DNA from: Cyanobacteriota bacterium
GTDB lineage: Bacteria > Cyanobacteriota > Cyanobacteriia > PCC-6307 > Cyanobiaceae
Direction: 5' to 3'
Length of the DNA stretch: 64,000 nt
Assembly (NCBI GenBank): GCA_026389335.1
Contig: JAPLIB010000007.1
Location: 1 to 64,000 of the forward strand
The position numbers were made by a program, and so were the translations under genes. Of this stretch, positions 1-64,000 are shown in pieces. Under the pieces are notes generated by a model. The model was given only the letters and a program-made list of their open reading frames with translations, made no database searches and was not told where the DNA came from. How positions within the stretch are numbered: the stretch's first letter is position 1; every line of letters starts with the position of its first letter.

Positions 1-648
1 GGATGGCTGGTCGGGATCCGCTCCTCGATCGAGACGTAGGAGAACAAAGAGCTACTGCGCTCCTGTTGGCCTCGCATCAACGAATGGGCAGCTGCCCAAT
101 TCTGGCAGAGGGGGCCGGGTTTTTCAGCGAACTCCTAAGCACAAGCTCCTGGTCAGGGCTGAGGCAGGGTTCAGGTTTGGGGCCGTTGCCTGGGGCAGGC
201 TCATGGGCGGCGGTCGCCACTGCGGTCGGTGGCTCGAAGGCAACGGTTGGGCCTTGAGCCGCGTTCTTGGCTTGTATGCCCATGGCCACGACGTCATCAT
301 TAATTGTGCCTTAATCTAACAGGGTTTTCTCTCAGTAGTTCAGGCAATATTTGTCGTGCTCCGGTGTTGGTTGGTTAAGGCCGCGGCCGAGCGGGAGGTG
401 ACGGCCCCAGGCCCATGGCGCTTGGTGCCGCCAAATAACGGTTGACGCCAACCCGCGGCTGGGCCTTCCCCTTCGATCTCAGCCGCAATGGCGGTATCCA
501 GCCGCCTCATCGGTGGCCTCCACCAGGGCTTGATCGTTGTTCCAGGCCAGGGCACCCGGCTCCCCTGCCACCAGTGCGCCCGTTCCCGTTCCCGGCGCCC
601 TGCAATGCCGCAACCGCCAGTTGTTGGCTTGGTTAAACTAAGTCCACG
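1..648. other. Left-edge region with no confident gene
   Basis: No convincing gene is visible upstream of the first antitoxin. Short open frames exist on both strands; one of about 70 codons on the minus strand at 77-289 has no recognisable domain. On the minus strand around 420-610 a stretch reads as plausible protein in one frame and then switches frame, so a decayed gene remnant is possible but cannot be shown. Confidence 0.4.
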
Positions 649-945
649 TTGTCATCGCTGTCCGTGCGCCAGGTCAACCTGCACGAAGCCAAGACCCACC
701 TCTCCCGGCTGGTGGCGGAGGCGGTGGCGGGCGAAGGCTTTGTGATCTGTAAAGCCGGCAAGCCGCTGGTGCAGGTCACGCGGTTGACCGGCGCTGAGGA
801 CGCATCCACTCCCCCCCGGCGCCGCCTCGGTCTGCTGGCGGGTCAGTGCTCGGTGCCCGACGACTTCGACCGGATCGGTGCCGGGGAGATCGCCGATCTG
901 TTTGAGGGCCTGGCGGTTGCCGCGCCCAGCTCCGGCGGGCTGTGA
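649..945 (+). CDS. Phd/YefM-family antitoxin
   Basis: A 98-residue protein that begins with the typical Phd/YefM DNA-binding N-terminus (NLHEAKTHLSRLVAEAVAGE, then a segment reading ICKAGKPLVQV). Such antitoxins bind the promoter of their own operon and neutralise the partner toxin through a C-terminal tail. The start is TTG at 649, which places the conserved motif at the usual distance from the N-terminus. The stop overlaps the GTG start of the PIN-domain toxin by 4 bp (GTGA), the usual translational coupling of a type II pair. The family call is firm; the target specificity is unknown. Confidence 0.85.
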   Translation: MSSLSVRQVNLHEAKTHLSRLVAEAVAGEGFVICKAGKPLVQVTRLTGAEDASTPPRRRLGLLAGQCSVPDDFDRIGAGEIADLFEGLAVAAPSSGGL

Positions 946-1337
946 AGCTCCTGCTTGACACTCACCTCCTGGTCTGGGCGATGGGCGAACCGGCCCGCCT
1001 CGGGCCCGCCCTGCGGGAGTTGCTGGAGGATCCGCAGCACACCCTGTGCTTCAGCGTCGCCTCCCTCTGGGAGCTGGTGATCAAGGCGGCCCTGGGGCGC
1101 GAGGGGTTTCAGGTGCAACCGTCGCTGCTGCGGCGCACCTTGCTGGATGCCGGCTTCGTGGAACTGCCGATTGAGGCCGCCCACGTGTTGGCGGTGGCCC
1201 AGCTGCCGCCCCTGCACCGCGATCCTTTTGATCGTCTGCTGCTGGCCCAGGCGGAACGGGAAGGGCTGTTGTTGCTCACCGCCGATGCGCTGGTGGCCCG
1301 CTATCCCGGTCCGGTGCGCCATCAGGGCAGCTTCTGA
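942..1337 (+). CDS. PIN-domain toxin (VapC-like ribonuclease)
   Basis: A 131-residue PIN-domain protein. The N-terminus reads KLLLDTHLLVWA, with the first metal-binding aspartate. SLWELVIK supplies the conserved glutamate, and HRDPFDRLLLAQA followed by LLLTADALV supplies the later acidic residues. All four acidic positions expected of a Mg-dependent PIN nuclease appear present, so the toxin looks intact. It starts at GTG 942, overlapping the antitoxin stop. PIN toxins of this type cleave tRNA or rRNA. The specific RNA target cannot be inferred. Confidence 0.85.
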   Translation: MKLLLDTHLLVWAMGEPARLGPALRELLEDPQHTLCFSVASLWELVIKAALGREGFQVQPSLLRRTLLDAGFVELPIEAAHVLAVAQLPPLHRDPFDRLLLAQAEREGLLLLTADALVARYPGPVRHQGSF

Positions 1338-1382
1338 GGGGTTCAGCACGGATGGCCTGGTCAGGACCTGCCGGGTCAGCGA

Positions 1383-1701
1383 TCACTCCACAGGCCAGAG
1401 CGGCACCACCTGGCTGCGGCGCATGCTGCTGTCGAAGGTCGCCAGGGGCAGACCGTGGGCCAGGGCGGTGGCCACGATCAGGCGATCGGCTGGGTCGCCG
1501 TGGAAATCGGCGGGCAGGGAGTTCACGCAGATCACCACCTCGCAGTCGAGAGGCAGCACCGTGATCACGTCCGCAGCCGCGGCTCGGCGCAACCAGTGTT
1601 CGAAGGGCCGATCCAGCTGCAGGCGCCCCTTGGCTTGCAGCAAGTTGCGCTGAACCGAGCAGCCACCACAGCCAGAGGTGGGTGTCGAGCAGAACGGTCA
1701 C
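1383..1701 (-). pseudogene. Broken PIN-domain toxin gene (internal deletion and frameshift)
   Basis: Reading leftwards from GTG 1701, the first ~20 codons are a normal PIN N-terminus (TVLLDTHLWLWWLLGSAQL). The frame then runs into unrelated sequence, while the adjacent frame continues at once with a typical PIN middle and end (LLQAKGRLQLDRPFEHWLRR, ... HGDPADRLIVATALAHG, ... FDSSMRRSQVVPLW), ending at 1383. The segment between the first aspartate motif and the LLQAKGRL helix is missing; in relatives it is about 30-40 residues and carries the conserved glutamate. The gene therefore carries a deletion that also shifts frame and is very unlikely to make active toxin. Its GTG overlaps the stop of the intact antitoxin gene to the right. 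Confidence 0.8.
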
Positions 1702-1937
1702 TGCAGGGCTTCAAAATCGCCTGCCTGCAGCACCGATTCCTCCGGGGATGCCAGCAGAGAGCCACTGCCGCGCAGTTGTTCCCAGGGTCGGGCGTCCTGG
1801 CCGGCTGGCCCCGGCGGTGGCGACAGTCGGGCCACGGCCTTGCCGCGACGGCAGATGGTGATCGGCTCGCCACCGGCCTCCATTTGCCGGATCAGCTCCA
1901 GACACTGGGCGCGGAAGGTCGTGACGGAAATGTCCAT
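1698..1937 (-). CDS. Phd/YefM-family antitoxin (partner toxin broken)
   Basis: A 79-residue antitoxin: the N-terminus SVTTFRAQCLELIRQMEAGG, then ITICRRGKAVARL, is the Phd/YefM fold. The C-terminal third is the variable toxin-binding tail. The stop (1698-1700) overlaps the GTG of the downstream PIN gene by 4 bp. Because that toxin is disrupted, this appears to be an orphan antitoxin. It could still repress its own promoter or titrate a related PIN toxin. The pair is convergent with the intact pair at 649-1337. Confidence 0.85.
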   Translation of the reverse strand: MDISVTTFRAQCLELIRQMEAGGEPITICRRGKAVARLSPPPGPAGQDARPWEQLRGSGSLLASPEESVLQAGDFEALQ

Positions 1938-2027
1938 TTTCCGATCTTAGTGCCCATTTTCAAGCAGTCGGCTTTCGGGGATGCGTTCTCCCTGGTCTTT
2001 TGGCAGCCCGCCCCACCCGCTCACGCC

Positions 2028-3161
2028 TCAGCTGAAGTGTCTGTAGCCGCTGGTTGTTGCGCGCCCCCCATCGCCCGCGCTCCAGGGAGCCCCATCCGCC
2101 CAGCCCAGAGCCCCCGCCTCCCCCGCCACCAGCTCGCCGATCGGCGTTGTGCCAGGCAGGGCCGCGATCAGGGCCTCGGCCCAGGCCGGCGCCAGGGCCA
2201 GCACCAGCTCGAAGTCCTCGCCGCCCCCCAGGCACCAGGCCTGGGCCCGGGGCAGGCTCGCCATGGCTGGATCGAGGGGTAGGCGGCGGCGATCGAGCCG
2301 GGCTGAGCAGCCGCTGCTGGCTGCAATCGCCGCTGCCGCCGCCGCCAGCCCGTCGCTGCTGTCGCAGCCCCCCACCCGCCAGGGTGCTGTCGCCGGGCGA
2401 CTGGCCATCAGGGCCCGCACCGCATCGAAGCGGGGCACAGGGCGCTGGTGGGCGGCGATCGCCCGTTGCACCAGGGCTGGATCCAGGGTCTCGGCGCCGA
2501 TTTCGCCCTGCAGCAGGGCCAGCCCCAGGCGACTGAGGCCGTGGGGGCCCGAGCACACCAGCCGGTCGCCGGGGCGGCCATCGCCGCGGCGGATCGGGCC
2601 GGAGCCGGGGGCTGCGGCGGACAGCGCCAGCCGCCCGATCGCCGTGATCGCCAGCAGGCGCTGGGCGCCACCACTGCAGTCGCCCCCCAGCAGCACGCCG
2701 CCGTAGGTCTCCAGGGCTTCCCTGAGGCCGCCGTACACCCCTTCCACCCAGGCCCAGGGCGTCGCGGCCGGCGCCACCAGGGCCACCGTGATCCCCACCA
2801 CCTCGCTGCAGCCCATCGCCGCCAGATCCGAGAGGTTGGCCGCGGCTGCCCGCCAGCCCACATCCGCCGCCGCGGTGGTGCTGTCGCTGAAGTGGATCCC
2901 CTCCACCAGCACATCGGTGTTGACCACCAGCGCTGGGCTGCCGCCCGCGGCCGCGCTATTCCCGGGCAGCCACAGCAGGGCGGCATCGTCGGCGAACTGG
3001 CCCGGGGGCGCAAAGGCCCCCAGTCGGCGGATCAGTTCCCATTCGCCCAGATCGGCCAGGGTTTCCTGGCGCTCTTCACCGCTGGCGTCGCCGTTGGGGC
3101 CAGGCGCCAGCTGTTTGGCCCTTACGGTCCTGGCAGCTCCGTCCTGTGCTGCGCGGTCCAT
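2028..3161 (-). CDS. thiL: Thiamine-monophosphate kinase
   Basis: ThiL phosphorylates thiamine monophosphate to thiamine diphosphate with ATP, the last step of cofactor synthesis in the cytosol. The protein (377 aa) shows the AIR-synthase-like N-terminal domain with GEWELIRRL, FADDAALL and NTDVLVEGIHFSD, followed by NLSDLAAMG and, in the second half, GCDSSDGLAAAAAAIA and GGGEDFELVLAL, all typical of ThiL. It starts 5 bp after the stop of the upstream cyclophilin gene, so the two are probably co-transcribed. The first ~30 residues are variable and the true start could lie slightly downstream. Confidence 0.93.
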   Translation of the reverse strand: MDRAAQDGAARTVRAKQLAPGPNGDASGEERQETLADLGEWELIRRLGAFAPPGQFADDAALLWLPGNSAAAGGSPALVVNTDVLVEGIHFSDSTTAAADVGWRAAAANLSDLAAMGCSEVVGITVALVAPAATPWAWVEGVYGGLREALETYGGVLLGGDCSGGAQRLLAITAIGRLALSAAAPGSGPIRRGDGRPGDRLVCSGPHGLSRLGLALLQGEIGAETLDPALVQRAIAAHQRPVPRFDAVRALMASRPATAPWRVGGCDSSDGLAAAAAAIAASSGCSARLDRRRLPLDPAMASLPRAQAWCLGGGEDFELVLALAPAWAEALIAALPGTTPIGELVAGEAGALGWADGAPWSAGDGGRATTSGYRHFS

Positions 3162-3166
3162 CGCCC

Positions 3167-4315
3167 TCAGGCGTGGGGCTGCAGGTTCTCGGCTCCGTCG
3201 ATCACCGTCGCCTTCACGATGCCGTCATCGGCGGTGAGCTCCTCCATCACATCGAAACCATCCACCACATAACCGAAGGCGGCATAGCGGCCATCGATCA
3301 GATTGAGGCCGGCGGGGGTGAGTTCGGGCTCAAACAGGAACAGGAAGAACTGGGAGGAGCCGTCACCCAGGCTCTCGTCGGAGTGGGCCCAGCCCAGGGT
3401 GCCCTTGGCGTTGAACGGCAGCACCGGCTCCGCCTTGAACATCCCCAGTTCTTCGAAGGTCTGGTTGTAGAAGGGCAACGCCTGGCCCGGCACCATGATC
3501 TCCAGCGGCACGTTCCGCTCAGCCTTGGTCTGGGGATCGATGTAACCGTCGGCGTCGCCGGCGGGATCGCCGGTCTGCAGCACGTAGAAATCTTCAGCCC
3601 GGATGAAGGGCAGCTTGTCGTAGAAGCCCCGCTGCACCAGGTCCACGAAGGCCCCTGCCGTGAGGGGTGCGTTGTAGCCGTCCACCACGGCGATCAGATC
3701 GCCCTTGGTGGTGGTGAGCCGCACACTGGCCCGGCCCAGCAGCCTGGGTAGAGCGGCGTACTCATCGGGAATCGTGAAGGGGAAGGGACCCACCAGCAGC
3801 GCTTCGGCATCGCCGATGCTGGTGAGCACGTCACGGCGGGCTGCGAGGAAGGCCTCCCGTTCCTGGCCATCCGCTGTCGTCACCAGCGTCTGCAGCTGGT
3901 CGGACAGCTGGGCAAACAGCGCTTCGGCTTTGTTGCGGTCGGTTGGGGGGAAGCTGGCCAGAATCGCCTCCCGTTTGGAGGCGAACAACGACTGGCTGCG
4001 GCGCACGCTTGAGGCCAGGGACGGCCAGCGCTTGGCGCGCAGATCGTCGCTGGTGGCTTCCAGCCGGTGCTGGATTTCCTGGAGATCCTTCTGCTCAATC
4101 GGCAGAGCGTTGCGCAGCAGGGCCGAGGGATCGGTCACCGCATTGCCCTGGGGCAGGGCCGCCCGGGCCTCGGGGACCGCCAGCAGCAGGATCAGCAGCC
4201 CGGCCAGGCAGGCGGCGCCCAGATGGCCGCAGGCCTGAACCAGCGATCGGCCGATGGGTCGTGTGACGTTTCCTGCAATCCGCTTGGCCCTGACGAACGC
4301 TGGCTTTCTGCCCAT
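3167..4315 (-). CDS. Cyclophilin-type peptidyl-prolyl isomerase, thylakoid-lumen type
   Basis: The start chosen at 4315 gives 382 aa with a clear secretion signal (hydrophobic LGAACLAGLLILLLAVPEARA). The next ~150 residues form a helical domain like that of plant TLP38/TLP40 and cyanobacterial AnaCyp40-type proteins. The C-terminal half is a cyclophilin domain (from VRLTTTKGDLIAVVDGYNAP through GAFVDLVQRGFYD to LGWAHS and GSSQFFLFL). It probably assists folding or assembly of photosystem II proteins in the lumen. The upstream in-frame extension to 4405 runs toward the efp promoter and is not expected to be translated. It is divergent from efp and leads the thiL transcription unit. Confidence 0.88.
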   Translation of the reverse strand: MGRKPAFVRAKRIAGNVTRPIGRSLVQACGHLGAACLAGLLILLLAVPEARAALPQGNAVTDPSALLRNALPIEQKDLQEIQHRLEATSDDLRAKRWPSLASSVRRSQSLFASKREAILASFPPTDRNKAEALFAQLSDQLQTLVTTADGQEREAFLAARRDVLTSIGDAEALLVGPFPFTIPDEYAALPRLLGRASVRLTTTKGDLIAVVDGYNAPLTAGAFVDLVQRGFYDKLPFIRAEDFYVLQTGDPAGDADGYIDPQTKAERNVPLEIMVPGQALPFYNQTFEELGMFKAEPVLPFNAKGTLGWAHSDESLGDGSSQFFLFLFEPELTPAGLNLIDGRYAAFGYVVDGFDVMEELTADDGIVKATVIDGAENLQPHA

Positions 4316-4398
4316 GGTTCCCCTGTCATTGAGCGGACTCTGGCACAGGTGCCCAGCTGGATTGGCGGTTCGGTCCAGGGGCCTGGCCGGTAGCCAGA

Positions 4399-4428
4399 CG
4401 TACAATCGATCGGATCCGAACCGCCGGA
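4399..4428 (+). promoter_or_regulatory. Candidate promoter -10 box of efp
   Basis: TACAAT at 4401-4406 lies 22 bp upstream of the efp start codon and resembles a sigma-70 -10 element. No convincing -35 box is seen at the standard distance. The gap between the divergent cyclophilin and efp starts is about 110 bp. Confidence 0.3.
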
Positions 4429-4989
4429 ATGATCTCCAGCAACGATTTTCGAACCGGAACCACCATCGAGCTGGATGGCCAGGTCTGGCGGGTCGTCGAG
4501 TTTCTGCACGTCAAGCCCGGCAAGGGCTCAGCTTTTGTGCGCACCAAGCTCAAGGCGGTCCAGGGCGGCAACGTGGTGGACAAAACCTTCCGCGCCGGCG
4601 AAACCATGCCCCAGGCGGTGCTCGAGAAGGCCACCCTGCAGCACACCTACATGGAGGCTGAGGATTTTGTCTTCATGGACATGTCCTCCTATGAGGAGAC
4701 CCGCCTGACGGCCAAGCAGATCGGCGATGGTCGCAAATACCTCAAAGAAGGGATGGAGGTGAGTGTCATCTACTGGAATGGCAAGCCCCTTGAAGTGGAG
4801 TTACCCAACTCCGTCACCCTCCAGGTCACCCAGACCGATCCGGGTGTCAAGGGCGACACCGCCACCGGTGGTACCAAGCCCGCCATCGTCGAGACCGGTG
4901 CCCAGGTGATGGTGCCCCTGTTCATCACGATCGGCGAGAAAATCAAGATCGACACGCGCACCGATAACTATCTCGGCCGGGAGTCCTGA
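4429..4989 (+). CDS. efp: Translation elongation factor P
   Basis: EF-P (186 aa, full length) rescues ribosomes stalled at polyproline stretches. The N-terminal KOW-like domain carries the loop [16 protein letters not shown], with Lys32 at the position modified in other bacteria. Two OB-fold domains follow, and the C-terminus has the signature [14 protein letters not shown]. It is followed after 6 bp by accB, the efp-accB order widespread in cyanobacteria. Many neighbouring proteins here are proline-rich (AccB linker, DnaX tail, the 432-residue Ala/Pro protein), so EF-P has clear potential clients. Confidence 0.97.
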
Positions 4990-4995
4990 ACCGCC

Positions 4996-5478
4996 ATGCA
5001 GCTCGATCACGATCAGCTTCGCGCTCTTCTGGCCCTGCTTGGCGAAAGCGACATCCAGGAGCTCTGTCTCGAAGGCGACGACTTCCGGCTTGAGGTGCGT
5101 CGCAATCTGCCCGCCACCGCACCGGTGGCGATGGTGCCGGCTCCCGTGCTGGCTTCGCCGCCCTCGCCGCAGGCTGCTGCTGCTCCGGTTGCCACCCCTT
5201 CGGTGCCGCCGCCGGCCCCCCCGGCCGTTCGCAGCGATCTGCAGGCGATCACCGCCCCCATGGTGGGCACCTTCTACCGTTCGCCGGCCCCTGGCGAACC
5301 GGCCTTCGTCGAGGTGGGCAGCCGCATCAGTGCCGGTCAGCCCGTCTGCATCCTTGAGGCGATGAAGCTGATGAATGAACTGGAATCGGAAATCAGCGGC
5401 GAAGTGGTGGAAATCCTGCTGGAAAACGGCACCCCGGTGGAATTCGGCCAGGTGCTGATGCGCATCAAGCCTGCCTAG
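4996..5478 (+). CDS. accB: Biotin carboxyl carrier protein of acetyl-CoA carboxylase
   Basis: A 160-residue BCCP. The C-terminal biotinyl domain (about residues 83-160) contains EAMKLMNE with the biotin-accepting Lys124. An Ala/Pro-rich swinging linker (about residues 40-80) precedes it. It carries biotin between the carboxylase and transferase subunits to make malonyl-CoA for fatty acid synthesis. It is coupled to efp upstream. Its TAG stop overlaps the TAG stop of the convergent pdxA on the other strand within the palindrome CTAG (5475-5478). Confidence 0.97.
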   Translation: MQLDHDQLRALLALLGESDIQELCLEGDDFRLEVRRNLPATAPVAMVPAPVLASPPSPQAAAAPVATPSVPPPAPPAVRSDLQAITAPMVGTFYRSPAPGEPAFVEVGSRISAGQPVCILEAMKLMNELESEISGEVVEILLENGTPVEFGQVLMRIKPA

Positions 5479-6527
5479 CCCAGCTCCCGCGCGGTGGCGA
5501 GCGCCGCCGCCATGCTCTGGGGCCTGGCCAGGCCCTGACCGGCGATGGCGAAGGCGGTGCCGTGATCCGGGGAGGTGCGCAGAAACGGCAGACCCAGCGT
5601 GGTGTTCACCGCCGCATCGAAGGCCAGTAGCTTCAGCGGGATCAGGCCCTGGTCGTGGTACAAGGCCAGGTAGCCGTCCGGTCCACCCGCTCCCGTGCGC
5701 CAGGCCGCCGCAGCCTCCAGCCAGCAGCTGTCGGGGGGCAGAGGGCCCTCCAGTCGCGCCTCGGGATGGCGCCGGCGCCATTGGTCCAGGCAGTCCAGCA
5801 GCCAGTCCTGCTCCTCTCTACCCAGCCGCCCGCCCTCGCCCGCATGGGGGTTGAGGCCGGCCACCACCAGCCGGGGCCGGGGTTGGAAGCGCTGGCAGAA
5901 GGCCAGCAGCACGTCCAGTTTGTCGCTCACCAGCTGGGCATTCAGCTGGCCGGAAACGGCCGCCAGCGGAATGTGCGTGGTGGCCAGCAGGGTGTTGAAC
6001 CGCCAGGGGCCGGCAGCGGAATGGGCGGTGAACAGCATCGAGGCCGAAGCCACCCCGGCCAGTTCCGCCAGTCGTTCGGTCTGGCCGGGATAGTCGTGGC
6101 CGGCTGCATGCCAGCTGCTTTTGGCGATCGGCGCCGTCACCAGGGCGTCACAGTCGCCGTTGAGCACCAGCCGGGTGGCCTCGCTGAGCCATTCGAAGCT
6201 GGCCGCTCCCGCGGCGGCGCCGCTCTCGCCCGGCGTGATCGCGTCGGGGAGGGGCCGATCCAGGATCTCGAACTGGGCGGGATCCGCCACGCAGCAGCGG
6301 CCGCGGAGGTGGCGGTAGCTCTGGTTCAGCCATTGGCGGCAGCCCACCAGCACCACCTCCCCCCGGGGCCTGACCCCCGCCTCGTCAGCCAGGGCCCCGA
6401 GGGTGACCTCAATGCCGATGCCCGCTGGATCACCCAGGGCGATGGCAATCCGCCGGGGTCTGGGTTTCGATGGTGGCTGATCGCCGTCGTACGTGCCGAT
6501 GCTCCGTCTGCTGCTGCTGGGATCCAT
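5475..6527 (-). CDS. pdxA: 4-hydroxythreonine-4-phosphate dehydrogenase
   Basis: PdxA oxidises 4-phosphohydroxy-L-threonine in the DXP-independent-branch partner step of pyridoxal phosphate synthesis. Signatures are RIAIALGDPAGIGIEV near the N-terminus, ATTHIPLAAVSG, LNPHAGEGGRLGREEQDW, and the C-terminal LYHDQGLIPLK and TSPDHGTAFAIAGQG with metal-binding histidines. The ATG at 6527 is preferred (350 aa); the open frame extends to 6602 but would run fully through the small divergent gene at 6499. Even so, the two 5' ends overlap by 29 bp. It is convergent with accB. Confidence 0.94.
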   Translation of the reverse strand: MDPSSSRRSIGTYDGDQPPSKPRPRRIAIALGDPAGIGIEVTLGALADEAGVRPRGEVVLVGCRQWLNQSYRHLRGRCCVADPAQFEILDRPLPDAITPGESGAAAGAASFEWLSEATRLVLNGDCDALVTAPIAKSSWHAAGHDYPGQTERLAELAGVASASMLFTAHSAAGPWRFNTLLATTHIPLAAVSGQLNAQLVSDKLDVLLAFCQRFQPRPRLVVAGLNPHAGEGGRLGREEQDWLLDCLDQWRRRHPEARLEGPLPPDSCWLEAAAAWRTGAGGPDGYLALYHDQGLIPLKLLAFDAAVNTTLGLPFLRTSPDHGTAFAIAGQGLARPQSMAAALATARELG

Positions 6528-6660
6528 CTTGCTGGTGATCGGACTGAGTTTCCGCAATGGTTGGGTGGTCGTGAACTGGAACAAGCTGTTCACCGACATC
6601 AACCTGCCGTTCCTGGCCCAGCCCGAACCGGCGCGGACGTTTCAATTCAATGGCCAGTGA
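6499..6660 (+). CDS. Small single-span membrane protein, 53 aa
   Basis: An ATG frame of 53 codons starts with MLRLLLLGSILLVIGLSFRN (one membrane helix), followed by GWVVVNWNKLFTDINLPFLA and a short polar tail. The helix followed by aromatic and amphipathic residues, and the clean codon pattern, suggest a real small protein of the kind often found beside conserved genes in picocyanobacteria. Function is not recognised. It is divergent from and overlaps the 5' end of pdxA by 29 bp. Confidence 0.55.
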   Translation: MLRLLLLGSILLVIGLSFRNGWVVVNWNKLFTDINLPFLAQPEPARTFQFNGQ

Positions 6661-6861
6661 GGCCTGTTGAGCGGCTTCTTCGCCACCCGACCGCTACTTG
6701 AGGGTCTGGGGCCGGCCGCGACCGGCGGCCAGCTCACGCGCTTCGCAAGCCCCGGTTCGGGCCGACTGGAAGCGGAGAAGCCGGAGCCCCGATCGCTCAG
6801 CCAGGCCGGAAGCGCTGCGCTGGCTGAAACCAGCCCCTGATGATTCGTCAAGACCGCCGCC
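6661..6861. other. Intergenic gap between small protein gene and uvrB 3' end
   Basis: This 201-bp stretch holds no gene that can be supported and no clear terminator. Confidence 0.4.
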
Positions 6862-8865
6862 TCAGGCTCTGCCCACCAGCTTCTGGCGCAGGTTCTTGAT
6901 GCGGTCACGCAGGTTGGCGGCTTCCTCAAAATCGAGATTCTTGGCGGCACTCTTCATCTTCTCCTCCAGCTGGCTGATCAGCTCCGGCAAGGCATCCAGC
7001 GGCACTTCGTTGTGCTCTGCCTGTTCAACGGCCTGATCCAGCTGATCATCATTGAGCCGCCGCGAAGTTTCCAGGAAGGTGAGGATTGAGTTGCCGGCGC
7101 GCTTGCCAGCGGGGGACGGCGTGATGCCATGCCGTTCGTTGTGGGCATGCTGAATCGCCCGACGCCGTTCTGTTTCGGAAATGGCCCTGGCCATCGAATC
7201 GGTGAGATTGTCGGCATAGAGCAGGGCCTTGCCATCCACGTGGCGGGCGGCGCGGCCGATGGTCTGAATTAAGGAGCGCTCGGCCCGCAGGAAGCCCTCC
7301 TTATCGGCATCGAGAATCGCCACCAAGGATACCTCGGGCAGATCGAGTCCTTCGCGCAGCAGGTTGACCCCCACTAGTACATCGTATTCGCCATTGCGTA
7401 GATCCTGAAGGATCTCAATGCGCTCAATCGAATGGATTTCAGAGTGCAGATAGCGCACCTTGACCCCATTTTCGGCCAGGTAGTCGCTGAGGTCTTCTGC
7501 CATGCGCTTGGTGAGGGTGGTCACCAGCACCCGCTCCCGGCGGTCCGCTCGCAGTCGGATTTCACCGAGCAGATCCACCACCTGGCCATCGCTGGGGCGC
7601 ACCTCCACGATCGGATCCAGCACCCCGGTGGGGCGGATCACCTGCTCCGCAATGTGACCCTCGCTCTGGGCCAGTTCCCAGGCCCCAGGGGTGGCGCTCA
7701 CGAAAATGGTCTGCTTCGCCTTCCGCCAGAACTCCTCTCCCTTGAGTGGCCGGTTGTCGGCGGCGCTGGGCAGGCGGAAGCCATGTTCGATCAGCACCTG
7801 CTTGCGGCTCTGGTCGCCGTTGTACATCGCCTGCAATTGGGAGCAGGTGACATGGCTCTCATCAATCACCAGCAGCCAATCTTCGGGGAAGTAATCGATC
7901 AGACATTCGGGCGGTGTGCCCGCCTCGCGCCCAGCCAGATGGCGCGCATAGTTCTCGACGCCATTGCAGTAGCCCACCTGTTCCAACATCTCCAAGTCGT
8001 AGGTGGTGCGCTGCTCCAGGCGCTGGGCTTCCAGCAGCCGGCCCTGGAAATTGAGCACGTCGAGTCGCTCCCGCAGCTCTGTACGGATCTCCTTGATCGC
8101 ACCCTGCAGGCGTTCCTTGGGGGTGACGAAGTGCTTGGCTGGATAAATGTTGATCGTATCGAGGCTCTGCAGAATCTCGCCCGTTGTGGGATCGACGTAG
8201 CGAATTGCCTCTACCTCGTCGCCGAACAATTCAATGCGCACCAGCCGATCTTCGTAGGCCGGCCCGATCTCGAGTACATCGCCCCGCACCCGGAAACGAC
8301 CGCGGGAGATCTCCACGTCGTTGCGCGAGTATTGGTTGTTGACCAGATCCCGCAGTGAGCCCCGCAGATCCAGGCTTTCGCCCACCTTGAATTTGACCGC
8401 CGCCTTGAGATATTCCGAGGGGATGCCCAGACCGTAGATACAGCTGATCGAGGCCACTACGATCACATCGCGCCGCTCAAATAATGAACGGGTCGCCGAG
8501 TGGCGCAGCATATCGATCTCTTCGTTGATCGAAGCCGTCTTGGCGATGTAGGTGTCCGAAACCGGCACATAGGCTTCGGGCTGGTAATAATCGTAATAAG
8601 AGATGAAATATTCAACCGCATTGTTGGGGAAGAACTCACGCAGCTCATTGCAGAGCTGGGCCGCAAGGGTCTTGTTGTGGGCCAGCACCAGGGTGGGCCG
8701 ACTGGTGCGGGCGATCACATTGGCGATCGAGAAGGTCTTGCCGGTGCCGGTAGCGCCCAGCAAGGTCTGATAGGGGTCACCACCATCGACCCCGGCCACC
8801 AGGGTCTCGATCGCGGTGGGCTGGTCGCCCTTGGGTTCGTAGGGGGCGTGAAGCTGAAAAAGCAT
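6862..8865 (-). CDS. uvrB: UvrABC system protein B
   Basis: UvrB (667 aa) is the damage-verifying helicase-like subunit of nucleotide excision repair. It shows Walker [10 protein letters not shown] (residues 37-45), the beta-hairpin region with [12 protein letters not shown], helicase motifs [39 protein letters not shown] and QTIGRAARH, and a C-terminal UVR motif (about residues 630-655) that contacts UvrC. The ATG at 8865 gives the family-typical N-terminus [17 protein letters not shown]. Length is normal and no defects are seen. Confidence 0.98.
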
Positions 8866-8979
8866 CCGACCATTCTGGGGCCGCAGGCGTGGATTGCGAG
8901 GCGGAGGAGAACCGCCAGACCAGACTTGCCTCTGCCCCTGGGTAGCTCAAACCAGCAGGCCGACCAGCGAAGCCGCGAC

Positions 8980-9408
8980 TCAGACCAGGGGCAGACCGCT
9001 CACCAGGGCCGAGGCGCGGGTGAAATCGACATCCAGGTGGATCAGGCGCAGCACCACGGTGGAGATCACGGCGTAGGCCACCGCACCGAGCACGGCAGTG
9101 ATCAGGCCGTTGCGCAACCGGAAACCGGGGATCAACCAGGCGGCCAGCCCGAACAGGATCACGGTGATCAGCCAGTTGAACAGCCAGGAGATGGGTGTGA
9201 CCAGCCCCCCCAGGCTGGTGATCAACCAGGGCAGGGCAAACAGGGCCTTGAGCGGGAAGATCAGGAGAGAGCCGAGCAGACCGATCACCACGGCGGCCAG
9301 CAGGCCGATGCCGAAGTTCTCGACTTCCACGCCCAACGGCAACCAGGCCACGAACAGCAGGATCGCGGCACGGATCGGCCACTGCAGCAACCAGATGAGC
9401 GCTCCCAT
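8980..9408 (-). CDS. Phage-holin-4-superfamily-like membrane protein
   Basis: A 142-residue protein with about four hydrophobic helices (LIWLLQWPIRAAILLFVAWL; GLLAAVVIGLLGSLLIFPL; PWLITSLGGLVTPISWLFN; LITAVLGAVAYAVISTVVLR). It has the LxxxLxxPLKAL and WLIPGFRLRNG features of the PF04020 family ("phage holin family"/membrane protein of unknown function). These proteins are common in cyanobacterial chromosomes without any prophage, so a lysis role should not be assumed. Confidence 0.75.
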   Translation of the reverse strand: MGALIWLLQWPIRAAILLFVAWLPLGVEVENFGIGLLAAVVIGLLGSLLIFPLKALFALPWLITSLGGLVTPISWLFNWLITVILFGLAAWLIPGFRLRNGLITAVLGAVAYAVISTVVLRLIHLDVDFTRASALVSGLPLV

Positions 9409-9623
9409 GGGTTTGGCCTTGAGGATTCAGATCAGCAACCTAGGCAGAGCCAACCCGACGCACAACGCACTGTCGCAATTCGGGAGTGGCGAGCCTTGCG
9501 CCGCGACCCGGAGCCCTGGCTGACGGCCTGGATCGACGTGGCACAACAGTATCCAGAACACTGTCCCGGACCTGACTGGACGTCTCCACCAGGGCACCGG
9601 AACAGCGGGGGACGCTGCCCGCC

Positions 9624-10406
9624 TCAGACGAGGCCGGCGACGGAGCTGGGCACCGGGGTGATCGCCTCTCGCAGCCCACGCACCACAGCCAGCATCGCCA
9701 GTTCATCGCTGAGCCGGTTCACCGCTGAGCCGATGCCCACGCCAGCTGCTCCGGCCGCCAGCGCCAGGGGCACGGTGGCACTGGAGAGGCCGGAGGCGCA
9801 CAGCACCGGGCAGGCCAGATCGGCCGCGGCAAGGGCCCGGCTGATGGCATGGGCCGCCGCCAGGGTGGGAGCCGCCTTCTCGATCAGGCCAAGCACGCCA
9901 GGGCTGAAGGGCCGGGCACTGGTGCCGCCCTCGGTCTGGATCAGATCGGCACCAGCGGCCACCAGGTCCAACGCCAACTGTTCCTGTTGATCAAGGGGCA
10001 ACACGTGCGGCACCGTCACTGAGAGCACCACCTGGGGCAACAGCTCCCGGGTGCGGCGGGTGAGTGCCAGCACCTCGGCGGCGGAAAAAATACGGCCCTC
10101 GGCGTAGAAGGCATCAAAGTTGCCGATCTCCACCAGCTGGGCGCCAGCGGCGACGGCCGCCGGGAAGAGCTCGGGATCGACAGCGGACACGCAGATTGGC
10201 AAACCGGGAGCCGCCTCAGCCACCTGGCGCACTAGGGCGGCATCACAAGCGATGTCCACCAGATCGGCGCCACCGGCGGCGGCGGCGCGGGCGATGGCCA
10301 GCACGGCAGCGCCGTCGTGATTGGTCAGGCCAGCGATGACCTTGAGCAGGCGGCGTTCCTCGATGGCACGGGCCAGGGAAGGGGGCAGGCTGGAGAGACG
10401 CGTCAT
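9624..10406 (-). CDS. DUF561 (Ycf23-like) TIM-barrel protein
   Basis: A 260-residue protein starting at ATG 10406 (MTRLSSLPPSLARAIEERRLLKVIAGL...). Repeated barrel strands are visible: LKVIAGLTNHD, GADLVDIACDAALV, PICVSAVDPELF, GAQLVEIGNFDAFY, GADLIQTEGGT and CPVLCASGLSSATVPLALA. This matches the DUF561/Ycf23 family of cyanobacteria and plastids, whose biochemical role is not established. The frame is open upstream to 10691 but that would overlap tilS. It is divergent from tilS with a 14-bp gap, so the two share a very compact promoter region. Confidence 0.85.
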   Translation of the reverse strand: MTRLSSLPPSLARAIEERRLLKVIAGLTNHDGAAVLAIARAAAAGGADLVDIACDAALVRQVAEAAPGLPICVSAVDPELFPAAVAAGAQLVEIGNFDAFYAEGRIFSAAEVLALTRRTRELLPQVVLSVTVPHVLPLDQQEQLALDLVAAGADLIQTEGGTSARPFSPGVLGLIEKAAPTLAAAHAISRALAAADLACPVLCASGLSSATVPLALAAGAAGVGIGSAVNRLSDELAMLAVVRGLREAITPVPSSVAGLV

Positions 10407-10420
10407 CGACGGCGAGCGGA

Positions 10421-11596
10421 ATGGCTGAGCCGATTCTCCCATCCGAAGCCAGCAGGGAGCCCAGCCGCTGGAGCGCCGAGCATCACCGGCTGCATCGCCA
10501 TCTGCGGCGCCATCCCCAGCTGCTGCCCCAGGGAGCTTCGCTGCTACTGGCGATCTCGGGTGGCCAGGACTCGATGGCGATGCTGGGCCTGCTGCGGGAT
10601 CTGCAACCTCTGCATGGGTGGAGGCTGCGGCTGTGGCACGGCGATCACGGCTGGCGGGTCGAGGGCAGCCGCCAGGCTGAGGAGCTGGCAACCTGGGCCC
10701 GGAGCCAGGGGCTGGTCCTGCACGGCGAGCGGGCCCCGGCCAGCGACGGGGGCGACCCTGGCTCTGGCGACAACGAAGGGGGCCGTCAGGAAGGAGGCCC
10801 TGAAGCAGGCGGCGGCCAGGAACGTTGCGGCAAAGGCCGTGGCAATCGCGAAGCGATCGGCCGCCAATGGCGCTACGACTGCCTGGCCCACGAGGCGCTG
10901 CGGCAAGGCTGCCGTCGTGTGCTCACCGCCCACACCGCCAGTGACCGGGCCGAAACCGTGCTGCTGAATCTGGCCCGCGGCAGCCATTGGCGCGGCCTCG
11001 CCAGCCTCAGGGCCAGCCGCCCGCTGTCCTGTCCCCCCGGTCAGCGGCCGGCAGACGAACCGCAAAGCGAGGACAGCTTGCTGCTGGTGCGACCCCTGTT
11101 GCTCTTTTCTCGTGCCGATACGGCGCGAATCTGCCGACAACAGGGGCTGCCGATCTGGCTGGATCCCGGTAATGACGACGCACGACTCAGCCGCAACCGG
11201 GTGCGCACGGCGGTGCTGCCGGTGCTGGAAACCCTGCATCCCGGCGCCAGCCTGCGCATCAGCGCCCAGGCGGAACGGTTGGCAGCGGAACTGGAGCAGC
11301 AGCAGGAGCTGCTGGACCTGGCCCTGGCCGCCCTCACGCAGGGCAGCGACCCAGCTAGGCCGACCCTGGCACGGCCAGGCCTGCTGGCGCTTTCTTTTGC
11401 GGGACAACGGCGGCTGTTGCGGCACTGGCTGGAGCGGCACACGGGCCACGGCCTCGAGAGCCAACCGCTGGACATCCTGCTCTCACGCCTGGTCCCAGCG
11501 CGGGGCCCGGGCCGGCTCTGCTTGGCGAATCGCTGGCAGCTGCTCTGGGATCGAACCACACTGAGGCTGATTCGAGACGTTGAGGGCCATGGCTGA
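10421..11596 (+). CDS. tilS: tRNA(Ile)-lysidine synthase
   Basis: TilS modifies C34 of the CAU-anticodon isoleucine tRNA to lysidine so that it reads AUA. The N-terminal PP-loop ATPase motif is LLLAISGGQDSMAMLGLL; LRLWHGDHGWR, RYDCLAHEAL, VLTAHTASDRAETVLLNLARG and RNRVRTAVLPVLETLHP are also family-typical. A Gly/Glu-rich insertion (about residues 107-145) interrupts the PP-loop domain. The full 391 aa is within the family range. Its last 8 bp overlap the start of the next gene. Confidence 0.93.
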   Translation: MAEPILPSEASREPSRWSAEHHRLHRHLRRHPQLLPQGASLLLAISGGQDSMAMLGLLRDLQPLHGWRLRLWHGDHGWRVEGSRQAEELATWARSQGLVLHGERAPASDGGDPGSGDNEGGRQEGGPEAGGGQERCGKGRGNREAIGRQWRYDCLAHEALRQGCRRVLTAHTASDRAETVLLNLARGSHWRGLASLRASRPLSCPPGQRPADEPQSEDSLLLVRPLLLFSRADTARICRQQGLPIWLDPGNDDARLSRNRVRTAVLPVLETLHPGASLRISAQAERLAAELEQQQELLDLALAALTQGSDPARPTLARPGLLALSFAGQRRLLRHWLERHTGHGLESQPLDILLSRLVPARGPGRLCLANRWQLLWDRTTLRLIRDVEGHG

Positions 11597-12887
11597 GTCC
11601 GCCGATCGCCGCAATCCCACCGAACGCTATGGCGCCATCGAAAAGGCCTACTGCGCTGATCAGTGGGCCGAGGTGATCGATCAGGGCCAGGACTTGCTGC
11701 AGGAGATCCCACGCAGCAGCGCCCCCATCCCCGAGGGGCTGAAGGAGCGGGTGCAACTGCTGATGGCCCACGCCCATCTCTATGGCTTCAACGATCGCGC
11801 TGCGGCTGAAGACCTCTACAGCGATGTGCTCCACAGCAAAGCCGAGCTGGCCCTGCGCCAGATCGCCGAGCAGGGCCTGCAGCAGTGCAGCCTGGGGCTC
11901 CAGCCAACCGCCGCCGTGATCCAGGCCGGTGCAACAGAGGCGCGATCCCCGCGGCCTGTGGCGGAAACGGCGGCGGCGGCGTCAGCCCAGACCACGGCGG
12001 CAGCCCAGGAGCAGGCGTCAGCCCAGGAGCAGGCGGCAGCAGTGGACAGCCACCGGGCCGGAGTGCCGGACAGCGAGCCGGCAAGGGCCCCAGCGAGCGC
12101 CCGTTCAGCCGCAGCCGCTCCTGCCGCTGCGGCTCCAGCGGCCACCAGCTCCTTGGCCATGCCCTGGCTGGTGGCGGGCGCCGCGGTCAGCACGGCAGCC
12201 GCCGCAGCCGCCTCAACGGCGCCAACCCCCTGGACCACGGTGGCGACCCCACCGGCGATTCCGGAGAGCAGCCCACCACCGCCCCAACCAGAGGAGACCG
12301 CCAGCGAAATCAACGCTCCTGGCAGCGCAGCCAGCGCCCCTGGCAGCGAAGTGAGCGTGCCAGGTGACGAACAAGCCACCCTGATCCCGGAGGTGGTGGA
12401 GGAACCGGAACTGTTTGAGATCCATCAGGCCGATCCCAGCCTGGCCGAAGAACTGGAGCTTACGGAGCTACAACCACCAGCCACCATGGGCCTGCCTGAC
12501 GAGGACAGAACGGCGTCAGCCACAGCGCTGTCGGCCGCCGCCGCGCTTGCCAGTGCCGAAATCCTGCGGGACCAGGCGAAGGCTGGCCCCGCAGCCCAGG
12601 CCGAATCCCTGCCGTGCCTGGCCGGGCAGGAGCCACTGGACCGCAATCAGAAGCTGGCGCCAGAACCACGGCAACGGAACCAGGCGCCTGCAGCGCCTGC
12701 CTACCCCCAGCGCCTGGAGCCCCCCACGGCGCGGACGGAGCCAGCCCCTGACCTGGAGGAGGAAATGGACGGGCTCTGTGCGCTATTCGGCCATCCTCCA
12801 ACTCCCGTGGAGGAGGAGGACCCTGAACTGCTGCTGGGGCTGCTGCGGGTGCTGGTGAGCGCCGGTTCAGCCAGCGACGGCGGCTGA
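11589..12887 (+). CDS. Ala/Pro-rich protein of unknown function
   Basis: A 432-residue protein. Only the first ~115 residues look folded (NPTERYGAIEKAYCADQWAE, ELALRQIAEQG), possibly a helical TPR-like module. The rest is low complexity: Gln/Ala repeats near residues 130-160, a hydrophobic Ala-rich stretch near 185-220, and acidic/proline segments. A short conserved-looking tail (MDGLCALFGHPPTPVEEEDPELL) closes the protein. This architecture is familiar from picocyanobacterial proteins encoded next to tilS, but no function is known. It overlaps tilS by 8 bp and the convergent rnj gene by 21 bp. Confidence 0.7.
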   Translation: MAESADRRNPTERYGAIEKAYCADQWAEVIDQGQDLLQEIPRSSAPIPEGLKERVQLLMAHAHLYGFNDRAAAEDLYSDVLHSKAELALRQIAEQGLQQCSLGLQPTAAVIQAGATEARSPRPVAETAAAASAQTTAAAQEQASAQEQAAAVDSHRAGVPDSEPARAPASARSAAAAPAAAAPAATSSLAMPWLVAGAAVSTAAAAAASTAPTPWTTVATPPAIPESSPPPPQPEETASEINAPGSAASAPGSEVSVPGDEQATLIPEVVEEPELFEIHQADPSLAEELELTELQPPATMGLPDEDRTASATALSAAAALASAEILRDQAKAGPAAQAESLPCLAGQEPLDRNQKLAPEPRQRNQAPAAPAYPQRLEPPTARTEPAPDLEEEMDGLCALFGHPPTPVEEEDPELLLGLLRVLVSAGSASDGG

Positions 12888-14867
12888 ACGGCGGCGACGG
12901 ATCCGACCGTTGACCTCGGGCTCCTCCGCCAGAACCTTCGCCGCCACCGGGGCTGGGGCTGGGGCGGCGACAGCCGCGGCTGTCACCAGCTGCCGCTGGG
13001 AAGCGGGCTGGTCGCTGCGGCCCTGGCGACCGCCATCGCGGACAACGACCTCACGCGGTGCACCCTCGCGGCGCCCGCGGGGGGCCGGCCGGCTGTCGGG
13101 CTCGCTGTCGGCCCGTCCCTTGTAGGCAGGTGTGCCGGCAGGAGCCGGCTGCACCAGGCAGATGATCAGGGGATCCACTTGCAGCTCACGCCGCAGACGG
13201 CGCTGCAGGCCCACTTCCACTTCGCGCTGCACGCCCACCCAGTCGACATCGGGCGCTTTGCCGCCGGTGTTGCGGGAGAGCTGATTCCAGCGGTTCTCGA
13301 GCACCCAGCCGATCTCCCGTTCCGCCCAGATCGAGAGCTTGCGGGGGTCGGCGGCGGTGACGACACCGCGCAGATTGACCCGGGGCGGTGCGGCCATCAC
13401 GCCATCGGTGGTGATCACCGCCAGCAGCGTGATCACGCCGTCCTCGGCCAACTGCTGCCGCTCCTTGAGCACCCGGGCGTCGACGATGCCATTGCGGGAG
13501 GCATCGAGCAGTTCGATCCCGGCCTTCACCGGTTCACCCCTGCGGATCGAATCGGGGGTGAGCTCCACCACATCACCGTTGTCGATGATCAGGGTGTGAT
13601 CGACGGGAATGCCCATCGAGTGGGAGGTCTTGGCGTGGGCGACGAGCATGCGGTGTTCGCCGTGCACAGGCACAAAGAACTTGGGTCGCACCAAGGCCAG
13701 CATCAGCTTGTGGTCTTCCTGGAAGCCATGCCCGGACACATGGATCCCTTCGCCCTTGCCATACACAACCTTCGCTCCCATCATCATCAGCCGGTCAATC
13801 GTGTTGACCACTGAAATCGTGTTACCGGGAATCGGGCTGGCAGAGAAAATGATGGTGTCGGTGGACTTCACCTGAACCTGCGGATGCTCTCCCCTGGAAA
13901 TGCGGCTCAGAGCTGCCAGGGGCTCGCCTTGGCTGCCCGTCATCAGCAGCAGGGTTTCGCGATCGGGGAGATCGCGGATCTGCTTGATCGGCACAAACAG
14001 ATCATCGGGGCAGCGCATGTAGCCCAGCTCCCGCGCCTTGGCGATCACATTGAGCATGGAGCGGCCCAGCAGGCCGACCTTGCGGCCATTCTTCATCGCC
14101 AGCTCCAGAATCATCGACACCCGATGAATCGAGCTGGCGAAGGTGGTGATGATCACCCGACCTTCGGCCTGGGAAATATGATGATCAAGCTTGGGGAACA
14201 CGGAGCGCTCCGGCGGCGCGAAACCGGGCAGCTCAGCATTGGTGGAATCACTGAACAGGCAAAGCACACCCTGCTCGCCATAGTGAGCCATGCGTTGGAT
14301 GTCGAAGGTTTCGCCATCCACAGGAGTGTGGTCAAACTTGAAGTCGCCGGTGAATACAATCACCCCCGCCGGCGTGGTGATCGCCAGCGAGAAGCTGTCG
14401 GCCATCGAGTGGGTGTTGCGGATGAACTCCACCTTGAAGTGCTGACCCACATGCACCACGTCCCGAGGGCCGACGGTCTGGATGGTGGTGCGATCGGTGA
14501 CACCAGCCTCCTCCATCTTGCCCTGGAGCATGGACATCGCCAGCCGCGGCCCATAGATGATGGGAATATTGAAATTCTTGAGGTGGTGGGGAATACCGCC
14601 GATATGATCTTCGTGGCCATGGGTCACCACCATGCCACGGATTCGCTTCTGATTCTCTCTCAGATAGCTAGTGTCAGGCATCACCACGTTGACGCCATGC
14701 ATGCCATCGCTGGGGAAAGCGAGGCCGGCATCGACCAGCATCAGGTCGTCTCCGTATTCAAAAACGCAAGTGTTCTTGCCAATCTCGTGCAGGCCACCCA
14801 GGGGAATCACCCGCAGGCAGGGCTGTTTGCCTTGAGCTGCGTGGCCTTGACCGTTTTGACTCGTCAT
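12867..14867 (-). CDS. rnj: Ribonuclease J
   Basis: A 666-residue metallo-beta-lactamase/beta-CASP ribonuclease with combined endo- and 5'-exonuclease activity in RNA turnover. VIPLGGLHEIGKN at the N-terminus, the metal motif THGHEDHIGGIPHHL, FTGDFKFDHTPV, LFSDSTNAE, and VPVHGEHRML are all present. After about residue 570 a basic Arg/Gly/Pro-rich tail replaces the usual compact C-terminal domain end, as in other cyanobacterial RNase J proteins. It is the last gene of an asd-dapA-rnj run, 65 bp after dapA. Confidence 0.95.
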   Translation of the reverse strand: MTSQNGQGHAAQGKQPCLRVIPLGGLHEIGKNTCVFEYGDDLMLVDAGLAFPSDGMHGVNVVMPDTSYLRENQKRIRGMVVTHGHEDHIGGIPHHLKNFNIPIIYGPRLAMSMLQGKMEEAGVTDRTTIQTVGPRDVVHVGQHFKVEFIRNTHSMADSFSLAITTPAGVIVFTGDFKFDHTPVDGETFDIQRMAHYGEQGVLCLFSDSTNAELPGFAPPERSVFPKLDHHISQAEGRVIITTFASSIHRVSMILELAMKNGRKVGLLGRSMLNVIAKARELGYMRCPDDLFVPIKQIRDLPDRETLLLMTGSQGEPLAALSRISRGEHPQVQVKSTDTIIFSASPIPGNTISVVNTIDRLMMMGAKVVYGKGEGIHVSGHGFQEDHKLMLALVRPKFFVPVHGEHRMLVAHAKTSHSMGIPVDHTLIIDNGDVVELTPDSIRRGEPVKAGIELLDASRNGIVDARVLKERQQLAEDGVITLLAVITTDGVMAAPPRVNLRGVVTAADPRKLSIWAEREIGWVLENRWNQLSRNTGGKAPDVDWVGVQREVEVGLQRRLRRELQVDPLIICLVQPAPAGTPAYKGRADSEPDSRPAPRGRREGAPREVVVRDGGRQGRSDQPASQRQLVTAAAVAAPAPAPVAAKVLAEEPEVNGRIRRRRSAAVAG

Positions 14868-14932
14868 GAAGGGATAACCGGATAATTCGTTCGTAGTGGA
14901 CGTAGTGCCGTAGCTGGAAGCAAGCCTTGGCG

Positions 14933-15895
14933 TCAGGTGGGACGCAGGGCAGCCAGAACCGAATGCAGTCGTTGTCTCACATCGCGCTCAGCTGGGAGAA
15001 GGGGAAGACGGGGGGCACCCACCGGCCAGCCGCTGATTTCAAGGGCGGCTTTCACTGGCACGGGATTGGTGGTGCAGAAGAGAACTTTGAACAGCGGCAG
15101 CAGCTGATCGTGCAGGGCCAGGGCGGCGGCGTTGTCGCCAGCCAGAAACGCCTGAACCAGGGCGCGGATGGCGGGGCCGACCAGATGGCTGGCGACGCTG
15201 ACTACACCAACGGCCCCAACGGCGAGCATCGGCAGGGTGAGGGCGTCGTCGCCGCTGTAGATGGCCAGGCGATTGCCGCAGAGACTGCGCAGCTGGCTCA
15301 CCTCCTCGGTGGTGCCGCTGGCGGCTTTGAAGCTGATCACATTGGGGCAATCCAGCAGGCGGGCGACGGTTTCCGGCGCCAGACTGCAGCCCGTACGGCC
15401 CGGGATGTTGTAGAGCATCAGCGGCAGCTCGGGCGCCGCCGCCGCCACCGCCCGGAAATGGGCCTCAAGGCCATCCTGGGGTGGCTTGTTGTAATAGGGC
15501 ACCACCACCAGAGCGCCGTCGGCACCGAGAGCCGCGGCCTCCCGGGTGGCCTCCACCGCTTCGGCGGTGCAGTTGCTGCCACTGCCGGCCAGCAGGGGCA
15601 CCCGGCCCGCCAGGGCCTCCTTCACTGCCGCGAACAGCTGGTGCTGCTCCTGCCAGCTCAGGGTGGGGGATTCACCGGTGGTGCCGCAGAGCACGAGCCC
15701 ATCGGAACCATGGGACACCAGGTGCTCGGCCAGGCGGGCCGCCAACGCCAGATCCACCGCGCCGTCAGCGCTGAACGGCGTGACCATCGCCGTGAGCACC
15801 CGGCCGAAGGGGGCCTGGGGACCAGCAGCCGTGAATGCGGCAGAGGTGGAACCAGCCGTACTGGAACCGGCAGAGGTGGGGAGATCGGAGCTCAA
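14933..15895 (-). CDS. dapA: 4-hydroxy-tetrahydrodipicolinate synthase
   Basis: DapA condenses aspartate semialdehyde with pyruvate in the lysine/diaminopimelate pathway. It is 320 aa, with [41 protein letters not shown] (catalytic tyrosine) and [14 protein letters not shown] (Schiff-base lysine). The first ~25 residues are a variable Ala/Ser/Thr extension. The start ATG overlaps the asd stop by 4 bp (ATGA), so the enzyme that makes its substrate and DapA itself are translationally coupled. Confidence 0.96.
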
Positions 15896-16986
15896 GCCGC
15901 ACCTCCTTGAGCCTGGGGTGCGCCGGCGATCAGCAGTTCGGCGATCTGGATGGCATTGAGAGCTGCCCCCTTGCGGATCTGATCACCGCAGAGCCAGAGC
16001 TCAAGAGCCTGCGGATCACTGAGATCCTGGCGGATGCGACCGACCGCCACCGGATCGCGCCCGGTGACATCGGTCGGCATCGGGAAGCGGTTGGCGACGA
16101 AGTCCTCGATCAGCTCCACCCCCGGTGCCGCGGCCAGCAACGCTCTGGCTTCCGCCACCGGGAAAGGCGCTTCAAACTCGATGTTCACCGCTTCGGAATG
16201 GGCGCGCAGCACCGGCACCCGCACACAGGTGGCCGTCAGGCGCAGATCCGGCAGGGCCATGATCTTGCGGGTTTCGTTCACCATCTTCAACTCTTCTTCG
16301 CAATAGCCGCTGGCCTGCATCGGTGAGTTGTGCAGGAACAGGTTGAAGGCCAGCGAATGGGGCAGCACCTCACTAACAGGCTCGCCGCCTTCGAGCACCG
16401 TGCGGCTGAGCTGGCGCAGCTCCTCCATGGCCCGGGCGCCGGCGCCACTGGCGGATTGATAGGTGCTCAGCACCACGCGCCGGATCGGCCGCCGCGCCGC
16501 CAGCGGCGCCAGAACGACAGTCAGCAGGATGGTGGTGCAGTTGGGGTTGGCGATGATGCCCTGATGGGCAAAGGCGGCCTGAGGGTTCACTTCGGGAACC
16601 ACCAGGGGCACCGCCGGATCCAGGCGGAAGGCACTGGAGTTGTCGATCACCACAGCACCGGCGGCCACGGCCCGCGGCGCCCACTGCCGCGAAATGGAGC
16701 CGCCGGCGGAGGCCAGCACCAGATCAAGATTGTCGAAACAACCTTCCTCAACCGGCTTGAGCGTGAGGCTCTCGCCGCGCCAGGAGATGGACGCACCGGC
16801 GGAACGGGGCGAAGCCAGCACCGTGAGCTCGGCCACCGGGAAGGCGCGCTCCTCCAGCAACTGCAGCAACTCCTGACCCACCGCTCCGGTGGCCCCGAGC
16901 ACGGCCACCTTCAAAGGCCGGCGGGGTAGGCCACCGGGGCAGGCAGAGCGGAGATCGGAGGAAGGGGTTGCGGTAAGGGCGGTCAA
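15892..16986 (-). CDS. asd: Aspartate-semialdehyde dehydrogenase
   Basis: Asd reduces aspartyl phosphate to aspartate semialdehyde using NADPH. Visible signatures are [16 protein letters not shown] (nucleotide binding), [18 protein letters not shown], the active-site cysteine in [26 protein letters not shown], and [16 protein letters not shown]. The start is uncertain. The frame is open to a TTG at 17085, adding a Ser/Pro-rich leader, but a TTG at 16986 gives a more typical N-terminus (364 aa) and is reported here. It heads the asd-dapA-rnj operon and is divergent from tig. Confidence 0.94.
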
Positions 16987-17297
16987 CGGAAGGGACGGAA
17001 TGGAAACAGGACTGTCGGAGACCGAAGGGGCAGGGGGCGAAGAAGGCTGCGCTCGGATCCTGGAATTAGGTGAGATGTCACACAACGACCGCCTTGGCCG
17101 TTTTGGTTTGCTGCGCTGATATCACGGGTGCCGGAAGGCTCACCGGAGGGACGGCTCGGCCCATGCCGTTACCGCCTGAATCAGGAATATGTCGCACGCT
17201 TGCGTCCTTCCGACAATACGCGCCTGCGGCGAACCGGCGGGGGGCGGCCGCGTCACTTTCTAGGATCGCGGGCTGCCCTGCTTGATCGGCCCCGTTC

Positions 17298-18767
17298 ATG
17301 AGTCCTGCCGCCGCCAGCCCCAAAGCCGCCCAGACCCCAACCGCCGAGAGCGAGGCCAGCCAGGGCAACGCCTCGCTGCAGGTCAGCACCAGCCCCCGGC
17401 CGGGCAGCCGACTGGCGGTGGAGATCGGCGTCACGGGGAGCCGCTGCCAGGCCAGCTACGACGCCGCCCTGGCCAAACTCAGCCGCAGCGTCAAGCTGCC
17501 CGGCTTCCGCAAGGGCAAGGTGCCCAGGCCGGTGCTGCTGCAGCAGATCGGCCCTCTGCGCATCCGCGCCACGGCTCTTGAGGAGCTGGTGGAGAGCGCC
17601 TTCCGCGACGCGGTGGGCCAGGAAAAGATCGAGGCGATCAGCCAGCCCCAGCTGAACGAGGCCTTCGAGGTGGTGCTCGAACGCTTTGAACCCGGCAAGG
17701 CGCTCACCTTCACCCTGGAGCTGGACGTGGAGCCCACGGCCAGCCTCAGGATCACCAAGGGACTGCAAGCCGAAGCCGAAGCGATCAGCTACGACCCCGC
17801 CCGGGTCGATGAGCTGCTGGACCAGTCGCGTCGTCGCCTGGCAACGCTGGTGCCCGTGGAGGGCCGCGCTGCGGCCAGCGGCGATGTGGCCGAAGTGAGT
17901 TTCAGCGGCATCTTCACCGATAGCGGTGAGGCGATCGCAGGCGGCAGCTCCGAGGGCATGGAAGTGGAACTGGAGGAGGGTCGCATGATCCCCGGCTTCA
18001 TCGAGGGAATCCTCGGCATGGAGCCCGGCGACAGCCGCACGATTTCTTGCAACTTCCCCGAGTCCTATGCCCAGGCGGACGCGGCCGGCCGGCCCGCGGA
18101 GTTCGCGATCACCCTGATTGAGCTCAAAACCCAGGAACTGCCGCCGCTGGACGACGCCTTCGCCCAACAGGCCAGCGACAAGAACAGCCTGGCCGACCTG
18201 CGAGCCGATCTCGAAACCCGCCTGCAGGAAGATGCGGAACGGCGTCACCAGGCCAATCGCCATGACGCCCTGGTGGCAGCGCTGGTGGAACAGCTGGAAG
18301 TGGAGCTGCCCGAAACCCTGATCCAGATTGAGATCCGCAATCTGATCGAGCAGACGGCCAGCCAGATTGCGCAACAGGGCATGGATGTCAAGAAACTGTT
18401 CACCCCGGATCTGGTGCGCAGCCTCGTGGACACCTCCCGCCCGGAGGCGGAACAACGGCTGCGTCGCAACCTGGCGCTCAAGGCCCTTGCCGCCGCCGAG
18501 GCGATTGCGGTCGCCGAATCAGACATCGAGGCCAAAGTCAAGGAGGTGAGCCTCGGCCTGAGCGACACCAGCAGCATCGATCCCCAGCGGCTGCGCCTGG
18601 CCGTCGCCGACGATCTGCTGAACGAGCGCCTGCTCGCCTGGCTGGAGGCCAACAGCACCGTCACCGAAAAAGCCCCGGCAACCAGCGATGCGGAAGCTCT
18701 GGATGACGCCACCGAAGCCACGGTCAGCCCCACCAAGACCGAGACAACGGCCGCCGGCAAGGACTGA
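17298..18767 (+). CDS. tig: Trigger factor
   Basis: A ribosome-associated chaperone and prolyl isomerase (489 aa). The N-terminal ribosome-binding domain contains the signature [15 protein letters not shown]. The central PPIase (FKBP-like) domain has [30 protein letters not shown] and [13 protein letters not shown] long helical C-terminal chaperone domain follows, with an acidic Thr-rich tail. It begins the conserved tig-clpP-clpX order. Confidence 0.96.
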
Positions 18768-18808
18768 GCCCATAGATTGCATCCATACCCAGGCCTGAGA
18801 ATGTCCGC

Positions 18809-19531
18809 GTGATCGACGCCCAACCCAACCCGTTCCCGTCCCCCGGTGGCCTGCGGCGCCATCCGGTGCACAGCCACTGGAGCGGCCCCCAGCCCTGGAA
18901 CGCCATGACCGCGCCGCCCCCCAGCGCGGCACCCGGCATCCTGCCCACGGTGGTCGAACAGTCCGGCCGGGGGGATCGGGCCTTTGACATCTATTCCCGC
19001 ATGCTGCGGGAGCGGATCATCTTCCTGGGCACCGGCATCGACGATCAGGTGGCCGATTCGCTCGTGGCCCAGCTGCTGTACCTGGAGGCCGAGGATCCGG
19101 ACAAGGACATCCAGATCTATGTGAACTCCCCCGGTGGCTCCGTCACCGCCGGGCTGGCCATCTACGACACGATGCAGCAGGTAGCTCCCGACGTGGTCAC
19201 CATCTGCTACGGACTGGCGGCCAGCATGGGCGCCTTCCTGCTCTCGGGCGGCGCCAAGGGCAAGCGGTTGGCCCTTCCCAATGCCCGGATCATGATCCAC
19301 CAGCCCCTCGGTGGCGCCCAGGGGCAAGCCGTGGACATCGAAATCCAGGCCCGCGAGATTCTGTATCTCAAGGACACACTCAACGGTCTGATGGCCGAAC
19401 ACACCGGCCAGCCGCTGGACAAAATCGCCGAAGACACCGACCGCGACTACTTCCTTTCACCGGCGGAAGCGGTTGAATACGGCCTGATCGACCGGGTTGT
19501 CACCGACAGCGGCCTGCAGGCCCCAGACTGA
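18809..19531 (+). CDS. clpP: ATP-dependent Clp protease proteolytic subunit
   Basis: A serine peptidase subunit that forms the Clp barrel and degrades substrates unfolded by ClpX. From residue ~50 it is canonical: [48 protein letters not shown] (catalytic serine), [16 protein letters not shown] (catalytic histidine) and [20 protein letters not shown] (catalytic aspartate). The GTG start at 18809 gives an unusual ~45-residue leader (240 aa); an internal ATG at 18905 is an alternative. It precedes clpX, its partner. Confidence 0.95.
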
Positions 19532-19675
19532 CTTTCTCGCCCGGGAGATCCGTGCCCTGGGGCCAGACCAGCCCCATTCAGATCCTTAAGGAGAGCAAAC
19601 GCCGCTGAGTTCCAGGTGATCCTTGGAATCAGCGCCCGCCCCTGTCCTCTCCTTGTTCCGCCCCACCCGTCGCCG

Positions 19676-21040
<1,365 letters not shown>

Positions 21041-21151
21041 AGCCGGCGCCAGTCCCGAACTTCGGGTCGGGCAATTCCCCCCCTGCCTGCGGGGCCAGCC
21101 CAGCGGCCAGCGGGTCCAAGCTGATCAGGCGTCAACGCTGCCTGAACCGCC

Positions 21152-21826
21152 TTGGCCGCCGCCGACCACCTCCAGGCCCCCCGCCAGCACGGCCTGTTCA
21201 TGCACCACGGCATCGACCTGGGGGATGGCACCGTGGCCCACTACCTGGAGGGTCGCGAGATCCTGCGCAGTCCTCGTCTGGAGTTCAGCCGCGGCCAGCC
21301 GATCACGGCCGTGCCCTACGCACCGGCCGACTGCTCCCCCGCCGGCGTCACCCTGCGGCGGGCCATGGGCCGGCTGGGGGAGCAGCGCTACAACCTGCTG
21401 TTCAACAATTGCGAGCACTTCGCCCACTGGTGCAAAACCGGCCGCCATCGCAGCAGTCAGGTCGAAGACTGGCTCCATACCGGCAGCCTCGGCGCCCTGG
21501 CCCTCGGTCAGTTCATGCCGGCGGCCCTGCTCACCGGCGCACGGGTGCTGTTGCGCCAAGGACTCAACCTCGATCCCCAGCAGCTGGAGAAGGGCCGCAC
21601 CCTGGCGCTGCGCAGCCTGGAGCAGATTGATGGGCTGCGGCGCTCCCTGCAGGAGAAGCTGGAACAGGAACTGGCCAAGGCCGAACGGCGCTGGCCCGCC
21701 GACGAGGGCCAGGACCAATTTCGGCGCCTGCGGCTGGCCGCCCAGCAATTGGCGGACCAGCTGAGCCAGGTGGAGGAGATGGAGGCCCAGCTGCAGCGGC
21801 TGCTGGACGCGGGAGAGGGCCGGTAG
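21152..21826 (+). CDS. LRAT/NC-domain protein (NlpC/P60-like fold)
   Basis: A 224-residue protein with the permuted papain-like LRAT domain: the catalytic histidine is in MHHGIDLGDGTVAHY and the cysteine in YNLLFNNCEHFAHWC. This H...NCEHFA pair defines the LRAT/NC family (phospholipid acyltransferases or hydrolases in eukaryotes, unassigned in bacteria). The C-terminal third (about residues 140-224) is a long charged, probable coiled-coil helix. The TTG start at 21152 retains the usual DHL segment before the histidine. It lies between clpX and dnaX. Confidence 0.8.
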   Translation: MAAADHLQAPRQHGLFMHHGIDLGDGTVAHYLEGREILRSPRLEFSRGQPITAVPYAPADCSPAGVTLRRAMGRLGEQRYNLLFNNCEHFAHWCKTGRHRSSQVEDWLHTGSLGALALGQFMPAALLTGARVLLRQGLNLDPQQLEKGRTLALRSLEQIDGLRRSLQEKLEQELAKAERRWPADEGQDQFRRLRLAAQQLADQLSQVEEMEAQLQRLLDAGEGR

Positions 21827-21890
21827 CCTGGGTGGCCCGCGGCGTCGCGCGGGGCGCTCTGCACCACCCCGTCCCCCACGGGCGACCGCG

Positions 21891-24251
21891 ATGGCCCAGG
21901 CCTACCAGCCCCTGCATCACAAGTACCGGCCGCAGCGTTTTGATCAGCTGGTGGGGCAGGAGGCGATCGCCGCCACCTTGAGCAACGCCCTGCGCACCGG
22001 CCGCATCGCCCCGGCCTACCTGTTCAGCGGCCCCCGCGGCACCGGCAAGACCTCCAGCGCCCGCATCCTGGCGCGCTCGCTCAACTGCATCGGCGCCGAC
22101 GGTCCCACGCCCGAGCCCTGCGGCGTCTGCGAGCTCTGCACCTCCATCGCCGCCGGCAACGCCCTCGATGTGATCGAGATCGATGCCGCCTCCAATACCG
22201 GTGTCGACAACATCCGCGAGCTGATCGAGCGCTCCCGTTTCGCGCCGGTGCAGGCCCGCTGGAAGGTGTATGTGATCGACGAGTGCCACATGCTCTCGAC
22301 CGCAGCCTTCAACGCCCTGCTCAAAACCCTGGAGGAACCGCCGCCGCGGGTGGTGTTCGTGCTCGCCACCACCGATCCCCAGCGGGTGCTGCCCACCATC
22401 CTCTCCCGCTGTCAGCGCTTCGATTTCCGGCGCATCTCGATGGAGGCTCTGGAGGGTCACCTGCGCTGGATCGCGGAGCAGGAGGGGATCGGCATCAGCG
22501 GCGAAGCCCTCACCGTGGTGGCCCAACGGGCCCAGGGGGGATTGCGCGATGCCGAAAGCCTGTTGGACCAGCTGAGCCTGTTGCCGGCCCCGATCGAGGC
22601 GATCGCGGTATGGGAGCTGCTGGGGGCGGTGCCCGAACAGGAGCTGCTGGAGCTGGCCGAAGCGATGGCCGCGGCCGAACCGCTCAGTGTGATTGAAACC
22701 TGCCGAGCCCTGCTGGAGCGGGGCCGGGAACCGAGTGCGGTGCTCCAGGGCCTGGCCAGCATGCTGCGGGACCTGCTGTTGGCCGGCGTGGCCCCAGACC
22801 GACTGGAGCTGACGAGCGTTTCACCCCAGCTGCGGCCGCGCCTGCCCGAAGTGGCACGTCGGATCGGTAAAGCCAAGCTGCTGCACTGGCAGGCCCAGCT
22901 GCGGGGCGGTGAACAGCAGTTGCGCCTGAGCGTGCAGCCGAGGCTGTGGCTCGAGGTGCTGGTGCTGGGCCTGCTGGCCGAGCCCCTGGCCAGCGGACTC
23001 GCCCCGGCTCGCCCCACCCCTCAGAGCAGCCCAGGACCCCTGGCCAGCGCCGCCCCGGTCGCCGAAAGCCGCCACTCCCGTTCACCAGCTCAGCCCGGCA
23101 CGGTGCTGGAATCTGGCACGGCTGTTGTTGGCATACCGGCTGTTGTTGGCATACCGGCTGTGGCACCGGCACCGGCGGTGGGCCTTGAAACGGTGGATGT
23201 TCCTGCCGCCATTGGTGTCACAGGAGCAGCCCCGGAGGCTCGTGGTGGTGGCATGGCTGGAGGCGCAGGAATCGCGACCTCTCCGGCGCCGGTGGCCGCC
23301 GTTGCTGATGCCGCCCTCACTGATGATGCGGTCGCCGGCCAGGCCGCTGGGGCCGCTGCGGCGGCCAGCCCCGATCTGGCGGAGCTCTGGCAACAGATCC
23401 TGGCCGGACTGGAACTGCCCTCCACCCGCATGTTGCTCTCCCAGCAGGCTCAGCTGGTGCGCCTCGACGACCATCGCGCCGTGGTGCGGGTAGCCGGCAC
23501 CTGGATGGCGATGGTGCAGAGCCGGGTCAGCCTGCTGGAGGGCGCCGTGGCCCGGGCTCTGGGCAGCCCGCGCCAGCTGCTGTTGGAAGGAGCTAGCGAG
23601 GCGCGCGCCGGCGCAACGGCCTTGGCGCCGCCCCCGATGCCCATCCGGCCTGCCCCCGTGGCGGCAAGGCCCCAGCCGCCGCTGAACCACCCTGGCACCG
23701 CTGGCCCGCCGTCGCCGGCAGCCCCCTCCGTGACCACGCTCCCCGTCAGCCCGGATCAGAGCGGCACCGCTGCCGCGGCCATTGATTCGACCCACAGGCA
23801 TGCCCCGGCCACGGATGCCGCCAAGCCCGTTTCGACGCCTACTGGTTCGGCACTTCCAGCTTCGGCCCTCGGAGTGTCTGCACCCCCAGTGTCTGCACCC
23901 CCAGCGTCTGCTCCTGGAGCTTCAGCCGCCATCCACCCAAGCGGTCTGGCGTCGCTGGCCAGCGAGGTCCAGGCCCAGCACCCTGCACTCAGCGCCCCAG
24001 CAGCCAGCAGCCCCGGCGATCCGCTTGCTGCCAACGCGTCCCCGCCAGCGAAGCCAGCTTCCTCAGCGGCCCAGCCCCGCACCCCAGCCCAGCCTGCCGC
24101 CAGCGCCGTAGCCCCCGCCGGCGCCCTGAATCAGGCTCTGGGCTTTCCCTCGCCGATCGATGAAAAGGCCAAGCGTCTGGCTGATTTCTTCAACGGCGAG
24201 GTGGTGGAGCTCAATGACAGCAGCAGCGCTGAGCAGAACGAAGCGGCCTGA
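21891..24251 (+). CDS. dnaX: DNA polymerase III subunits gamma/tau
   Basis: The clamp-loader ATPase (786 aa). The N-terminal AAA+ module has HHKYRPQRFDQLVGQEAI, Walker A LFSGPRGTGKTSSARIL, the zinc module with CGVCELC, VYVIDECHMLSTAAFNALLKTLEEPP and LATTDPQRVLPTILSRCQRF. Beyond about residue 370 the protein is almost entirely Ala/Pro-rich, except for a folded-looking segment near 500-565. The DNA of the tail contains two short in-frame tandem repeats, an 18-bp unit near 23122-23157 and a 15-bp unit near 23874-23915. No intein is present, unlike some cyanobacterial dnaX genes. Confidence 0.95.
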   Translation: MAQAYQPLHHKYRPQRFDQLVGQEAIAATLSNALRTGRIAPAYLFSGPRGTGKTSSARILARSLNCIGADGPTPEPCGVCELCTSIAAGNALDVIEIDAASNTGVDNIRELIERSRFAPVQARWKVYVIDECHMLSTAAFNALLKTLEEPPPRVVFVLATTDPQRVLPTILSRCQRFDFRRISMEALEGHLRWIAEQEGIGISGEALTVVAQRAQGGLRDAESLLDQLSLLPAPIEAIAVWELLGAVPEQELLELAEAMAAAEPLSVIETCRALLERGREPSAVLQGLASMLRDLLLAGVAPDRLELTSVSPQLRPRLPEVARRIGKAKLLHWQAQLRGGEQQLRLSVQPRLWLEVLVLGLLAEPLASGLAPARPTPQSSPGPLASAAPVAESRHSRSPAQPGTVLESGTAVVGIPAVVGIPAVAPAPAVGLETVDVPAAIGVTGAAPEARGGGMAGGAGIATSPAPVAAVADAALTDDAVAGQAAGAAAAASPDLAELWQQILAGLELPSTRMLLSQQAQLVRLDDHRAVVRVAGTWMAMVQSRVSLLEGAVARALGSPRQLLLEGASEARAGATALAPPPMPIRPAPVAARPQPPLNHPGTAGPPSPAAPSVTTLPVSPDQSGTAAAAIDSTHRHAPATDAAKPVSTPTGSALPASALGVSAPPVSAPPASAPGASAAIHPSGLASLASEVQAQHPALSAPAASSPGDPLAANASPPAKPASSAAQPRTPAQPAASAVAPAGALNQALGFPSPIDEKAKRLADFFNGEVVELNDSSSAEQNEAA

Positions 24252-24355
24252 TCAGGCGCCGTTTGCTTTGGCGACGCTGGCCCTACCTCTGCGGTCTGCA
24301 CGTCCGCGGTCTCTCCCAAACGCTGACTCTGCCGCCGCCTTGGCCTGGCAATGGC

Positions 24356-25801
24356 TCAGGCCTGGCCAGCCTCGGTCGCCAGGTCGGGATCGGCTTCAAG
24401 GGCGAGCTGATCCACCATTGAATCCAGGGCTGCCAGCTCGGTCTCGCCATGGGATTCGCCGCCGAGGTGGAGGGTCTTGGCCCACACCAGCCGCTTGGGC
24501 AGCAGCGCCATGCGCACGGTGACCCAGGGAATCACCACAAACCAATGCACCAGGTAGACCATGCCGAGCACCACGGTCTGGGGCGTCATCAGCGGCAGGG
24601 CCGGGCCTTCGCAAGGGCGCCGGCAGCCGATCACGATCGTGACGGCTGACAGGCCGAGGGCAACGATCGAGAAGGGCCACATCGTCGGTGCGCTGCCGGT
24701 GAGCAACCCGCCGATCAGATCGGCGGCGGCCATCACCGGCATCACGTACTGGAGCAGGAAGAAGCCGAGCAGATCGAGCTTCTGGCGGAAGCCGAGGCGA
24801 TCGGAAAGCAGTCCGGGGGCGTAATCAAAAAAGCGCTGCAGGCCGCCTTCGGCCCAGCGCTGCCGCTGCCGCCAGAGGGCTCTGAGGCTGAGCACCGCCT
24901 CCTCCTGAACCGGGGGATCCCAGAGCACGCCGATCGGTTGGCGCTCCAGCAGCAGGCGGAAACTGAGATCGAGGTCATCGGTGACGGTGGCCTCGTTGAA
25001 GCCCCCACAGGCGATCACGGCCTCGCGGCGCAGCAACTGACCGTTGCCGCGCAGTTCCGCCACACCGCCGCCGGCCAGGCGACCGAGCTGGATGATGGCA
25101 TCGAAGGCCATCTCCATGGCCTGGGCCTGGGTCAGCAGATTCACCTGGGCATTGGCCACCGCCTTGCGCAGCTGGACAGCCGCCCAGCCACCGCTCTCGG
25201 CCCAGGGAAGCAGGCGCTCCAGCAAATCGATCTGCAGATCGGCGTCGGCATCGAGCACCAGCAACCAGCGGCCCTGGAGCTGGGGCAGCACCAGGTTCAG
25301 GGCTCCGGATTTGCCCCCACCGGCATCGCGGGGGCGTCGCAGCACCCGCAGCTGGGGGTACTGGCTCTGGAGCTGGAGCAGCAGCTCGGGCGTGCGGTCT
25401 TCACTGCCGTCATCAATGACCCAGAGCAACAGGCGTTCAGCGGGGTAGCGAAGCGCCATGATCCGCTGCACCAGCCGGGTGATCACCGCCTGCTCATCGC
25501 GGGCTGCGACCACCACATCCAGCAAGGGCAGCTCGAGGGACTCCGGCCGCTCACCGCCGCAAGCCGGGCTCTCCGGCTCGCTGATAACCCCGCGGGCGGC
25601 CTGGCGCAGCACGGTGCGAAAGCTGTAGCCACCCAGCAGCACGGCCAGGATCAATGCCGGCACCAGCCGCAGCAGCGGTGGCAGCCCATGGGGTGCCATT
25701 CCAGCGGCCGTGCAGCACAGCAGAAACAGCGCGGCCTTGCCGCGGCGGCCATCTGGTCGGCCATCCGGGCGGCCATCACTGGTACTACCGCCGCCGGTCA
25801 T
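24356..25801 (-). CDS. mgdA: Beta-monoglucosyldiacylglycerol synthase (GT2)
   Basis: A 481-residue membrane glycosyltransferase of family GT2. Two N-terminal hydrophobic segments precede the catalytic domain (DVVVAARDEQAVI, LWVIDDGSEDRTPELL, GGKSGALNLVL, LVLDADAD, VAELRGNGQLLRREA, TDDLDLSFRL) and the QRQRW acceptor motif. Several C-terminal membrane helices follow. The order and wording of motifs, including the closing RMALLPKRLVWAKTLHLG, closely resemble Synechocystis Sll1377, which makes monoglucosyldiacylglycerol, the precursor of thylakoid galactolipids. A cellulose-synthase-like role is less likely. Confidence 0.82.
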   Translation of the reverse strand: MTGGGSTSDGRPDGRPDGRRGKAALFLLCCTAAGMAPHGLPPLLRLVPALILAVLLGGYSFRTVLRQAARGVISEPESPACGGERPESLELPLLDVVVAARDEQAVITRLVQRIMALRYPAERLLLWVIDDGSEDRTPELLLQLQSQYPQLRVLRRPRDAGGGKSGALNLVLPQLQGRWLLVLDADADLQIDLLERLLPWAESGGWAAVQLRKAVANAQVNLLTQAQAMEMAFDAIIQLGRLAGGGVAELRGNGQLLRREAVIACGGFNEATVTDDLDLSFRLLLERQPIGVLWDPPVQEEAVLSLRALWRQRQRWAEGGLQRFFDYAPGLLSDRLGFRQKLDLLGFFLLQYVMPVMAAADLIGGLLTGSAPTMWPFSIVALGLSAVTIVIGCRRPCEGPALPLMTPQTVVLGMVYLVHWFVVIPWVTVRMALLPKRLVWAKTLHLGGESHGETELAALDSMVDQLALEADPDLATEAGQA

Positions 25802-25825
25802 GGCATCCCCGGAAGTTGAGGAACT

Positions 25826-27460
25826 CTAAAGGGCATCGCCAAGGGCCTGGAGCGGCACGAGCTTCGTGCCTCGGTAATAGTGACGCAGGATCTGATCGCG
25901 ACTCCAGCCCCGGCGGGCCTGATCAATCGCCCCAGCCTGGGACAGTCCGGCGCCATGGCCGAAGCCGGCGCCCTCCACCAGCCACACCCCGGGCCCCGCC
26001 GGGGTGACCCGGAACAGGGTGCTCGGCAACTGGCGCAAGCTGCGGCGGATGGCATCCAGGCGCAGCACCTTGCTGCTGCCCTTGCCGCCGATCTCCAGGG
26101 CCAGCACCCGTCCGCTCGCGCCCCGCTCCAGCACCTTCAAGCGGCTGGGCAGAGCTCCTCCGGGAGCGCCCCCCGCCAGGGCTGCCTGCAGTTGGGTCGC
26201 GGTGATCCGGCGGCGCCAGCGAAAGGCGGGATGGTCCGCACCCCAGGCCTGGCCTCCGTCGCTCAGCAGCTCCGGCAAGCGCGCCGATGCCAGGGGCAGG
26301 GGGAAGCGGGCCGAGAAGGCTGCGGGGCCATCGGCGAAGGCTTGGAGATAGGGCAGCGCCTCGCCCCGCCAGGCCTCCTCGAAACCGGCGGCCACCCCGC
26401 CATTACTGGCGTGATACACGGCGTGAATCGGCTGGCCGGCGGCGGCCAGCACCTGCCCTTGGCTGGAGTCGATCGCCAGCCGTACCTCAGCGCCGGCCAA
26501 GCGCGGATCGCTGTAAACCTGGCATTGGGTGTCGGCGCAGAGGTGGTAGCCATCCACCATGAAGCGGTGGCGATTGCGCACCGCCCAGGTGCGGGCCAGC
26601 ACCGCCTGGGCGGCCAGGGCCGCCGGCGGGGCGCCGGCACCGATCTCGTGGGGTACGACCCCCTCCAGATAGCGCTCCAGCGGCACCTGCTCCACCAGGC
26701 TCCAGGTGCCATAGGCATCGGCCTGCAACCGGAATGGGCCGGCATAGGTGCCCCCCTGCCACTGCAACCCCTGGGGCGCCTCGAGCCGCAGCGGTCCGCT
26801 CAGTTCCACGGTGCCTTGGGAGCGGCGCAGCTCCAGCACCAGCTGACTGGTCTCCGTACTGGTGACCAACCGCACCGACTGGCCGATCGGATCGGGGGCG
26901 TCGGGGGGGGCCCAGAGTTCCCATTCGCCGGGTTTGGCGATTTCCACGCTGGTCCCCTGGGCTCGCCAGCCACGGGCCACCTGGTCAGCGCTTTCGTAGC
27001 TGGGGAAGGGGCCCACCACCCGCCGCTGGATTGCCAGCGGGGCCGGCAGGGGCCGCCGCCGCCAGTGCAGCAGCAGCTGGGGCGTCATGAACCGCTGGCC
27101 CTTGGCATCGATCAGGGTGAGCGCCCCGCCCGCCGACTGCAGCCGCAGGGGTGGAGCGTCGGCGGCATCGCTGCCAGGACCGATGCGAGCGGCCAGGGCC
27201 ACCCACAACACCGGATCGGCGGGCTGGATCGCCGCAGGAGGGGACACCGGCCAATGCAAGGGGCCTGGCTGTGCTGGCCCCTCAGCGACCGGCGCCGCCG
27301 CCGGCAGGGAGGGGGGATCAGGCAGCGCCGCCGGGCCTGGGCTGGCTGGGGGCAGCGAGGATGCCCGGCAACCTCCCGCCAGCACCAGTCCAGCCACCAG
27401 GCTGTGACAGGCGGCCTGGACCAGCCGACAGGCAGGGAGGAGAGGCAGGGAAACAGGCAT
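25826..27460 (-). CDS. SpoIID/LytB-domain secreted protein, possible lipoprotein
   Basis: From ATG 27460 the protein is 544 aa with an N-terminal hydrophobic signal ending in LVLAGGC, a possible lipobox. An SPOR-like segment follows ([16 protein letters not shown]). The SpoIID domain occupies the second half: [60 protein letters not shown] and the end [13 protein letters not shown]. SpoIID domains cleave or bind denuded peptidoglycan glycans, so a cell-wall remodelling role is likely. The frame is open further upstream to 27673, which would collide with rpmI. It is divergent from rpmI. Confidence 0.85.
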
Positions 27461-27551
27461 CGAAAGCGAAGTGGGCGACGGAATGCGGCAGGGGGTTGGA
27501 AGAGGGATCCTCCACGTCGTACTCTGCTTGTTTGTGCCTGCGCTGACCGCA

Positions 27552-27749
27552 ATGCCGAAGCTCAAGACCCGCAAAGCGGCCGCCAAGCGGTTCAAGATCA
27601 CCGGCAGCGGCAAGTTCATGCGCCGGCGTGCCTTCCACAACCACCTCCTCGACCACAAGAGCCCCAAGCGCAAGCGCTACCTGGGCACGATGGCGGTGGT
27701 CGATGATCGCGATCACGACAACGTCTCGCTGATGCTCCCCTACGCCTGA
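27552..27749 (+). CDS. rpmI: 50S ribosomal protein L35
   Basis: The 65-residue L35 is complete, starting at ATG 27552 with [20 protein letters not shown] and continuing [20 protein letters not shown]. It is a basic large-subunit protein that packs against 23S rRNA. It is followed by rplT after 77 bp, the standard pair. The region just upstream is shared with the divergent SpoIID gene. Confidence 0.98.
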
Positions 27750-27826
27750 GCCCTTGGGCCCGAGGCCGGGACGGAAGCTTTCTGCGCCCCCCAGTCCGAC
27801 TACCTGAAAATTCCTGAGTTCCAGCC

Positions 27827-28171
27827 ATGACTCGCGTCAAGAGGGGCAACGTTGCCCGCAAACGCCGTAACAAAATTCTGCGTCTGGCCCGGGGCTTCCG
27901 CGGCAGCAGCGGCAGCCTCTTCCGCACGGCAAATCAGCGGGTGATGAAGGCCCTCTGCAATGCCTACCGGGACCGTCGCCGGCGCAAGCGCGACTTCCGT
28001 CGCCTGTGGATTGCCCGGATCAACGCCGCGGCCCGGCTCAACGGCGTGAGCTACAGCCGTCTGATCGGTGGCCTCAAGAGGGCCGACGTGCGCCTGAACC
28101 GCAAGATGCTCGCCCAGCTGGCCGTGGCAGACCCCGTCAGCTTCACCACCGTGGTCAACGCCGCCGGCTAA
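27827..28171 (+). CDS. rplT: 50S ribosomal protein L20
   Basis: The 114-residue L20 is complete ([20 protein letters not shown] at the start; [20 protein letters not shown] in the middle). It is needed early in 50S assembly and in many bacteria represses its own operon by binding the mRNA leader. No infC precedes rpmI here, so any such autoregulation would act in the short rpmI leader. Confidence 0.98.
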
Positions 28172-28194
28172 CTGATCGGTCCCCCTGGCCCCCA

Positions 28195-28824
28195 ATGAAC
28201 GACTTGCTGCCCCAGGCCTATCTGATCGGCCTGATCGTCTTGCTGGGCGGCGCCGCGTTCGTGGTGGCCCGCCAGATCCTGCGGGTACGCCGCGACGAGA
28301 CAGCGTTGGTGCGCCTGGGCGGTGGCGGAGGCAGCGGCGCTCTGCCCAGCGATCCCGGCACCCTCTACGAACTGGCTTCGGTGCAGCTGCGCAAGCGGCT
28401 CTATGCCGAGGCCACCGATACCCTCAAGCAGGCCCTCAAGGCTGCCGAGCGCGATCCCGTCCCGGACGAAGCCAGGGCGCTGATGGAGAACGCCCTCGGC
28501 TTCACCCTTGCGGCCCAGAACAAGTATCCGGTGGCCGTGCGCCACTATCGAGCGGCTCTGCGGGCCAAACCCGAATACCCGGTGGCGCTCAACAATCTTG
28601 CCTTCGCCCTTGAGAAGCAGCTCAAGCCCGAAGATGCTCGGGCCATCTATCAACAGGCGCTGAAGCTCGAACCCGACAACAAAACGGCCCGTAAGCGTCT
28701 CAAAACCCTGGATCGACGCAGTGGTCTGATTGATCAAGACAGCCCTGAGGAACCTGGCAATGGCCGGGCATTCAAAGGCGGTGGCCAGGGCCTCGGCCGC
28801 AGCAAAAGCCGAGATCAAGGCTGA
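28195..28824 (+). CDS. ycf37: TPR protein, Ycf37-like photosystem I assembly factor
   Basis: From ATG 28195 the protein is 209 aa. It has one N-terminal membrane anchor (LPQAYLIGLIVLLGGAAFVV) followed by ARQILRVRRDE. Three TPR-like units come next (TLYELASVQLRKRLYAEATD; NALGFTLAAQNKYPVAVRHY; ALNNLAFALEKQLKPEDARA). The anchor-plus-three-TPR layout matches Ycf37 of cyanobacteria and algae, which helps photosystem I assembly at the thylakoid. The C-terminal ~35 residues are polar and low complexity. A MITE-like element starts 8 bp after its stop. Confidence 0.8.
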   Translation: MNDLLPQAYLIGLIVLLGGAAFVVARQILRVRRDETALVRLGGGGGSGALPSDPGTLYELASVQLRKRLYAEATDTLKQALKAAERDPVPDEARALMENALGFTLAAQNKYPVAVRHYRAALRAKPEYPVALNNLAFALEKQLKPEDARAIYQQALKLEPDNKTARKRLKTLDRRSGLIDQDSPEEPGNGRAFKGGGQGLGRSKSRDQG

Positions 28825-28831
28825 GATTAAG

Positions 28832-29095
28832 TAGCGTATTGCACCTAGATCCCCGAGCAGAAAATGGGGATGCTTCCGCTTGCCGAGGAGATTCAATCCG
28901 GACCTGAACTGAGAAAGACTTGAATCGATTTTGGAGCGGTGGTTCGCTCAAATCACCTGTACTGCAAGCGATCTCGGGCTTCTAACTGGCCTCAAGCGAT
29001 GGCGCCGGCAAGACCTGCCTGCTGAGACCGAATTTGGCGTTGGCGTGGAGTGAGTCGGTTTTTTCCTCCCGGAACGGTCTATGTTCAACAGGCTT
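28832..29095 (-). mobile_element. MITE-like element, copy 1 (264 bp)
   Basis: This stretch is the reverse complement of 39211-39473 at roughly 80% identity by eye over its whole length. Shared blocks include GAGGAGATTCAATCCGGA, GGTGGTTCGCTCAAA, TTGGCGTTGGCGTGGAG and GGAACGGTCTATGT. The ends are degenerate inverted repeats: the left end begins TAGCGTATTGCACCTAGAT and the right end finishes GTTCAACAGGCTT, followed by CTAG. No transposase is encoded. It starts 8 bp after the ycf37 stop. No clean target duplication remains, so this is the older-looking copy. Confidence 0.8.
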
Positions 29096-29109
29096 CTAGG
29101 CCGAGATTC

Positions 29110-29179
29110 AAGACAGTGGCGACAAGACAGTGGCGACAAGACAGTAACTACAGGTCAGTGGCGACAAGGCAGTAACCAC
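29110..29179. repeat. 14-bp tandem repeat, five units
   Basis: Five consecutive 14-bp units derived from AAGACAGTGGCGAC. Units 1 and 2 are identical, unit 4 differs at two positions, and units 3 and 5 carry a shared variant second half (AGTAACTAC / AGTAACCAC). The order is therefore A-A-B-A'-B'. It lies between MITE copy 1 and a copy of the ~75-bp repeat. Confidence 0.85.
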
Positions 29180-29208
29180 TAAGCCGCCTGATCTTTTGCG
29201 CCCTTAAA

Positions 29209-29279
29209 AGACTGCTGAAAACCGGTCTCGGTCACTTTGGGGTCCTTCGTCACCTGGCCACCCCGTGTTCATCGGCTCT
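29209..29279 (+). repeat. Short dispersed repeat family, copy A (~71 bp)
   Basis: It begins AGACTGCTGAAAACCGG and ends CCCCGTGTTCATCGGCTCT. Two other copies were found (49425-49502 and 56125-56199, both in the opposite orientation). Shared features are the CTGCTGAAAAC-type left end, an internal CCTTCG block, a CTGGC/CCGGC block, and a right end that is an imperfect inverted repeat of the left. It is non-coding. Confidence 0.65.
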
Positions 29280-29901
29280 GCCCGGACGGCAGAACATCGG
29301 GCAGGTCTTCTGATGGGGCAGTGGGGGCCCCAAGCTTCCACGGCAGGCTGCGATTGCTGGCCGGGAACAGGTCCTGGTTTCCTGGTTCGGCGCAAAAGAT
29401 CAGTGCTTACATCGCTGACATCGCGCTCGAGCTTCAGGCGTTTCGGAAGTAAGAACGCTGGCGACACCCAGCTGACCCATGTTGGCCGTTGGCAAGGCGC
29501 GAGTTGGTGCGTTGCGCCCGGAAGCTGCTTATGGGCAACACGCTCCTGGCGAGGCCTGTTTGGCCTTGAAACCTGTTCGAACCGCACCTTGGGCCCTCTG
29601 GCCTCTCACTGGGAGGCAGGGCCATGGACCGGTTCTGAACCGCTCCTGAACCGCTCCTGCAGCACCACGACCTACTGACCGGATGGCGGAATTCAGGGTC
29701 GCCCAGCCAACCGCTGGCACCTTCAACCGGACGCCTCTAGCGATCGCCCTCAGACTCAGAACTCCCTGAGCAAAGCTTTACCAGAGCTCTCTGGCTCAGA
29801 TCAGCGGCAAGGCTCGGGCCGCCGTGAGCTGCCGCCATGAGGGAATGACGATTGGCCCTCTGGGCGCTCCTGCAACGCAGTCCCACTGGGCTCAAAGCCA
29901 C
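29280..29901. other. Non-coding stretch, remainder of the 28.8-29.9 kb gap
   Basis: No gene is supported here. At about 29527-29546 a stretch reading TATGGGCAACACGCTCCTGG is nearly identical to the right end of MITE copy 2 (TATGCGCAACACGCTCCTAG), which suggests a relic element end. A short direct repeat (TGAACCGCTCC twice) lies near 29636-29660. Short open frames on both strands have atypical codon use for this genome. Confidence 0.5.
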
Positions 29902-30438
29902 TCACCAGAGGCCGCGGATCGTGGGTGCAGACTCTGGCCGGGATGGGGCAGGGGAAGCCTGGGGAGCCAGGAGCAGGCGACCGCCGATGCTGGTGAGCCG
30001 AGGTGGCTGCCAAGTGACAAGCGGAAAGCCCTGTAGGCCGAGAAGCTGGCCACCAGGCTCGAGGTCGCCCCCCAGCTTGTCTCCCAGCAACAGCAGATCC
30101 AGCTGATCGGATTTGGCGTTGAGATTGCCTTGCACCGGCGACTCCACACCGCCGACCGAAAGACTGCCGCGGATGTCCACCATCTGACCGATCGCGGTGG
30201 CCGAAGCGATGCGCAGCTCCGCCGGCAGCTCAGTGGCCCCCACATAGGGGCGGTAGACCCCGCTCCAGGCGCGCGGCAATTCGCGAGCCAGCAGCTCGGC
30301 GCGACCGATGGGATCAAAGGTTTCGACCGGACCGCTGCCAAACAGCACGTCGGCACTGTCGGAAGCGGCCGGTGCGACGTAGGGCGCGAACGCATCGCTG
30401 GGTAGCGGGCTGACCGCAAGCAGCAGGGGCAGCGGCAT
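29902..30438 (-). CDS. Conserved-looking protein of unknown function upstream of thiG
   Basis: A 178-residue protein from ATG 30438 (an in-frame start at 30498 would overlap thiG). After a hydrophobic start ([20 protein letters not shown]) the sequence contains [57 protein letters not shown] and [21 protein letters not shown]. The alternating hydrophobic pattern suggests a beta-rich, possibly exported protein. I do not recognise a named domain. It is divergent from thiG with overlapping or very close 5' ends. Confidence 0.65.
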
Positions 30439-30485
30439 GTCGTCCGTTCGCAGGTCCGCAGCGCAGACTAGGGGCGAGACGCCCA

Positions 30486-31409
30486 TTGCTGCATCCACCC
30501 GTGGCCGATTCCCCCCCAGCCACAGCCCTGTCCGGCGGCCCCAACGACCCCAAGGTCGCCGGAGCGGCCCCCTGGGCCCTGGGCCCCGACGCCTTGTCCA
30601 CCTCGGTGCCAGCGGCCGAGGACAGCCTGGTGATCGGCGGGCGCCGCTTCCGCAGTCGCCTGATGACGGGCACCGGCAAGTACCCCTCTCTGGCCGTGAT
30701 GCAGGCCAGCCTGCTAGCCAGTGCCTGCGAAATCGTCACCGTGGCCGTGCGGCGGGTGCAGAGCCAGGCGGCGGGCCATGGCGGCCTGATGGAGGCGATC
30801 GACTGGCAGCGCATCTGGATGCTTCCCAACACAGCCGGCTGCGCCACGGCGGAGGAGGCGATCCGGGTGGCCCGCCTGGGCCGCGAACTGGCCAAGCTGG
30901 CCGGCCAGGAAGACAACACCTTTGTGAAGCTGGAGGTGATTCCCGACAGCCGCCATCTGCTGCCGGATCCGATCGGCACCCTCGCAGCGGCGGAGCAACT
31001 GGTGAAGGAAGGCTTCACCGTGCTGCCGTACATCAATGCCGATCCCGTGCTCGCCAAGCGCCTGGAAGAGGTGGGCTGCGCCACGGTGATGCCCCTGGGC
31101 TCGCCGATCGGTTCGGGCCAGGGGATCCGCAATGCCGCCAACATCGCCCTGATCATTGAGCAGGCGCGCGTGCCGGTGGTGGTGGATGCCGGTCTGGGTG
31201 TGCCGAGCGAAGCGGCCCAGGCCATGGAGATGGGCGCCGATGCCCTGCTGATCAACAGTGCGATTGCCCTGGCGGGAGATCCCGCCGCCATGGCTGGCGC
31301 CATGGCCATGGCCACCGTGGCGGGCCGCTGCGCATTCCGGACCGGGCGTCTGCCGATCCGGGCCGACGCCAATGCCAGTTCGCCGACGCAGGGGCGCATC
31401 GGCCCCTGA
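30486..31409 (+). CDS. thiG: Thiazole synthase
   Basis: ThiG forms the thiazole phosphate of thiamine from deoxyxylulose phosphate, dehydroglycine and ThiS-thiocarboxylate. The TIM barrel has [43 protein letters not shown], the Schiff-base lysine in [38 protein letters not shown]-like AT(V)[12 protein letters not shown] and [18 protein letters not shown]. The TTG start at 30486 gives a ~45-residue non-conserved leader (307 aa), so the true start may be further in. With thiL at 2 kb, two thiamine genes lie in the window but not together. Confidence 0.94.
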
Positions 31410-31504
31410 GGTCTGACGCTCAGCCCCCATGTGACGAACCATGCCGGAGTGGGCAAGCCCTGCCAGGGGATCCATAACGTATTGCGACTCACTGGACTCC
31501 TCCC

Positions 31505-31669
31505 ATGCAGGTGACCGAAGAAGACGGCGGCAGGCTCAATGCCTTCGCCAAAGAGCCCCGCATGGTGTTGATCGAGGCGGGTGAAGGCCGCTCCCGCAAC
31601 CGCTTGCTGCTGATCGGCGGCCTGGTGTTGGTGCTGGTGCTGCTGGCTGTGGCAGCGGCCATCAGCTGA
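31505..31669 (+). CDS. Psb35/Hlip-like small membrane protein, 54 aa
   Basis: A 54-residue protein with an N-terminal motif GGRLNAFAKEPRM, which resembles the RLNNFAIEP motif of high-light-inducible proteins and the N-terminus of the photosystem II assembly factor Psb35. It ends in one membrane helix (LLLIGGLVLVLVLLAVAAAI). It lacks the chlorophyll-binding ExxNxR helix of true Hlips. A role in photosystem II assembly is inferred from similarity only. It lies between thiG and sqdB on the same strand. Confidence 0.65.
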   Translation: MQVTEEDGGRLNAFAKEPRMVLIEAGEGRSRNRLLLIGGLVLVLVLLAVAAAIS

Positions 31670-31751
31670 ATCAGCGCCTCGCCTCCGGGGCCCGGCCAAA
31701 GGCCTGTAGTAGCTTGACGCGGCTGGGCAACTGCTCGTTCAGGAGACTGGG

Positions 31752-32948
31752 GTGAAGGTTCTCGTTCTCGGCGGTGACGGGTTCTGTGGTTGGCCCTGTG
31801 CGGTGAACCTGGCCGATGCTGGCCACGATGTTGTCATCGTCGACAACCTCAGTCGGCGCAAGATCGACATCGACCTCGGGGTGGAGTCGCTCACCCCGAT
31901 CGCGACCATGCAGGAGCGACTGCGGGCCTGGGAGCAGGTGGGAAGCCGAGCGATGCGGTTCGTGCTGCTCGACATCGCCCAGGAGTACGACCGCCTGCTG
32001 GAGCTGCTGCGCAGCGAGCGGCCCGATTCAGTGGTGCATTTCGCCGAACAGCGCGCAGCCCCCTATTCGATGAAGAGCAGCGCCACCAAGCGCTACACCG
32101 TCGACAACAACGTCAACGGCACCCACAACCTGTTGGCGGCCATAGTTGAGAGCGGCCTGGACGTGCACATCGTGCACCTCGGCACCATGGGCGTCTACGG
32201 CTACGGCTCCCACCGCGGAGCCACGATTCCTGAGGGTTATCTCACCGTTGAGGTGCCCCAGCCGGATGGCAGCCGCTTCGCCGAGAAGATCCTCCATCCC
32301 ACGGATCCCGGCAGCGTCTACCACATGACCAAGACGCTCGATCAGTTGTTGTTCTTCTACTACAACAAGAACGACGCCATTCGGGTCACCGATCTGCACC
32401 AGGGCATCGTCTGGGGCACCAACACCGCCCTCACCGAGAAGGATCCCCGTCTCACCAATCGTTTCGATTACGACGGCGACTACGGCACCGTGCTCAATCG
32501 CTTCCTGATGCAGGCGGCCATCGGCTATCCCCTCACCGTGCATGGCACCGGCGGCCAGACCCGGGCCTTCATTCACATCCGCGATTCGGTGCGCTGCGTG
32601 CAGCTCGCCCTGGAACATCCCCCCAGTCACGGTGAGAAGGTGAAGATCTTCAACCAGATGACCGAAAGCCATCAGGTGGGCGAACTGGCCCGCAAGGTGG
32701 CGGCCCTCACCGAGGCCGAGATCAACTACCTGCCCAACCCGCGCAAGGAAGCGATCGAAAACGACCTGATCGTCGACAATCGTTGCTTCATTGAGTTGGG
32801 CCTGCGGCCCACCACCCTCGATGACGGCCTGCTGGCCGAGGTGGTGGATGTGGCTCGGCGCTGGGCCGACCGCTGCGACCGCTCACGCATCCCCTGCATT
32901 TCCGCCTGGACCAGCCGTCAGGCCCAGGCGATTCAATCTCCAGTGTGA
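31752..32948 (+). CDS. sqdB: UDP-sulfoquinovose synthase
   Basis: An SDR enzyme (398 aa) that makes UDP-sulfoquinovose from UDP-glucose and sulfite for thylakoid sulfolipid. It has the NAD-binding motif VLVLGGDGFCGWPCAVNLA, the SqdB-specific DNLSRRKIDIDLGVESLTPI, HLGTMGVYGYG, the catalytic YHMTK, and HQGIVWGTNT. The last ~25 residues are variable. It is followed after 16 bp by sqdX, which uses its product, so the pair is an operon. GTG is the start at 31752. Confidence 0.97.
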   Translation: MKVLVLGGDGFCGWPCAVNLADAGHDVVIVDNLSRRKIDIDLGVESLTPIATMQERLRAWEQVGSRAMRFVLLDIAQEYDRLLELLRSERPDSVVHFAEQRAAPYSMKSSATKRYTVDNNVNGTHNLLAAIVESGLDVHIVHLGTMGVYGYGSHRGATIPEGYLTVEVPQPDGSRFAEKILHPTDPGSVYHMTKTLDQLLFFYYNKNDAIRVTDLHQGIVWGTNTALTEKDPRLTNRFDYDGDYGTVLNRFLMQAAIGYPLTVHGTGGQTRAFIHIRDSVRCVQLALEHPPSHGEKVKIFNQMTESHQVGELARKVAALTEAEINYLPNPRKEAIENDLIVDNRCFIELGLRPTTLDDGLLAEVVDVARRWADRCDRSRIPCISAWTSRQAQAIQSPV

Positions 32949-32964
32949 GCCGGGGTCTGCCCAC

Positions 32965-34101
32965 GTGAAGATCGCTTTTTTCACCGAAACCTTCCTGCCG
33001 AAGGTCGATGGCATCGTGACGCGACTCACCAAGACGGTGGAGCACCTCGTGGCCGCCGGCGATGAGGTGCTGATCTTTTGCCCGGAAGGGGCGCCGGCAA
33101 GCTATGGCGGCGCCAGGGTGGTGGGCGTGCCGGCGGTGCCGCTGCCCCTCTACCCGGAGCTGAAGCTGGCCCTGCCCCGACCAGCGGTGTCGGAGGCCCT
33201 GGAGAACTTCGCCCCCGACCTGGTGCACGTGGTGAATCCCGCCGTGCTGGGGCTGGGAGGCATCTGGCTGGCGAAGACCCGCGGCCTGCCCCTGGTGGCC
33301 AGCTACCACACCCACCTGCCCAAGTACCTCGAGCACTACGGCATGGGTATGCTCGAACCGCTGCTCTGGGAACTGCTCAAGGCTGCCCACAACCAGGCCC
33401 AGCTCAACCTCTGCACCTCCACCGCCATGGTCGAGGAGCTGGCCGCCAAGGGCATCCAGCACACAGCCCTCTGGCAGCGGGGTGTGGACACAGATCTGTT
33501 CCGACCGGAACTGAGTTCGGCGGCCATGCGGGAGCGGCTGCACGGCGGCCACAGCGACAGCGGCAACCTGCTCCTCTATATCGGCCGCTTGTCGGCGGAA
33601 AAACAGATCGAACGTATCCGGCCGGTGCTTGAGGCCATCCCCCAGGCGCGCCTGGCGTTGGTGGGCGACGGACCCTACCGGCAGCAGTTGGAAAAGACGT
33701 TCGAAGGCACCGCCACCACCTTCGTGGGCTATCTGAGCGGAGCGGATCTGGCCGCGGCCTATGCCAGCGGTGATGCCTTCCTGTTCCCCTCCAGTACCGA
33801 GACCCTCGGCCTGGTGTTGCTGGAGGCGATGGCGGCGGGTTGCCCGGTGGTGGGGGCCAACCGGGGGGGCATTCCCGACATCGTCAGTGACGGCGTGAAC
33901 GGCTGCCTCTACGACCCCGATCATCCCGCCAGTTTTGTGACGGCCGTGGATCGGCTGCTGGGCGATGCCACCACCCGCCGCTCCTTGCGCCTGGCCGCCC
34001 GCACCGAGGCCGAACGCTGGGGCTGGGCCGGCGCCACCGACCAACTGCGCCGCTACTACCGCCAGGTGCTCGGCCTGCGGGATCTGCAGCTTGCCAGCTG
34101 A
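32965..34101 (+). CDS. sqdX: Sulfoquinovosyltransferase
   Basis: A family GT4 transferase (378 aa) that moves sulfoquinovose from UDP-sulfoquinovose to diacylglycerol. KIAFFTETFLPKVDGIVTRL opens the protein. PLYPELKLALP, VASYHTHLPKYLEHYG, WQRGVDTDLFRPE, YIGRLSAEKQIERIRPVL and SSTETLGLVLLEAMAAGCPV (donor-binding E-x7-E) follow. The GTG at 32965 is right for the family; the frame is open further upstream but that would overlap sqdB. Confidence 0.96.
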   Translation: MKIAFFTETFLPKVDGIVTRLTKTVEHLVAAGDEVLIFCPEGAPASYGGARVVGVPAVPLPLYPELKLALPRPAVSEALENFAPDLVHVVNPAVLGLGGIWLAKTRGLPLVASYHTHLPKYLEHYGMGMLEPLLWELLKAAHNQAQLNLCTSTAMVEELAAKGIQHTALWQRGVDTDLFRPELSSAAMRERLHGGHSDSGNLLLYIGRLSAEKQIERIRPVLEAIPQARLALVGDGPYRQQLEKTFEGTATTFVGYLSGADLAAAYASGDAFLFPSSTETLGLVLLEAMAAGCPVVGANRGGIPDIVSDGVNGCLYDPDHPASFVTAVDRLLGDATTRRSLRLAARTEAERWGWAGATDQLRRYYRQVLGLRDLQLAS

Positions 34102-34147
34102 TCGGCCCTGGGGCGGTTCAGGCCCAGGGCCCGACCCGGGCTCAAGC

Positions 34148-35893
34148 TCACCGGCCGTGACCGCTGCGGAACCAGGTGCTCATCAGCGCCTTGACCATCG
34201 GCGCCGCCACCGTGCCGCCGAAGCCGCCGGAGTTCTCGCCGAAGGCCACGATCACCAGGTCTGGCCGACCCGCCGGGGCATAGCCACCGAACCAGACATG
34301 GTCCGGCCGGGGAGGGTCCTCGCCGGTGCCGGTCTTGCCGGCCACTGCCGGCAGTGTGGGATCGTCGAGGAGGCGCCCGGTGCCCTCGGTCACCACCATC
34401 CGCAATCCCTGCCGCAGCACCCGCAGCGTTTCCGGCTTGAGGGCGAGCCAGCGGCGGGGGGTTGCGTGCTCAACCAGATGGGGGGTCACCAAGGTGCCGC
34501 CATTGGCGACGGCGCCGTAAAGCCGGGCCATCTGGATCGGCGTCACGGTCACGGCGCCCTGGCCGATCGCCGAGGTGATGGTGTCCACCGGTGTCCAGGG
34601 CTCGTGCAGCACCGCTTGCTTCCAGGTCGGATCCCCCAGCAGCCCTTCGCTCTCCTCCTCCTTGAGTTCAATGCCGGTGTGCTGGCCGTAGCCGAGGCGC
34701 CGGGCCGCCTTGAACAACTGGTCGGGACCCACCTTCAGGCCCACCTGGTAATAAAAACTGTTGCTGCTCACCGCCAGGGCCTTCTGAAAGCCGATGGAAC
34801 CGAAGGCGCCGTGGTCGCCGTAGCACTGGCCGTAGTAACAGAACTGGGTCATCGTCGGCAACGTCGAGTTGGGGCCGAACTTGCCGGATTCGAGCCCGGC
34901 GATCGTGGTGACGATCTTGAACGTGCTGGCCGGCGGAAACCCCTGGAAGGCCCGGTTCAACATCGGCGCATCGGGTCGGTTGAGATCGTGCCACTGGGCC
35001 GTGGTGGGCCCCTCCGCGAAGATGTTCGGATCGAAGTTGGGCCGACTGGCCATCGCCCGGATGGCGCCGGTGCGGGGATCCATGGCCACGATCGCCCCCT
35101 TGGCGACGGAGTCCAGGGCCCGTTCCGCTGCCCGTTGCAGATCCAGGTCGATGGTGAGGCGCAGATCGCGACCGGCTTTGGCGGGCTTGTCACCCAGCAC
35201 CCGCTGCACCTGGCCCGCCGCATCCACCTCCAGTTGTTGGCCGCCCCATTCCCCCCGCAGGGTGGATTCGAAGACCTTTTCAAGGCCACTGCGGCCGATG
35301 CGATCACTGAGGCGATAGCCCTTGTCGCGCAGTCGCTGGTACTCCTCCTCGGAGATGCTGCTGGTGTAGCCCATCAGATGGGAAGCCAACCGCCCGCCCG
35401 GGTAAGAGCGCAGCACATCGGCGGCCACCTCGGCCCCGGTCAGCAGGCCAGCCTGCTCGCGGAAGCGCAACACCTGAACAGGTGTCAGCGGGCCCGCCAG
35501 ATGGATCCGGAAGGCGTCGGAGCGGCGCTGGCCTTGGCGCCACTGCAACTCCAGCTGGGCCGGCGGAATGGCCAGCAGCCGACTCAGCCGCTCCCTCAGG
35601 GCCGGCCATTGCCGCTTCTCCACCAGGCGGGGTTGGAGATAGAGCTGGTAGGTGAGTCGGTTGGTGGCCAGCACCCGGCCATGGCGATCAAGCAGTCGGC
35701 CCCGCACCGGATCGCGAGGAATCAGGCGAATGCGATTTTCATCGGCCATTGCCCGGTACTCAGGGCCGTGCAGCAACTGCAACCAGGCCAGGCGGGCGGC
35801 GATGGCGCCGGAGAACAGCAGCACCACCAGCAGCAGCAGCGCCGGTTGGGCACCCACACCGGTCTGGCGGGAGGACAGGCCGCCGTAGCCCAT
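34148..35893 (-). CDS. mrdA: Penicillin-binding protein 2
   Basis: A class B transpeptidase (581 aa) of the elongasome. One N-terminal membrane helix (ALLLLVVLLFSGAIAARLAW) is followed by the dimerisation domain (RLIPRDPVRGRLLDRHGRVL) and the transpeptidase domain. SxxK is in FQGFPPASTFKIVT, SxN in LAVSSNSFYYQVG and KTG in AVAGKTGTGEDP, so the catalytic set is complete. Its start lies 1 bp after the stop of the upstream 136-residue gene. Confidence 0.95.
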   Translation of the reverse strand: MGYGGLSSRQTGVGAQPALLLLVVLLFSGAIAARLAWLQLLHGPEYRAMADENRIRLIPRDPVRGRLLDRHGRVLATNRLTYQLYLQPRLVEKRQWPALRERLSRLLAIPPAQLELQWRQGQRRSDAFRIHLAGPLTPVQVLRFREQAGLLTGAEVAADVLRSYPGGRLASHLMGYTSSISEEEYQRLRDKGYRLSDRIGRSGLEKVFESTLRGEWGGQQLEVDAAGQVQRVLGDKPAKAGRDLRLTIDLDLQRAAERALDSVAKGAIVAMDPRTGAIRAMASRPNFDPNIFAEGPTTAQWHDLNRPDAPMLNRAFQGFPPASTFKIVTTIAGLESGKFGPNSTLPTMTQFCYYGQCYGDHGAFGSIGFQKALAVSSNSFYYQVGLKVGPDQLFKAARRLGYGQHTGIELKEEESEGLLGDPTWKQAVLHEPWTPVDTITSAIGQGAVTVTPIQMARLYGAVANGGTLVTPHLVEHATPRRWLALKPETLRVLRQGLRMVVTEGTGRLLDDPTLPAVAGKTGTGEDPPRPDHVWFGGYAPAGRPDLVIVAFGENSGGFGGTVAAPMVKALMSTWFRSGHGR

Positions 35894-35894
35894 G

Positions 35895-36305
35895 TCAACG
35901 GCGCGCGGCTGGTTCGGCGGCTCCCTCAGCGGCGATCAGGCGCTGCTCCAGCAAGCTGAGACGTGAGGCAATGCGGGAGAGGGCACTCTGGAGTTCGGCC
36001 GGATCGGTGCGCTCCAGCGGCTCGGCACGTTCCCGCGGCTCGCTGGGCTCCACATCACGCACCTCCACCTTCACCACCGGATTGCCGAGACCAGGCTGGA
36101 ACCGGTCCAGACCTTCCCGCACCTGGGAGGCGCCAGGCTCTCCCTCCTGACGCAACTGGCCGAGGGGATCGGCACTGCTGCCATCAAAGGCCGCCAGCAC
36201 TTCCCTGGGGCCGCCACGGCGGGCCCGATCCACCATCGCCATACCAACAGGAAGCACGTCCTGCATCAGCGTCAGCCGCAGAGCGTCCAGGGGATCGGCA
36301 GCCAT
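35895..36305 (-). CDS. Small protein of unknown function upstream of mrdA
   Basis: A 136-residue hydrophilic protein. The N-terminal part (ADPLDALRLTLMQDVLPVGM, VDRARRGGPREVLAAFDG) may be folded; the middle is charged and the C-terminus (AELQSALSRIASRLSLLEQR) is a probable coiled coil. No domain is recognised. It abuts mrdA, suggesting co-transcription with the cell-wall gene. Confidence 0.65.
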   Translation of the reverse strand: MAADPLDALRLTLMQDVLPVGMAMVDRARRGGPREVLAAFDGSSADPLGQLRQEGEPGASQVREGLDRFQPGLGNPVVKVEVRDVEPSEPRERAEPLERTDPAELQSALSRIASRLSLLEQRLIAAEGAAEPAARR

Positions 36306-36368
36306 GGCCAGGAACGTGGTAGCAGGATCCCGGCAGTCTGGCGTGCCGAGCCACGCGCAGGCACAGGT

Positions 36369-37019
36369 TCAGACGGCGGGTCGCTGAATGCCGGGATCGA
36401 TGATCACCTGACGGAAACAGCGCTGACTGCCGAACCACCAGCCCGCTGCGACGGCGATCACCAGCAGGGCCGAAAGCGGCAGCAGGGCCTGGCGGGTGGT
36501 GTCGAGCGAAAACCACTCCATCCAGCCCCGCAGCGCCCGATCGCGATCGAAGCGACGGCGCTCCCGCTGCTGCTCCTGCAGGCGGCGCTTCAGAGCCCGC
36601 TCAACCCAGCGCTCGAAGGCCTTCTTCTTGGTGACCGCCATCTTGCGCTCCACCTCCAGCAGATGGCCGGCGCTGAGCTCGGGATTGAAGGTGATGATCA
36701 GCTCCAGGCTCTTGAGAAACATCTCAACAGCACCGTCCTTGACGGCACGCTCCTCGGGCTCGATCAGCGCCCAGTCGAGCTCTGGATAAAAGCGCAGGCG
36801 GTTGGCCTCGATCTGTTCTTCGGGAAGCTGGCCGGGCTCCCGCAGCCAGCGATCGGTGTTGGCGTCAAAGCGGCGCCAGTAAAGGAAGGGGTTGAGGAAG
36901 ACGGTCTTGCCGGCCAGCACGATGCTGTCCTGCTGGAGGCGGCGCTGCAGCTGCACGTCCGGCTCGGCACCGCTGGTGCCGGAGGATGACGTACTGACGA
37001 CAGGTGGTACGGCAGTCAC
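36369..37019 (-). CDS. Membrane-anchored protein of unknown function, 216 aa
   Basis: A soluble N-terminal region (VFLNPFLYWRRFDANTDRWL, RFYPELDWALIEPEERAVKD, LELIITFNPELSAGHLLEVE) leads into a long, very basic helix (VERALKRRLQEQQRERRRFD) and ends with one membrane segment (ALLPLSALLVIAVAAGWWFG). A tail-anchored topology is likely. The conserved-looking aromatic motifs suggest a genuine cyanobacterial family, but no function is known. It is the first gene of the run leading to mrdA. Confidence 0.7.
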   Translation of the reverse strand: MTAVPPVVSTSSSGTSGAEPDVQLQRRLQQDSIVLAGKTVFLNPFLYWRRFDANTDRWLREPGQLPEEQIEANRLRFYPELDWALIEPEERAVKDGAVEMFLKSLELIITFNPELSAGHLLEVERKMAVTKKKAFERWVERALKRRLQEQQRERRRFDRDRALRGWMEWFSLDTTRQALLPLSALLVIAVAAGWWFGSQRCFRQVIIDPGIQRPAV

Positions 37020-37548
37020 GGGCCAGAGGATCGGTGTCCAATGGTATCGGCGGCAGCCTGCGTGAGCCAGCCCAGCCGACGACCGGCTGAAGCGGCACAG
37101 GGGCGCCAGACGCCGCGGCGGGGTTGCTCCAATCCCCTGAAGGCGCAGCCAGGTCCAAGCGCGCGCACGGACGGATCCCCGTGGGGCTGCGTCCTTGCAC
37201 CCTGAAGTCCCTCCAGCTTCCTCCCCTCAGGCAGCGGGGTTTCAGGCCGTTGAATCCCGTGGTGCTGATGGCCCCCATCCCCGCGAGCTTGACCCGGATG
37301 GACGGCCATCCAGCAGCGCACAATTCGCCCGATGGCACTATCCTACCCATGCAATTTGAGCAGCAGCTCTTGCGCCAGCCCCTGAGATCGGCCTGGCCTC
37401 AGGGGGGGCTTTCAGCGGGCTGGAAGTGCCGTCGACATCGCTATCCCGCAGTCAGCGCCATCCTGAAGTCAGTAGGGCGCCAGTGAGGCAGGAGCCGGAA
37501 AGCCCTGTAACGCCTTTGTTTGCTTCCCTGCAATGGTGAGGCCTTGGG
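37020..37548. other. Intergenic region upstream of the 216-aa gene and downstream of guaA
   Basis: No protein gene is supported in these 529 bp. The one structured element is the hairpin at 37377-37410 listed separately. Confidence 0.45.
37339..37413 (+). ncRNA. Candidate small RNA or terminator hairpin
   Basis: AGCCCCTGAG (37377-37386) can pair with CTCAGGGG...GCT (37398-37410) around an 11-nt loop, followed by TTT. A -10-like TATCCT lies at 37339-37344. Neither flanking gene is on this strand, so a short independent transcript ending at this hairpin is possible. The T-run is weak and no known RNA family was recognised. Confidence 0.25.
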
Positions 37549-39141
37549 CTACTCCCACTCGATCGTGCCGGGGGGCTTGCTGGTGATGTCGTACACGACC
37601 CGGTTGACACCACGCACCTCGTTGACAATGCGGTTGGAGATCAGCTCGAGCAGCTCGTAAGGCAGGCGCGACCAATCGGCGGTCATGCCGTCTTCCGAGG
37701 ACACACAACGCAGCACGATCGGATAGGCATAGGTGCGCTTGTCGCCCATCACCCCCACACTGCGCACGGGCAGCAGTACGGCGAAGGCCTGCCAGATGTC
37801 GTGATATAGGCCGGCGTTACGCACTTCCTCGCGCACGATCAGGTCGGCATCCCGCAGGATGTCGAGCTTGTCGTTGCTCACTTCCCCCAGAATGCGGATC
37901 GCCAGGCCGGGGCCCGGGAAGGGATGGCGGCCGACGATTTCCTCCGGCAGGCCCAGGTTGCGGCCCACCTTGCGCACTTCGTCCTTGAACAGCCGCCGCA
38001 AGGGTTCCACCAGCTTGAACTGCAGATCCTTGGGCAAACCACCAACGTTGTGATGGCTCTTGATCTTCACCGCCACCCGCTCACCGGTCTTGGGATCGAT
38101 GCCCGTGCCGGCGCTCTCGATCACATCGGGGTAAAGGGTGCCCTGGGCCAGGTAATCGAAGGGGCCAAGACGCTTGCTCTCCGTCTCAAACACCCGGATG
38201 AACTCAGCTCCGATGATCTTGCGTTTCTCCTCGGGATCGGAAATGCCGGCGAGCTGGGAGATGAAGCGCTCCCGCGCATTGATGTACTCCACATTGATAT
38301 GGAAGCGCTTGTCAAAGAAATCCACCAGGAACTCAGGTTCCCCTTTCCGCATGAAGCCCTGGTCGATGAACATGCAGGTGAGCTGATCGCCGATCGCCTG
38401 GTGCAGCAGGAAGGCCAGTGTGGACGAATCCACGCCACCGGAGAGGGCCAGCAGCACCCGCTTGTCACCCACCTGGGCACGCACGTCAGCAATCGCTTCA
38501 TCAATGAAGGTGGCCGTGGTCCAGTCGGGAGTACAGCCGCAGATGTGGTAGACGAAATTGCGGATCAGCGCCATACCGCAGCTGGAATGCACGACCTCCG
38601 GGTGAAACTGCACGCCATAAAAGCGCCGATCGTGGTTCGCCACGGCGGCTTCCGGGGTGTTGTCGGTGTGGGCCAGGCGCACGAATCCCGGCGGCAGCGC
38701 CTCCACGGAATCGCCATGGCTCATCCACATCGTCGAGCCGTCATCGACGTTGGTGAGCAGATCGGTGGGGTCGTCGACATACAGGGGCGCCTTGCCGTAT
38801 TCGGCTCGGCCAGCGGCGATCACCGAACCGCCCAGTTGCTGCACCATCAGCTGCATGCCGTAGCAGACTCCCAGAATCGGGATGCCCAGATCCCAGAGCG
38901 CCGGGTCGCACAGGGGCGCCGCCTCCTCATAGACCGAACTCGGCCCGCCGCTGAAGATGATTCCCCTGGGAGCCAGAGCCCGCAGCTCTTCAGCGCTGGT
39001 GGTGTAAGCCATCACCAGCGAGAACACCTCGGTTTCGCGCACGCGGCGGGCGATCAGTTCCGAATACTGGGAACCAAAATCCAGAATGACGATGGCAGGT
39101 TGGCGACCCGTGGCGGGGGCATCAGTCGTCGAAGGGGGCAT
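37549..39141 (-). CDS. guaA: GMP synthase (glutamine-hydrolysing)
   Basis: A 530-residue bifunctional enzyme that aminates XMP to GMP. The class I amidotransferase domain has [20 protein letters not shown], nucleophile cysteine in [15 protein letters not shown], and FHPEVVHSS. The synthetase domain has the PP-loop [17 protein letters not shown], and the dimerisation domain ends [11 protein letters not shown]. Complete. MITE copy 2 lies only 69 bp upstream of its start, between it and cbiD. Confidence 0.98.
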
Positions 39142-39206
39142 CGGTAAGGTCGGTTCCGGTCTGAACGGCCCAAACGACCGTCAACCGCTGGCTGGCTGCC
39201 TGCACC

Positions 39207-39477
39207 CTAGGAGCCTGTTGCACATAGACCGTTCCGGACGAAAAGACCCGATTCGCTCCACGCCAACGTCAAATTCGGTCTCAGGCAGGTCTCGCCGGCT
39301 CCCTCACGTCAGGCCAGCCAAAAACCTGAGATCGATTGTGGTGCAACAACTAGTTTGAGCGAACCACCGACCCAAAATCAATTCGCATCTTTCTCAGTTC
39401 GATTCCGGATTGAATCTCCTCGGCGGCGGAAACGCCCCCACTTTCTGCTCGGAGATCTATGCGCAACACGCTCCTAG
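39207..39477. repeat. CTAG target-site duplication flanking MITE copy 2
   Basis: CTAG at 39207-39210 and CTAG at 39474-39477 directly flank the element ends GAGC... and ...GCTC. A four-base YTAR duplication is what IS5-group transposases produce. The right-hand CTAG contains the stop codon of cbiD (TAG on the minus strand, 39474-39476). Confidence 0.75.
39211..39473 (+). mobile_element. MITE-like element, copy 2 (263 bp)
   Basis: A non-coding element bounded by inverted ends: GAGCCTGTTGCACATAGA on the left and, read on the other strand from the right, GAGCGTGTTGCGCATAGA (16 of 18 identical). It is flanked by CTAG on both sides. Copy 1 lies inverted at 28832-29095. There is no transposase gene, so it would need one in trans, probably from an IS5-group element. 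It separates cbiD from guaA. Confidence 0.85.
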
Positions 39478-40811
39478 GTCGGGCCCCTGAAGGCCTCCAG
39501 CAAGGTGGCGCCCACCGGCCCCTGGGCCCGGATCTGGCGGGAACGATCGAACAGCACCGCTCCTACGGCCGGCCCGCCGACCCCGTGGCGTTGCAGATAG
39601 GAGCAGGTGCGTGTCTCGATGCTCAGGGCGATCCTTTGGCTCAAGCGCTCGGCCAGGGCTGGATCGGCCAGGGTCAGCGCCGCCAGGCCCGCCTCCACGG
39701 TGGCGGCGCCATGGAGCTCGGCCAGGGCCTCACCGCTCAGTCCCTCCAGCGCCGCCAGGGCGGTGAGCACCTCAGCGCGGCCATCGGCCAGGTGGTGGTG
39801 GGTGTGGAAGATGCCGCCGGCCAGCTTGATCAGCTTGCCCTGATAGCCAAAGAGCAGCAGCCGCCGCACTCCGCCCCCAGCGGCCGCCACCAGCACCGGA
39901 CCCAGCCAGTTGCCGCACTTGAGCAACAGCGCCGCCGGCAGGCCCAGCCGGGGGGCCAGATCGAGGCCGTTCTCGCCGATCACCAGCACCAGGTCACCGC
40001 CAAAACCAGGATCTGCCAAGCGCTCGGCCAGGGCCGCCAGGGTGCGCTGCAGCTGGTCGGGAGCGGCGCTGGTCTGCACCTCGGCCTGGGCGCCGATCAG
40101 GGCCAGGCCCTCCACCACGCCAAAGGCGGCATTGCTGGTGCGCTCAGCCAGCTGACGGCCCGCCGGCAACACCACCCGCAGCTGCAGCCGTCGTCCGCTG
40201 GGCAGCAGCGGCAGCAGGTTGGCCTCCAGCAGGTCCCAGGCGTACCCGGAGAGGCAGGCGGCCCCGCCGTCGGCGAGCACGCCCACCCCCTCGCCAGCCT
40301 CCAGCACGATTGAGGCTTGCGGGGAGCTTGGATCGACACCGGTCCCGTCCTCCGACTCCAGCCAGCGGGCCAGCACCCACACCACCAGGCCCCGGGTGAG
40401 ATCGAGACCATCGCCCGGGTCACAGCAGGTTTCCCCCAGGGCCCAGCCCTCGTCGAGCCAGGCGGCGGCCCGCACCGGCACCGGCGCAATCCGGGCGGGC
40501 CGCAGCAACTGCAGCGGACATGCCGCCGCGAAAGGCTCCTGCAGCAGCACAGCCAGGGCGGAGCGGGCCGCGGCCGCCAGCCACACCGGCAGGGTGAACC
40601 CGTGGCGCTGCCCCGGAACCGCCGGGTTGGCACGGGTGGGATCGTCGCTCATCGGCTCAGGACGTTGGTGGGCAAGCCCAGTAGGGGCGGGGGCGGGAAG
40701 GCCGTTTTTTATGGTGGAGGATTGCACTGCCGCCGCACGGCAAGGCAAGGGCCCAGTTGCGCCCACCCAGTCACTCAGCCGGGCACCGCTTCGCCCCTCC
40801 ATCCGCCCCAT
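39474..40811 (-). CDS. cbiD: Cobalt-precorrin-5B C1-methyltransferase
   Basis: CbiD acts in the anaerobic route to the corrin ring of cobalamin or pseudocobalamin. The core has FTLPVWLAAAARSALAVLL, GDGLDLTRGLVVWVL, SGYAWDLLEANLLPLLPSGR, RTSNAAFGVVEGLALIG, LLLFGYQGKLIKLAGGIFHT and HHHLADGRAEVLTAL. The frame is 445 aa; about 45 N-terminal residues are non-conserved, so an ATG at ~40652 is a likely alternative start. The TAG stop lies inside the CTAG duplication of MITE copy 2. A cobH gene for the same pathway is at 55.5 kb. Confidence 0.92.
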   Translation of the reverse strand: MGRMEGRSGARLSDWVGATGPLPCRAAAVQSSTIKNGLPAPAPTGLAHQRPEPMSDDPTRANPAVPGQRHGFTLPVWLAAAARSALAVLLQEPFAAACPLQLLRPARIAPVPVRAAAWLDEGWALGETCCDPGDGLDLTRGLVVWVLARWLESEDGTGVDPSSPQASIVLEAGEGVGVLADGGAACLSGYAWDLLEANLLPLLPSGRRLQLRVVLPAGRQLAERTSNAAFGVVEGLALIGAQAEVQTSAAPDQLQRTLAALAERLADPGFGGDLVLVIGENGLDLAPRLGLPAALLLKCGNWLGPVLVAAAGGGVRRLLLFGYQGKLIKLAGGIFHTHHHLADGRAEVLTALAALEGLSGEALAELHGAATVEAGLAALTLADPALAERLSQRIALSIETRTCSYLQRHGVGGPAVGAVLFDRSRQIRAQGPVGATLLEAFRGPT

Positions 40812-40840
40812 CCATCGCCGCGCCCTTCGCCAGCCTTCCC

Positions 40841-41992
40841 ATGCAGGACAAGCTCACTCTGATGATTCCGGGCCCCACCCCCGTGCCGGAAACCGTGCTG
40901 CAGGCGATGGGTCGCCATCCGATCGGCCATCGCAGCGCCGATTTCCAGAAGATCGTCAAGCGCACCACCGAGCAACTGCAGTGGCTGCATCAAACCAGTG
41001 ATGACGTGCTGGTGATCACCGGCAGCGGCACTGCCGCCATGGAGGCGGGCATCATCAACACCTGCAGCCGCGGCGATCGGGTGCTCTGCGGCGACAACGG
41101 CAAGTTCGGCGAACGCTGGGTGAAGGTGGCGAAGGCCTACGGCCTCGACGTGCAGGTGATCAAGGCCGAGTGGGGCCAACCGCTTGATCCGGAGGCGTTC
41201 AAAGCCGCGCTGGAAGCGGACACCGCCAAGGCGATCCGGGCCGTGATCCTCACCCACTCGGAAACCTCCACCGGGGTGATCAACGATCTGCAGACGATCG
41301 CCGCCCACGTGCGCGCCCATGGCACCGCCATCACCATCGCCGACTGCGTCACCAGTCTGGGGGCCTGCGATGTGCCGATGGACGCCTGGGGCCTCGACGT
41401 GATCGGCTCCGGATCCCAGAAGGGCTACATGATGCCGCCAGGCCTGAGCTTTGTGTCGATGAGCGAGCGGGCCTGGGCGGCCTATGAGCGCTCGGACCTG
41501 CCGAAGTTCTATCTGGACCTCGGCAAGTATCGGAAATCGGCCAAGGCCGACAGCAATCCCTTCACGCCGGCGATCAACCTCTACTTCGCCCTCGAGGCCG
41601 CCCTTGAGATGATGCAGAACGAAGGCCTGCCAGCGATCTTCGCCCGCCACGATCGCCATCGCCGCGCCACCCAGGCGGCGATGAAGGCGATCGGCCTGCC
41701 TCTTTATGCCGCCGCCGGCCACGGCAGCCCCTCGATCACCGCGGTGGCCCCGGAAGGCATTGATGCCGAGAGCCTGCGCAAGGAGGTGAAGAACCGCTTC
41801 GACATCCTGCTCGCCGGCGGCCAGGACCATCTCAAGGGCCATGTGTTCCGCATCGGCCATCTGGGCTTCGTCTGCGACCGCGACGTGCTCACCGCCGTGG
41901 CGGCGATTGAAGCGACCCTGCAGGATCTGGGCCTGGGCAAGGTGCCCACCGGTGCCGGCGTGGCCGCCGCCGCTGCGGAATTGAATCGCTGA
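40841..41992 (+). CDS. Class V aminotransferase (alanine/serine-glyoxylate type)
   Basis: A 383-residue PLP enzyme from ATG 40841. MIPGPTPVPETVLQAMGRHP, SGTAAMEAGIINTCSRGD, HSETSTGVINDL, ADCVTSLGACDVPMDAWGLD and the PLP lysine in GSGSQKGYMMPPGLS are typical of alanine/serine--glyoxylate aminotransferases. Cyanobacterial members were once labelled "soluble hydrogenase 42 kDa subunit", but the fold and lysine make it an aminotransferase. A photorespiratory role is plausible; the amino donor is not determinable. Confidence 0.9.
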   Translation: MQDKLTLMIPGPTPVPETVLQAMGRHPIGHRSADFQKIVKRTTEQLQWLHQTSDDVLVITGSGTAAMEAGIINTCSRGDRVLCGDNGKFGERWVKVAKAYGLDVQVIKAEWGQPLDPEAFKAALEADTAKAIRAVILTHSETSTGVINDLQTIAAHVRAHGTAITIADCVTSLGACDVPMDAWGLDVIGSGSQKGYMMPPGLSFVSMSERAWAAYERSDLPKFYLDLGKYRKSAKADSNPFTPAINLYFALEAALEMMQNEGLPAIFARHDRHRRATQAAMKAIGLPLYAAAGHGSPSITAVAPEGIDAESLRKEVKNRFDILLAGGQDHLKGHVFRIGHLGFVCDRDVLTAVAAIEATLQDLGLGKVPTGAGVAAAAAELNR

Positions 41993-42052
41993 GGGGGGGA
42001 TGGCAGGCCGGCGCAGGCGACTTAAGGTTCACTGCGAACATTTCTTCGATCC

Positions 42053-42505
42053 ATGCGCCGCCCCCTGCTTGCCCTGACCTGTCTGCTGGCCCTGGCCAGC
42101 GTCGGCTGCCAGAAACAAACCATCGCCGAGCGCGAACAGAAGACCGAAAGCCAGATCTGCAGCCAGCTGAGCAACGTCGGCAAAGCGCTGGAGCAAGTGG
42201 CGGCCCTCACCCCCACCTCCACCGTTGGCGACGCAACCGCCGCCGACAAGGCCCTGGCCACAGCCCTCTCCTCCCTGGAAACCTCCAAGCAGAAGCTGGA
42301 GCAACTGCGGCTGCAGAACTTCAACACCCAGCTGAAGGCGTTCAAGGCCGAGGTGGCCAAGGTGGCCAGCGACAAGAAGCAAACGCTGGAGCAGGCGGCC
42401 GTGGAACTCAAGGCCAAGGCCCAGCCTGTGATTCTCGCCCGTCGCCAGCTCTCCGCCGCCGTGAAGTGTGTGGAACCTGCCGCCCCGAACCCCGCCAAGC
42501 CCTGA
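42053..42505 (+). CDS. Small lipoprotein, coiled coil
   Basis: A 150-residue protein with a clear lipoprotein signal (RRPLLALTCLLALASVGCQK; Cys20 would be lipidated). The mature part is helical with charged heptad-like stretches (ALSSLETSKQKLEQLRLQNF, LKAFKAEVAKVASDKKQTLE). It contains two further cysteines (SQICSQL and VKCVEP) that could form a disulphide. No named domain is recognised. It follows the aminotransferase on the same strand by 60 bp. Confidence 0.75.
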   Translation: MRRPLLALTCLLALASVGCQKQTIAEREQKTESQICSQLSNVGKALEQVAALTPTSTVGDATAADKALATALSSLETSKQKLEQLRLQNFNTQLKAFKAEVAKVASDKKQTLEQAAVELKAKAQPVILARRQLSAAVKCVEPAAPNPAKP

Positions 42506-42586
42506 CGGCGAAGCCGCCACGCCCTGGCCCCTAGTCAGCGGATCCCCCGATCCGCCCGGGACCAGGGCGTGGTAAATTACAAAGAT

Positions 42587-42658
42587 GCGGATGTAATTCA
42601 GTGGTAGAATGTCAGCTTCCCAAGCTGAACGTCGCCGGTTCGAGCCCGGTCATCCGCT
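42587..42658 (+). tRNA. tRNA-Gly (anticodon CCC)
   Basis: A 72-nt cloverleaf. The acceptor stem is GCGGATG / CATCCGC, D stem ATTC / GAAT, and anticodon stem TCAGC / GCTGA with loop TTCCCAA giving anticodon CCC (42619-42621). The T arm is GCCGG-TTCGAGC-CCGGT, and the discriminator is T. The CCA end is not encoded. A -10-like TAAATT lies 9 bp upstream. Confidence 0.95.
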
Positions 42659-42944
42659 TGTTGATCCAGGGGCATCAGAAAGGCCACTTCATGGTGATTG
42701 GCCACGGTGCGCTCGCTGGATAAAGAGCAACCACCACGTCTGATCCGGAATTTGTGAATCATTCCGTGCTTGCCGCATGGCCGGATGCCAGCGGCATCTG
42801 GAGGCCCTGCCACTGATCGAGCCGGGTCTCTCATGGGATTCAGGGCTGCAGGCCCCCATCCCCTTTTCTTGCCTCTGGTTGGTGGCGAGGCTGGCCTCTT
42901 CCCCGATTGCCAGCCAGCCGCAAGGTTGTCAAAAAGCCGTGGGC

Positions 42945-43190
42945 TCAACTGCGGGGCTTGATCAATTGCAGCACCTGGAGCCCCACCCCACCGGCACGAC
43001 GCTCACAATCGAGGGTCTCGAGAATCAAGCGGGCTGACTGCTCAACGTTGCCATCGCGGGCGGCATTGGCGGCCTGGGCCGCCAGACGCGCCGCCTGATC
43101 CAGCCAATGCTGGCGAGTTTCCGCCAGGCCAGGGGCTGGAATTACGGGCCGACTGAGGGAAGGACTGGCTGGAAACCGGGTGGCGATCAT
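42945..43190 (-). CDS. Small helical protein of unknown function, 81 aa
   Basis: From ATG 43190 (a TTG at 43214 is also in frame). The sequence ETRQHWLDQAARLAAQAANA, ARDGNVEQSARLILETLDCE and RRAGGVGLQVLQLIKPR forms two amphipathic helices with a conserved-looking end. This is a typical picocyanobacterial small soluble protein; function unknown. It is convergent with the tRNA-Gly. Confidence 0.6.
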   Translation of the reverse strand: MIATRFPASPSLSRPVIPAPGLAETRQHWLDQAARLAAQAANAARDGNVEQSARLILETLDCERRAGGVGLQVLQLIKPRS

Positions 43191-43523
43191 GGAGGAAAGA
43201 TCTCTCCTGTTCAAGGGAAAGACTGGTGAGAAGAAGGGAACGGATTCGGAGTTGTGTCGAAGGCCCCCCAGGGCCTGGCCAACCGAACGGGCACTCGAAC
43301 ATCCCCGATACTGGGGTGTTGTCGCCTTCGCGGGTGGTGACTGTCGATGATTCCGGTAGGTGGCCTCAGGCAGCCAAACCGGACTTCGTTGACGCCAATC
43401 CTATGAAATCAAGGAACAAATGCAAGATCCAACGCCGAAAATGGCAGGAGTTGTGATCAAACGCCGATGGGTGGGCGCTGCCTGCTCACGGATCACTGGA
43501 TTTCTCCCTTTCCCCGGGCGGTC
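43191..43523. other. Intergenic region with one small hairpin
   Basis: About 330 bp with no supported gene. AACATCCCC (43298-43306) pairs imperfectly with GGGGTGTT (43313-43320) around a 6-nt loop; there is no T-run. GTGATC (43455) and GATCAC (43492) form a further widely spaced inverted repeat. Confidence 0.4.
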
Positions 43524-43814
43524 TCAGGTGCCAGGCTCCTCCAGATTTCCCCCCAATGCGGCAATCTGATGGCGTAGATCCTCGGAGCGATGGGTATCGC
43601 CCTGGGTCAGAGCTAAAGCCAGGGCGAACTCCAACTTTTCAAGTTGATGATCCCCTTCCACCTGGGGGCCGCCCTGCAGATGGCAGCGGTAGCCGGGTTG
43701 GGAGAGGGAGGAGCCGGCGGCACCGCTGCCGGCGGCGCTACCGCCGTGGCCCTGGGAGCCCTGTCCCTGGGCGTGGGTGGACGATCCGACAGGGTGGGAT
43801 GAGGGGTAAGTCAT
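43524..43814 (-). CDS. Small protein of unknown function, 96 aa
   Basis: The N-terminal half is Gly/Ser/His-rich and probably disordered. The C-terminal half (QLEKLEFALALALTQGDTHR, SEDLRHQIAALGGNLEEPG) forms an amphipathic helix pair typical of a small conserved family. No function is recognised. It is transcribed in the same direction as the gene at 43874. Confidence 0.6.
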   Translation of the reverse strand: MTYPSSHPVGSSTHAQGQGSQGHGGSAAGSGAAGSSLSQPGYRCHLQGGPQVEGDHQLEKLEFALALALTQGDTHRSEDLRHQIAALGGNLEEPGT

Positions 43815-43873
43815 GGATCACTTTCTTTCTATTTTGGCACTGCTGACCCAAAAGGTGATATCGGGTGACCGCC

Positions 43874-44176
43874 TCAAGCCGCATCCAGGAACACTTCCTC
43901 CGGTGCAATCTTTGCCTGGTCGGGTCGCGGCTCAAGGTGCTGGCTCTGGGGGGTGGCTTCAGCCGTCAGCAGCAGACGGCAGTCCTGAAGGAGGCGCTCC
44001 ACCTTGCCCAGACTTTCAAGCTCGGCAGGGTCCGCCTGCGCGCTGCTGGCCAGCTGCAGCTCCATCGTCGCCAGGCGCTGTTCCAGCTGCACCAGCCGCT
44101 GCGAGAGCGCATGGATGGTTTCGGCGAGATCCTCGGCACTGCGACTGATCCGAAACGACACCGATGGGGCGGCCAT
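43874..44176 (-). CDS. Small coiled-coil protein, 100 aa
   Basis: From ATG 44176 (a frame to 44209 exists): SVSFRISRSAEDLAETIHAL, then SQRLVQLEQRLATMELQLAS, a strong coiled coil, and a polar tail. Similar short coiled-coil proteins are common beside unrelated genes in picocyanobacteria. No function is known. It is divergent from the AbrB-like membrane gene with about 105 bp between starts. Confidence 0.6.
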   Translation of the reverse strand: MAAPSVSFRISRSAEDLAETIHALSQRLVQLEQRLATMELQLASSAQADPAELESLGKVERLLQDCRLLLTAEATPQSQHLEPRPDQAKIAPEEVFLDAA

Positions 44177-44282
44177 GGAAGCAAGCGCTGGTTGGCCGAA
44201 TGACAGCACAGAAACCAGTCAGCCTCAAGCCTGAACCAGGACGACGCAGACTGAGCCCGTTCCACGGTGCCCCTTCCGCCGC

Positions 44283-44804
44283 ATGTCGTCTCCCTGGAAC
44301 CTGGTGCTCTACGGCCTCGCCGGCCTGATCGGTGGCCTGGCGGCCCTGCGCACCGGCATTCCAGCCGCTCCCCTGGCGGGTTCCCTGCTGGCGGCAGGCC
44401 TGGTGAGCATGAGCGGTCGGCTCGAGGTGGCCCAGTGGCCCAGCGGCACCCGCACCGTGCTCGAAATCGCGATCGGCAGCGTGATCGGCACGGCCCTCAC
44501 GGCCACCGCCCTCAGCGAACTGCGCCAGCTCTGGCGTCCCGCCCTGCTGATCACCGTCAGCCTGGTGGCCACGGGGCTGGTGGTGGGCCTGTGGTCCAGC
44601 CGGCTCCTGCACATCGACCCGGTGGTCGCCCTGCTCGGAGCGGCGCCTGGGGGGATCAGCGGCATGAGTCTGGTGGGGGCCGAATTCGGGGTGGGAGCCG
44701 CCGTGGCCGCCCTCCATGCCGTCCGCCTGATCACGGTGCTGGTGGTGCTGCCCCTGGTGGTGAAACTGGTGATCCCGCTGACGGGCAGTCCCCCGGGCAA
44801 CTGA
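44283..44804 (+). CDS. AbrB-duplication-family membrane protein
   Basis: A 173-residue integral membrane protein with five to six helices. It contains FLAGLIGGLAALRTGIPAAP-type start (GLAGLIGGLAALRTGIPAAP), LEIAIGSVIGTALTATAL and the family signature LLGAAPGGISGMSLVGAEFG near the end. This matches the PF05145 family, formerly mis-annotated as AbrB regulators or ammonia monooxygenase. Full members carry two such repeats (~350 aa); this one has a single repeat. The transported or sensed substrate is not known. Confidence 0.8.
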   Translation: MSSPWNLVLYGLAGLIGGLAALRTGIPAAPLAGSLLAAGLVSMSGRLEVAQWPSGTRTVLEIAIGSVIGTALTATALSELRQLWRPALLITVSLVATGLVVGLWSSRLLHIDPVVALLGAAPGGISGMSLVGAEFGVGAAVAALHAVRLITVLVVLPLVVKLVIPLTGSPPGN

Positions 44805-44900
44805 GCGCGGCGTCACCTGGGCCCTGGCCCGCCTGGACAGATCGACGCAGGCCGATAGGTTGGGCGCCGCTTCCAGGGATTGCTCCCTTCATCCAGATCC

Positions 44901-45344
44901 ATGGCCGCTCGCCTGCATTGGTTGTCCCGTCGCTTCAGCGCCAGGGTGGCGATCACACCGCTGATCGCTGCTTTTCTGGGCCTTGGCGCTGCCCTCAGCC
45001 CGGCCGAGGCGGCCACCACCAGCGAAAGCCCCGGGGCCAAGGGCGCCCAGGTGTATTGCTTCATGAGAGCCAACGGCAACAACCATGAGGTGAGCTGGAC
45101 GGCGGCCTACGCCTTGATCAAGCGCCAGTCGGCCAGCATGTTTCGCACCTCCCCCGAACATGCGGCGGTGATGATCACGGAAGCGGTGGTTCAGAACCCG
45201 ACCACCTTCCCCGATTGCGGCCGTTATCTGGGCGATCTGTACAACCGCCGCGTCCAGGCCACGGAGGCGTCAGCCCCTGCGGTCAGCGGTGGTGGTAATG
45301 CTGGCACTGGTGTTCAGACACGCAGTGATCGCTTCGGCAACTGA
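44901..45344 (+). CDS. Exported protein of unknown function, 147 aa
   Basis: From ATG 44901: a signal peptide (RVAITPLIAAFLGLGAALSP, cleavage likely after AEA), then a short mature protein with GAQVYCFMRANGNNHEVSWT, AAYALIKRQSASMFRTSPEH, AAVMITEAVVQNPTTFPDCG and RYLGDLY. Two cysteines may pair. The pattern suggests a small cyanobacterial periplasmic/lumenal family; no function is known. Its 3' end overlaps the frame of the following lipoprotein gene. Confidence 0.7.
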   Translation: MAARLHWLSRRFSARVAITPLIAAFLGLGAALSPAEAATTSESPGAKGAQVYCFMRANGNNHEVSWTAAYALIKRQSASMFRTSPEHAAVMITEAVVQNPTTFPDCGRYLGDLYNRRVQATEASAPAVSGGGNAGTGVQTRSDRFGN

Positions 45345-45744
45345 TTCCCGCCCACCAGAGGCCCGCCGAACAGGGGCCTGCCGCTGGCCCAGGCGTGACC
45401 GCCGTGGGGTCAGCACGGCCGGCCTGCTGCTGGCTCTGCTGGTGGGTTGCGCCGAGGAGCCGTTGCCCCAGCGGCGACTCACCGTTGATGACTGCCTGCG
45501 GCACGTGGACGTTGATCAGATCAAGGAGGTGATCCAGCGCTGCGATGAGGTGGTACGGAGCTTCCCGCGGGAGCCCCAGCCCCTCAACGAACGCTTTCTG
45601 CTGCATTCCCTCGCGGGCGACGATGCCGCCGCCTGCCGCGACATCGCCAAGGCCACGGAATTGGCGCGCAAGGTGCCTCAGAACAAGCTGGATCGCCTGC
45701 TGCGCAATGACCTGAAACTGCGCGCCGCCAGTTGCCGCGACTGA
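45298..45744 (+). CDS. Putative lipoprotein of unknown function
   Basis: The recognisable part is a lipobox-like LLLALLVGCAEEP followed by RRLTVDDCLRHVDVDQIKEV, IQRCDEVVRSFPREPQPLNE and DDAAACRDIAKATELARKVP, a helical domain with several cysteines. The start is uncertain: the ATG at 45298 would overlap the previous gene by about 47 bp and give a long leader before the lipobox. No better ATG is in frame, so a non-ATG start is possible. Confidence 0.55.
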   Translation: MLALVFRHAVIASATDSRPPEARRTGACRWPRRDRRGVSTAGLLLALLVGCAEEPLPQRRLTVDDCLRHVDVDQIKEVIQRCDEVVRSFPREPQPLNERFLLHSLAGDDAAACRDIAKATELARKVPQNKLDRLLRNDLKLRAASCRD

Positions 45745-45769
45745 GGCGCCAACGGGCGGCGATCGCCCT

Positions 45770-47404
45770 TCACCAACGCTCCAGCAGCTGACGCACCAGC
45801 GCCGGCAACGCCTGGCGTTCCCAGTGCTGCTGGCGGCTTTGCAGCACCAGAGAGATCCGTTCCGCCTTGCTGGCGATCAGGCCATCGACCAGTTGATCGG
45901 CCACCCCCAGTTGCAACCAGTGGCTGGTCAGCGGTCCGCGCATGCCGATGCGATGGCAACGATCCTCCGCCTGCTCCGCATCGCCCGGGGTCCAGGGGCG
46001 CTCGATCAGCACCACATGGCCGGCTCGATGCAGGGTGAATCCGAGCCCGCCGGTGCCGAAGGTGGCTATCAACAGGGAACGACGGCCGGCCTGAAAGCGA
46101 TCAACCAGAGCCTGACGCTGGCGCGGGGGAACGGCACCCGTGAGCAGCACCGCCGCCTGATCGCCCCCGCAGCGCTGATGCAGGGTCTGGGCGCTGGCCA
46201 CAAAGGCGGTGAACACCACCACCGATTCGCCGTCCGCGAGCAACTGGCGGACCAGTTCGGTCGCGGCAGGCAGCTTGTAATGCGAACCGATCTGGCGCAG
46301 GGCAGTGAACACCGCCAGCGCCTCCGCATCCCGCCGCACCTGGCCGAGGGCGGCCCGGTGCCGGTAATCGTCGACCCGAGCCTCAAGGCGATGTTCAAAT
46401 CCCCGGGCGGCCGCAGCATCCAGAGTCACTGCCAGATCCAGGCGGCGCTTGGGGGGCAGATCAAGACACTGCTGCTTGCGCCGATGCAGCAGCAGGGGGC
46501 GCATCAGCCGCTGCAGTTCCTCCAGCTGGCTGGCCCCCTGGGCCTGCCAGAGACGACGACCGCCCTGTTCGCGCCAATGGCCCTGGCAGTAGCGCTCTTC
46601 AAACGCCCGTTGATCGCTCCCGAGGGGATGGCCGATCGCCGCCAGCAAAGGGAACAGCTGGGAGGGGCGGCCATTCTTCATCGGGGTGCCGCTCAGCAGC
46701 CAGATGGCCCGCAACCGGGGATGACGGGCCAGGCGCAGGAAGCCCTGGGTGCGGGCGGATCGGAACGTCTGGGCGAAGTGGGCCTCATCCACGAGCAGCA
46801 CGCAGCCCGCCTCGGGCAGCTCCGGCGGCAACCGCGCCCAGCTGTGCAACTCCAGCACCAGCCCCAGGCTCGCGGCCTCCTGGCGCCAGTGATGATGCAG
46901 CCCCGCCGGGGCCAGCACCACCAGGCGGCAATCGGCCAGGCGTACCATCGCCCGGGCCGCGGCCAACGCCGAGAGGGTCTTGCCCAGGCCCATGGCATCG
47001 GCCAGCAGGGCACCGCGACGGGCCAGCAACCAGCGGGCCGCCGCCCGCTGGTGGGCAAACAGCAGGCGACCATCAACCAAGGGCTGGTCGAGGGCGGCGG
47101 CGGCCACCAACTGGCGATGGGGCGGCAAGGGCGGCAGGGGCTGGCGCAACCAGAGCAGCCACTGGGCCAGTTCGGCGGTGATGGGGAAGCGACCGGCCAG
47201 GGCCTGCTCGAGCAGGGCGGCGGCCTCCAGCGGGAACTCCCAGCACTGGCGGCGGGCCAACCAACGCCCAGCAGGGCGAATCCGGCGCAGCTGGGCCTGG
47301 GTGACCTGATCGAAAGGGCAGGCCACCTCAATCAGGCCAGTGGGGCCGAGCCGCATCTGCACCGGGGGTTCGGCCAAAGCGCCAAAGTGCAATCCACGAC
47401 ACAT
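45770..47404 (-). CDS. SNF2-family DEAD/DEAH helicase-like protein
   Basis: From ATG 47404, 544 aa. An N-terminal ~120-residue region is followed by a SNF2 ATPase core. Motifs are FAHQRAAARWLLAR (Q-like), ADAMGLGKTLSALAAARAM (I), LVVLAPAGLHHHWRQEA (Ia), VLLVDEAHFAQ (II), LLSGTPMKN (III), VVVFTAFVASA (IV), FGTGGLGFTLHRAGHVVLIE (V) and QAEDRCHRIGM (VI). The layout is close to SMARCAL1-like annealing helicases. It lacks obvious nuclease or chromatin-type accessory domains. It is divergent from the HNH gene with a 48-bp gap. Confidence 0.85.
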   Translation of the reverse strand: MCRGLHFGALAEPPVQMRLGPTGLIEVACPFDQVTQAQLRRIRPAGRWLARRQCWEFPLEAAALLEQALAGRFPITAELAQWLLWLRQPLPPLPPHRQLVAAAALDQPLVDGRLLFAHQRAAARWLLARRGALLADAMGLGKTLSALAAARAMVRLADCRLVVLAPAGLHHHWRQEAASLGLVLELHSWARLPPELPEAGCVLLVDEAHFAQTFRSARTQGFLRLARHPRLRAIWLLSGTPMKNGRPSQLFPLLAAIGHPLGSDQRAFEERYCQGHWREQGGRRLWQAQGASQLEELQRLMRPLLLHRRKQQCLDLPPKRRLDLAVTLDAAAARGFEHRLEARVDDYRHRAALGQVRRDAEALAVFTALRQIGSHYKLPAATELVRQLLADGESVVVFTAFVASAQTLHQRCGGDQAAVLLTGAVPPRQRQALVDRFQAGRRSLLIATFGTGGLGFTLHRAGHVVLIERPWTPGDAEQAEDRCHRIGMRGPLTSHWLQLGVADQLVDGLIASKAERISLVLQSRQQHWERQALPALVRQLLERW

Positions 47405-47452
47405 TGACAGCCGTGGCGTCGGCGGCAAACTTCCGCCAACCGAGGCGCTTCG

Positions 47453-48013
47453 ATGCAGGCCAGGGATGGAGTGTTCCTTGAGGATCTCTGCCCCAAGTTG
47501 CGCGTGCGGCGATGGCGGCAGTCGCTGCACCTGGTGACCGGTCATTGCTGCCTGTATTGCGGTGAGCGCTCCGAATCGATCGACCACGTGCTGCCCCTGA
47601 GCCGTGGCGGCCAGAGCCTCACCGAGAACTGTGTGCCGGCCTGCCTGGGCTGTAATGGCCGCAAGGGGGACAGCGATGCCTTCAGCTGGTATCGCCGCCA
47701 GAGCTTCTACGACCCGCGGCGGGCCATGGCTCTGCGGGCCTGGACCGACGGCGACATGCGGCTGGCGACGCGCCTGCTGCAATGGACCAAACCGGAGCAG
47801 CAGGCCTCAACCGTGGGCTCGGCCGCTGTGGGCGCAGCAGTGGGTGCAGCAGTGGGCGCCGCTATGGGCGCAGCAGTGGGATCCGCTGGTGGCGCCGCCT
47901 TGGCCTCGCCACCGCCGGCCACCAAGCCCCAGGCCACCCAGGCGCCCACGGCCCCGACTCACCAGACTCGACAGGCAGCCACGCCGTTGTGGCGCTGGCA
48001 GATGGCTTCCTGA
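47453..48013 (+). CDS. HNH endonuclease with glycine-zipper tail
   Basis: A 186-residue protein. The HNH/zinc domain lies at about residues 30-80: HCCLYCGERSESIDHVLPLS, then RGGQSLTENCVPACLGCNGR, with two CxxC pairs and the catalytic histidine. Beyond residue ~115 comes an Ala/Gly/Val repeat (VGAAVGAAVGAAMGAAVGSA) encoded by imperfect 12-bp DNA repeats, then a Pro/Thr-rich end. The repeat looks like a glycine zipper and could bind membranes or oligomerise. Its 3' end overlaps the opposing small gene by 55 bp. Confidence 0.8.
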   Translation: MQARDGVFLEDLCPKLRVRRWRQSLHLVTGHCCLYCGERSESIDHVLPLSRGGQSLTENCVPACLGCNGRKGDSDAFSWYRRQSFYDPRRAMALRAWTDGDMRLATRLLQWTKPEQQASTVGSAAVGAAVGAAVGAAMGAAVGSAGGAALASPPPATKPQATQAPTAPTHQTRQAATPLWRWQMAS

Positions 48014-48168
48014 AAGCGGGGCTGCTCCGGCGCCACCAGCAGGGCCAGTAGCAACAGAACGGCAGCCAAAGCCCAGGGTGCCTTGGCACGAGCCCCAGCA
48101 GCCATGGGCCCGGCGGCTGGCTTGGACGCTTTCTGGCGAGATGGGGCGTAACTCGCCATGTCTGCCAT
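47959..48168 (-). CDS. Small single-span membrane protein, 69 aa
   Basis: From ATG 48168: a basic N-terminus (YAPSRQKASKPAAG), one membrane helix (APWALAAVLLLLALLVAP) and a short C-terminal part with two cysteines (RFQEAICQRHNGVAACRVW). The cationic-helix-Cys pattern suggests a real protein. The frame is open up to 48303. It overlaps the 3' end of the HNH gene on the opposite strand. No function is recognised. Confidence 0.5.
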   Translation of the reverse strand: MADMASYAPSRQKASKPAAGPMAAGARAKAPWALAAVLLLLALLVAPEQPRFQEAICQRHNGVAACRVW

Positions 48169-48338
48169 GGGAGCGATTGGCAGGGAAGCCGCAACCGCGG
48201 CGACGATGAAGACGGAAACGGGCCGATCGGAGCCTGGGAGCAGCCTCGATCCAGCCAAAACGGTTTCGGGAAATCCGGCGTCAGAAAAGATGGAGGCAGT
48301 CACGGGTTGAATGCGAAGGCTATGATACAGGTGTACTC

Positions 48339-49358
48339 ATGACTGACTTGCCTGTCAACTCCCCGGACGGGGCTGCCTGGGCCAGTGCGGCCGCCGGTCT
48401 GGCCCCTGAGGCCGCCGGCCGCGTGCTGGTGCTCGGTGGCGGCTACACCGGCAGCCGTTTCGCCGCAGCGCTGACGGCGCTGGGCATCGCCACGACCGTC
48501 AGCCAGCGCCAGGAGAGCAACCCGGCCGGCCCTGCCGAAGCCGGTGGCCCCAGCCAGCTGCACTTCGACCCGGCCACGGGGGCCAGGCCGAGCCGGCAGG
48601 ATCTGGAGGGCATCACCCATGTGTTGGTGACGATCCCCCCCGATGCCGCCGGTCGGGATCCGGTGCTCGATCATCTCGGCGATCTACTGGCGGAGCTACC
48701 GCTGCAATGGCTGGGCTATCTCTCCACCACCGGTGTTTATGGCGACACCGGCGGGGCCTGGGTGGACGAAAGCAGTGCCACCGTGCCAGGTCTGGCACGC
48801 AGCCGCTCCCGCTTGGCCTGCGAGCGGGCCTGGCGGGAGCGCACCCTGCCCCTGCAGGTGTTCCGCCTGCCGGCGATCTACGGCCCAGGGCGCACCCCCT
48901 TCAACGACCTGCGTCAAGGCCGGGCCCGGCTGATCCACAAGCCCGGCCAGGTGTTCTGCCGCATCCATGTGGATGACATCGTCGGGGCGCTGCTGCACAA
49001 CCTGGCGCGACCGGCCGCCGGCCGGCCGGACACCCTGATCCTGGCGGATGCCTACCCCTGCTCCTCCAGTGAAACCCTCGGCTACGCCGCCCATCTGCTC
49101 GGCTGCAAGCTGCCCGAGCTGCAGCCCTACGACCGGATCGCCGCCACGATGAGCCCGATGGCGCGCAGTTTCTGGAGCGAGAACCGTCGCGTCAGCAGCG
49201 CCCTGCTGCGCCAGGGACTGGGCTACCGCCTGCGTTATCCGAGCTTCCGCGAAGGGTACCGAGCCAGCCTGAGTGCCCCCGACCAGCCCGCAGCAGGCGC
49301 AGTGCTCAACAGGCCCAGCGGCCCTGGAGCCTCGAGACCATTGAATCAAGAGCGCTGA
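48339..49358 (+). CDS. SDR-family NAD(P)-binding protein (YeeZ-like)
   Basis: A 339-residue atypical extended SDR. It has the nucleotide motif RVLVLGGGYTGSRFAAAL, TIPPDAAG, GYLSTTGVYGDTGG with a conserved tyrosine, SRLACERAW, RLPAIYGPGRTPFNDLRQG and FCRIHVDDIVGALL. This matches YeeZ-type proteins, whose substrate is not established. The first ~28 residues and the last ~25 are variable. The usual YxxxK pair is not obvious, so catalysis may differ. Confidence 0.78.
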   Translation: MTDLPVNSPDGAAWASAAAGLAPEAAGRVLVLGGGYTGSRFAAALTALGIATTVSQRQESNPAGPAEAGGPSQLHFDPATGARPSRQDLEGITHVLVTIPPDAAGRDPVLDHLGDLLAELPLQWLGYLSTTGVYGDTGGAWVDESSATVPGLARSRSRLACERAWRERTLPLQVFRLPAIYGPGRTPFNDLRQGRARLIHKPGQVFCRIHVDDIVGALLHNLARPAAGRPDTLILADAYPCSSSETLGYAAHLLGCKLPELQPYDRIAATMSPMARSFWSENRRVSSALLRQGLGYRLRYPSFREGYRASLSAPDQPAAGAVLNRPSGPGASRPLNQER

Positions 49359-49671
49359 ACCGCGGCGTCTGGAACCGGCTCAACAACCCCTCTGCAGACC
49401 TGCCGGGTGGTCTGCCGGTGGTGCAGAAAGCTGACCAGCACTGGGTTGCCAGGCGGCGAAGGGGCGCCCCAGCGGGGCCGTGGCCCAGTTTTCAGCAGAC
49501 TCGCAGGCGTCGGCTGAAAACCTCCCAAGGGCACTTCGAAACATCGCCCATGGCGTGCAACGACTTGAGCACCCCGGCAGCTGGCGGGGTCCGTAGCGTT
49601 CGGCTGGCGGCTGTCTTCATCGCGCCGACGCAGCTCAGCGCGGCCCGCGCCAGCTCCTTCGGCCGCTCCAC
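49359..49671. other. Intergenic region carrying repeat copy C
   Basis: No gene is supported. It holds the ~78-bp repeat copy C and a perfect 9-bp inverted repeat GTTTTCAGC (49488-49496) / GCTGAAAAC (49513-49521). Confidence 0.45.
49425..49502 (-). repeat. Short dispersed repeat family, copy C (~78 bp)
   Basis: Read on the minus strand it begins GTCTGCTGAAAACTGGG, contains GCGCCCCTTCGCCG and CCTGGCAACCCAGTG, and ends near GCTTTCT. It aligns with copy A (29209) and copy B (56125) over its length. The copy is intergenic, between the SDR gene and the small gene downstream of lysC. Confidence 0.6.
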
Positions 49672-49818
49672 TCAGCCAGCGCGGAAGCCGCAGCGGCCGA
49701 AGTGGGAACGGGCGGTCAGGTCGGGATCGATCAACGGACGGTGCATCAGCGGTGTTTCATCGCCGTGGCTCGCAAAAAGGGGCAGCTGCTGATCCGGAAA
49801 GCCCCGCTTGCCCGGCAT
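49672..49818 (-). CDS. Small protein downstream of lysC, 48 aa
   Basis: An ATG frame of 48 codons (MPGKRGFPDQQLPLFASHGD, then ETPLMHRPLIDPDLTARSHF, GRCGFRAG). Third codon positions are mostly G or C, like genuine genes here, and the composition is not that of a shadow frame. It starts 58 bp after the lysC stop on the same strand; a GTG two codons earlier is an alternative start. Function unknown. Confidence 0.45.
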   Translation of the reverse strand: MPGKRGFPDQQLPLFASHGDETPLMHRPLIDPDLTARSHFGRCGFRAG

Positions 49819-49876
49819 GGTCACCGTTCCGCCCAGCCAGAGGGTGAAGCTGGCTGGTGCTGGGGGCGGCAGTTGT

Positions 49877-51706
49877 TCAGGGCTTCGCTGCGGGCACCGG
49901 CGCCTCCGTGCCCTCGGCTTGGTGTTCGATCACGCCCCCGAGCGCAAAGGCTGCATGCACCGCCTGCAGCGCCCGCACGCCGTCGCGTTCCGGCACCACA
50001 CAGCTGGTGCGGATCTCACTGGTGGCGATCAGTTCGATGTTGATGTCGGCTGCGGCGATGGCGCGGAACATGCGCGCGGCGGTGCCTGGCGTGTAGGGCA
50101 TGCCCGCGCCGACGGCGCTGATGCGGGCGATGGCGGATCCCTCCTCCACGCAGGCCTCGGGCCATTGCAGCAGCAGCGGAGCGAGGGCCTCCTCGGCGCG
50201 ACTGAGATCCTCCCGTTTGAGCACGAAACTCATGTCCCTGCTCAGCTGCTGTCCCATGGTGTGGGTGCGTTCCGACTGCACGATCGCGTCGAGGCCGATG
50301 GCGGCCTCCGCCAGGGTGCGACACACCGCCGCCGCACTGCCGGGCTGGTCCGGCACATGCCGCACGGTGACCTGAATCTGATCGCGATCGAGGGCAACGC
50401 CGCGCACGGCCGGAGCGTTCTGTTGGCAGGCCACTGGGTTGTGGCGCAATTGGCGCTCTTGCAGTTCAAAGGCCTCCGCTGTGGCCCGCAGGGCCTTGGG
50501 CCCAGCCCAGCCGGCCACCACGCAGCTCACCTTCACCTCGCTGGTGGCGATCAGGCGCAGGTTGATGCCCAGGCGGGCCAGGGTGTCGAACAGGCGGGCA
50601 GCGACGCCGGGGCGCCCGAGGATGCCGGCCCCGGAAATGCTGATCTTGGCCATGTCGGCCTCTCCGCTCAGTACCGCCCCGTCGGCACCCAGGGCACGGA
50701 GCACCTGGCGGCACACCTGGCTCGCCTGCTCCAGATCGGTCTCGGCCAGGGTGAAGGCGATGTCGTTGCTGCCGCCGTCCTGGCTGGCCTGCACGATCAG
50801 GTCCACATTCAGATCGGCGGCGCCGAGGGCCTCAAACAACTGGGCGGCCACCCCGGGGCGATCGGGCACGTCCGTGAGTGCCAGCACCGCCTGGTGCAGC
50901 AGGAGGTCTGCCCCGTCCACCGGTTTGCCGAGTTCCAGGCCCTCCTGGCCATGGGCCCGGGCACAGCCGCTGGTGAGTCGGGTGCCGGGGGCCTCACTCC
51001 AGCTGGAGCGCACCACCAGCGGCACGCCGTAGTTGCGGGCGATCTCCACCGCCCGGGGATGTAGCACCGCGGCCCCGAGGCTGGCCAGTTCCAGCATTTC
51101 ATCGCAGCTCACCGACTCCATCAGCTGGGCATCGCTCACCTTGCGTGGGTCGGTGGTGAGCACGCCGGGCACATCGGTGTAGATCTCGCAGGCATCGGCC
51201 CCCAGGGCGGCGGCCAGGGCCACGGCTGAGGTGTCGGAGCCGCCCCGGCCGAGGGTGGTGATTTCCGGGGTGCCGGCAACGCCGCTGCTGGTGCCCTGAA
51301 AGCCGGCCACCACCACCACCTGGCCGTCATCGAGCAGACGCCGCAACCGTTCGGTGCGCACCTCGAGGATGCGGGCCCGGCCGTGGGCCGATTCGGTGAC
51401 GATGCCGGCCTGGGTGCCGGTCATCGACACGGCCGGCACGCCCAGTTGGTGCAAGGCGATCGACAGCAGGGCGATTGACACCTGTTCGCCGGTGGCCAGC
51501 AGCATGTCCAGCTCCCGCTGGGGCGGCTGGGCGCTGATCGCCCGTGCCAGACCGGTGAGTTCATCGGTGGTGTGGCCCATGGCCGACACCACGATCACCA
51601 GCTCGTGCCCCTCCTCCCGGCTGGCGGCGATGCGTCGCGCCACGGCCTGAATGCGCTCCACGTCCGCGACTGACGTGCCCCCGAATTTCTGAACCAGCAG
51701 GGCCAT
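49877..51706 (-). CDS. lysC: Aspartate kinase with four ACT domains
   Basis: A 609-residue monofunctional aspartokinase, first step of Lys/Thr/Met synthesis. The catalytic domain has ALLVQKFGGTSVADVERIQA, VSAMGHTTDELTGLA, GFQGTSSGVAGTPEITTLGR, GRGGSDTSAVALAAAL and EIYTDVPGVLTTDPRKV. The C-terminal ~340 residues hold two tandem ACT pairs (for example ALTDVPDRPGVAAQLFEALG and QVTVRHVPDQPGSAAAVCRT), the doubled regulatory arrangement typical of cyanobacteria. Feedback control by lysine and threonine is expected. It feeds asd and dapA at 15-17 kb. Confidence 0.96.
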   Translation of the reverse strand: MALLVQKFGGTSVADVERIQAVARRIAASREEGHELVIVVSAMGHTTDELTGLARAISAQPPQRELDMLLATGEQVSIALLSIALHQLGVPAVSMTGTQAGIVTESAHGRARILEVRTERLRRLLDDGQVVVVAGFQGTSSGVAGTPEITTLGRGGSDTSAVALAAALGADACEIYTDVPGVLTTDPRKVSDAQLMESVSCDEMLELASLGAAVLHPRAVEIARNYGVPLVVRSSWSEAPGTRLTSGCARAHGQEGLELGKPVDGADLLLHQAVLALTDVPDRPGVAAQLFEALGAADLNVDLIVQASQDGGSNDIAFTLAETDLEQASQVCRQVLRALGADGAVLSGEADMAKISISGAGILGRPGVAARLFDTLARLGINLRLIATSEVKVSCVVAGWAGPKALRATAEAFELQERQLRHNPVACQQNAPAVRGVALDRDQIQVTVRHVPDQPGSAAAVCRTLAEAAIGLDAIVQSERTHTMGQQLSRDMSFVLKREDLSRAEEALAPLLLQWPEACVEEGSAIARISAVGAGMPYTPGTAARMFRAIAAADINIELIATSEIRTSCVVPERDGVRALQAVHAAFALGGVIEHQAEGTEAPVPAAKP

Positions 51707-51735
51707 CCCCGTTGCTGTTGCGGTATTGGCTTCGA

Positions 51736-52746
51736 TTATCGGGGCCCGGCCCCCGCGGCTCCGCTGGCTCGCGGGCTGGCCAGCAGAAAGCCATCGCGGA
51801 AGGCTTCGCCTGGATCGCTGCCTCGTTTGAGCGCCATCTCCACCTCCAGCAACCGGCTCAGCAGAGCCAGCAGCTGGCCCGGAGCCTTGCCACGGATCTG
51901 TTTGCGCATCACGTAGATGCGTTTGGGATTGCCGATGCCGGCCGCCTTGGCGATCACGGCCACGTCCTGTTCACCAGCCTTTTCCAGCAGGGCCACCCAG
52001 AGCCAGCCGCGGATCTGACTGCTGAGCGAGGCCACGATCCGCAGGGCCGGTTCGTTGGCTGCCAGCAGGGCATCGGCCAGGGCGATCGCCTCCGCTGGCT
52101 GGTTGGAGAGCAGGGCATCGCCGACGGCCAGGCTGCTGGTGCTGCGGCCCCCCACCAGCGCCTCCACGGACTGGAGATCGATCGCTGCGGCTGGGTCGCG
52201 CCCCTGTTGGTACAGGCTCAGCTTTTCCAGTTCGCTTTCCAGCCGGGTGCTGTCGCTGCCGATGATGTCGGCCAGGGCCTCGGCAGCAGCGGACTCCAGC
52301 TTCAGGCCGAGGTCATGGGCGGTGCGCAACACCAGGTCCACCTGGCCGCCCCCATCCCAGATCGCCGGCAGCACGAAGCTTTGCTCCTGGGCCACCTTTT
52401 TGAGCGCCTTGGTGGTGCGCAGGCGGGCATCGGGTTTGCCGGGGCTGACGAGCAGCAGATGGCAGCTCGCGCTCACCAGCTCGAGGGTGGCCTCGAGTTG
52501 GTCGGCCAACTCGGCTGGGCACTGGCTGCAGAAGGGGCTGCGTTGCAGCACCACCACCCGGGCACCGCTGCCGAAGGGTGGGGTGCGGGCGTCCTCCAGG
52601 GCCTGGATGGCCTGGGCGCTGTCGTTGCCATCGAGGCGGCTGAGGTTGATGGCCGCCCAGGCCGGATCCACCAGCTTGCCCACCAGGGCTTCCACGGCCC
52701 GCTGGCGGGCGGCTTCGTCATCACCCCAGTAGAGATGGATGGGCAT
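51736..52746 (-). CDS. holA: DNA polymerase III subunit delta
   Basis: A 336-residue clamp-loader wrench subunit. PIHLYWGDDEAARQRAVEAL opens the protein, with ATLELVSASCHLLLVSPGKP, IIGSDSTRLESELEKLSLYQ, LVGGRSTSSLAVGDALLSNQ and LLSRLLEVEMALKRGSDPGE following the usual HolA pattern of a degenerate AAA+ domain and helical collar. Together with dnaX at 22 kb it would form part of the same clamp loader. It is 29 bp upstream of lysC on the same strand. Confidence 0.92.
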   Translation of the reverse strand: MPIHLYWGDDEAARQRAVEALVGKLVDPAWAAINLSRLDGNDSAQAIQALEDARTPPFGSGARVVVLQRSPFCSQCPAELADQLEATLELVSASCHLLLVSPGKPDARLRTTKALKKVAQEQSFVLPAIWDGGGQVDLVLRTAHDLGLKLESAAAEALADIIGSDSTRLESELEKLSLYQQGRDPAAAIDLQSVEALVGGRSTSSLAVGDALLSNQPAEAIALADALLAANEPALRIVASLSSQIRGWLWVALLEKAGEQDVAVIAKAAGIGNPKRIYVMRKQIRGKAPGQLLALLSRLLEVEMALKRGSDPGEAFRDGFLLASPRASGAAGAGPR

Positions 52747-52861
52747 CAGGGATGGATCGGTAGCGGATGTGGCGATGCCGTCCGAAATCGGGCGGCCTGG
52801 GCTTTGTGGAGGCGAGCTCTCGGTTGATGTTGATCACCAGGTTCCAAGCTTCGCCCATGGT

Positions 52862-53632
52862 TCAAAGAGGCTCGCCCACCGCAGGCCTGCGGCGTAAGTC
52901 TGCGTAGCTGAGGCTCCATTGCAGTTCCACTCCCTTGCCCCGATGTTGGATACCGATGTAATCCTCAAGGGCCTGCTCTAAGCAGGGCTGGCAGCTTTTG
53001 TCCATCCCAAATAATTGCTGGCAGAAGTGAAGCATCTGCTGCCGAGAATCGAAATACCAGGGGCAGGGGCGTGTTTCGATGGTCAGTACTTCAAGGTTGC
53101 TGGGCCAGTGCAGCTGCTGGAAGTTGCGATAGATGCCGCGATGGCCGGTGGATGTATGGCGATCGACGAATTGCTCGAGGAAGTGCATGATGCCACTGCC
53201 TGGAAGTACATCGGCGAGATGGAGTAGGCCGAATGGTCGTATCACGTTCGTCGCATTAGCCAGGAATCCATCTAAATCATGAATATGGTGTAGTGCGGCC
53301 AGGCAGATGCAGCGCTGCAGGGAGCTTGCCGCTACGGGCCAAGGGGTGTGGGGATCCACCACTTCCACGTCCGGGTCAAATCCTGGAGTGAATTCCAGGC
53401 TGCGCACCAAGGCTGGAACTTTTAGGGTGGCATCCAGATGCTTCGCTAGGTAGCCACCACCAGACGGTACATCGAGCAGATGTTCTCCGGCTTGTAAGGG
53501 GTGGGCATGGAAGAGTTGTTCGTATTCAAGTGTGCGGGCTCTGGGAACTCCCAGCATCGCTTGTTGGTAAAGCCAGCCTCGTTTGGTGAAGATTTCGGCG
53601 TAATTTCCTGGGCTGGGTTCGGATATGTTCAT
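52862..53632 (-). CDS. Class I SAM-dependent methyltransferase, coupled to CphA-like ligase
   Basis: From ATG 53632, 256 aa. SAM motif I is GEHLLDVPSGGGYLAKHLDA. Post-motif residues include VRSLEFTPGFDPDVEVVD, and CICLAALHHIHDLDGFLANA plus NVIRPFGLLHLADVLPGSGI match the Methyltransf_11 pattern. The start codon overlaps the stop of the upstream ATP-grasp gene (ATGA), so the two are translationally coupled. The DNA is visibly poorer in G+C than its neighbours. The substrate is unknown; the product of the neighbouring ligase is the natural guess. The frame continues upstream to 53692, but the overlapping ATG is the better start. Confidence 0.85.
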   Translation of the reverse strand: MNISEPSPGNYAEIFTKRGWLYQQAMLGVPRARTLEYEQLFHAHPLQAGEHLLDVPSGGGYLAKHLDATLKVPALVRSLEFTPGFDPDVEVVDPHTPWPVAASSLQRCICLAALHHIHDLDGFLANATNVIRPFGLLHLADVLPGSGIMHFLEQFVDRHTSTGHRGIYRNFQQLHWPSNLEVLTIETRPCPWYFDSRQQMLHFCQQLFGMDKSCQPCLEQALEDYIGIQHRGKGVELQWSLSYADLRRRPAVGEPL

Positions 53633-55431
53633 GAATGATGGGCGACTTGTCGTGGGACGGGAGACTGGATTCTGTGCATGAACTGGTTCCATGTTGCCGA
53701 ATGTATAAGTGGTTTTTCCGTCCAGAAAATGGTGTGATCAGGTGCGGAAACTGGGAGTCCGTGTTGCAAGACCTGTTGGGGGTCAATTAAAAAAAGTATG
53801 CTGCGTTCACTTGCGTCCATCAGTACTTCCTTGGGGTGGCGATAGGCGCGATGTCGGGAACTCGCGGCGAGATTCAGGGCGGTGATGCTGTCAGTCAGTC
53901 GCTGGGGGAAGGCGATGGTCAGGTGGGGATCGGTCGCGATCATTTCGATCAGCTTTTGCTGCAAAGCCACCCGCTCTTCTGCTTCGAAGCGGGCGATCAT
54001 CACGGTGGTGGGGATGCTGTGGGGGGTGTCGCCTGGGAACAGCTCTCTGAAAACGATGTTGGTTCGCTCCGCCGAGGCCTGAGGCATCCAGTTCACTTCA
54101 ATGAAGGCACCCGCGGCTTGACTGGGCGATTGGCTGATGTCGTGGCAGAGATAGTCAATGCCCGCGGCAGCCAATCGGAGTGTGGCCGCGATGGTTTCAC
54201 ATTGCCGACGGATCACAGGATGCACCTGTTCGGTGACTTCCCGGAAGAGGCCGCCGGTGCTCACGTTGGCATTGCTGCGCAGCTGGATTGTTTGTCCCGT
54301 TGGGGGGACGTCGTCGAGTTTAAGCTTGGCTTGCTCGAGATGATGAAGGGTCTCAGCGTCCACTGGGATCAGGCCACTGACGCCATCAAGGGCCCGCAGT
54401 TCTGCTCTGTACTTGTTGGCGGCGGCGATTAACTCGGAGACGGTGCTGATCCCATCGCCTGTGATGCTGGGGGGCAGGCGTTCCACAGCCCAGGCGAGTG
54501 TGCCATTGAGCATGGTGAGGCGCGTGTCGTTCCCTTGGATCATCGCTTCGATCACCAGCTTGTGCATTGCCTCTCGTCTGGCCTCCGTGGCCGCCCGCAA
54601 CAGTTGAGCCTCGTTCTCGATCCCTACGGTGACGCCACGTCCTTGGTCTCGATCGGCGGGTTTGAGGACGCAGGGGTAGCCGATGCGTGCTGCGGCTTTC
54701 ACCAGGTCGCTGTCCTTGCAGGTGACCAGCAGTGATATCTGGCGCGGAACCGGTAATCCCAGGCTGCTAAGCAGTTTGTTGGTTTTTTGTTTGTCTTGCG
54801 CAATATCGCATCCGATCTGGGAATCTCGATCTGTGGCCGTGCTGTTGATCCAGCGGGCCTGGCAGCCGCTTCCCAGTTGATAGAGCCGGGTGCTTGGCTC
54901 GATCAGGAGATGGGGGATGCCTCGCCGCCGGGCTTCCCTGAGCAGTTTCATGGTGACGGGATGTTGGCAGCAGATGGCGCTATTCAACTGTAGTCTTGCC
55001 AGACGAATTTCCAGGTTTGAATCGCTGCTGCTGTTCTCGGGTTGCAACCAGCTTGTCGTGATCAGTTGGTAGGCCAGGGACAGTGCAGCACCGGCCAGTT
55101 CGTGCTGAAGACAGGTTGCAATCCAAAGGTTTTCAGGCGTTTTTGGCCCTAGCTGGGGCCGCTGCAGATCCACCTGCGCTGGGGCCAGGATTTGCCTGGC
55201 GATGGAGACGAGGAGAGCTGCGACTGAAGGTTCCAGCTCCTGTCCGCAGGTAGGGGCTTGCGTCTTGGTCAGCCTGGGAAAGTCACGAGCGACGGCGGCC
55301 AGGGCCTGGTTGTGCCACTGCCGAGCGGCTGCCCCATCACCGGGGATGTTGAGAGGCCAGTGGATCAGCCAGGCCGGTCCGTCCCAGATCAGACCCGGAC
55401 CATGGAGTTCCTGCAGTCGGAAGGGAGGCAT
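53629..55431 (-). CDS. Cyanophycin-synthetase-like ATP-grasp ligase with vestigial Mur domain
   Basis: From ATG 55431, 600 aa. Residues 1-160 resemble the CphA N-terminal domain. Residues 161-480 are a CphA/RimK-type ATP-grasp domain with DIAQDKQKTNKLLSSLGLPV, RIGYPCVLKPADRDQGRGVT (Lys257), RLPPSITGDGISTVSEL, NVSTGG and GAFIEVNW. In CphA the next segment opens the Mur-ligase half with LFP...IP and a GTNGKTTT P-loop. Here LFPGDTPHSIPTTVMIA is present but ARFEAEERVALQQ stands where the P-loop should be. A Mur-like fragment (VLMDASERSILFLID, VLQHGLP) follows and the protein ends about 270 residues early. It probably ligates an amino acid or amine but cannot be a normal cyanophycin synthetase. 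It is coupled to the downstream methyltransferase. An upstream in-frame start (55494) would overlap cobH. Confidence 0.85.
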   Translation of the reverse strand: MPPFRLQELHGPGLIWDGPAWLIHWPLNIPGDGAAARQWHNQALAAVARDFPRLTKTQAPTCGQELEPSVAALLVSIARQILAPAQVDLQRPQLGPKTPENLWIATCLQHELAGAALSLAYQLITTSWLQPENSSSDSNLEIRLARLQLNSAICCQHPVTMKLLREARRRGIPHLLIEPSTRLYQLGSGCQARWINSTATDRDSQIGCDIAQDKQKTNKLLSSLGLPVPRQISLLVTCKDSDLVKAAARIGYPCVLKPADRDQGRGVTVGIENEAQLLRAATEARREAMHKLVIEAMIQGNDTRLTMLNGTLAWAVERLPPSITGDGISTVSELIAAANKYRAELRALDGVSGLIPVDAETLHHLEQAKLKLDDVPPTGQTIQLRSNANVSTGGLFREVTEQVHPVIRRQCETIAATLRLAAAGIDYLCHDISQSPSQAAGAFIEVNWMPQASAERTNIVFRELFPGDTPHSIPTTVMIARFEAEERVALQQKLIEMIATDPHLTIAFPQRLTDSITALNLAASSRHRAYRHPKEVLMDASERSILFLIDPQQVLQHGLPVSAPDHTIFWTEKPLIHSATWNQFMHRIQSPVPRQVAHHS

Positions 55432-55483
55432 GGCTGTCTGCCGGTTCGGCTGGCTGGTTCTGATTCCATAGGTTGGAGCCGCC

Positions 55484-56125
55484 TTGACCCCCACTCCCGC
55501 CCTGGATCACCCGATCTTCACGGAGAGCCTCCGTCGCATTCGCGGCTGGTTGGAGCCCACAGGCCTGCTGGCAGGCCTGACGCCCCTGGAGCAGGAGGTG
55601 GTGGAGCGTCTGGTGCACAGCAGCGGCGACCTCAGCGTGGCTTCGGGGGTGCGCTTCTCCCCCGGGGCCTGTGCCCTGGGGCTGGAGGCCTTGCTGGCAG
55701 GGGTGCCGATTCTCACCGATACGGCCATGGCGGCCGCGGCGGTGGCGCCGATGGCCCGACGCACCTTCGGCAATCCGGTGCTGAGTGTGCTCGATTGGGC
55801 GCCTGCCGTCGCCCCCGAGGGCGGCACCCGGGCGGCGGCGGGCCTGGATCTGGCCCTGGAGGCCCATCCCGGTGCCGTGGTGCTGATCGGCAGTGCCCCC
55901 ACGGCGCTGGTGCGATTGCTGGAGCGGGTGGCCGCTGGTGCGGCCCGGCCGGCCCTGGTGGTGGGCATGCCGGTGGGCTTTGTGGGCGTGCTGGAGAGCA
56001 AGGCCTTACTGGCGGCCAGTGACCTGCCCCAGATCCGGCTGGAGGGCAGCCGTGGCGGGGCCGGCCTGGTGGGGGCCAGCGTCAATGCCCTGTTACGCCG
56101 GGCCTGGCTGGAGCGCCAGTGCTGA
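55484..56125 (+). CDS. cobH: Precorrin-8X methylmutase
   Basis: CobH/CbiC (213 aa from TTG 55484) moves a methyl group from C11 to C12 to give hydrogenobyrinic/cobyrinic acid. HPIFTESLRRIRGWLE, VERLVHSSGDLSVASGVRFS (with the catalytic His in the first part), VPILTDTAMAAAAVAP, PALVVGMPVGFVGVLESKAL and RGGAGLVGASVNALL are typical. It shares the B12 pathway with cbiD at 40 kb. It is divergent from the CphA-like gene, and its stop abuts repeat copy B. Confidence 0.93.
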   Translation: MTPTPALDHPIFTESLRRIRGWLEPTGLLAGLTPLEQEVVERLVHSSGDLSVASGVRFSPGACALGLEALLAGVPILTDTAMAAAAVAPMARRTFGNPVLSVLDWAPAVAPEGGTRAAAGLDLALEAHPGAVVLIGSAPTALVRLLERVAAGAARPALVVGMPVGFVGVLESKALLAASDLPQIRLEGSRGGAGLVGASVNALLRRAWLERQC

Positions 56126-56199
56126 GAGCCTGCTGAACACTGGGGTGCCGGTTGACGAAGGGGCGATCGAGCCGGGTCGAGACCGATTTGCAGCGGTTT
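56125..56199 (-). repeat. Short dispersed repeat family, copy B (~75 bp)
   Basis: This copy fills the whole gap between the convergent stops of cobH (56123-56125) and mutS (56201-56203). On the minus strand it starts near ACCGCTGCAAATCGG, contains GCCCCTTCGTCAACCGGC and ends CCCAGTGTTCAGCAGGCTCT. That end is an imperfect inverted repeat of the left end. It aligns with copies at 29209 and 49425. Confidence 0.65.
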
Positions 56200-56200
56200 C

Positions 56201-59200
56201 CTACGCCGTCAGTCCCACCGCCACATGGCTGTTGGCTTCAATGCGGCCGAGCACCTGGCGGGCCCGCAGCACCACGGCGGCGGGGACCCCCGCCAACCGG
56301 GCCGCTTCGATGCCATAGCTGCGGCTGGCGCCGCCGCGAGTCACCCGATGCAGGAACACCAGGTCGTCGCCGGTTTCCGCCACCAGCACCTGGGCGTTGT
56401 CGACGTTGGGCAACAGCTCGGCCAGTTCATTGAGTTCGTGGTAGTGGGTGGCGAAGATCGTGCGGGCGCCGATGGTGCTGGCCAGATGCTCCGCCACGGC
56501 CCAGGCGATCGAGAGGCCGTCGAAGGTGGCGGTGCCGCGGCCGATCTCATCGAGCAGCACCAGCGAGCGCTCGCTGGCGTGGTGCAGGATGTTGGCGGTT
56601 TCGGTCATCTCCACCATGAAGGTGGACTGGCCGCTGGCCAGGTCGTCGACGGCGCCGACCCGGGTGAAGATGCGATCGGCGATGCCGAGGCGGGCGGAGC
56701 GGGCCGGAATCCAGCTGCCGATCTGGGCCATCAGCTGCAGCAGGCCTGTCTGGCGCAGGTAGCAGCTCTTGCCGCTGGCATTGGGGCCGGTGAGTACCAG
56801 CAGATCGGGTGCGGTTGGGCTGTCGTCGAGGCCGGCAGAGGGGGAGGCGAGCTCCGCCTCGCTGTCGGCGGGCAAGCCGCTGGCGACGACCCGGTCTGGC
56901 TTGCTGGATGGGTCCGTGCTGTCGGGCCGATCAGTTCCAGCGGATCCTTCCCTGATGATCCGCTCAGTGCCGGCCAGCAGGCCCTCGGTGGCGGGCCTGT
57001 CAGTTGCGGCAGGGACTCGGGCTCGAGCGTGGCTGCGGGGCCGGGGGACGCCGCCGCCCAGGGCCAGATCGTTGGCGGTGAAGGCTTCCTCCACCAGCAG
57101 CTGCTCCACCACCGGATGGCGGCCGGCCTCAAGGCGCAGCTCGCGGCCCGCCACCAGTTCAGGCCGGCAATAGCCGCCGGTGGCGGCCACTTCGGCCAGG
57201 GAGGCGAGGGCATCGAGTTCGGCCACGAGCCGGGCGGCGGTGCGGATCGGGGCGGCCTGCAGCCCCACCCTGGCCCGCAGGTTGGTGAACAGCTCGTATT
57301 CCCGCTGGGCGGCCCGAGCCCGCAGCTGCAGGATCTGCCCCTCCCGGCCTTTGAGGGCCGGCGTCACGAAGCGTTCCTCGTTGGCGAGGGTCTGGCGGCG
57401 GATCCAGTGCTCCGGCACGGCGCTGGCGCGGGCGCGGCTCACGGCCAGGAAATAGCCGAAGGTGCGGTGGTACTGGAGTCGCAGGTTGGTGTTGCCGCTG
57501 GTCTGGCGTTCCAGGGCTTCCTGTTCGGCCAGCCAGTGGTCCTGGTCGTCGAGCTGATTGCGCAGGCCATCGAGCACCGCATCCACTCCGTTGTGGATCA
57601 GACCGCCTTCGCTGAGGCTCAGCGGTGGTGCCTCCAGAAGCTGATGGCGCAGTTCCGCCGCCAGGGCGGCCAGCTGCGGCCAGGGCTGTCCCAGGGCTTG
57701 CAGCGGTTCGCTCTGGGCGTCGCGCACCAGGGTGGCCAGCTGCGGTAGCCGCTCCAGGCCATCGGCGAGGGCCACCAGATCGCGGGCGGAGGCGCTGCCG
57801 GCTCCGGCCCGGCCGGCCAACCGTTCCAGATCGCCCATCGGTCGCAGCAGCCGGCGCAGGGCCAGGCGCAGGGGGCGATGTGCCACCAGTTCGCTCACCC
57901 CGTTCTGGCGGGTCAGGATCGCGGGCCGCGCCACCAGGGGCGCCTCGATCCAGCGCCGCAGACAACGGCCGCCCATGGCGGTGGCGGTGCGATCCAGGGC
58001 CCAGAGCAGGGAGCCGTGCAGGGCGCCCCCCAGCTGGGTGCGGGTGAGTTCCAGGTTGCGGCGGGTCTGGGCGTCGAGCACCAGCTGGTCGCCGGCGTGC
58101 CAGACGGTGGGCATGTCCAGGGGGATCGGCGGCCTGTCGACGTCGCCGGGCTGGGTGGCGTCGAGGTAGGCCAGCAGGCCGCCGGCCGCCCGCAGCGCCA
58201 GGGGCGCCTCGCCCAGGCCCAGGCCATCAAGGCTGGCGAGGCGAAAGCGTTCCAGCAGCCGGGCCCGGGCCTGGGGGGTTTCGAACGGGGTGCGCGGCTG
58301 GGGGGTGAGCCGGCGGCTGTCCGGACACCAGGCCGGCGTCGGGTCTCCCGGTTCGCTCGGAGTGGGCCAGATCACCTCGGCCGCCTCCATCTGCAGCAGT
58401 TCCTGGTGCAGGGCGGCGCTGCCGTCGCGCTCGGTGACGCGGAACTCGCCGGTGCTGACATCGGCGACGGCCAGGCCCCAGCGGCCGCTGCTGCCGTCGT
58501 GGGCGAGCACCACGGCGCAGAGCCAGTTGTTGCGGCGGGCGGCCAGCATCCCCTCCTCGAGCACGGTGCCAGGGGTGAGCACGCGGGTGATGTCGCGGCG
58601 CAGCAGGGCCCCTTTGGCGGGGGTGGTTTCCAGTTGGTCACAGAGGGCCACGCAGAGGCCGCGGCGCACCAGTTCGCCGCAGTAGCGCTCCGCTGCGTGA
58701 TGGGGGATGCCCGCCATCGGCACCCGGCCGATGGCCTTGCCCGCCTCCTTGCCGGTGAGGGTGAGCTCCAGCAGCCGCGACAGCAGGATCGCGTCTTCGA
58801 AGAAGAACTCGTAGAAGTCGCCGAGGCGATAGAGCAGCACTCGCTCCGGGTGGGCCGCTTTGAGCTCCACGTAGTGGCGCAGCACCGGCGACAGGGCGGC
58901 TGGATCGACCAGGCTGTGATGGTGCCAGCGGGGCAGGTCGGAGTCGAGCGCGCTGCCGTCCTGGTTCTCAGGATCTGGGGTGCCCGCTCCCGCTTCCGCT
59001 CCCGTGGTGGTGGTGGTGGAGTCCTCGTCGTCGTCAGCGGTTGGCTGGGGAGCAGGGTCCGTCGCCGGGTGCTCCCGGGCACTGTCTTGGCGCGGCCGCG
59101 GCCGCGCGGCGGCATCGGCGCTCAAGCGCTCGTCATCGAATCCGTGGGCGGCATCGCCCTCGCTCCCGGTCGAGTCCGGTGCCTGCGCAGGCGGCGTTGG

Positions 59201-59317
59201 CGCCGGCAACCCCAGAGCGGCCACCAGGGAGAGCTGTTGCGCGGCCGCAGGGGCCTGGGCCGCCGAGCGCGCCGCCATGACACTGGGGATGGGGTTGCCC
59301 ATCTTAAGGGCCACCAT
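56201..59317 (-). CDS. mutS: DNA mismatch repair protein MutS, long variant
   Basis: MutS1 recognises mismatches and activates repair. Domain I begins near residue 150 ([35 protein letters not shown]). The ATPase has Walker [59 protein letters not shown] and FATHYHEL. At 1038 aa it exceeds the usual ~850-900 for two reasons: a ~150-residue Ala/Pro/acidic N-terminal extension, and a ~75-residue Arg/Ser/Asp-rich insertion just before Walker A. A later ATG at 59302 is possible. Convergent with cobH. Confidence 0.94.
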
Positions 59318-59753
59318 TGGTGGTGCCCCCGGCGCGGCAGGCTTCGATGATCCCGGCCGTCAACCCCCCGGGCGCTCAACCCTCTGGGTTCTGAGCCGCT
59401 TCCGGCTGGGCGGTGCCTGGGCGGGATGGGGCGGTGGCAACTTCTGGAGGGTCCAGATTCCCGTGGGGCAAGCGATGCATCGCCTGGGGGCTGCCGAGGC
59501 TTGGGAGAGTCTGAGCTGTGGAGCCCGAGGGCGACATGGTGATCGTCGCTTTCGGGTCGGCCGTCCCCGGACTTCGGCTCGGCCTGCCTGTCGCCAACAA
59601 GGTGCTGGCGGCGAGGGCGGTTCGCCGCGGTGTCGGTTTCGCGCGCGCCTACCCCACAACTTGTGAAGGATGGCGCCCGTCTGGGCCGGCGGCGCGGGGC
59701 GCTCGTGTGAGAATCCGCCCACTGCCTGATATGGCCGGCGAGCCCCTTCACCC
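59318..59753. other. Intergenic region between mutS and psbZ
   Basis: This 436-bp gap has no confident gene. A minus-strand frame at 59376-59537 (53 codons from ATG) reads SPSGSTAQTLPSLGSPQAMH then RLPHGNLDPPEVATAPSRPG. It has mostly G/C third positions and might be a small protein, at low confidence. TGAGAAT about 45 bp upstream of psbZ is a possible -10 element. Confidence 0.35.
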
Positions 59754-59942
59754 ATGCAGATCCTCAACACCCTCACCGTTCTGGCCCTGGTGGTGATGTC
59801 TTTTGCCCTGATTGTGGCGGTACCGGTGCTTTACGCCAGCAGTGAGGACAGCGGCCGCTCCAACCGGCTGATCCTGATCGGCAGCGCCGCCTGGGTGGCC
59901 CTGGTGCTGCTCAACTGGGGCATGAGCTTCTTCGTGGTCTGA
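59754..59942 (+). CDS. psbZ: Photosystem II protein PsbZ
   Basis: The 62-residue PsbZ (Ycf9) is complete. It has two membrane helices ([20 protein letters not shown] and [20 protein letters not shown]) joined by [12 protein letters not shown]. It sits at the edge of the PSII core and stabilises its contact with CP43 and antenna. It is followed after 4 bp by ribH, so both may share the psbZ transcript. Confidence 0.97.
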
Positions 59943-59946
59943 ATCC

Positions 59947-60426
59947 TTGACGGTTTTCGAAGGTCGCTTCACCGACACGGCTGGTCTGAAGATCGCCGTG
60001 ATCGTGGCCCGTTTCAACGATCTGGTCACCGGCAAATTGCTGAGTGCCTGCCTGGATTGCCTGTCCCGCCACGGCATCGATACCGCCGCCGACAGCGCCC
60101 AGCTGGATGTGGCCTGGGTGCCGGGCAGCTTTGAAATCCCGCTGGTGGCCCAGCGCCTGGCGTCCAGTGGTCGCTACCAGGTGGTGATCACGCTTGGCGC
60201 CGTGATCCGCGGCGATACCCCCCATTTTGATGTGGTGGTGGCGGAGGTGAGCAAGGGTGTGGCGGCCGTGGCCCGCGACACCGGTGTGCCGGTGATCTTC
60301 GGCGTCCTTACCACGGATACGCTGCAACAAGCCCTGGAACGGGCTGGAATCAAGAGTAATCTGGGCTGGAATTATGGGCTGCAAGCTCTGGAGATGGGCA
60401 GCCTGATGGCGGCGATTCCAGGCTGA
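59947..60426 (+). CDS. ribH: 6,7-dimethyl-8-ribityllumazine synthase
   Basis: RibH (159 aa) makes the lumazine precursor of riboflavin. [60 protein letters not shown] (catalytic His region) and [20 protein letters not shown] are diagnostic. The start is TTG 59947, 4 bp after the psbZ stop. Complete. Confidence 0.97.
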
Positions 60427-60488
60427 CTTCCTCCGGGGAGATGTCTCGTTGCGGACGCACGCCCCCATGCCCTGATACTGGAGATCGA

Positions 60489-61592
60489 GTGAGCTGGCAG
60501 CGGCCACGCCAAGTTATTGCCCTCTGTGCGCTGGTTGATCTGCTGGGCTTGGTGCTGGTTGCCGCGCTCGTCGATCTGCGCTTTGCCACCCACCTGCTGG
60601 CTCATCCTGAGTGGCTGGTTCCCTTTGGCATCGCCTATGTGATGTTCAGCTGGCTGTTCGGCAGTTACACCCTGCTGCGCTTGCCTCGGCTGAGCCTGGT
60701 GCCGGTGCTGGTGCGTCTGGGCTGTTCAGCCCTGGCGACGATGCTGGCGGTGGTGCTGGCGTTCTGGCTGCTGAATCTGCCCGTCACCTTCACCCTCGGC
60801 CATCGCCGTGTTCAGGCGGCTCTGTTGTTGGGGATGACGGTGTGGGCCCTGCTGGTCCGCCTGCAGTTGCGTCACCAGGTGAGCCGTCACCAAACCCCGT
60901 TTCCCTCCAGTCTGGAGATGGCGGAGCAGCGGCAACAGCGCCTGCTGCCCGACCAGTTGCCCGAGGATGCGCTCAGTGTGGCCGATGTGCCCTGGACCAA
61001 TGCGCTCAGTGTTGAGCGTCAGCTCAAACGCGCTGCTGATGTGACGGTGGCGCTGGGGTTGCTGTTGATCACTTCGCCCTTGATGGCGTTGGTGGCCCTG
61101 CTGATCTGGCTTGAGGATCGGGGGCCGGTAATCTATACCCAGGCTCGCAGTGGCTGGATGGGTCAGACCTTCCAACTCTATAAATTGCGCACCATGCAGC
61201 AAAGCGATACGGCAGCCAAGGCGAACTGGACGTTGCCGGGCGATCAGCGCATCACGCTCGTGGGCTGGTTCCTGCGCCGTGTGCGAATTGATGAACTTCC
61301 CCAGTTGTTTAATGTACTTCGGGGGGACATGAGCCTGATCGGCCCACGTCCCGAGCGCCCCGAACTTGAAACCGAACTGGAAGCGGGGATTCGCCACTAC
61401 CGCAAGCGCCATTGGATGCTGCCTGGCCTGAGTGGTTGGGCCCAGGTGAATGCACCCTATGCGGGCAGTCTTGAGGAGGCGGAGCTCAAGCTCAGCTATG
61501 ACCTCTATTACTTGCGTCATTGGAGCACAGGTTTCGATCTGTTGATCTTGATCAAGACGATCAAGACAGTCCTCAAGGCGCGGGGGCGTTGA
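60489..61592 (+). CDS. Polyprenyl-phosphate sugar phosphotransferase (WcaJ/Bac_transf type)
   Basis: From GTG 60489, 367 aa. Four N-terminal membrane helices (e.g. VIALCALVDLLGLVLVAALV, LATMLAVVLAFWLLNLPVTF) precede a fifth reentrant segment and the catalytic domain: KRAADVTVALGLLLITSPLM, FQLYKLRTM, RRVRIDELPQLFNVLRGDMS, LIGPRPERPELE and LPGLSGWAQVN. Such enzymes place the first sugar phosphate on undecaprenyl phosphate to start exopolysaccharide or O-antigen repeats. It opens the glycan gene cluster at the right end of the window. Confidence 0.9.
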   Translation: MSWQRPRQVIALCALVDLLGLVLVAALVDLRFATHLLAHPEWLVPFGIAYVMFSWLFGSYTLLRLPRLSLVPVLVRLGCSALATMLAVVLAFWLLNLPVTFTLGHRRVQAALLLGMTVWALLVRLQLRHQVSRHQTPFPSSLEMAEQRQQRLLPDQLPEDALSVADVPWTNALSVERQLKRAADVTVALGLLLITSPLMALVALLIWLEDRGPVIYTQARSGWMGQTFQLYKLRTMQQSDTAAKANWTLPGDQRITLVGWFLRRVRIDELPQLFNVLRGDMSLIGPRPERPELETELEAGIRHYRKRHWMLPGLSGWAQVNAPYAGSLEEAELKLSYDLYYLRHWSTGFDLLILIKTIKTVLKARGR

Positions 61593-61683
61593 GCCCTGCC
61601 AGCGGCGATGGCAGGATGGCCCTCTCACCTGATGGTTGTGGCTTGACGGTGGAGATGGCCAGCGGCAGGGGCGAATTCCGCAG

Positions 61684-62490
61684 ATGATGCAGAAGAAGGA
61701 GTCGAAGCCTCGGCAATTGCTGTTGATCCTGGTGGCTTTTCATCCACCTGAGGCCCATGTGCAAACCTTGCGCACTTGTCTGGCTGCGCTGCCTGAGGCA
61801 ATTGGCTATGCCGTAGCTGTGAATGACCATCGTGCCGGTGAACCGGTGGATGGCTTGCGGGACGGGGCCGATCTGTTCCTGCCCTGTGCGCACAACCTCG
61901 GCTACGGCCGCGCCATCAACAGGCTGGTGGCTGCCCTGGACGGTGCTGCGCCGCAGTGGCTGGGCGCCCTGAATACGGATCTGAGCTGGAACCCCGGCAC
62001 GTTTGAAATACTGCTGGACTGGCTCGGTCGTCATCCTGAGGTGGTCTTGGCGGTGCCGGAGATCCAGGATCCCGAAGGCAGGCCCCAGCTCCTCTGCAAG
62101 CGGGATCCGAGCCTGCTGGCCCTGATTAGCCGCCGCTTCCTGCCCGAGGCGATTAAGCCACGGTGGTTGCGTCGCTATGACTCCCGTTTTCAGATGGCCG
62201 AGCAGGATCTAATGCAACCGCTCGATGTGCCCTATCTCAGCGGTTGCTGCATGCTGATGCGTTACCGGGCTTTCGAGGCGGTGGGCGGATTTGATCAGCG
62301 CTTCTTTCTTTATCTCGAAGATGCCGACATCAGCCGCAGCCTGCGGGGGCTGGGTCGCTGTCTTCATCTACCGGTGGCGGCGGTTCGCCATCACTGGTGC
62401 CGCGGTAATCACCACTCGCTTTGGCTCACGCTGGTGAACATTCAGAGTGTGTGGATCTATTTCCGCAAGTGGGGCTGGCGCTGGCGGTGA
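61684..62490 (+). CDS. Family 2 glycosyltransferase (rhamnosyltransferase-like)
   Basis: From ATG 61684, 268 aa. QLLLILVAFHPPEAHVQTLR, NLGYGRAINRLVAAL, GALNTDLSWNPGTFEILLDW (donor-site DxD-like), LSGCCMLMRYRAFEAVGGFD and RFFLYLEDADISRSLRGLGR are typical of GT2 enzymes that extend lipopolysaccharide or exopolysaccharide chains. No membrane span, so it acts at the cytosolic face. It lies about 90 bp after the phosphotransferase gene and probably works in the same pathway. Confidence 0.87.
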   Translation: MMQKKESKPRQLLLILVAFHPPEAHVQTLRTCLAALPEAIGYAVAVNDHRAGEPVDGLRDGADLFLPCAHNLGYGRAINRLVAALDGAAPQWLGALNTDLSWNPGTFEILLDWLGRHPEVVLAVPEIQDPEGRPQLLCKRDPSLLALISRRFLPEAIKPRWLRRYDSRFQMAEQDLMQPLDVPYLSGCCMLMRYRAFEAVGGFDQRFFLYLEDADISRSLRGLGRCLHLPVAAVRHHWCRGNHHSLWLTLVNIQSVWIYFRKWGWRWR

Positions 62491-62579
62491 GGGCGTCGGG
62501 ATGCCTGTCGCGACAGGCCTGGCTGGTTCGAGGCGCTGTCGCCAAGACGGGGAAATGGCGGAGAGTGGCCCTGTGCGGC

Positions 62580-63446
62580 TCAGGTGGCGCTGCGGGTGGT
62601 CGCCAGCCCCTCGGCTTCCTGCCGCTGGCTGGACGGACCCCAGTGCCATTGCACAGTTTCAGCCCGTTCCAGCAGGGGGATGGCATGGGATGGCAGGTTG
62701 GCGGGACACAGGCTCGCCAGCACCTGCTCGAGCTCTGGGGCCGTGGCGCTGTCGCCAGCATGGCGGGTGGCTGGCCCCCGTCGGCGGTAGCCGAAGGTGG
62801 CGAAATCCTGGGCGTAGAGGTGATGGGCGATGTCCACTTCGGCCTGGGAGAGGGCTGGGGCGATCGGGGCCGAGGCGAAGGGACGATTGCGCAGGCTGGC
62901 CTGGGCCAGCTCCCGCATCTCCAGCGGCAGATTGAGCTGGCTGGCCAGCTGTTGGAAATCATCGGCGAGGCTCTCGCAGCGCAACAGCTGATCCACCATC
63001 GGTGTCGGACCGAGGTGGGTGAACCAGGTCATCGGCAGCGAGTGGATGAAGCGGGGATCGCGCTGGCTGTGGCCCAGGGGCAGTTGGCTGAAGTAATGCC
63101 AGCGCATTTCGGCTGTGATTCCAGGCCCGTTGATGATGGCTTCATCCGCGCGGGAGCGCTGGCGAAAGTATTCGTTGGCAGCAGATCCCAGGCGTTCATA
63201 GGGATCTCTCACGGCGGCGATGACGGTATAGCGCTCGAGCCACTGGTAGGCCGGCCAGTGAATCAAGTCTGCCATCGGCAGATGGGCCAGATCGACGTGG
63301 CGATGTAGGATTTGGCTGTAGCTGAAATTGAACAGTTCCTCGCTGCTTTGGGCTGGCGCTCCAAGCAGCAGAATCTCTCTGAGTTCTTTGCCGGCGCACT
63401 TCGGCACATGCAGGAAGACCAGTTCAAGGTCGTGACGAATGATCAT
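62580..63446 (-). CDS. Sulfotransferase-family protein
   Basis: A 288-residue protein with a PAPS-binding 5'-phosphosulfate loop near the start (LVFLHVPKCAGKELREILLL), followed by VIAAVRDPYERLGSAANEYF, which matches the 3'-phosphate-binding block of the Sulfotransfer_2 family. WFTHLGPTPMVDQLLRCESL and DDFQQLASQLNLPL follow the family pattern. The C-terminal ~60 residues are variable. In this context it may sulfate a surface glycan. It is convergent with the GT2 gene and lies 6 bp downstream of the partial galactosyltransferase-like gene. Confidence 0.82.
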   Translation of the reverse strand: MIIRHDLELVFLHVPKCAGKELREILLLGAPAQSSEELFNFSYSQILHRHVDLAHLPMADLIHWPAYQWLERYTVIAAVRDPYERLGSAANEYFRQRSRADEAIINGPGITAEMRWHYFSQLPLGHSQRDPRFIHSLPMTWFTHLGPTPMVDQLLRCESLADDFQQLASQLNLPLEMRELAQASLRNRPFASAPIAPALSQAEVDIAHHLYAQDFATFGYRRRGPATRHAGDSATAPELEQVLASLCPANLPSHAIPLLERAETVQWHWGPSSQRQEAEGLATTRSAT

Positions 63447-63452
63447 GGTGAA

Positions 63453-64000
63453 TCAGCGTAAGTGATCTGGAACTTGCCATTGTCCAGCTTCGATTTCCTG
63501 TTGTCGCTCACTGCGAATTCCCAGTTGCTCCGGAGTGTTGAGCCAGTGCAGTCGGGCGGCACCAGCCTGCAGCAGCATCGAAACGCAGACGTCTTCGTAG
63601 AGCATGGATTCCACGAAGCCCCAGCTGTGTAGAGCGAAATCGCCCAGCAGGCTCACCGCTTGGCCATTGAGCAGATAGCCCGTACCGCCAGACATCCAGC
63701 GCGTTGCCCCGAGGGAGTTGAAGGGTCTGAGATTCGAGCGCGCCGACTTGCCGATATGCCAGGCCCGATCCAGATGCAGGGGTGAGGGGGTGAAGATCGG
63801 GAATCCTGCGGCGGCGGCACCAGCCACTCCCAGCGTCTCCACCAGCTGGGCGAGCGCCAGGGGGTCGTCCGGTTGGGCATCGTCATCCATTTTCAGCAGG
63901 GCCGGTGGGCTGGGCAGCAGCGACAGCACCCATTGCAGGGTGATCAGTTTGGCCGGCAGCCCTTCGTAGGCATCGTCCGCCGGCAAGCGCAGCAGCCGCC
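63453..64000 (-). CDS. Galactosyltransferase-like protein (partial, 5' end outside window)
   Basis: The C-terminal ~180 residues are visible; the frame stays open to the right edge, so the true start is beyond 64000. DAYEGLPAKLITLQWVLSLL and LLKMDDDAQPDDPL (DxD metal motif), MSGGTGYLLNGQAVSLLG and SMLYEDVCVSMLL (E-D-V) match the beta-1,3-galactosyltransferase/GT31 pattern, more familiar from eukaryotic glycosylation. It is followed 6 bp later by the sulfotransferase gene, so the two are probably co-transcribed. Confidence 0.75.
   Translation of the reverse strand, partial: RLLRLPADDAYEGLPAKLITLQWVLSLLPSPPALLKMDDDAQPDDPLALAQLVETLGVAGAAAAGFPIFTPSPLHLDRAWHIGKSARSNLRPFNSLGATRWMSGGTGYLLNGQAVSLLGDFALHSWGFVESMLYEDVCVSMLLQAGAARLHWLNTPEQLGIRSERQQEIEAGQWQVPDHLR

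Follow-up and report, generated by a model that had tools for sequence, protein, structure and literature searches.

Cyanophycin synthetases are storage enzymes, and two groups of them, CphA1 and CphA2, are the closest described systems for the locus reported here; the PDB entries 8fxh and 7ta5 are, we presume, CphA2. The layout in which an ATP-grasp domain is combined with a reduced Mur part is already known from CphA2, according to two reports (PMC9427784, PMC10206079). The second also places a cyanophycinase in 98.7% of the cyanobacterial genomes that encode CphA1 (PMC10206079). Our starting point was an original prediction, made from the window (the whole 64-kb stretch of DNA that was analysed, from a small aquatic cyanobacterium), that a CphA-derived ATP-grasp ligase is coupled to a methyltransferase in a candidate new peptide or amide pathway.

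The coordinates of the two open reading frames (Table 1) agree with that prediction in placing the methyltransferase gene directly after the ligase gene, with an ATGA overlap. The overlap itself is not conserved, since a short gap separates the genes in the related genome G028 and a gap of 33 bp does so in G274. The two NCBIfam cyanophycin synthetase models match residues 104-450 of the ligase only, with 250.6 and 254.3 bits, which is below both curated cut-offs (850 and 877 bits); the canonical protein of genome G090 scores 1041.4 and 1026 bits against the same models. Solved CphA chains align with the ligase within residues 147-451, and TIGR03103 (N-acetylglutaminylglutamine synthetase) matches residues 164-448 with 158.7 bits. 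The ligase had been credited with the full N-terminal and ATP-grasp architecture of CphA. The ATP-grasp part of this description stands, whereas its wording on the N-terminus is a little strong, because residues 1 to ~100 are matched by neither the NCBIfam nor the solved-chain CphA profiles. The N-domain peptidase motif was sought in the ligase and is absent; it occurs in all five CphA1 rows from outside the family and is missing from the in-family CphA1 of G090.

Table 1. Positions of the ligase-methyltransferase pair, its parts and the surrounding insert in the window
Feature	Position	Strand	Remarks
CphA2-like ATP-grasp ligase ORF	53629..55431	minus	600 aa; ATG at 55431; stop codon counted in
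Ligase N-terminal part, residues 1-156	54964..55431	minus	without the CphA1 N-domain peptidase motif
Ligase ATP-grasp (G) domain, residues ~157-451	54079..54963	minus	ATP and Mg residues kept
Ligase C-terminal ~150 residues (453-600)	53632..54075	minus	likely Mur remnant, no P-loop; weak homology to the CphA2 C-terminus
SAM methyltransferase ORF	52862..53632	minus	256 aa; stop codon counted in
ATGA stop/start overlap	53629..53632	minus	ligase TGA and methyltransferase ATG
Low-GC insert between two conserved genes	52747..55483	none	site empty in G015, G017 and G007; decayed in G011

A Mur P-loop was likewise sought in the ligase and is absent. The last ~150 residues resemble the C-terminus of CphA2 weakly (probability 46%, E-value 2e-4, 105 columns) and that of CphA1 more weakly still (9%), and a shared segment with a conserved terminal glycine points to this putative remnant being part of the Mur core. 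The Mur half had been thought inactive, and there is indeed no working Mur half; it is reduced to a probable remnant of ~150 residues, however, and not present in an inactive form. The ligase is a predicted CphA2-like ATP-grasp enzyme, which the tree and the lack of a detectable cyanophycinase (both below) set apart from CphA1 and from canonical CphA2. Its 256-aa partner is a predicted class I SAM methyltransferase. Pfam methyltransferase matches to it are weak and below cut-offs, and in a five-row alignment the class I SAM-site pattern D54, G58, G60, E80, and D141 is invariant. AlphaFold2 models built from two sequences each had a mean pLDDT of 30.8 for the ligase and 36.1 for the methyltransferase, and no conclusion draws on them.

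Among 60 relatives, 28 had a match to the ligase at an E-value of 0.001, some of them generic ATP-grasp matches only. A stricter search of 400 family genomes at 1e-10, in which three candidates per genome were scored, gave a CphA-like match in 16, and the clade of the window ligase was found in four of these 400, from three genera: G000, which is the window's own genome, its close relative G028, G180, and G274. The methyltransferase, searched at 1e-8, was found in five. The co-occurrence that the original prediction had proposed to map holds in 4/4 ligase-clade genomes, all of which carry both genes; these lie at most 4 kb apart in 4/4 and are directly adjacent on one strand in 3/4. The probability of such an overlap arising by chance is ~5e-9, or 4e-7 with G000 and G028 counted once, on the assumption that both searches covered the same 400 genomes and with finer kinship ignored. 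The fifth methyltransferase genome, G017 (64% complete), has a split relative of the gene on a 5.9-kb contig that contains no ligase match.

Nine of 388 genomes sampled from the class passed a ligase profile search at 1e-60. The eight besides the window's own are full-length CphA frames scoring at most 217 bits, and no further member of the ligase clade was found in this sample; G028, G180, and G274 were apparently not drawn into it, since they are absent from its matches. A scan of genome contigs found one contig, that of G028, and a scan of viral contigs found no ligase relative. A plasmid search returned 128 records, all below 60% identity, one of which covers at least 80% of the query. On the Microvirga ossetica plasmid NZ_CP016620.1 (L153:7704-10718), a 1004-aa "CapA family protein" is encoded with ABC transporter and HlyD secretion genes close by; its CphA-like part aligns with 81% of the window ligase (27% identity). 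The methyltransferase profile matched seven of the 388 class genomes (its own included, and two of them weakly) and two of 222 relatives of G180 (G180 itself and G481), and a search against phages gave no match. None of the six stretches read around methyltransferase relatives outside the family contained a ligase match; asparagine-synthase-like genes adjoin in two of the six. Among the titles and abstract openings returned by searches of open-licence PMC papers, preprints excluded, none describes such a ligase-methyltransferase pair.

The absence of a second cyanophycin gene from the window, as originally noted, is correct for the 64 kb themselves, where no other CphA-like gene was matched, but the genome has CphA-like genes on other contigs: C59, C43 (two), and C152 (two pieces), with a C-terminal piece on C154. 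The CphA2-like gene on C152 (L046:8461-10369) lies in two overlapping frames and is broken or misassembled; a relative in G015 (L054:7220-9127) is intact, as judged by eye. Close homologues of the ligase were not found beside full cphA/cphB genes, and a search for cyanophycinase (TIGR02069) found none in the four carriers of the pair, of which G028 is only 85% complete. More broadly, cyanophycinase went undetected in 14 of the 15 genomes searched that encode CphA-like proteins, the window genome included (G080, one of the 16 matching genomes, was left out of this search); 13 of the 15 reach 90% completeness or more with no more than 5% contamination, and the sole positive is G090, the canonical cphB-cphA genome. 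Among 14 control genomes, TIGR02069 matched five, two of them above the cut-off. The coupling of a CphA-derived ligase to a methyltransferase is supported, and the pair apparently stands outside cyanophycin storage.

Three of the four clade genomes also encode a divergent Mur-containing protein, CphAx, of which one copy is broken. With ~500 bits CphAx stays below the cut-offs of the cyanophycin synthetase models, which it matches from position 123 over almost their entire length. We consider it unlikely that the ligase and CphAx together make a polymer or oligomer resembling cyanophycin, modified through methylation by the methyltransferase. In favour of this reading, ligase, methyltransferases, and CphAx meet at one locus in G180, and CphAx has a Mur P-loop together with the Asp-site residues R323, N394, S396, G456, and R458. 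Against it, the single-contig genome G274 has the pair and neither CphAx nor any other Mur-containing CphA-like gene, the CphAx of the window genome and its adjoining TauD-type gene are frame-broken (an assembly error is possible), and no cyanophycinase that could recycle a polymer was detected.

The catalytic residues of the ligase were compared by mapping 13 sites on an alignment of 38 CphA-like rows, with residue roles taken from PMC9427784 and with N452 as our own addition. The window ligase has the same residue as CphA1 at nine sites (K220, K261, R309, R323, N394, S396, D431, E450, and N452) and a different one at four (E215 to D, H267 to Q, G456 to Q, and R458 to S). All ATP- and Mg-binding residues are kept in the window ligase; their loss would have refuted the original prediction. 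Three of the changed residues, H267, G456, and R458, handle acyl-phosphate or aspartate in CphA1. In the four clade ligases the G456 site is Q throughout, the H267 site reads Q, Q, Q, and K, the R458 site S, S, A, and Q, and the E215 site D, D, A, and T; one of them (G180) has N instead of D431. This pattern suggests an ATP engine that has been kept and an acyl/acceptor end that has been altered. Four canonical CphA2 rows have lost R458 too and carry K in place of H267, and all four keep G456. Since the equivalents of three aspartate-holding residues of CphA1 (R323, N394, and S396) are kept in the window ligase and the fourth, R458, is lost as in the CphA2 rows, the likeliest acceptor would be an Asp-derived or dipeptide amine, an argument that draws on four clade rows only, which vary at E215 and (in G180) at D431.

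A maximum-likelihood tree of 37 rows, with a midpoint root for drawing, was made without the frame-broken CphAx and the broken C152 gene of G000 and without the CphA-like sequences of G038, G045, G052, and G080. The four clade ligases are monophyletic (support 100/98), with five other ligases as sister group; tblastn around those five found no such methyltransferase. Canonical CphA2, CphA1, CphAx, and a P450/dioxygenase-linked group fall separately, as do others. The four CphA2 rows were labelled by their length, the lack of a Mur P-loop, and the co-occurrence of a full-length CphA frame in their genomes, with no named reference. Long branches were flagged, including that of G274, whose exact place is therefore less sure than the support suggests. 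A CphA-derived ligase, as first proposed, is supported; in the tree it falls outside both the CphA1 and the CphA2 groups. That it is a divergent but ordinary CphA2 which re-polymerises beta-Asp-Arg beside an unrelated methyltransferase would fit its length, its putative Mur remnant without a P-loop, the lack of an N-domain peptidase motif, and the loss of R458. We nevertheless regard this as improbable: the ligase lies outside the CphA2 clade, G456 is changed in 4/4 clade rows and kept in 4/4 CphA2 rows, no cyanophycinase was detected as a source of beta-Asp-Arg, and the link with the methyltransferase recurs.

The insert that carries the pair (Table 1) is flanked by genes at 51736-52746 and 55484-56125, which we take to be holA and cobH, respectively (the gene labels lysC and mutS are likewise presumed). 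G028 keeps both genes of the pair, at 85-86% identity to the window, between the same two flanking genes. Between these two genomes dN/dS is 0.29 for the ligase and 0.21 for the methyltransferase, and dS is 0.27 and 0.34 for the pair, against 0.06 and 0.08 for two genes on one flank. GC3 of the pair is 0.67 and 0.61 versus 0.84-0.87 in three neighbours, and in G180 and G274 the pair is likewise low in GC against the photolyase genes. The neighbour gene was found in 34 genomes; in five of these, in addition to the window genome and G028, we read across the insertion site. At this site G011 (L146:2638-2862) has a remnant matching methyltransferase residues 163-237 and no ligase match, and G020 has a gap of ~0.9 kb with no match to either protein. 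The simplest interpretation is acquisition of the pair, selection in the genomes that retain it, and decay in a single relative; we infer a horizontal origin. Its patchy and low-GC occurrence, its decay in G011, and the frame-broken CphA-like genes on C43 and C152 might suggest instead a transient acquisition that is decaying and has no fixed function in the window genome. This is very improbable given that both genes have uninterrupted reading frames in the window and evolve under purifying selection, and that the pairing persists across three genera. Retention under such selection in G028 and recurrence in two other genera also make the original observation more than chance.

Elsewhere the pair and its relatives keep differing company. 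G274 has the pair flanked by DegT aminotransferase and photolyase genes, and in G028 the same slot (L049:980-10996, C93) holds, in place of the pair, CphAx, a TauD-type dioxygenase, a P450, and another ligase; the aminotransferases are 69% and the photolyases 68% identical between the two genomes. From this one slot, the cassettes look interchangeable. The order in G180 is photolyase, ligase, DUF3326, a second methyltransferase, the methyltransferase, CphAx, and a CapA-like gene. Contig C43 of the window genome (L045:292-8543) carries a second CphA2-like ligase, a P450, and a photolyase, plus CphAx and a TauD-type gene, each of the last two split over two frames (L045:141-3206) by decay or assembly error. 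P450 and TauD relatives also occur in clusters of G017 (L052), G081 (L092), and G180 (L090). In a further ligase clade (G081 and G180), a Methyltransf_24 gene, of a different methyltransferase family, overlaps the ligase gene in 2/2 rows. On C455 of G017 (L053:4630-7974), an AMP-binding adenylation domain is fused to a CphA-like ATP-grasp ligase in a protein of 1114 aa. The ligases of yet another clade (L083, L084, and L088, in G093, G197, and G140) are adjoined by a ~540-aa protein, for which a Pfam scan gave no match in G093 and G140; a glycosyltransferase also lies beside the ligase in G093, and CphAx does so in G093 and G197.

The pair is real, conserved, unlike ordinary cyanophycin metabolism, and new within the CphA family. 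We think it probable that it is a horizontally acquired cassette of specialised metabolism, one of several exchangeable ones, in which a CphA2-like ligase and a methyltransferase would make a small amide or peptide. What this cassette catalyses, on which substrates, in what order, and to what product, we infer as follows. The ligase would work by its ATP-grasp site alone, the Mur half being a probable remnant; it would phosphorylate a substrate carboxylate to an acyl-phosphate and then join an amine, forming one or a few amide bonds to an Asp-derived acceptor. The SAM methyltransferase would then methylate the ligase product, or else a substrate. The gene content described here offers no evidence that this product is an osmolyte or a signal, two options raised in the original prediction. 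The cassette would be one among an exchangeable set in this cyanobacterial family, with divergent CphA-like ligases accompanied by differing tailoring enzymes. A wider proposal, which we offer tentatively and would put at slightly under an even chance, is that such cassettes are built on repurposed cyanophycin synthetases, with clade-specific ATP-grasp ligases, sometimes a divergent Mur-containing partner, and tailoring enzymes of their own (methyltransferase; P450 and TauD-type dioxygenase; Methyltransf_24; adenylation fusion), and yield Asp-based small peptides or amides without the ribosome or classical NRPS. CphA relatives here reside in genomes without a detectable cyanophycinase, in cassettes whose tailoring enzymes appear to be exchanged within a single chromosomal slot. 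Should a modified small peptide or amide be the product, picocyanobacteria would have a compact peptide route that may escape searches for NRPS and RiPP genes. The two-gene pair is small enough for direct testing.

Several known systems share parts of this arrangement. In other cyanobacterial families, clusters that include polysaccharide pyruvyl transferase and asparagine-synthase-like genes (L118 and L119, in G651 and G561) contain methyltransferases 28-33% identical to those of the clade, but unlike the window locus they have no CphA-like ligase match in the stretches read. TIGR03103 has an ATP-grasp domain in common with the window ligase, which misses its cut-off of 569 and aligns best with model positions 248-520 of 547 only. 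CphA1 is similar in its ATP-grasp domain, including the ATP, Mg, and most substrate residues; unlike CphA1, the ligase lacks a Mur half, is changed at H267, G456, and R458, and falls far below the NCBIfam cut-off. CphA2 (~600-640 aa) is alike in length, in having ATP-grasp followed by what in the window ligase may be a Mur remnant of weak homology, in lacking the Mur P-loop and the N-domain peptidase motif, and in the loss of R458. Unlike CphA2, the window ligase has no detectable cyanophycinase in its genome, belongs to a separate clade with a changed G456 and a different ATP-grasp P-loop, and is tied to a methyltransferase.
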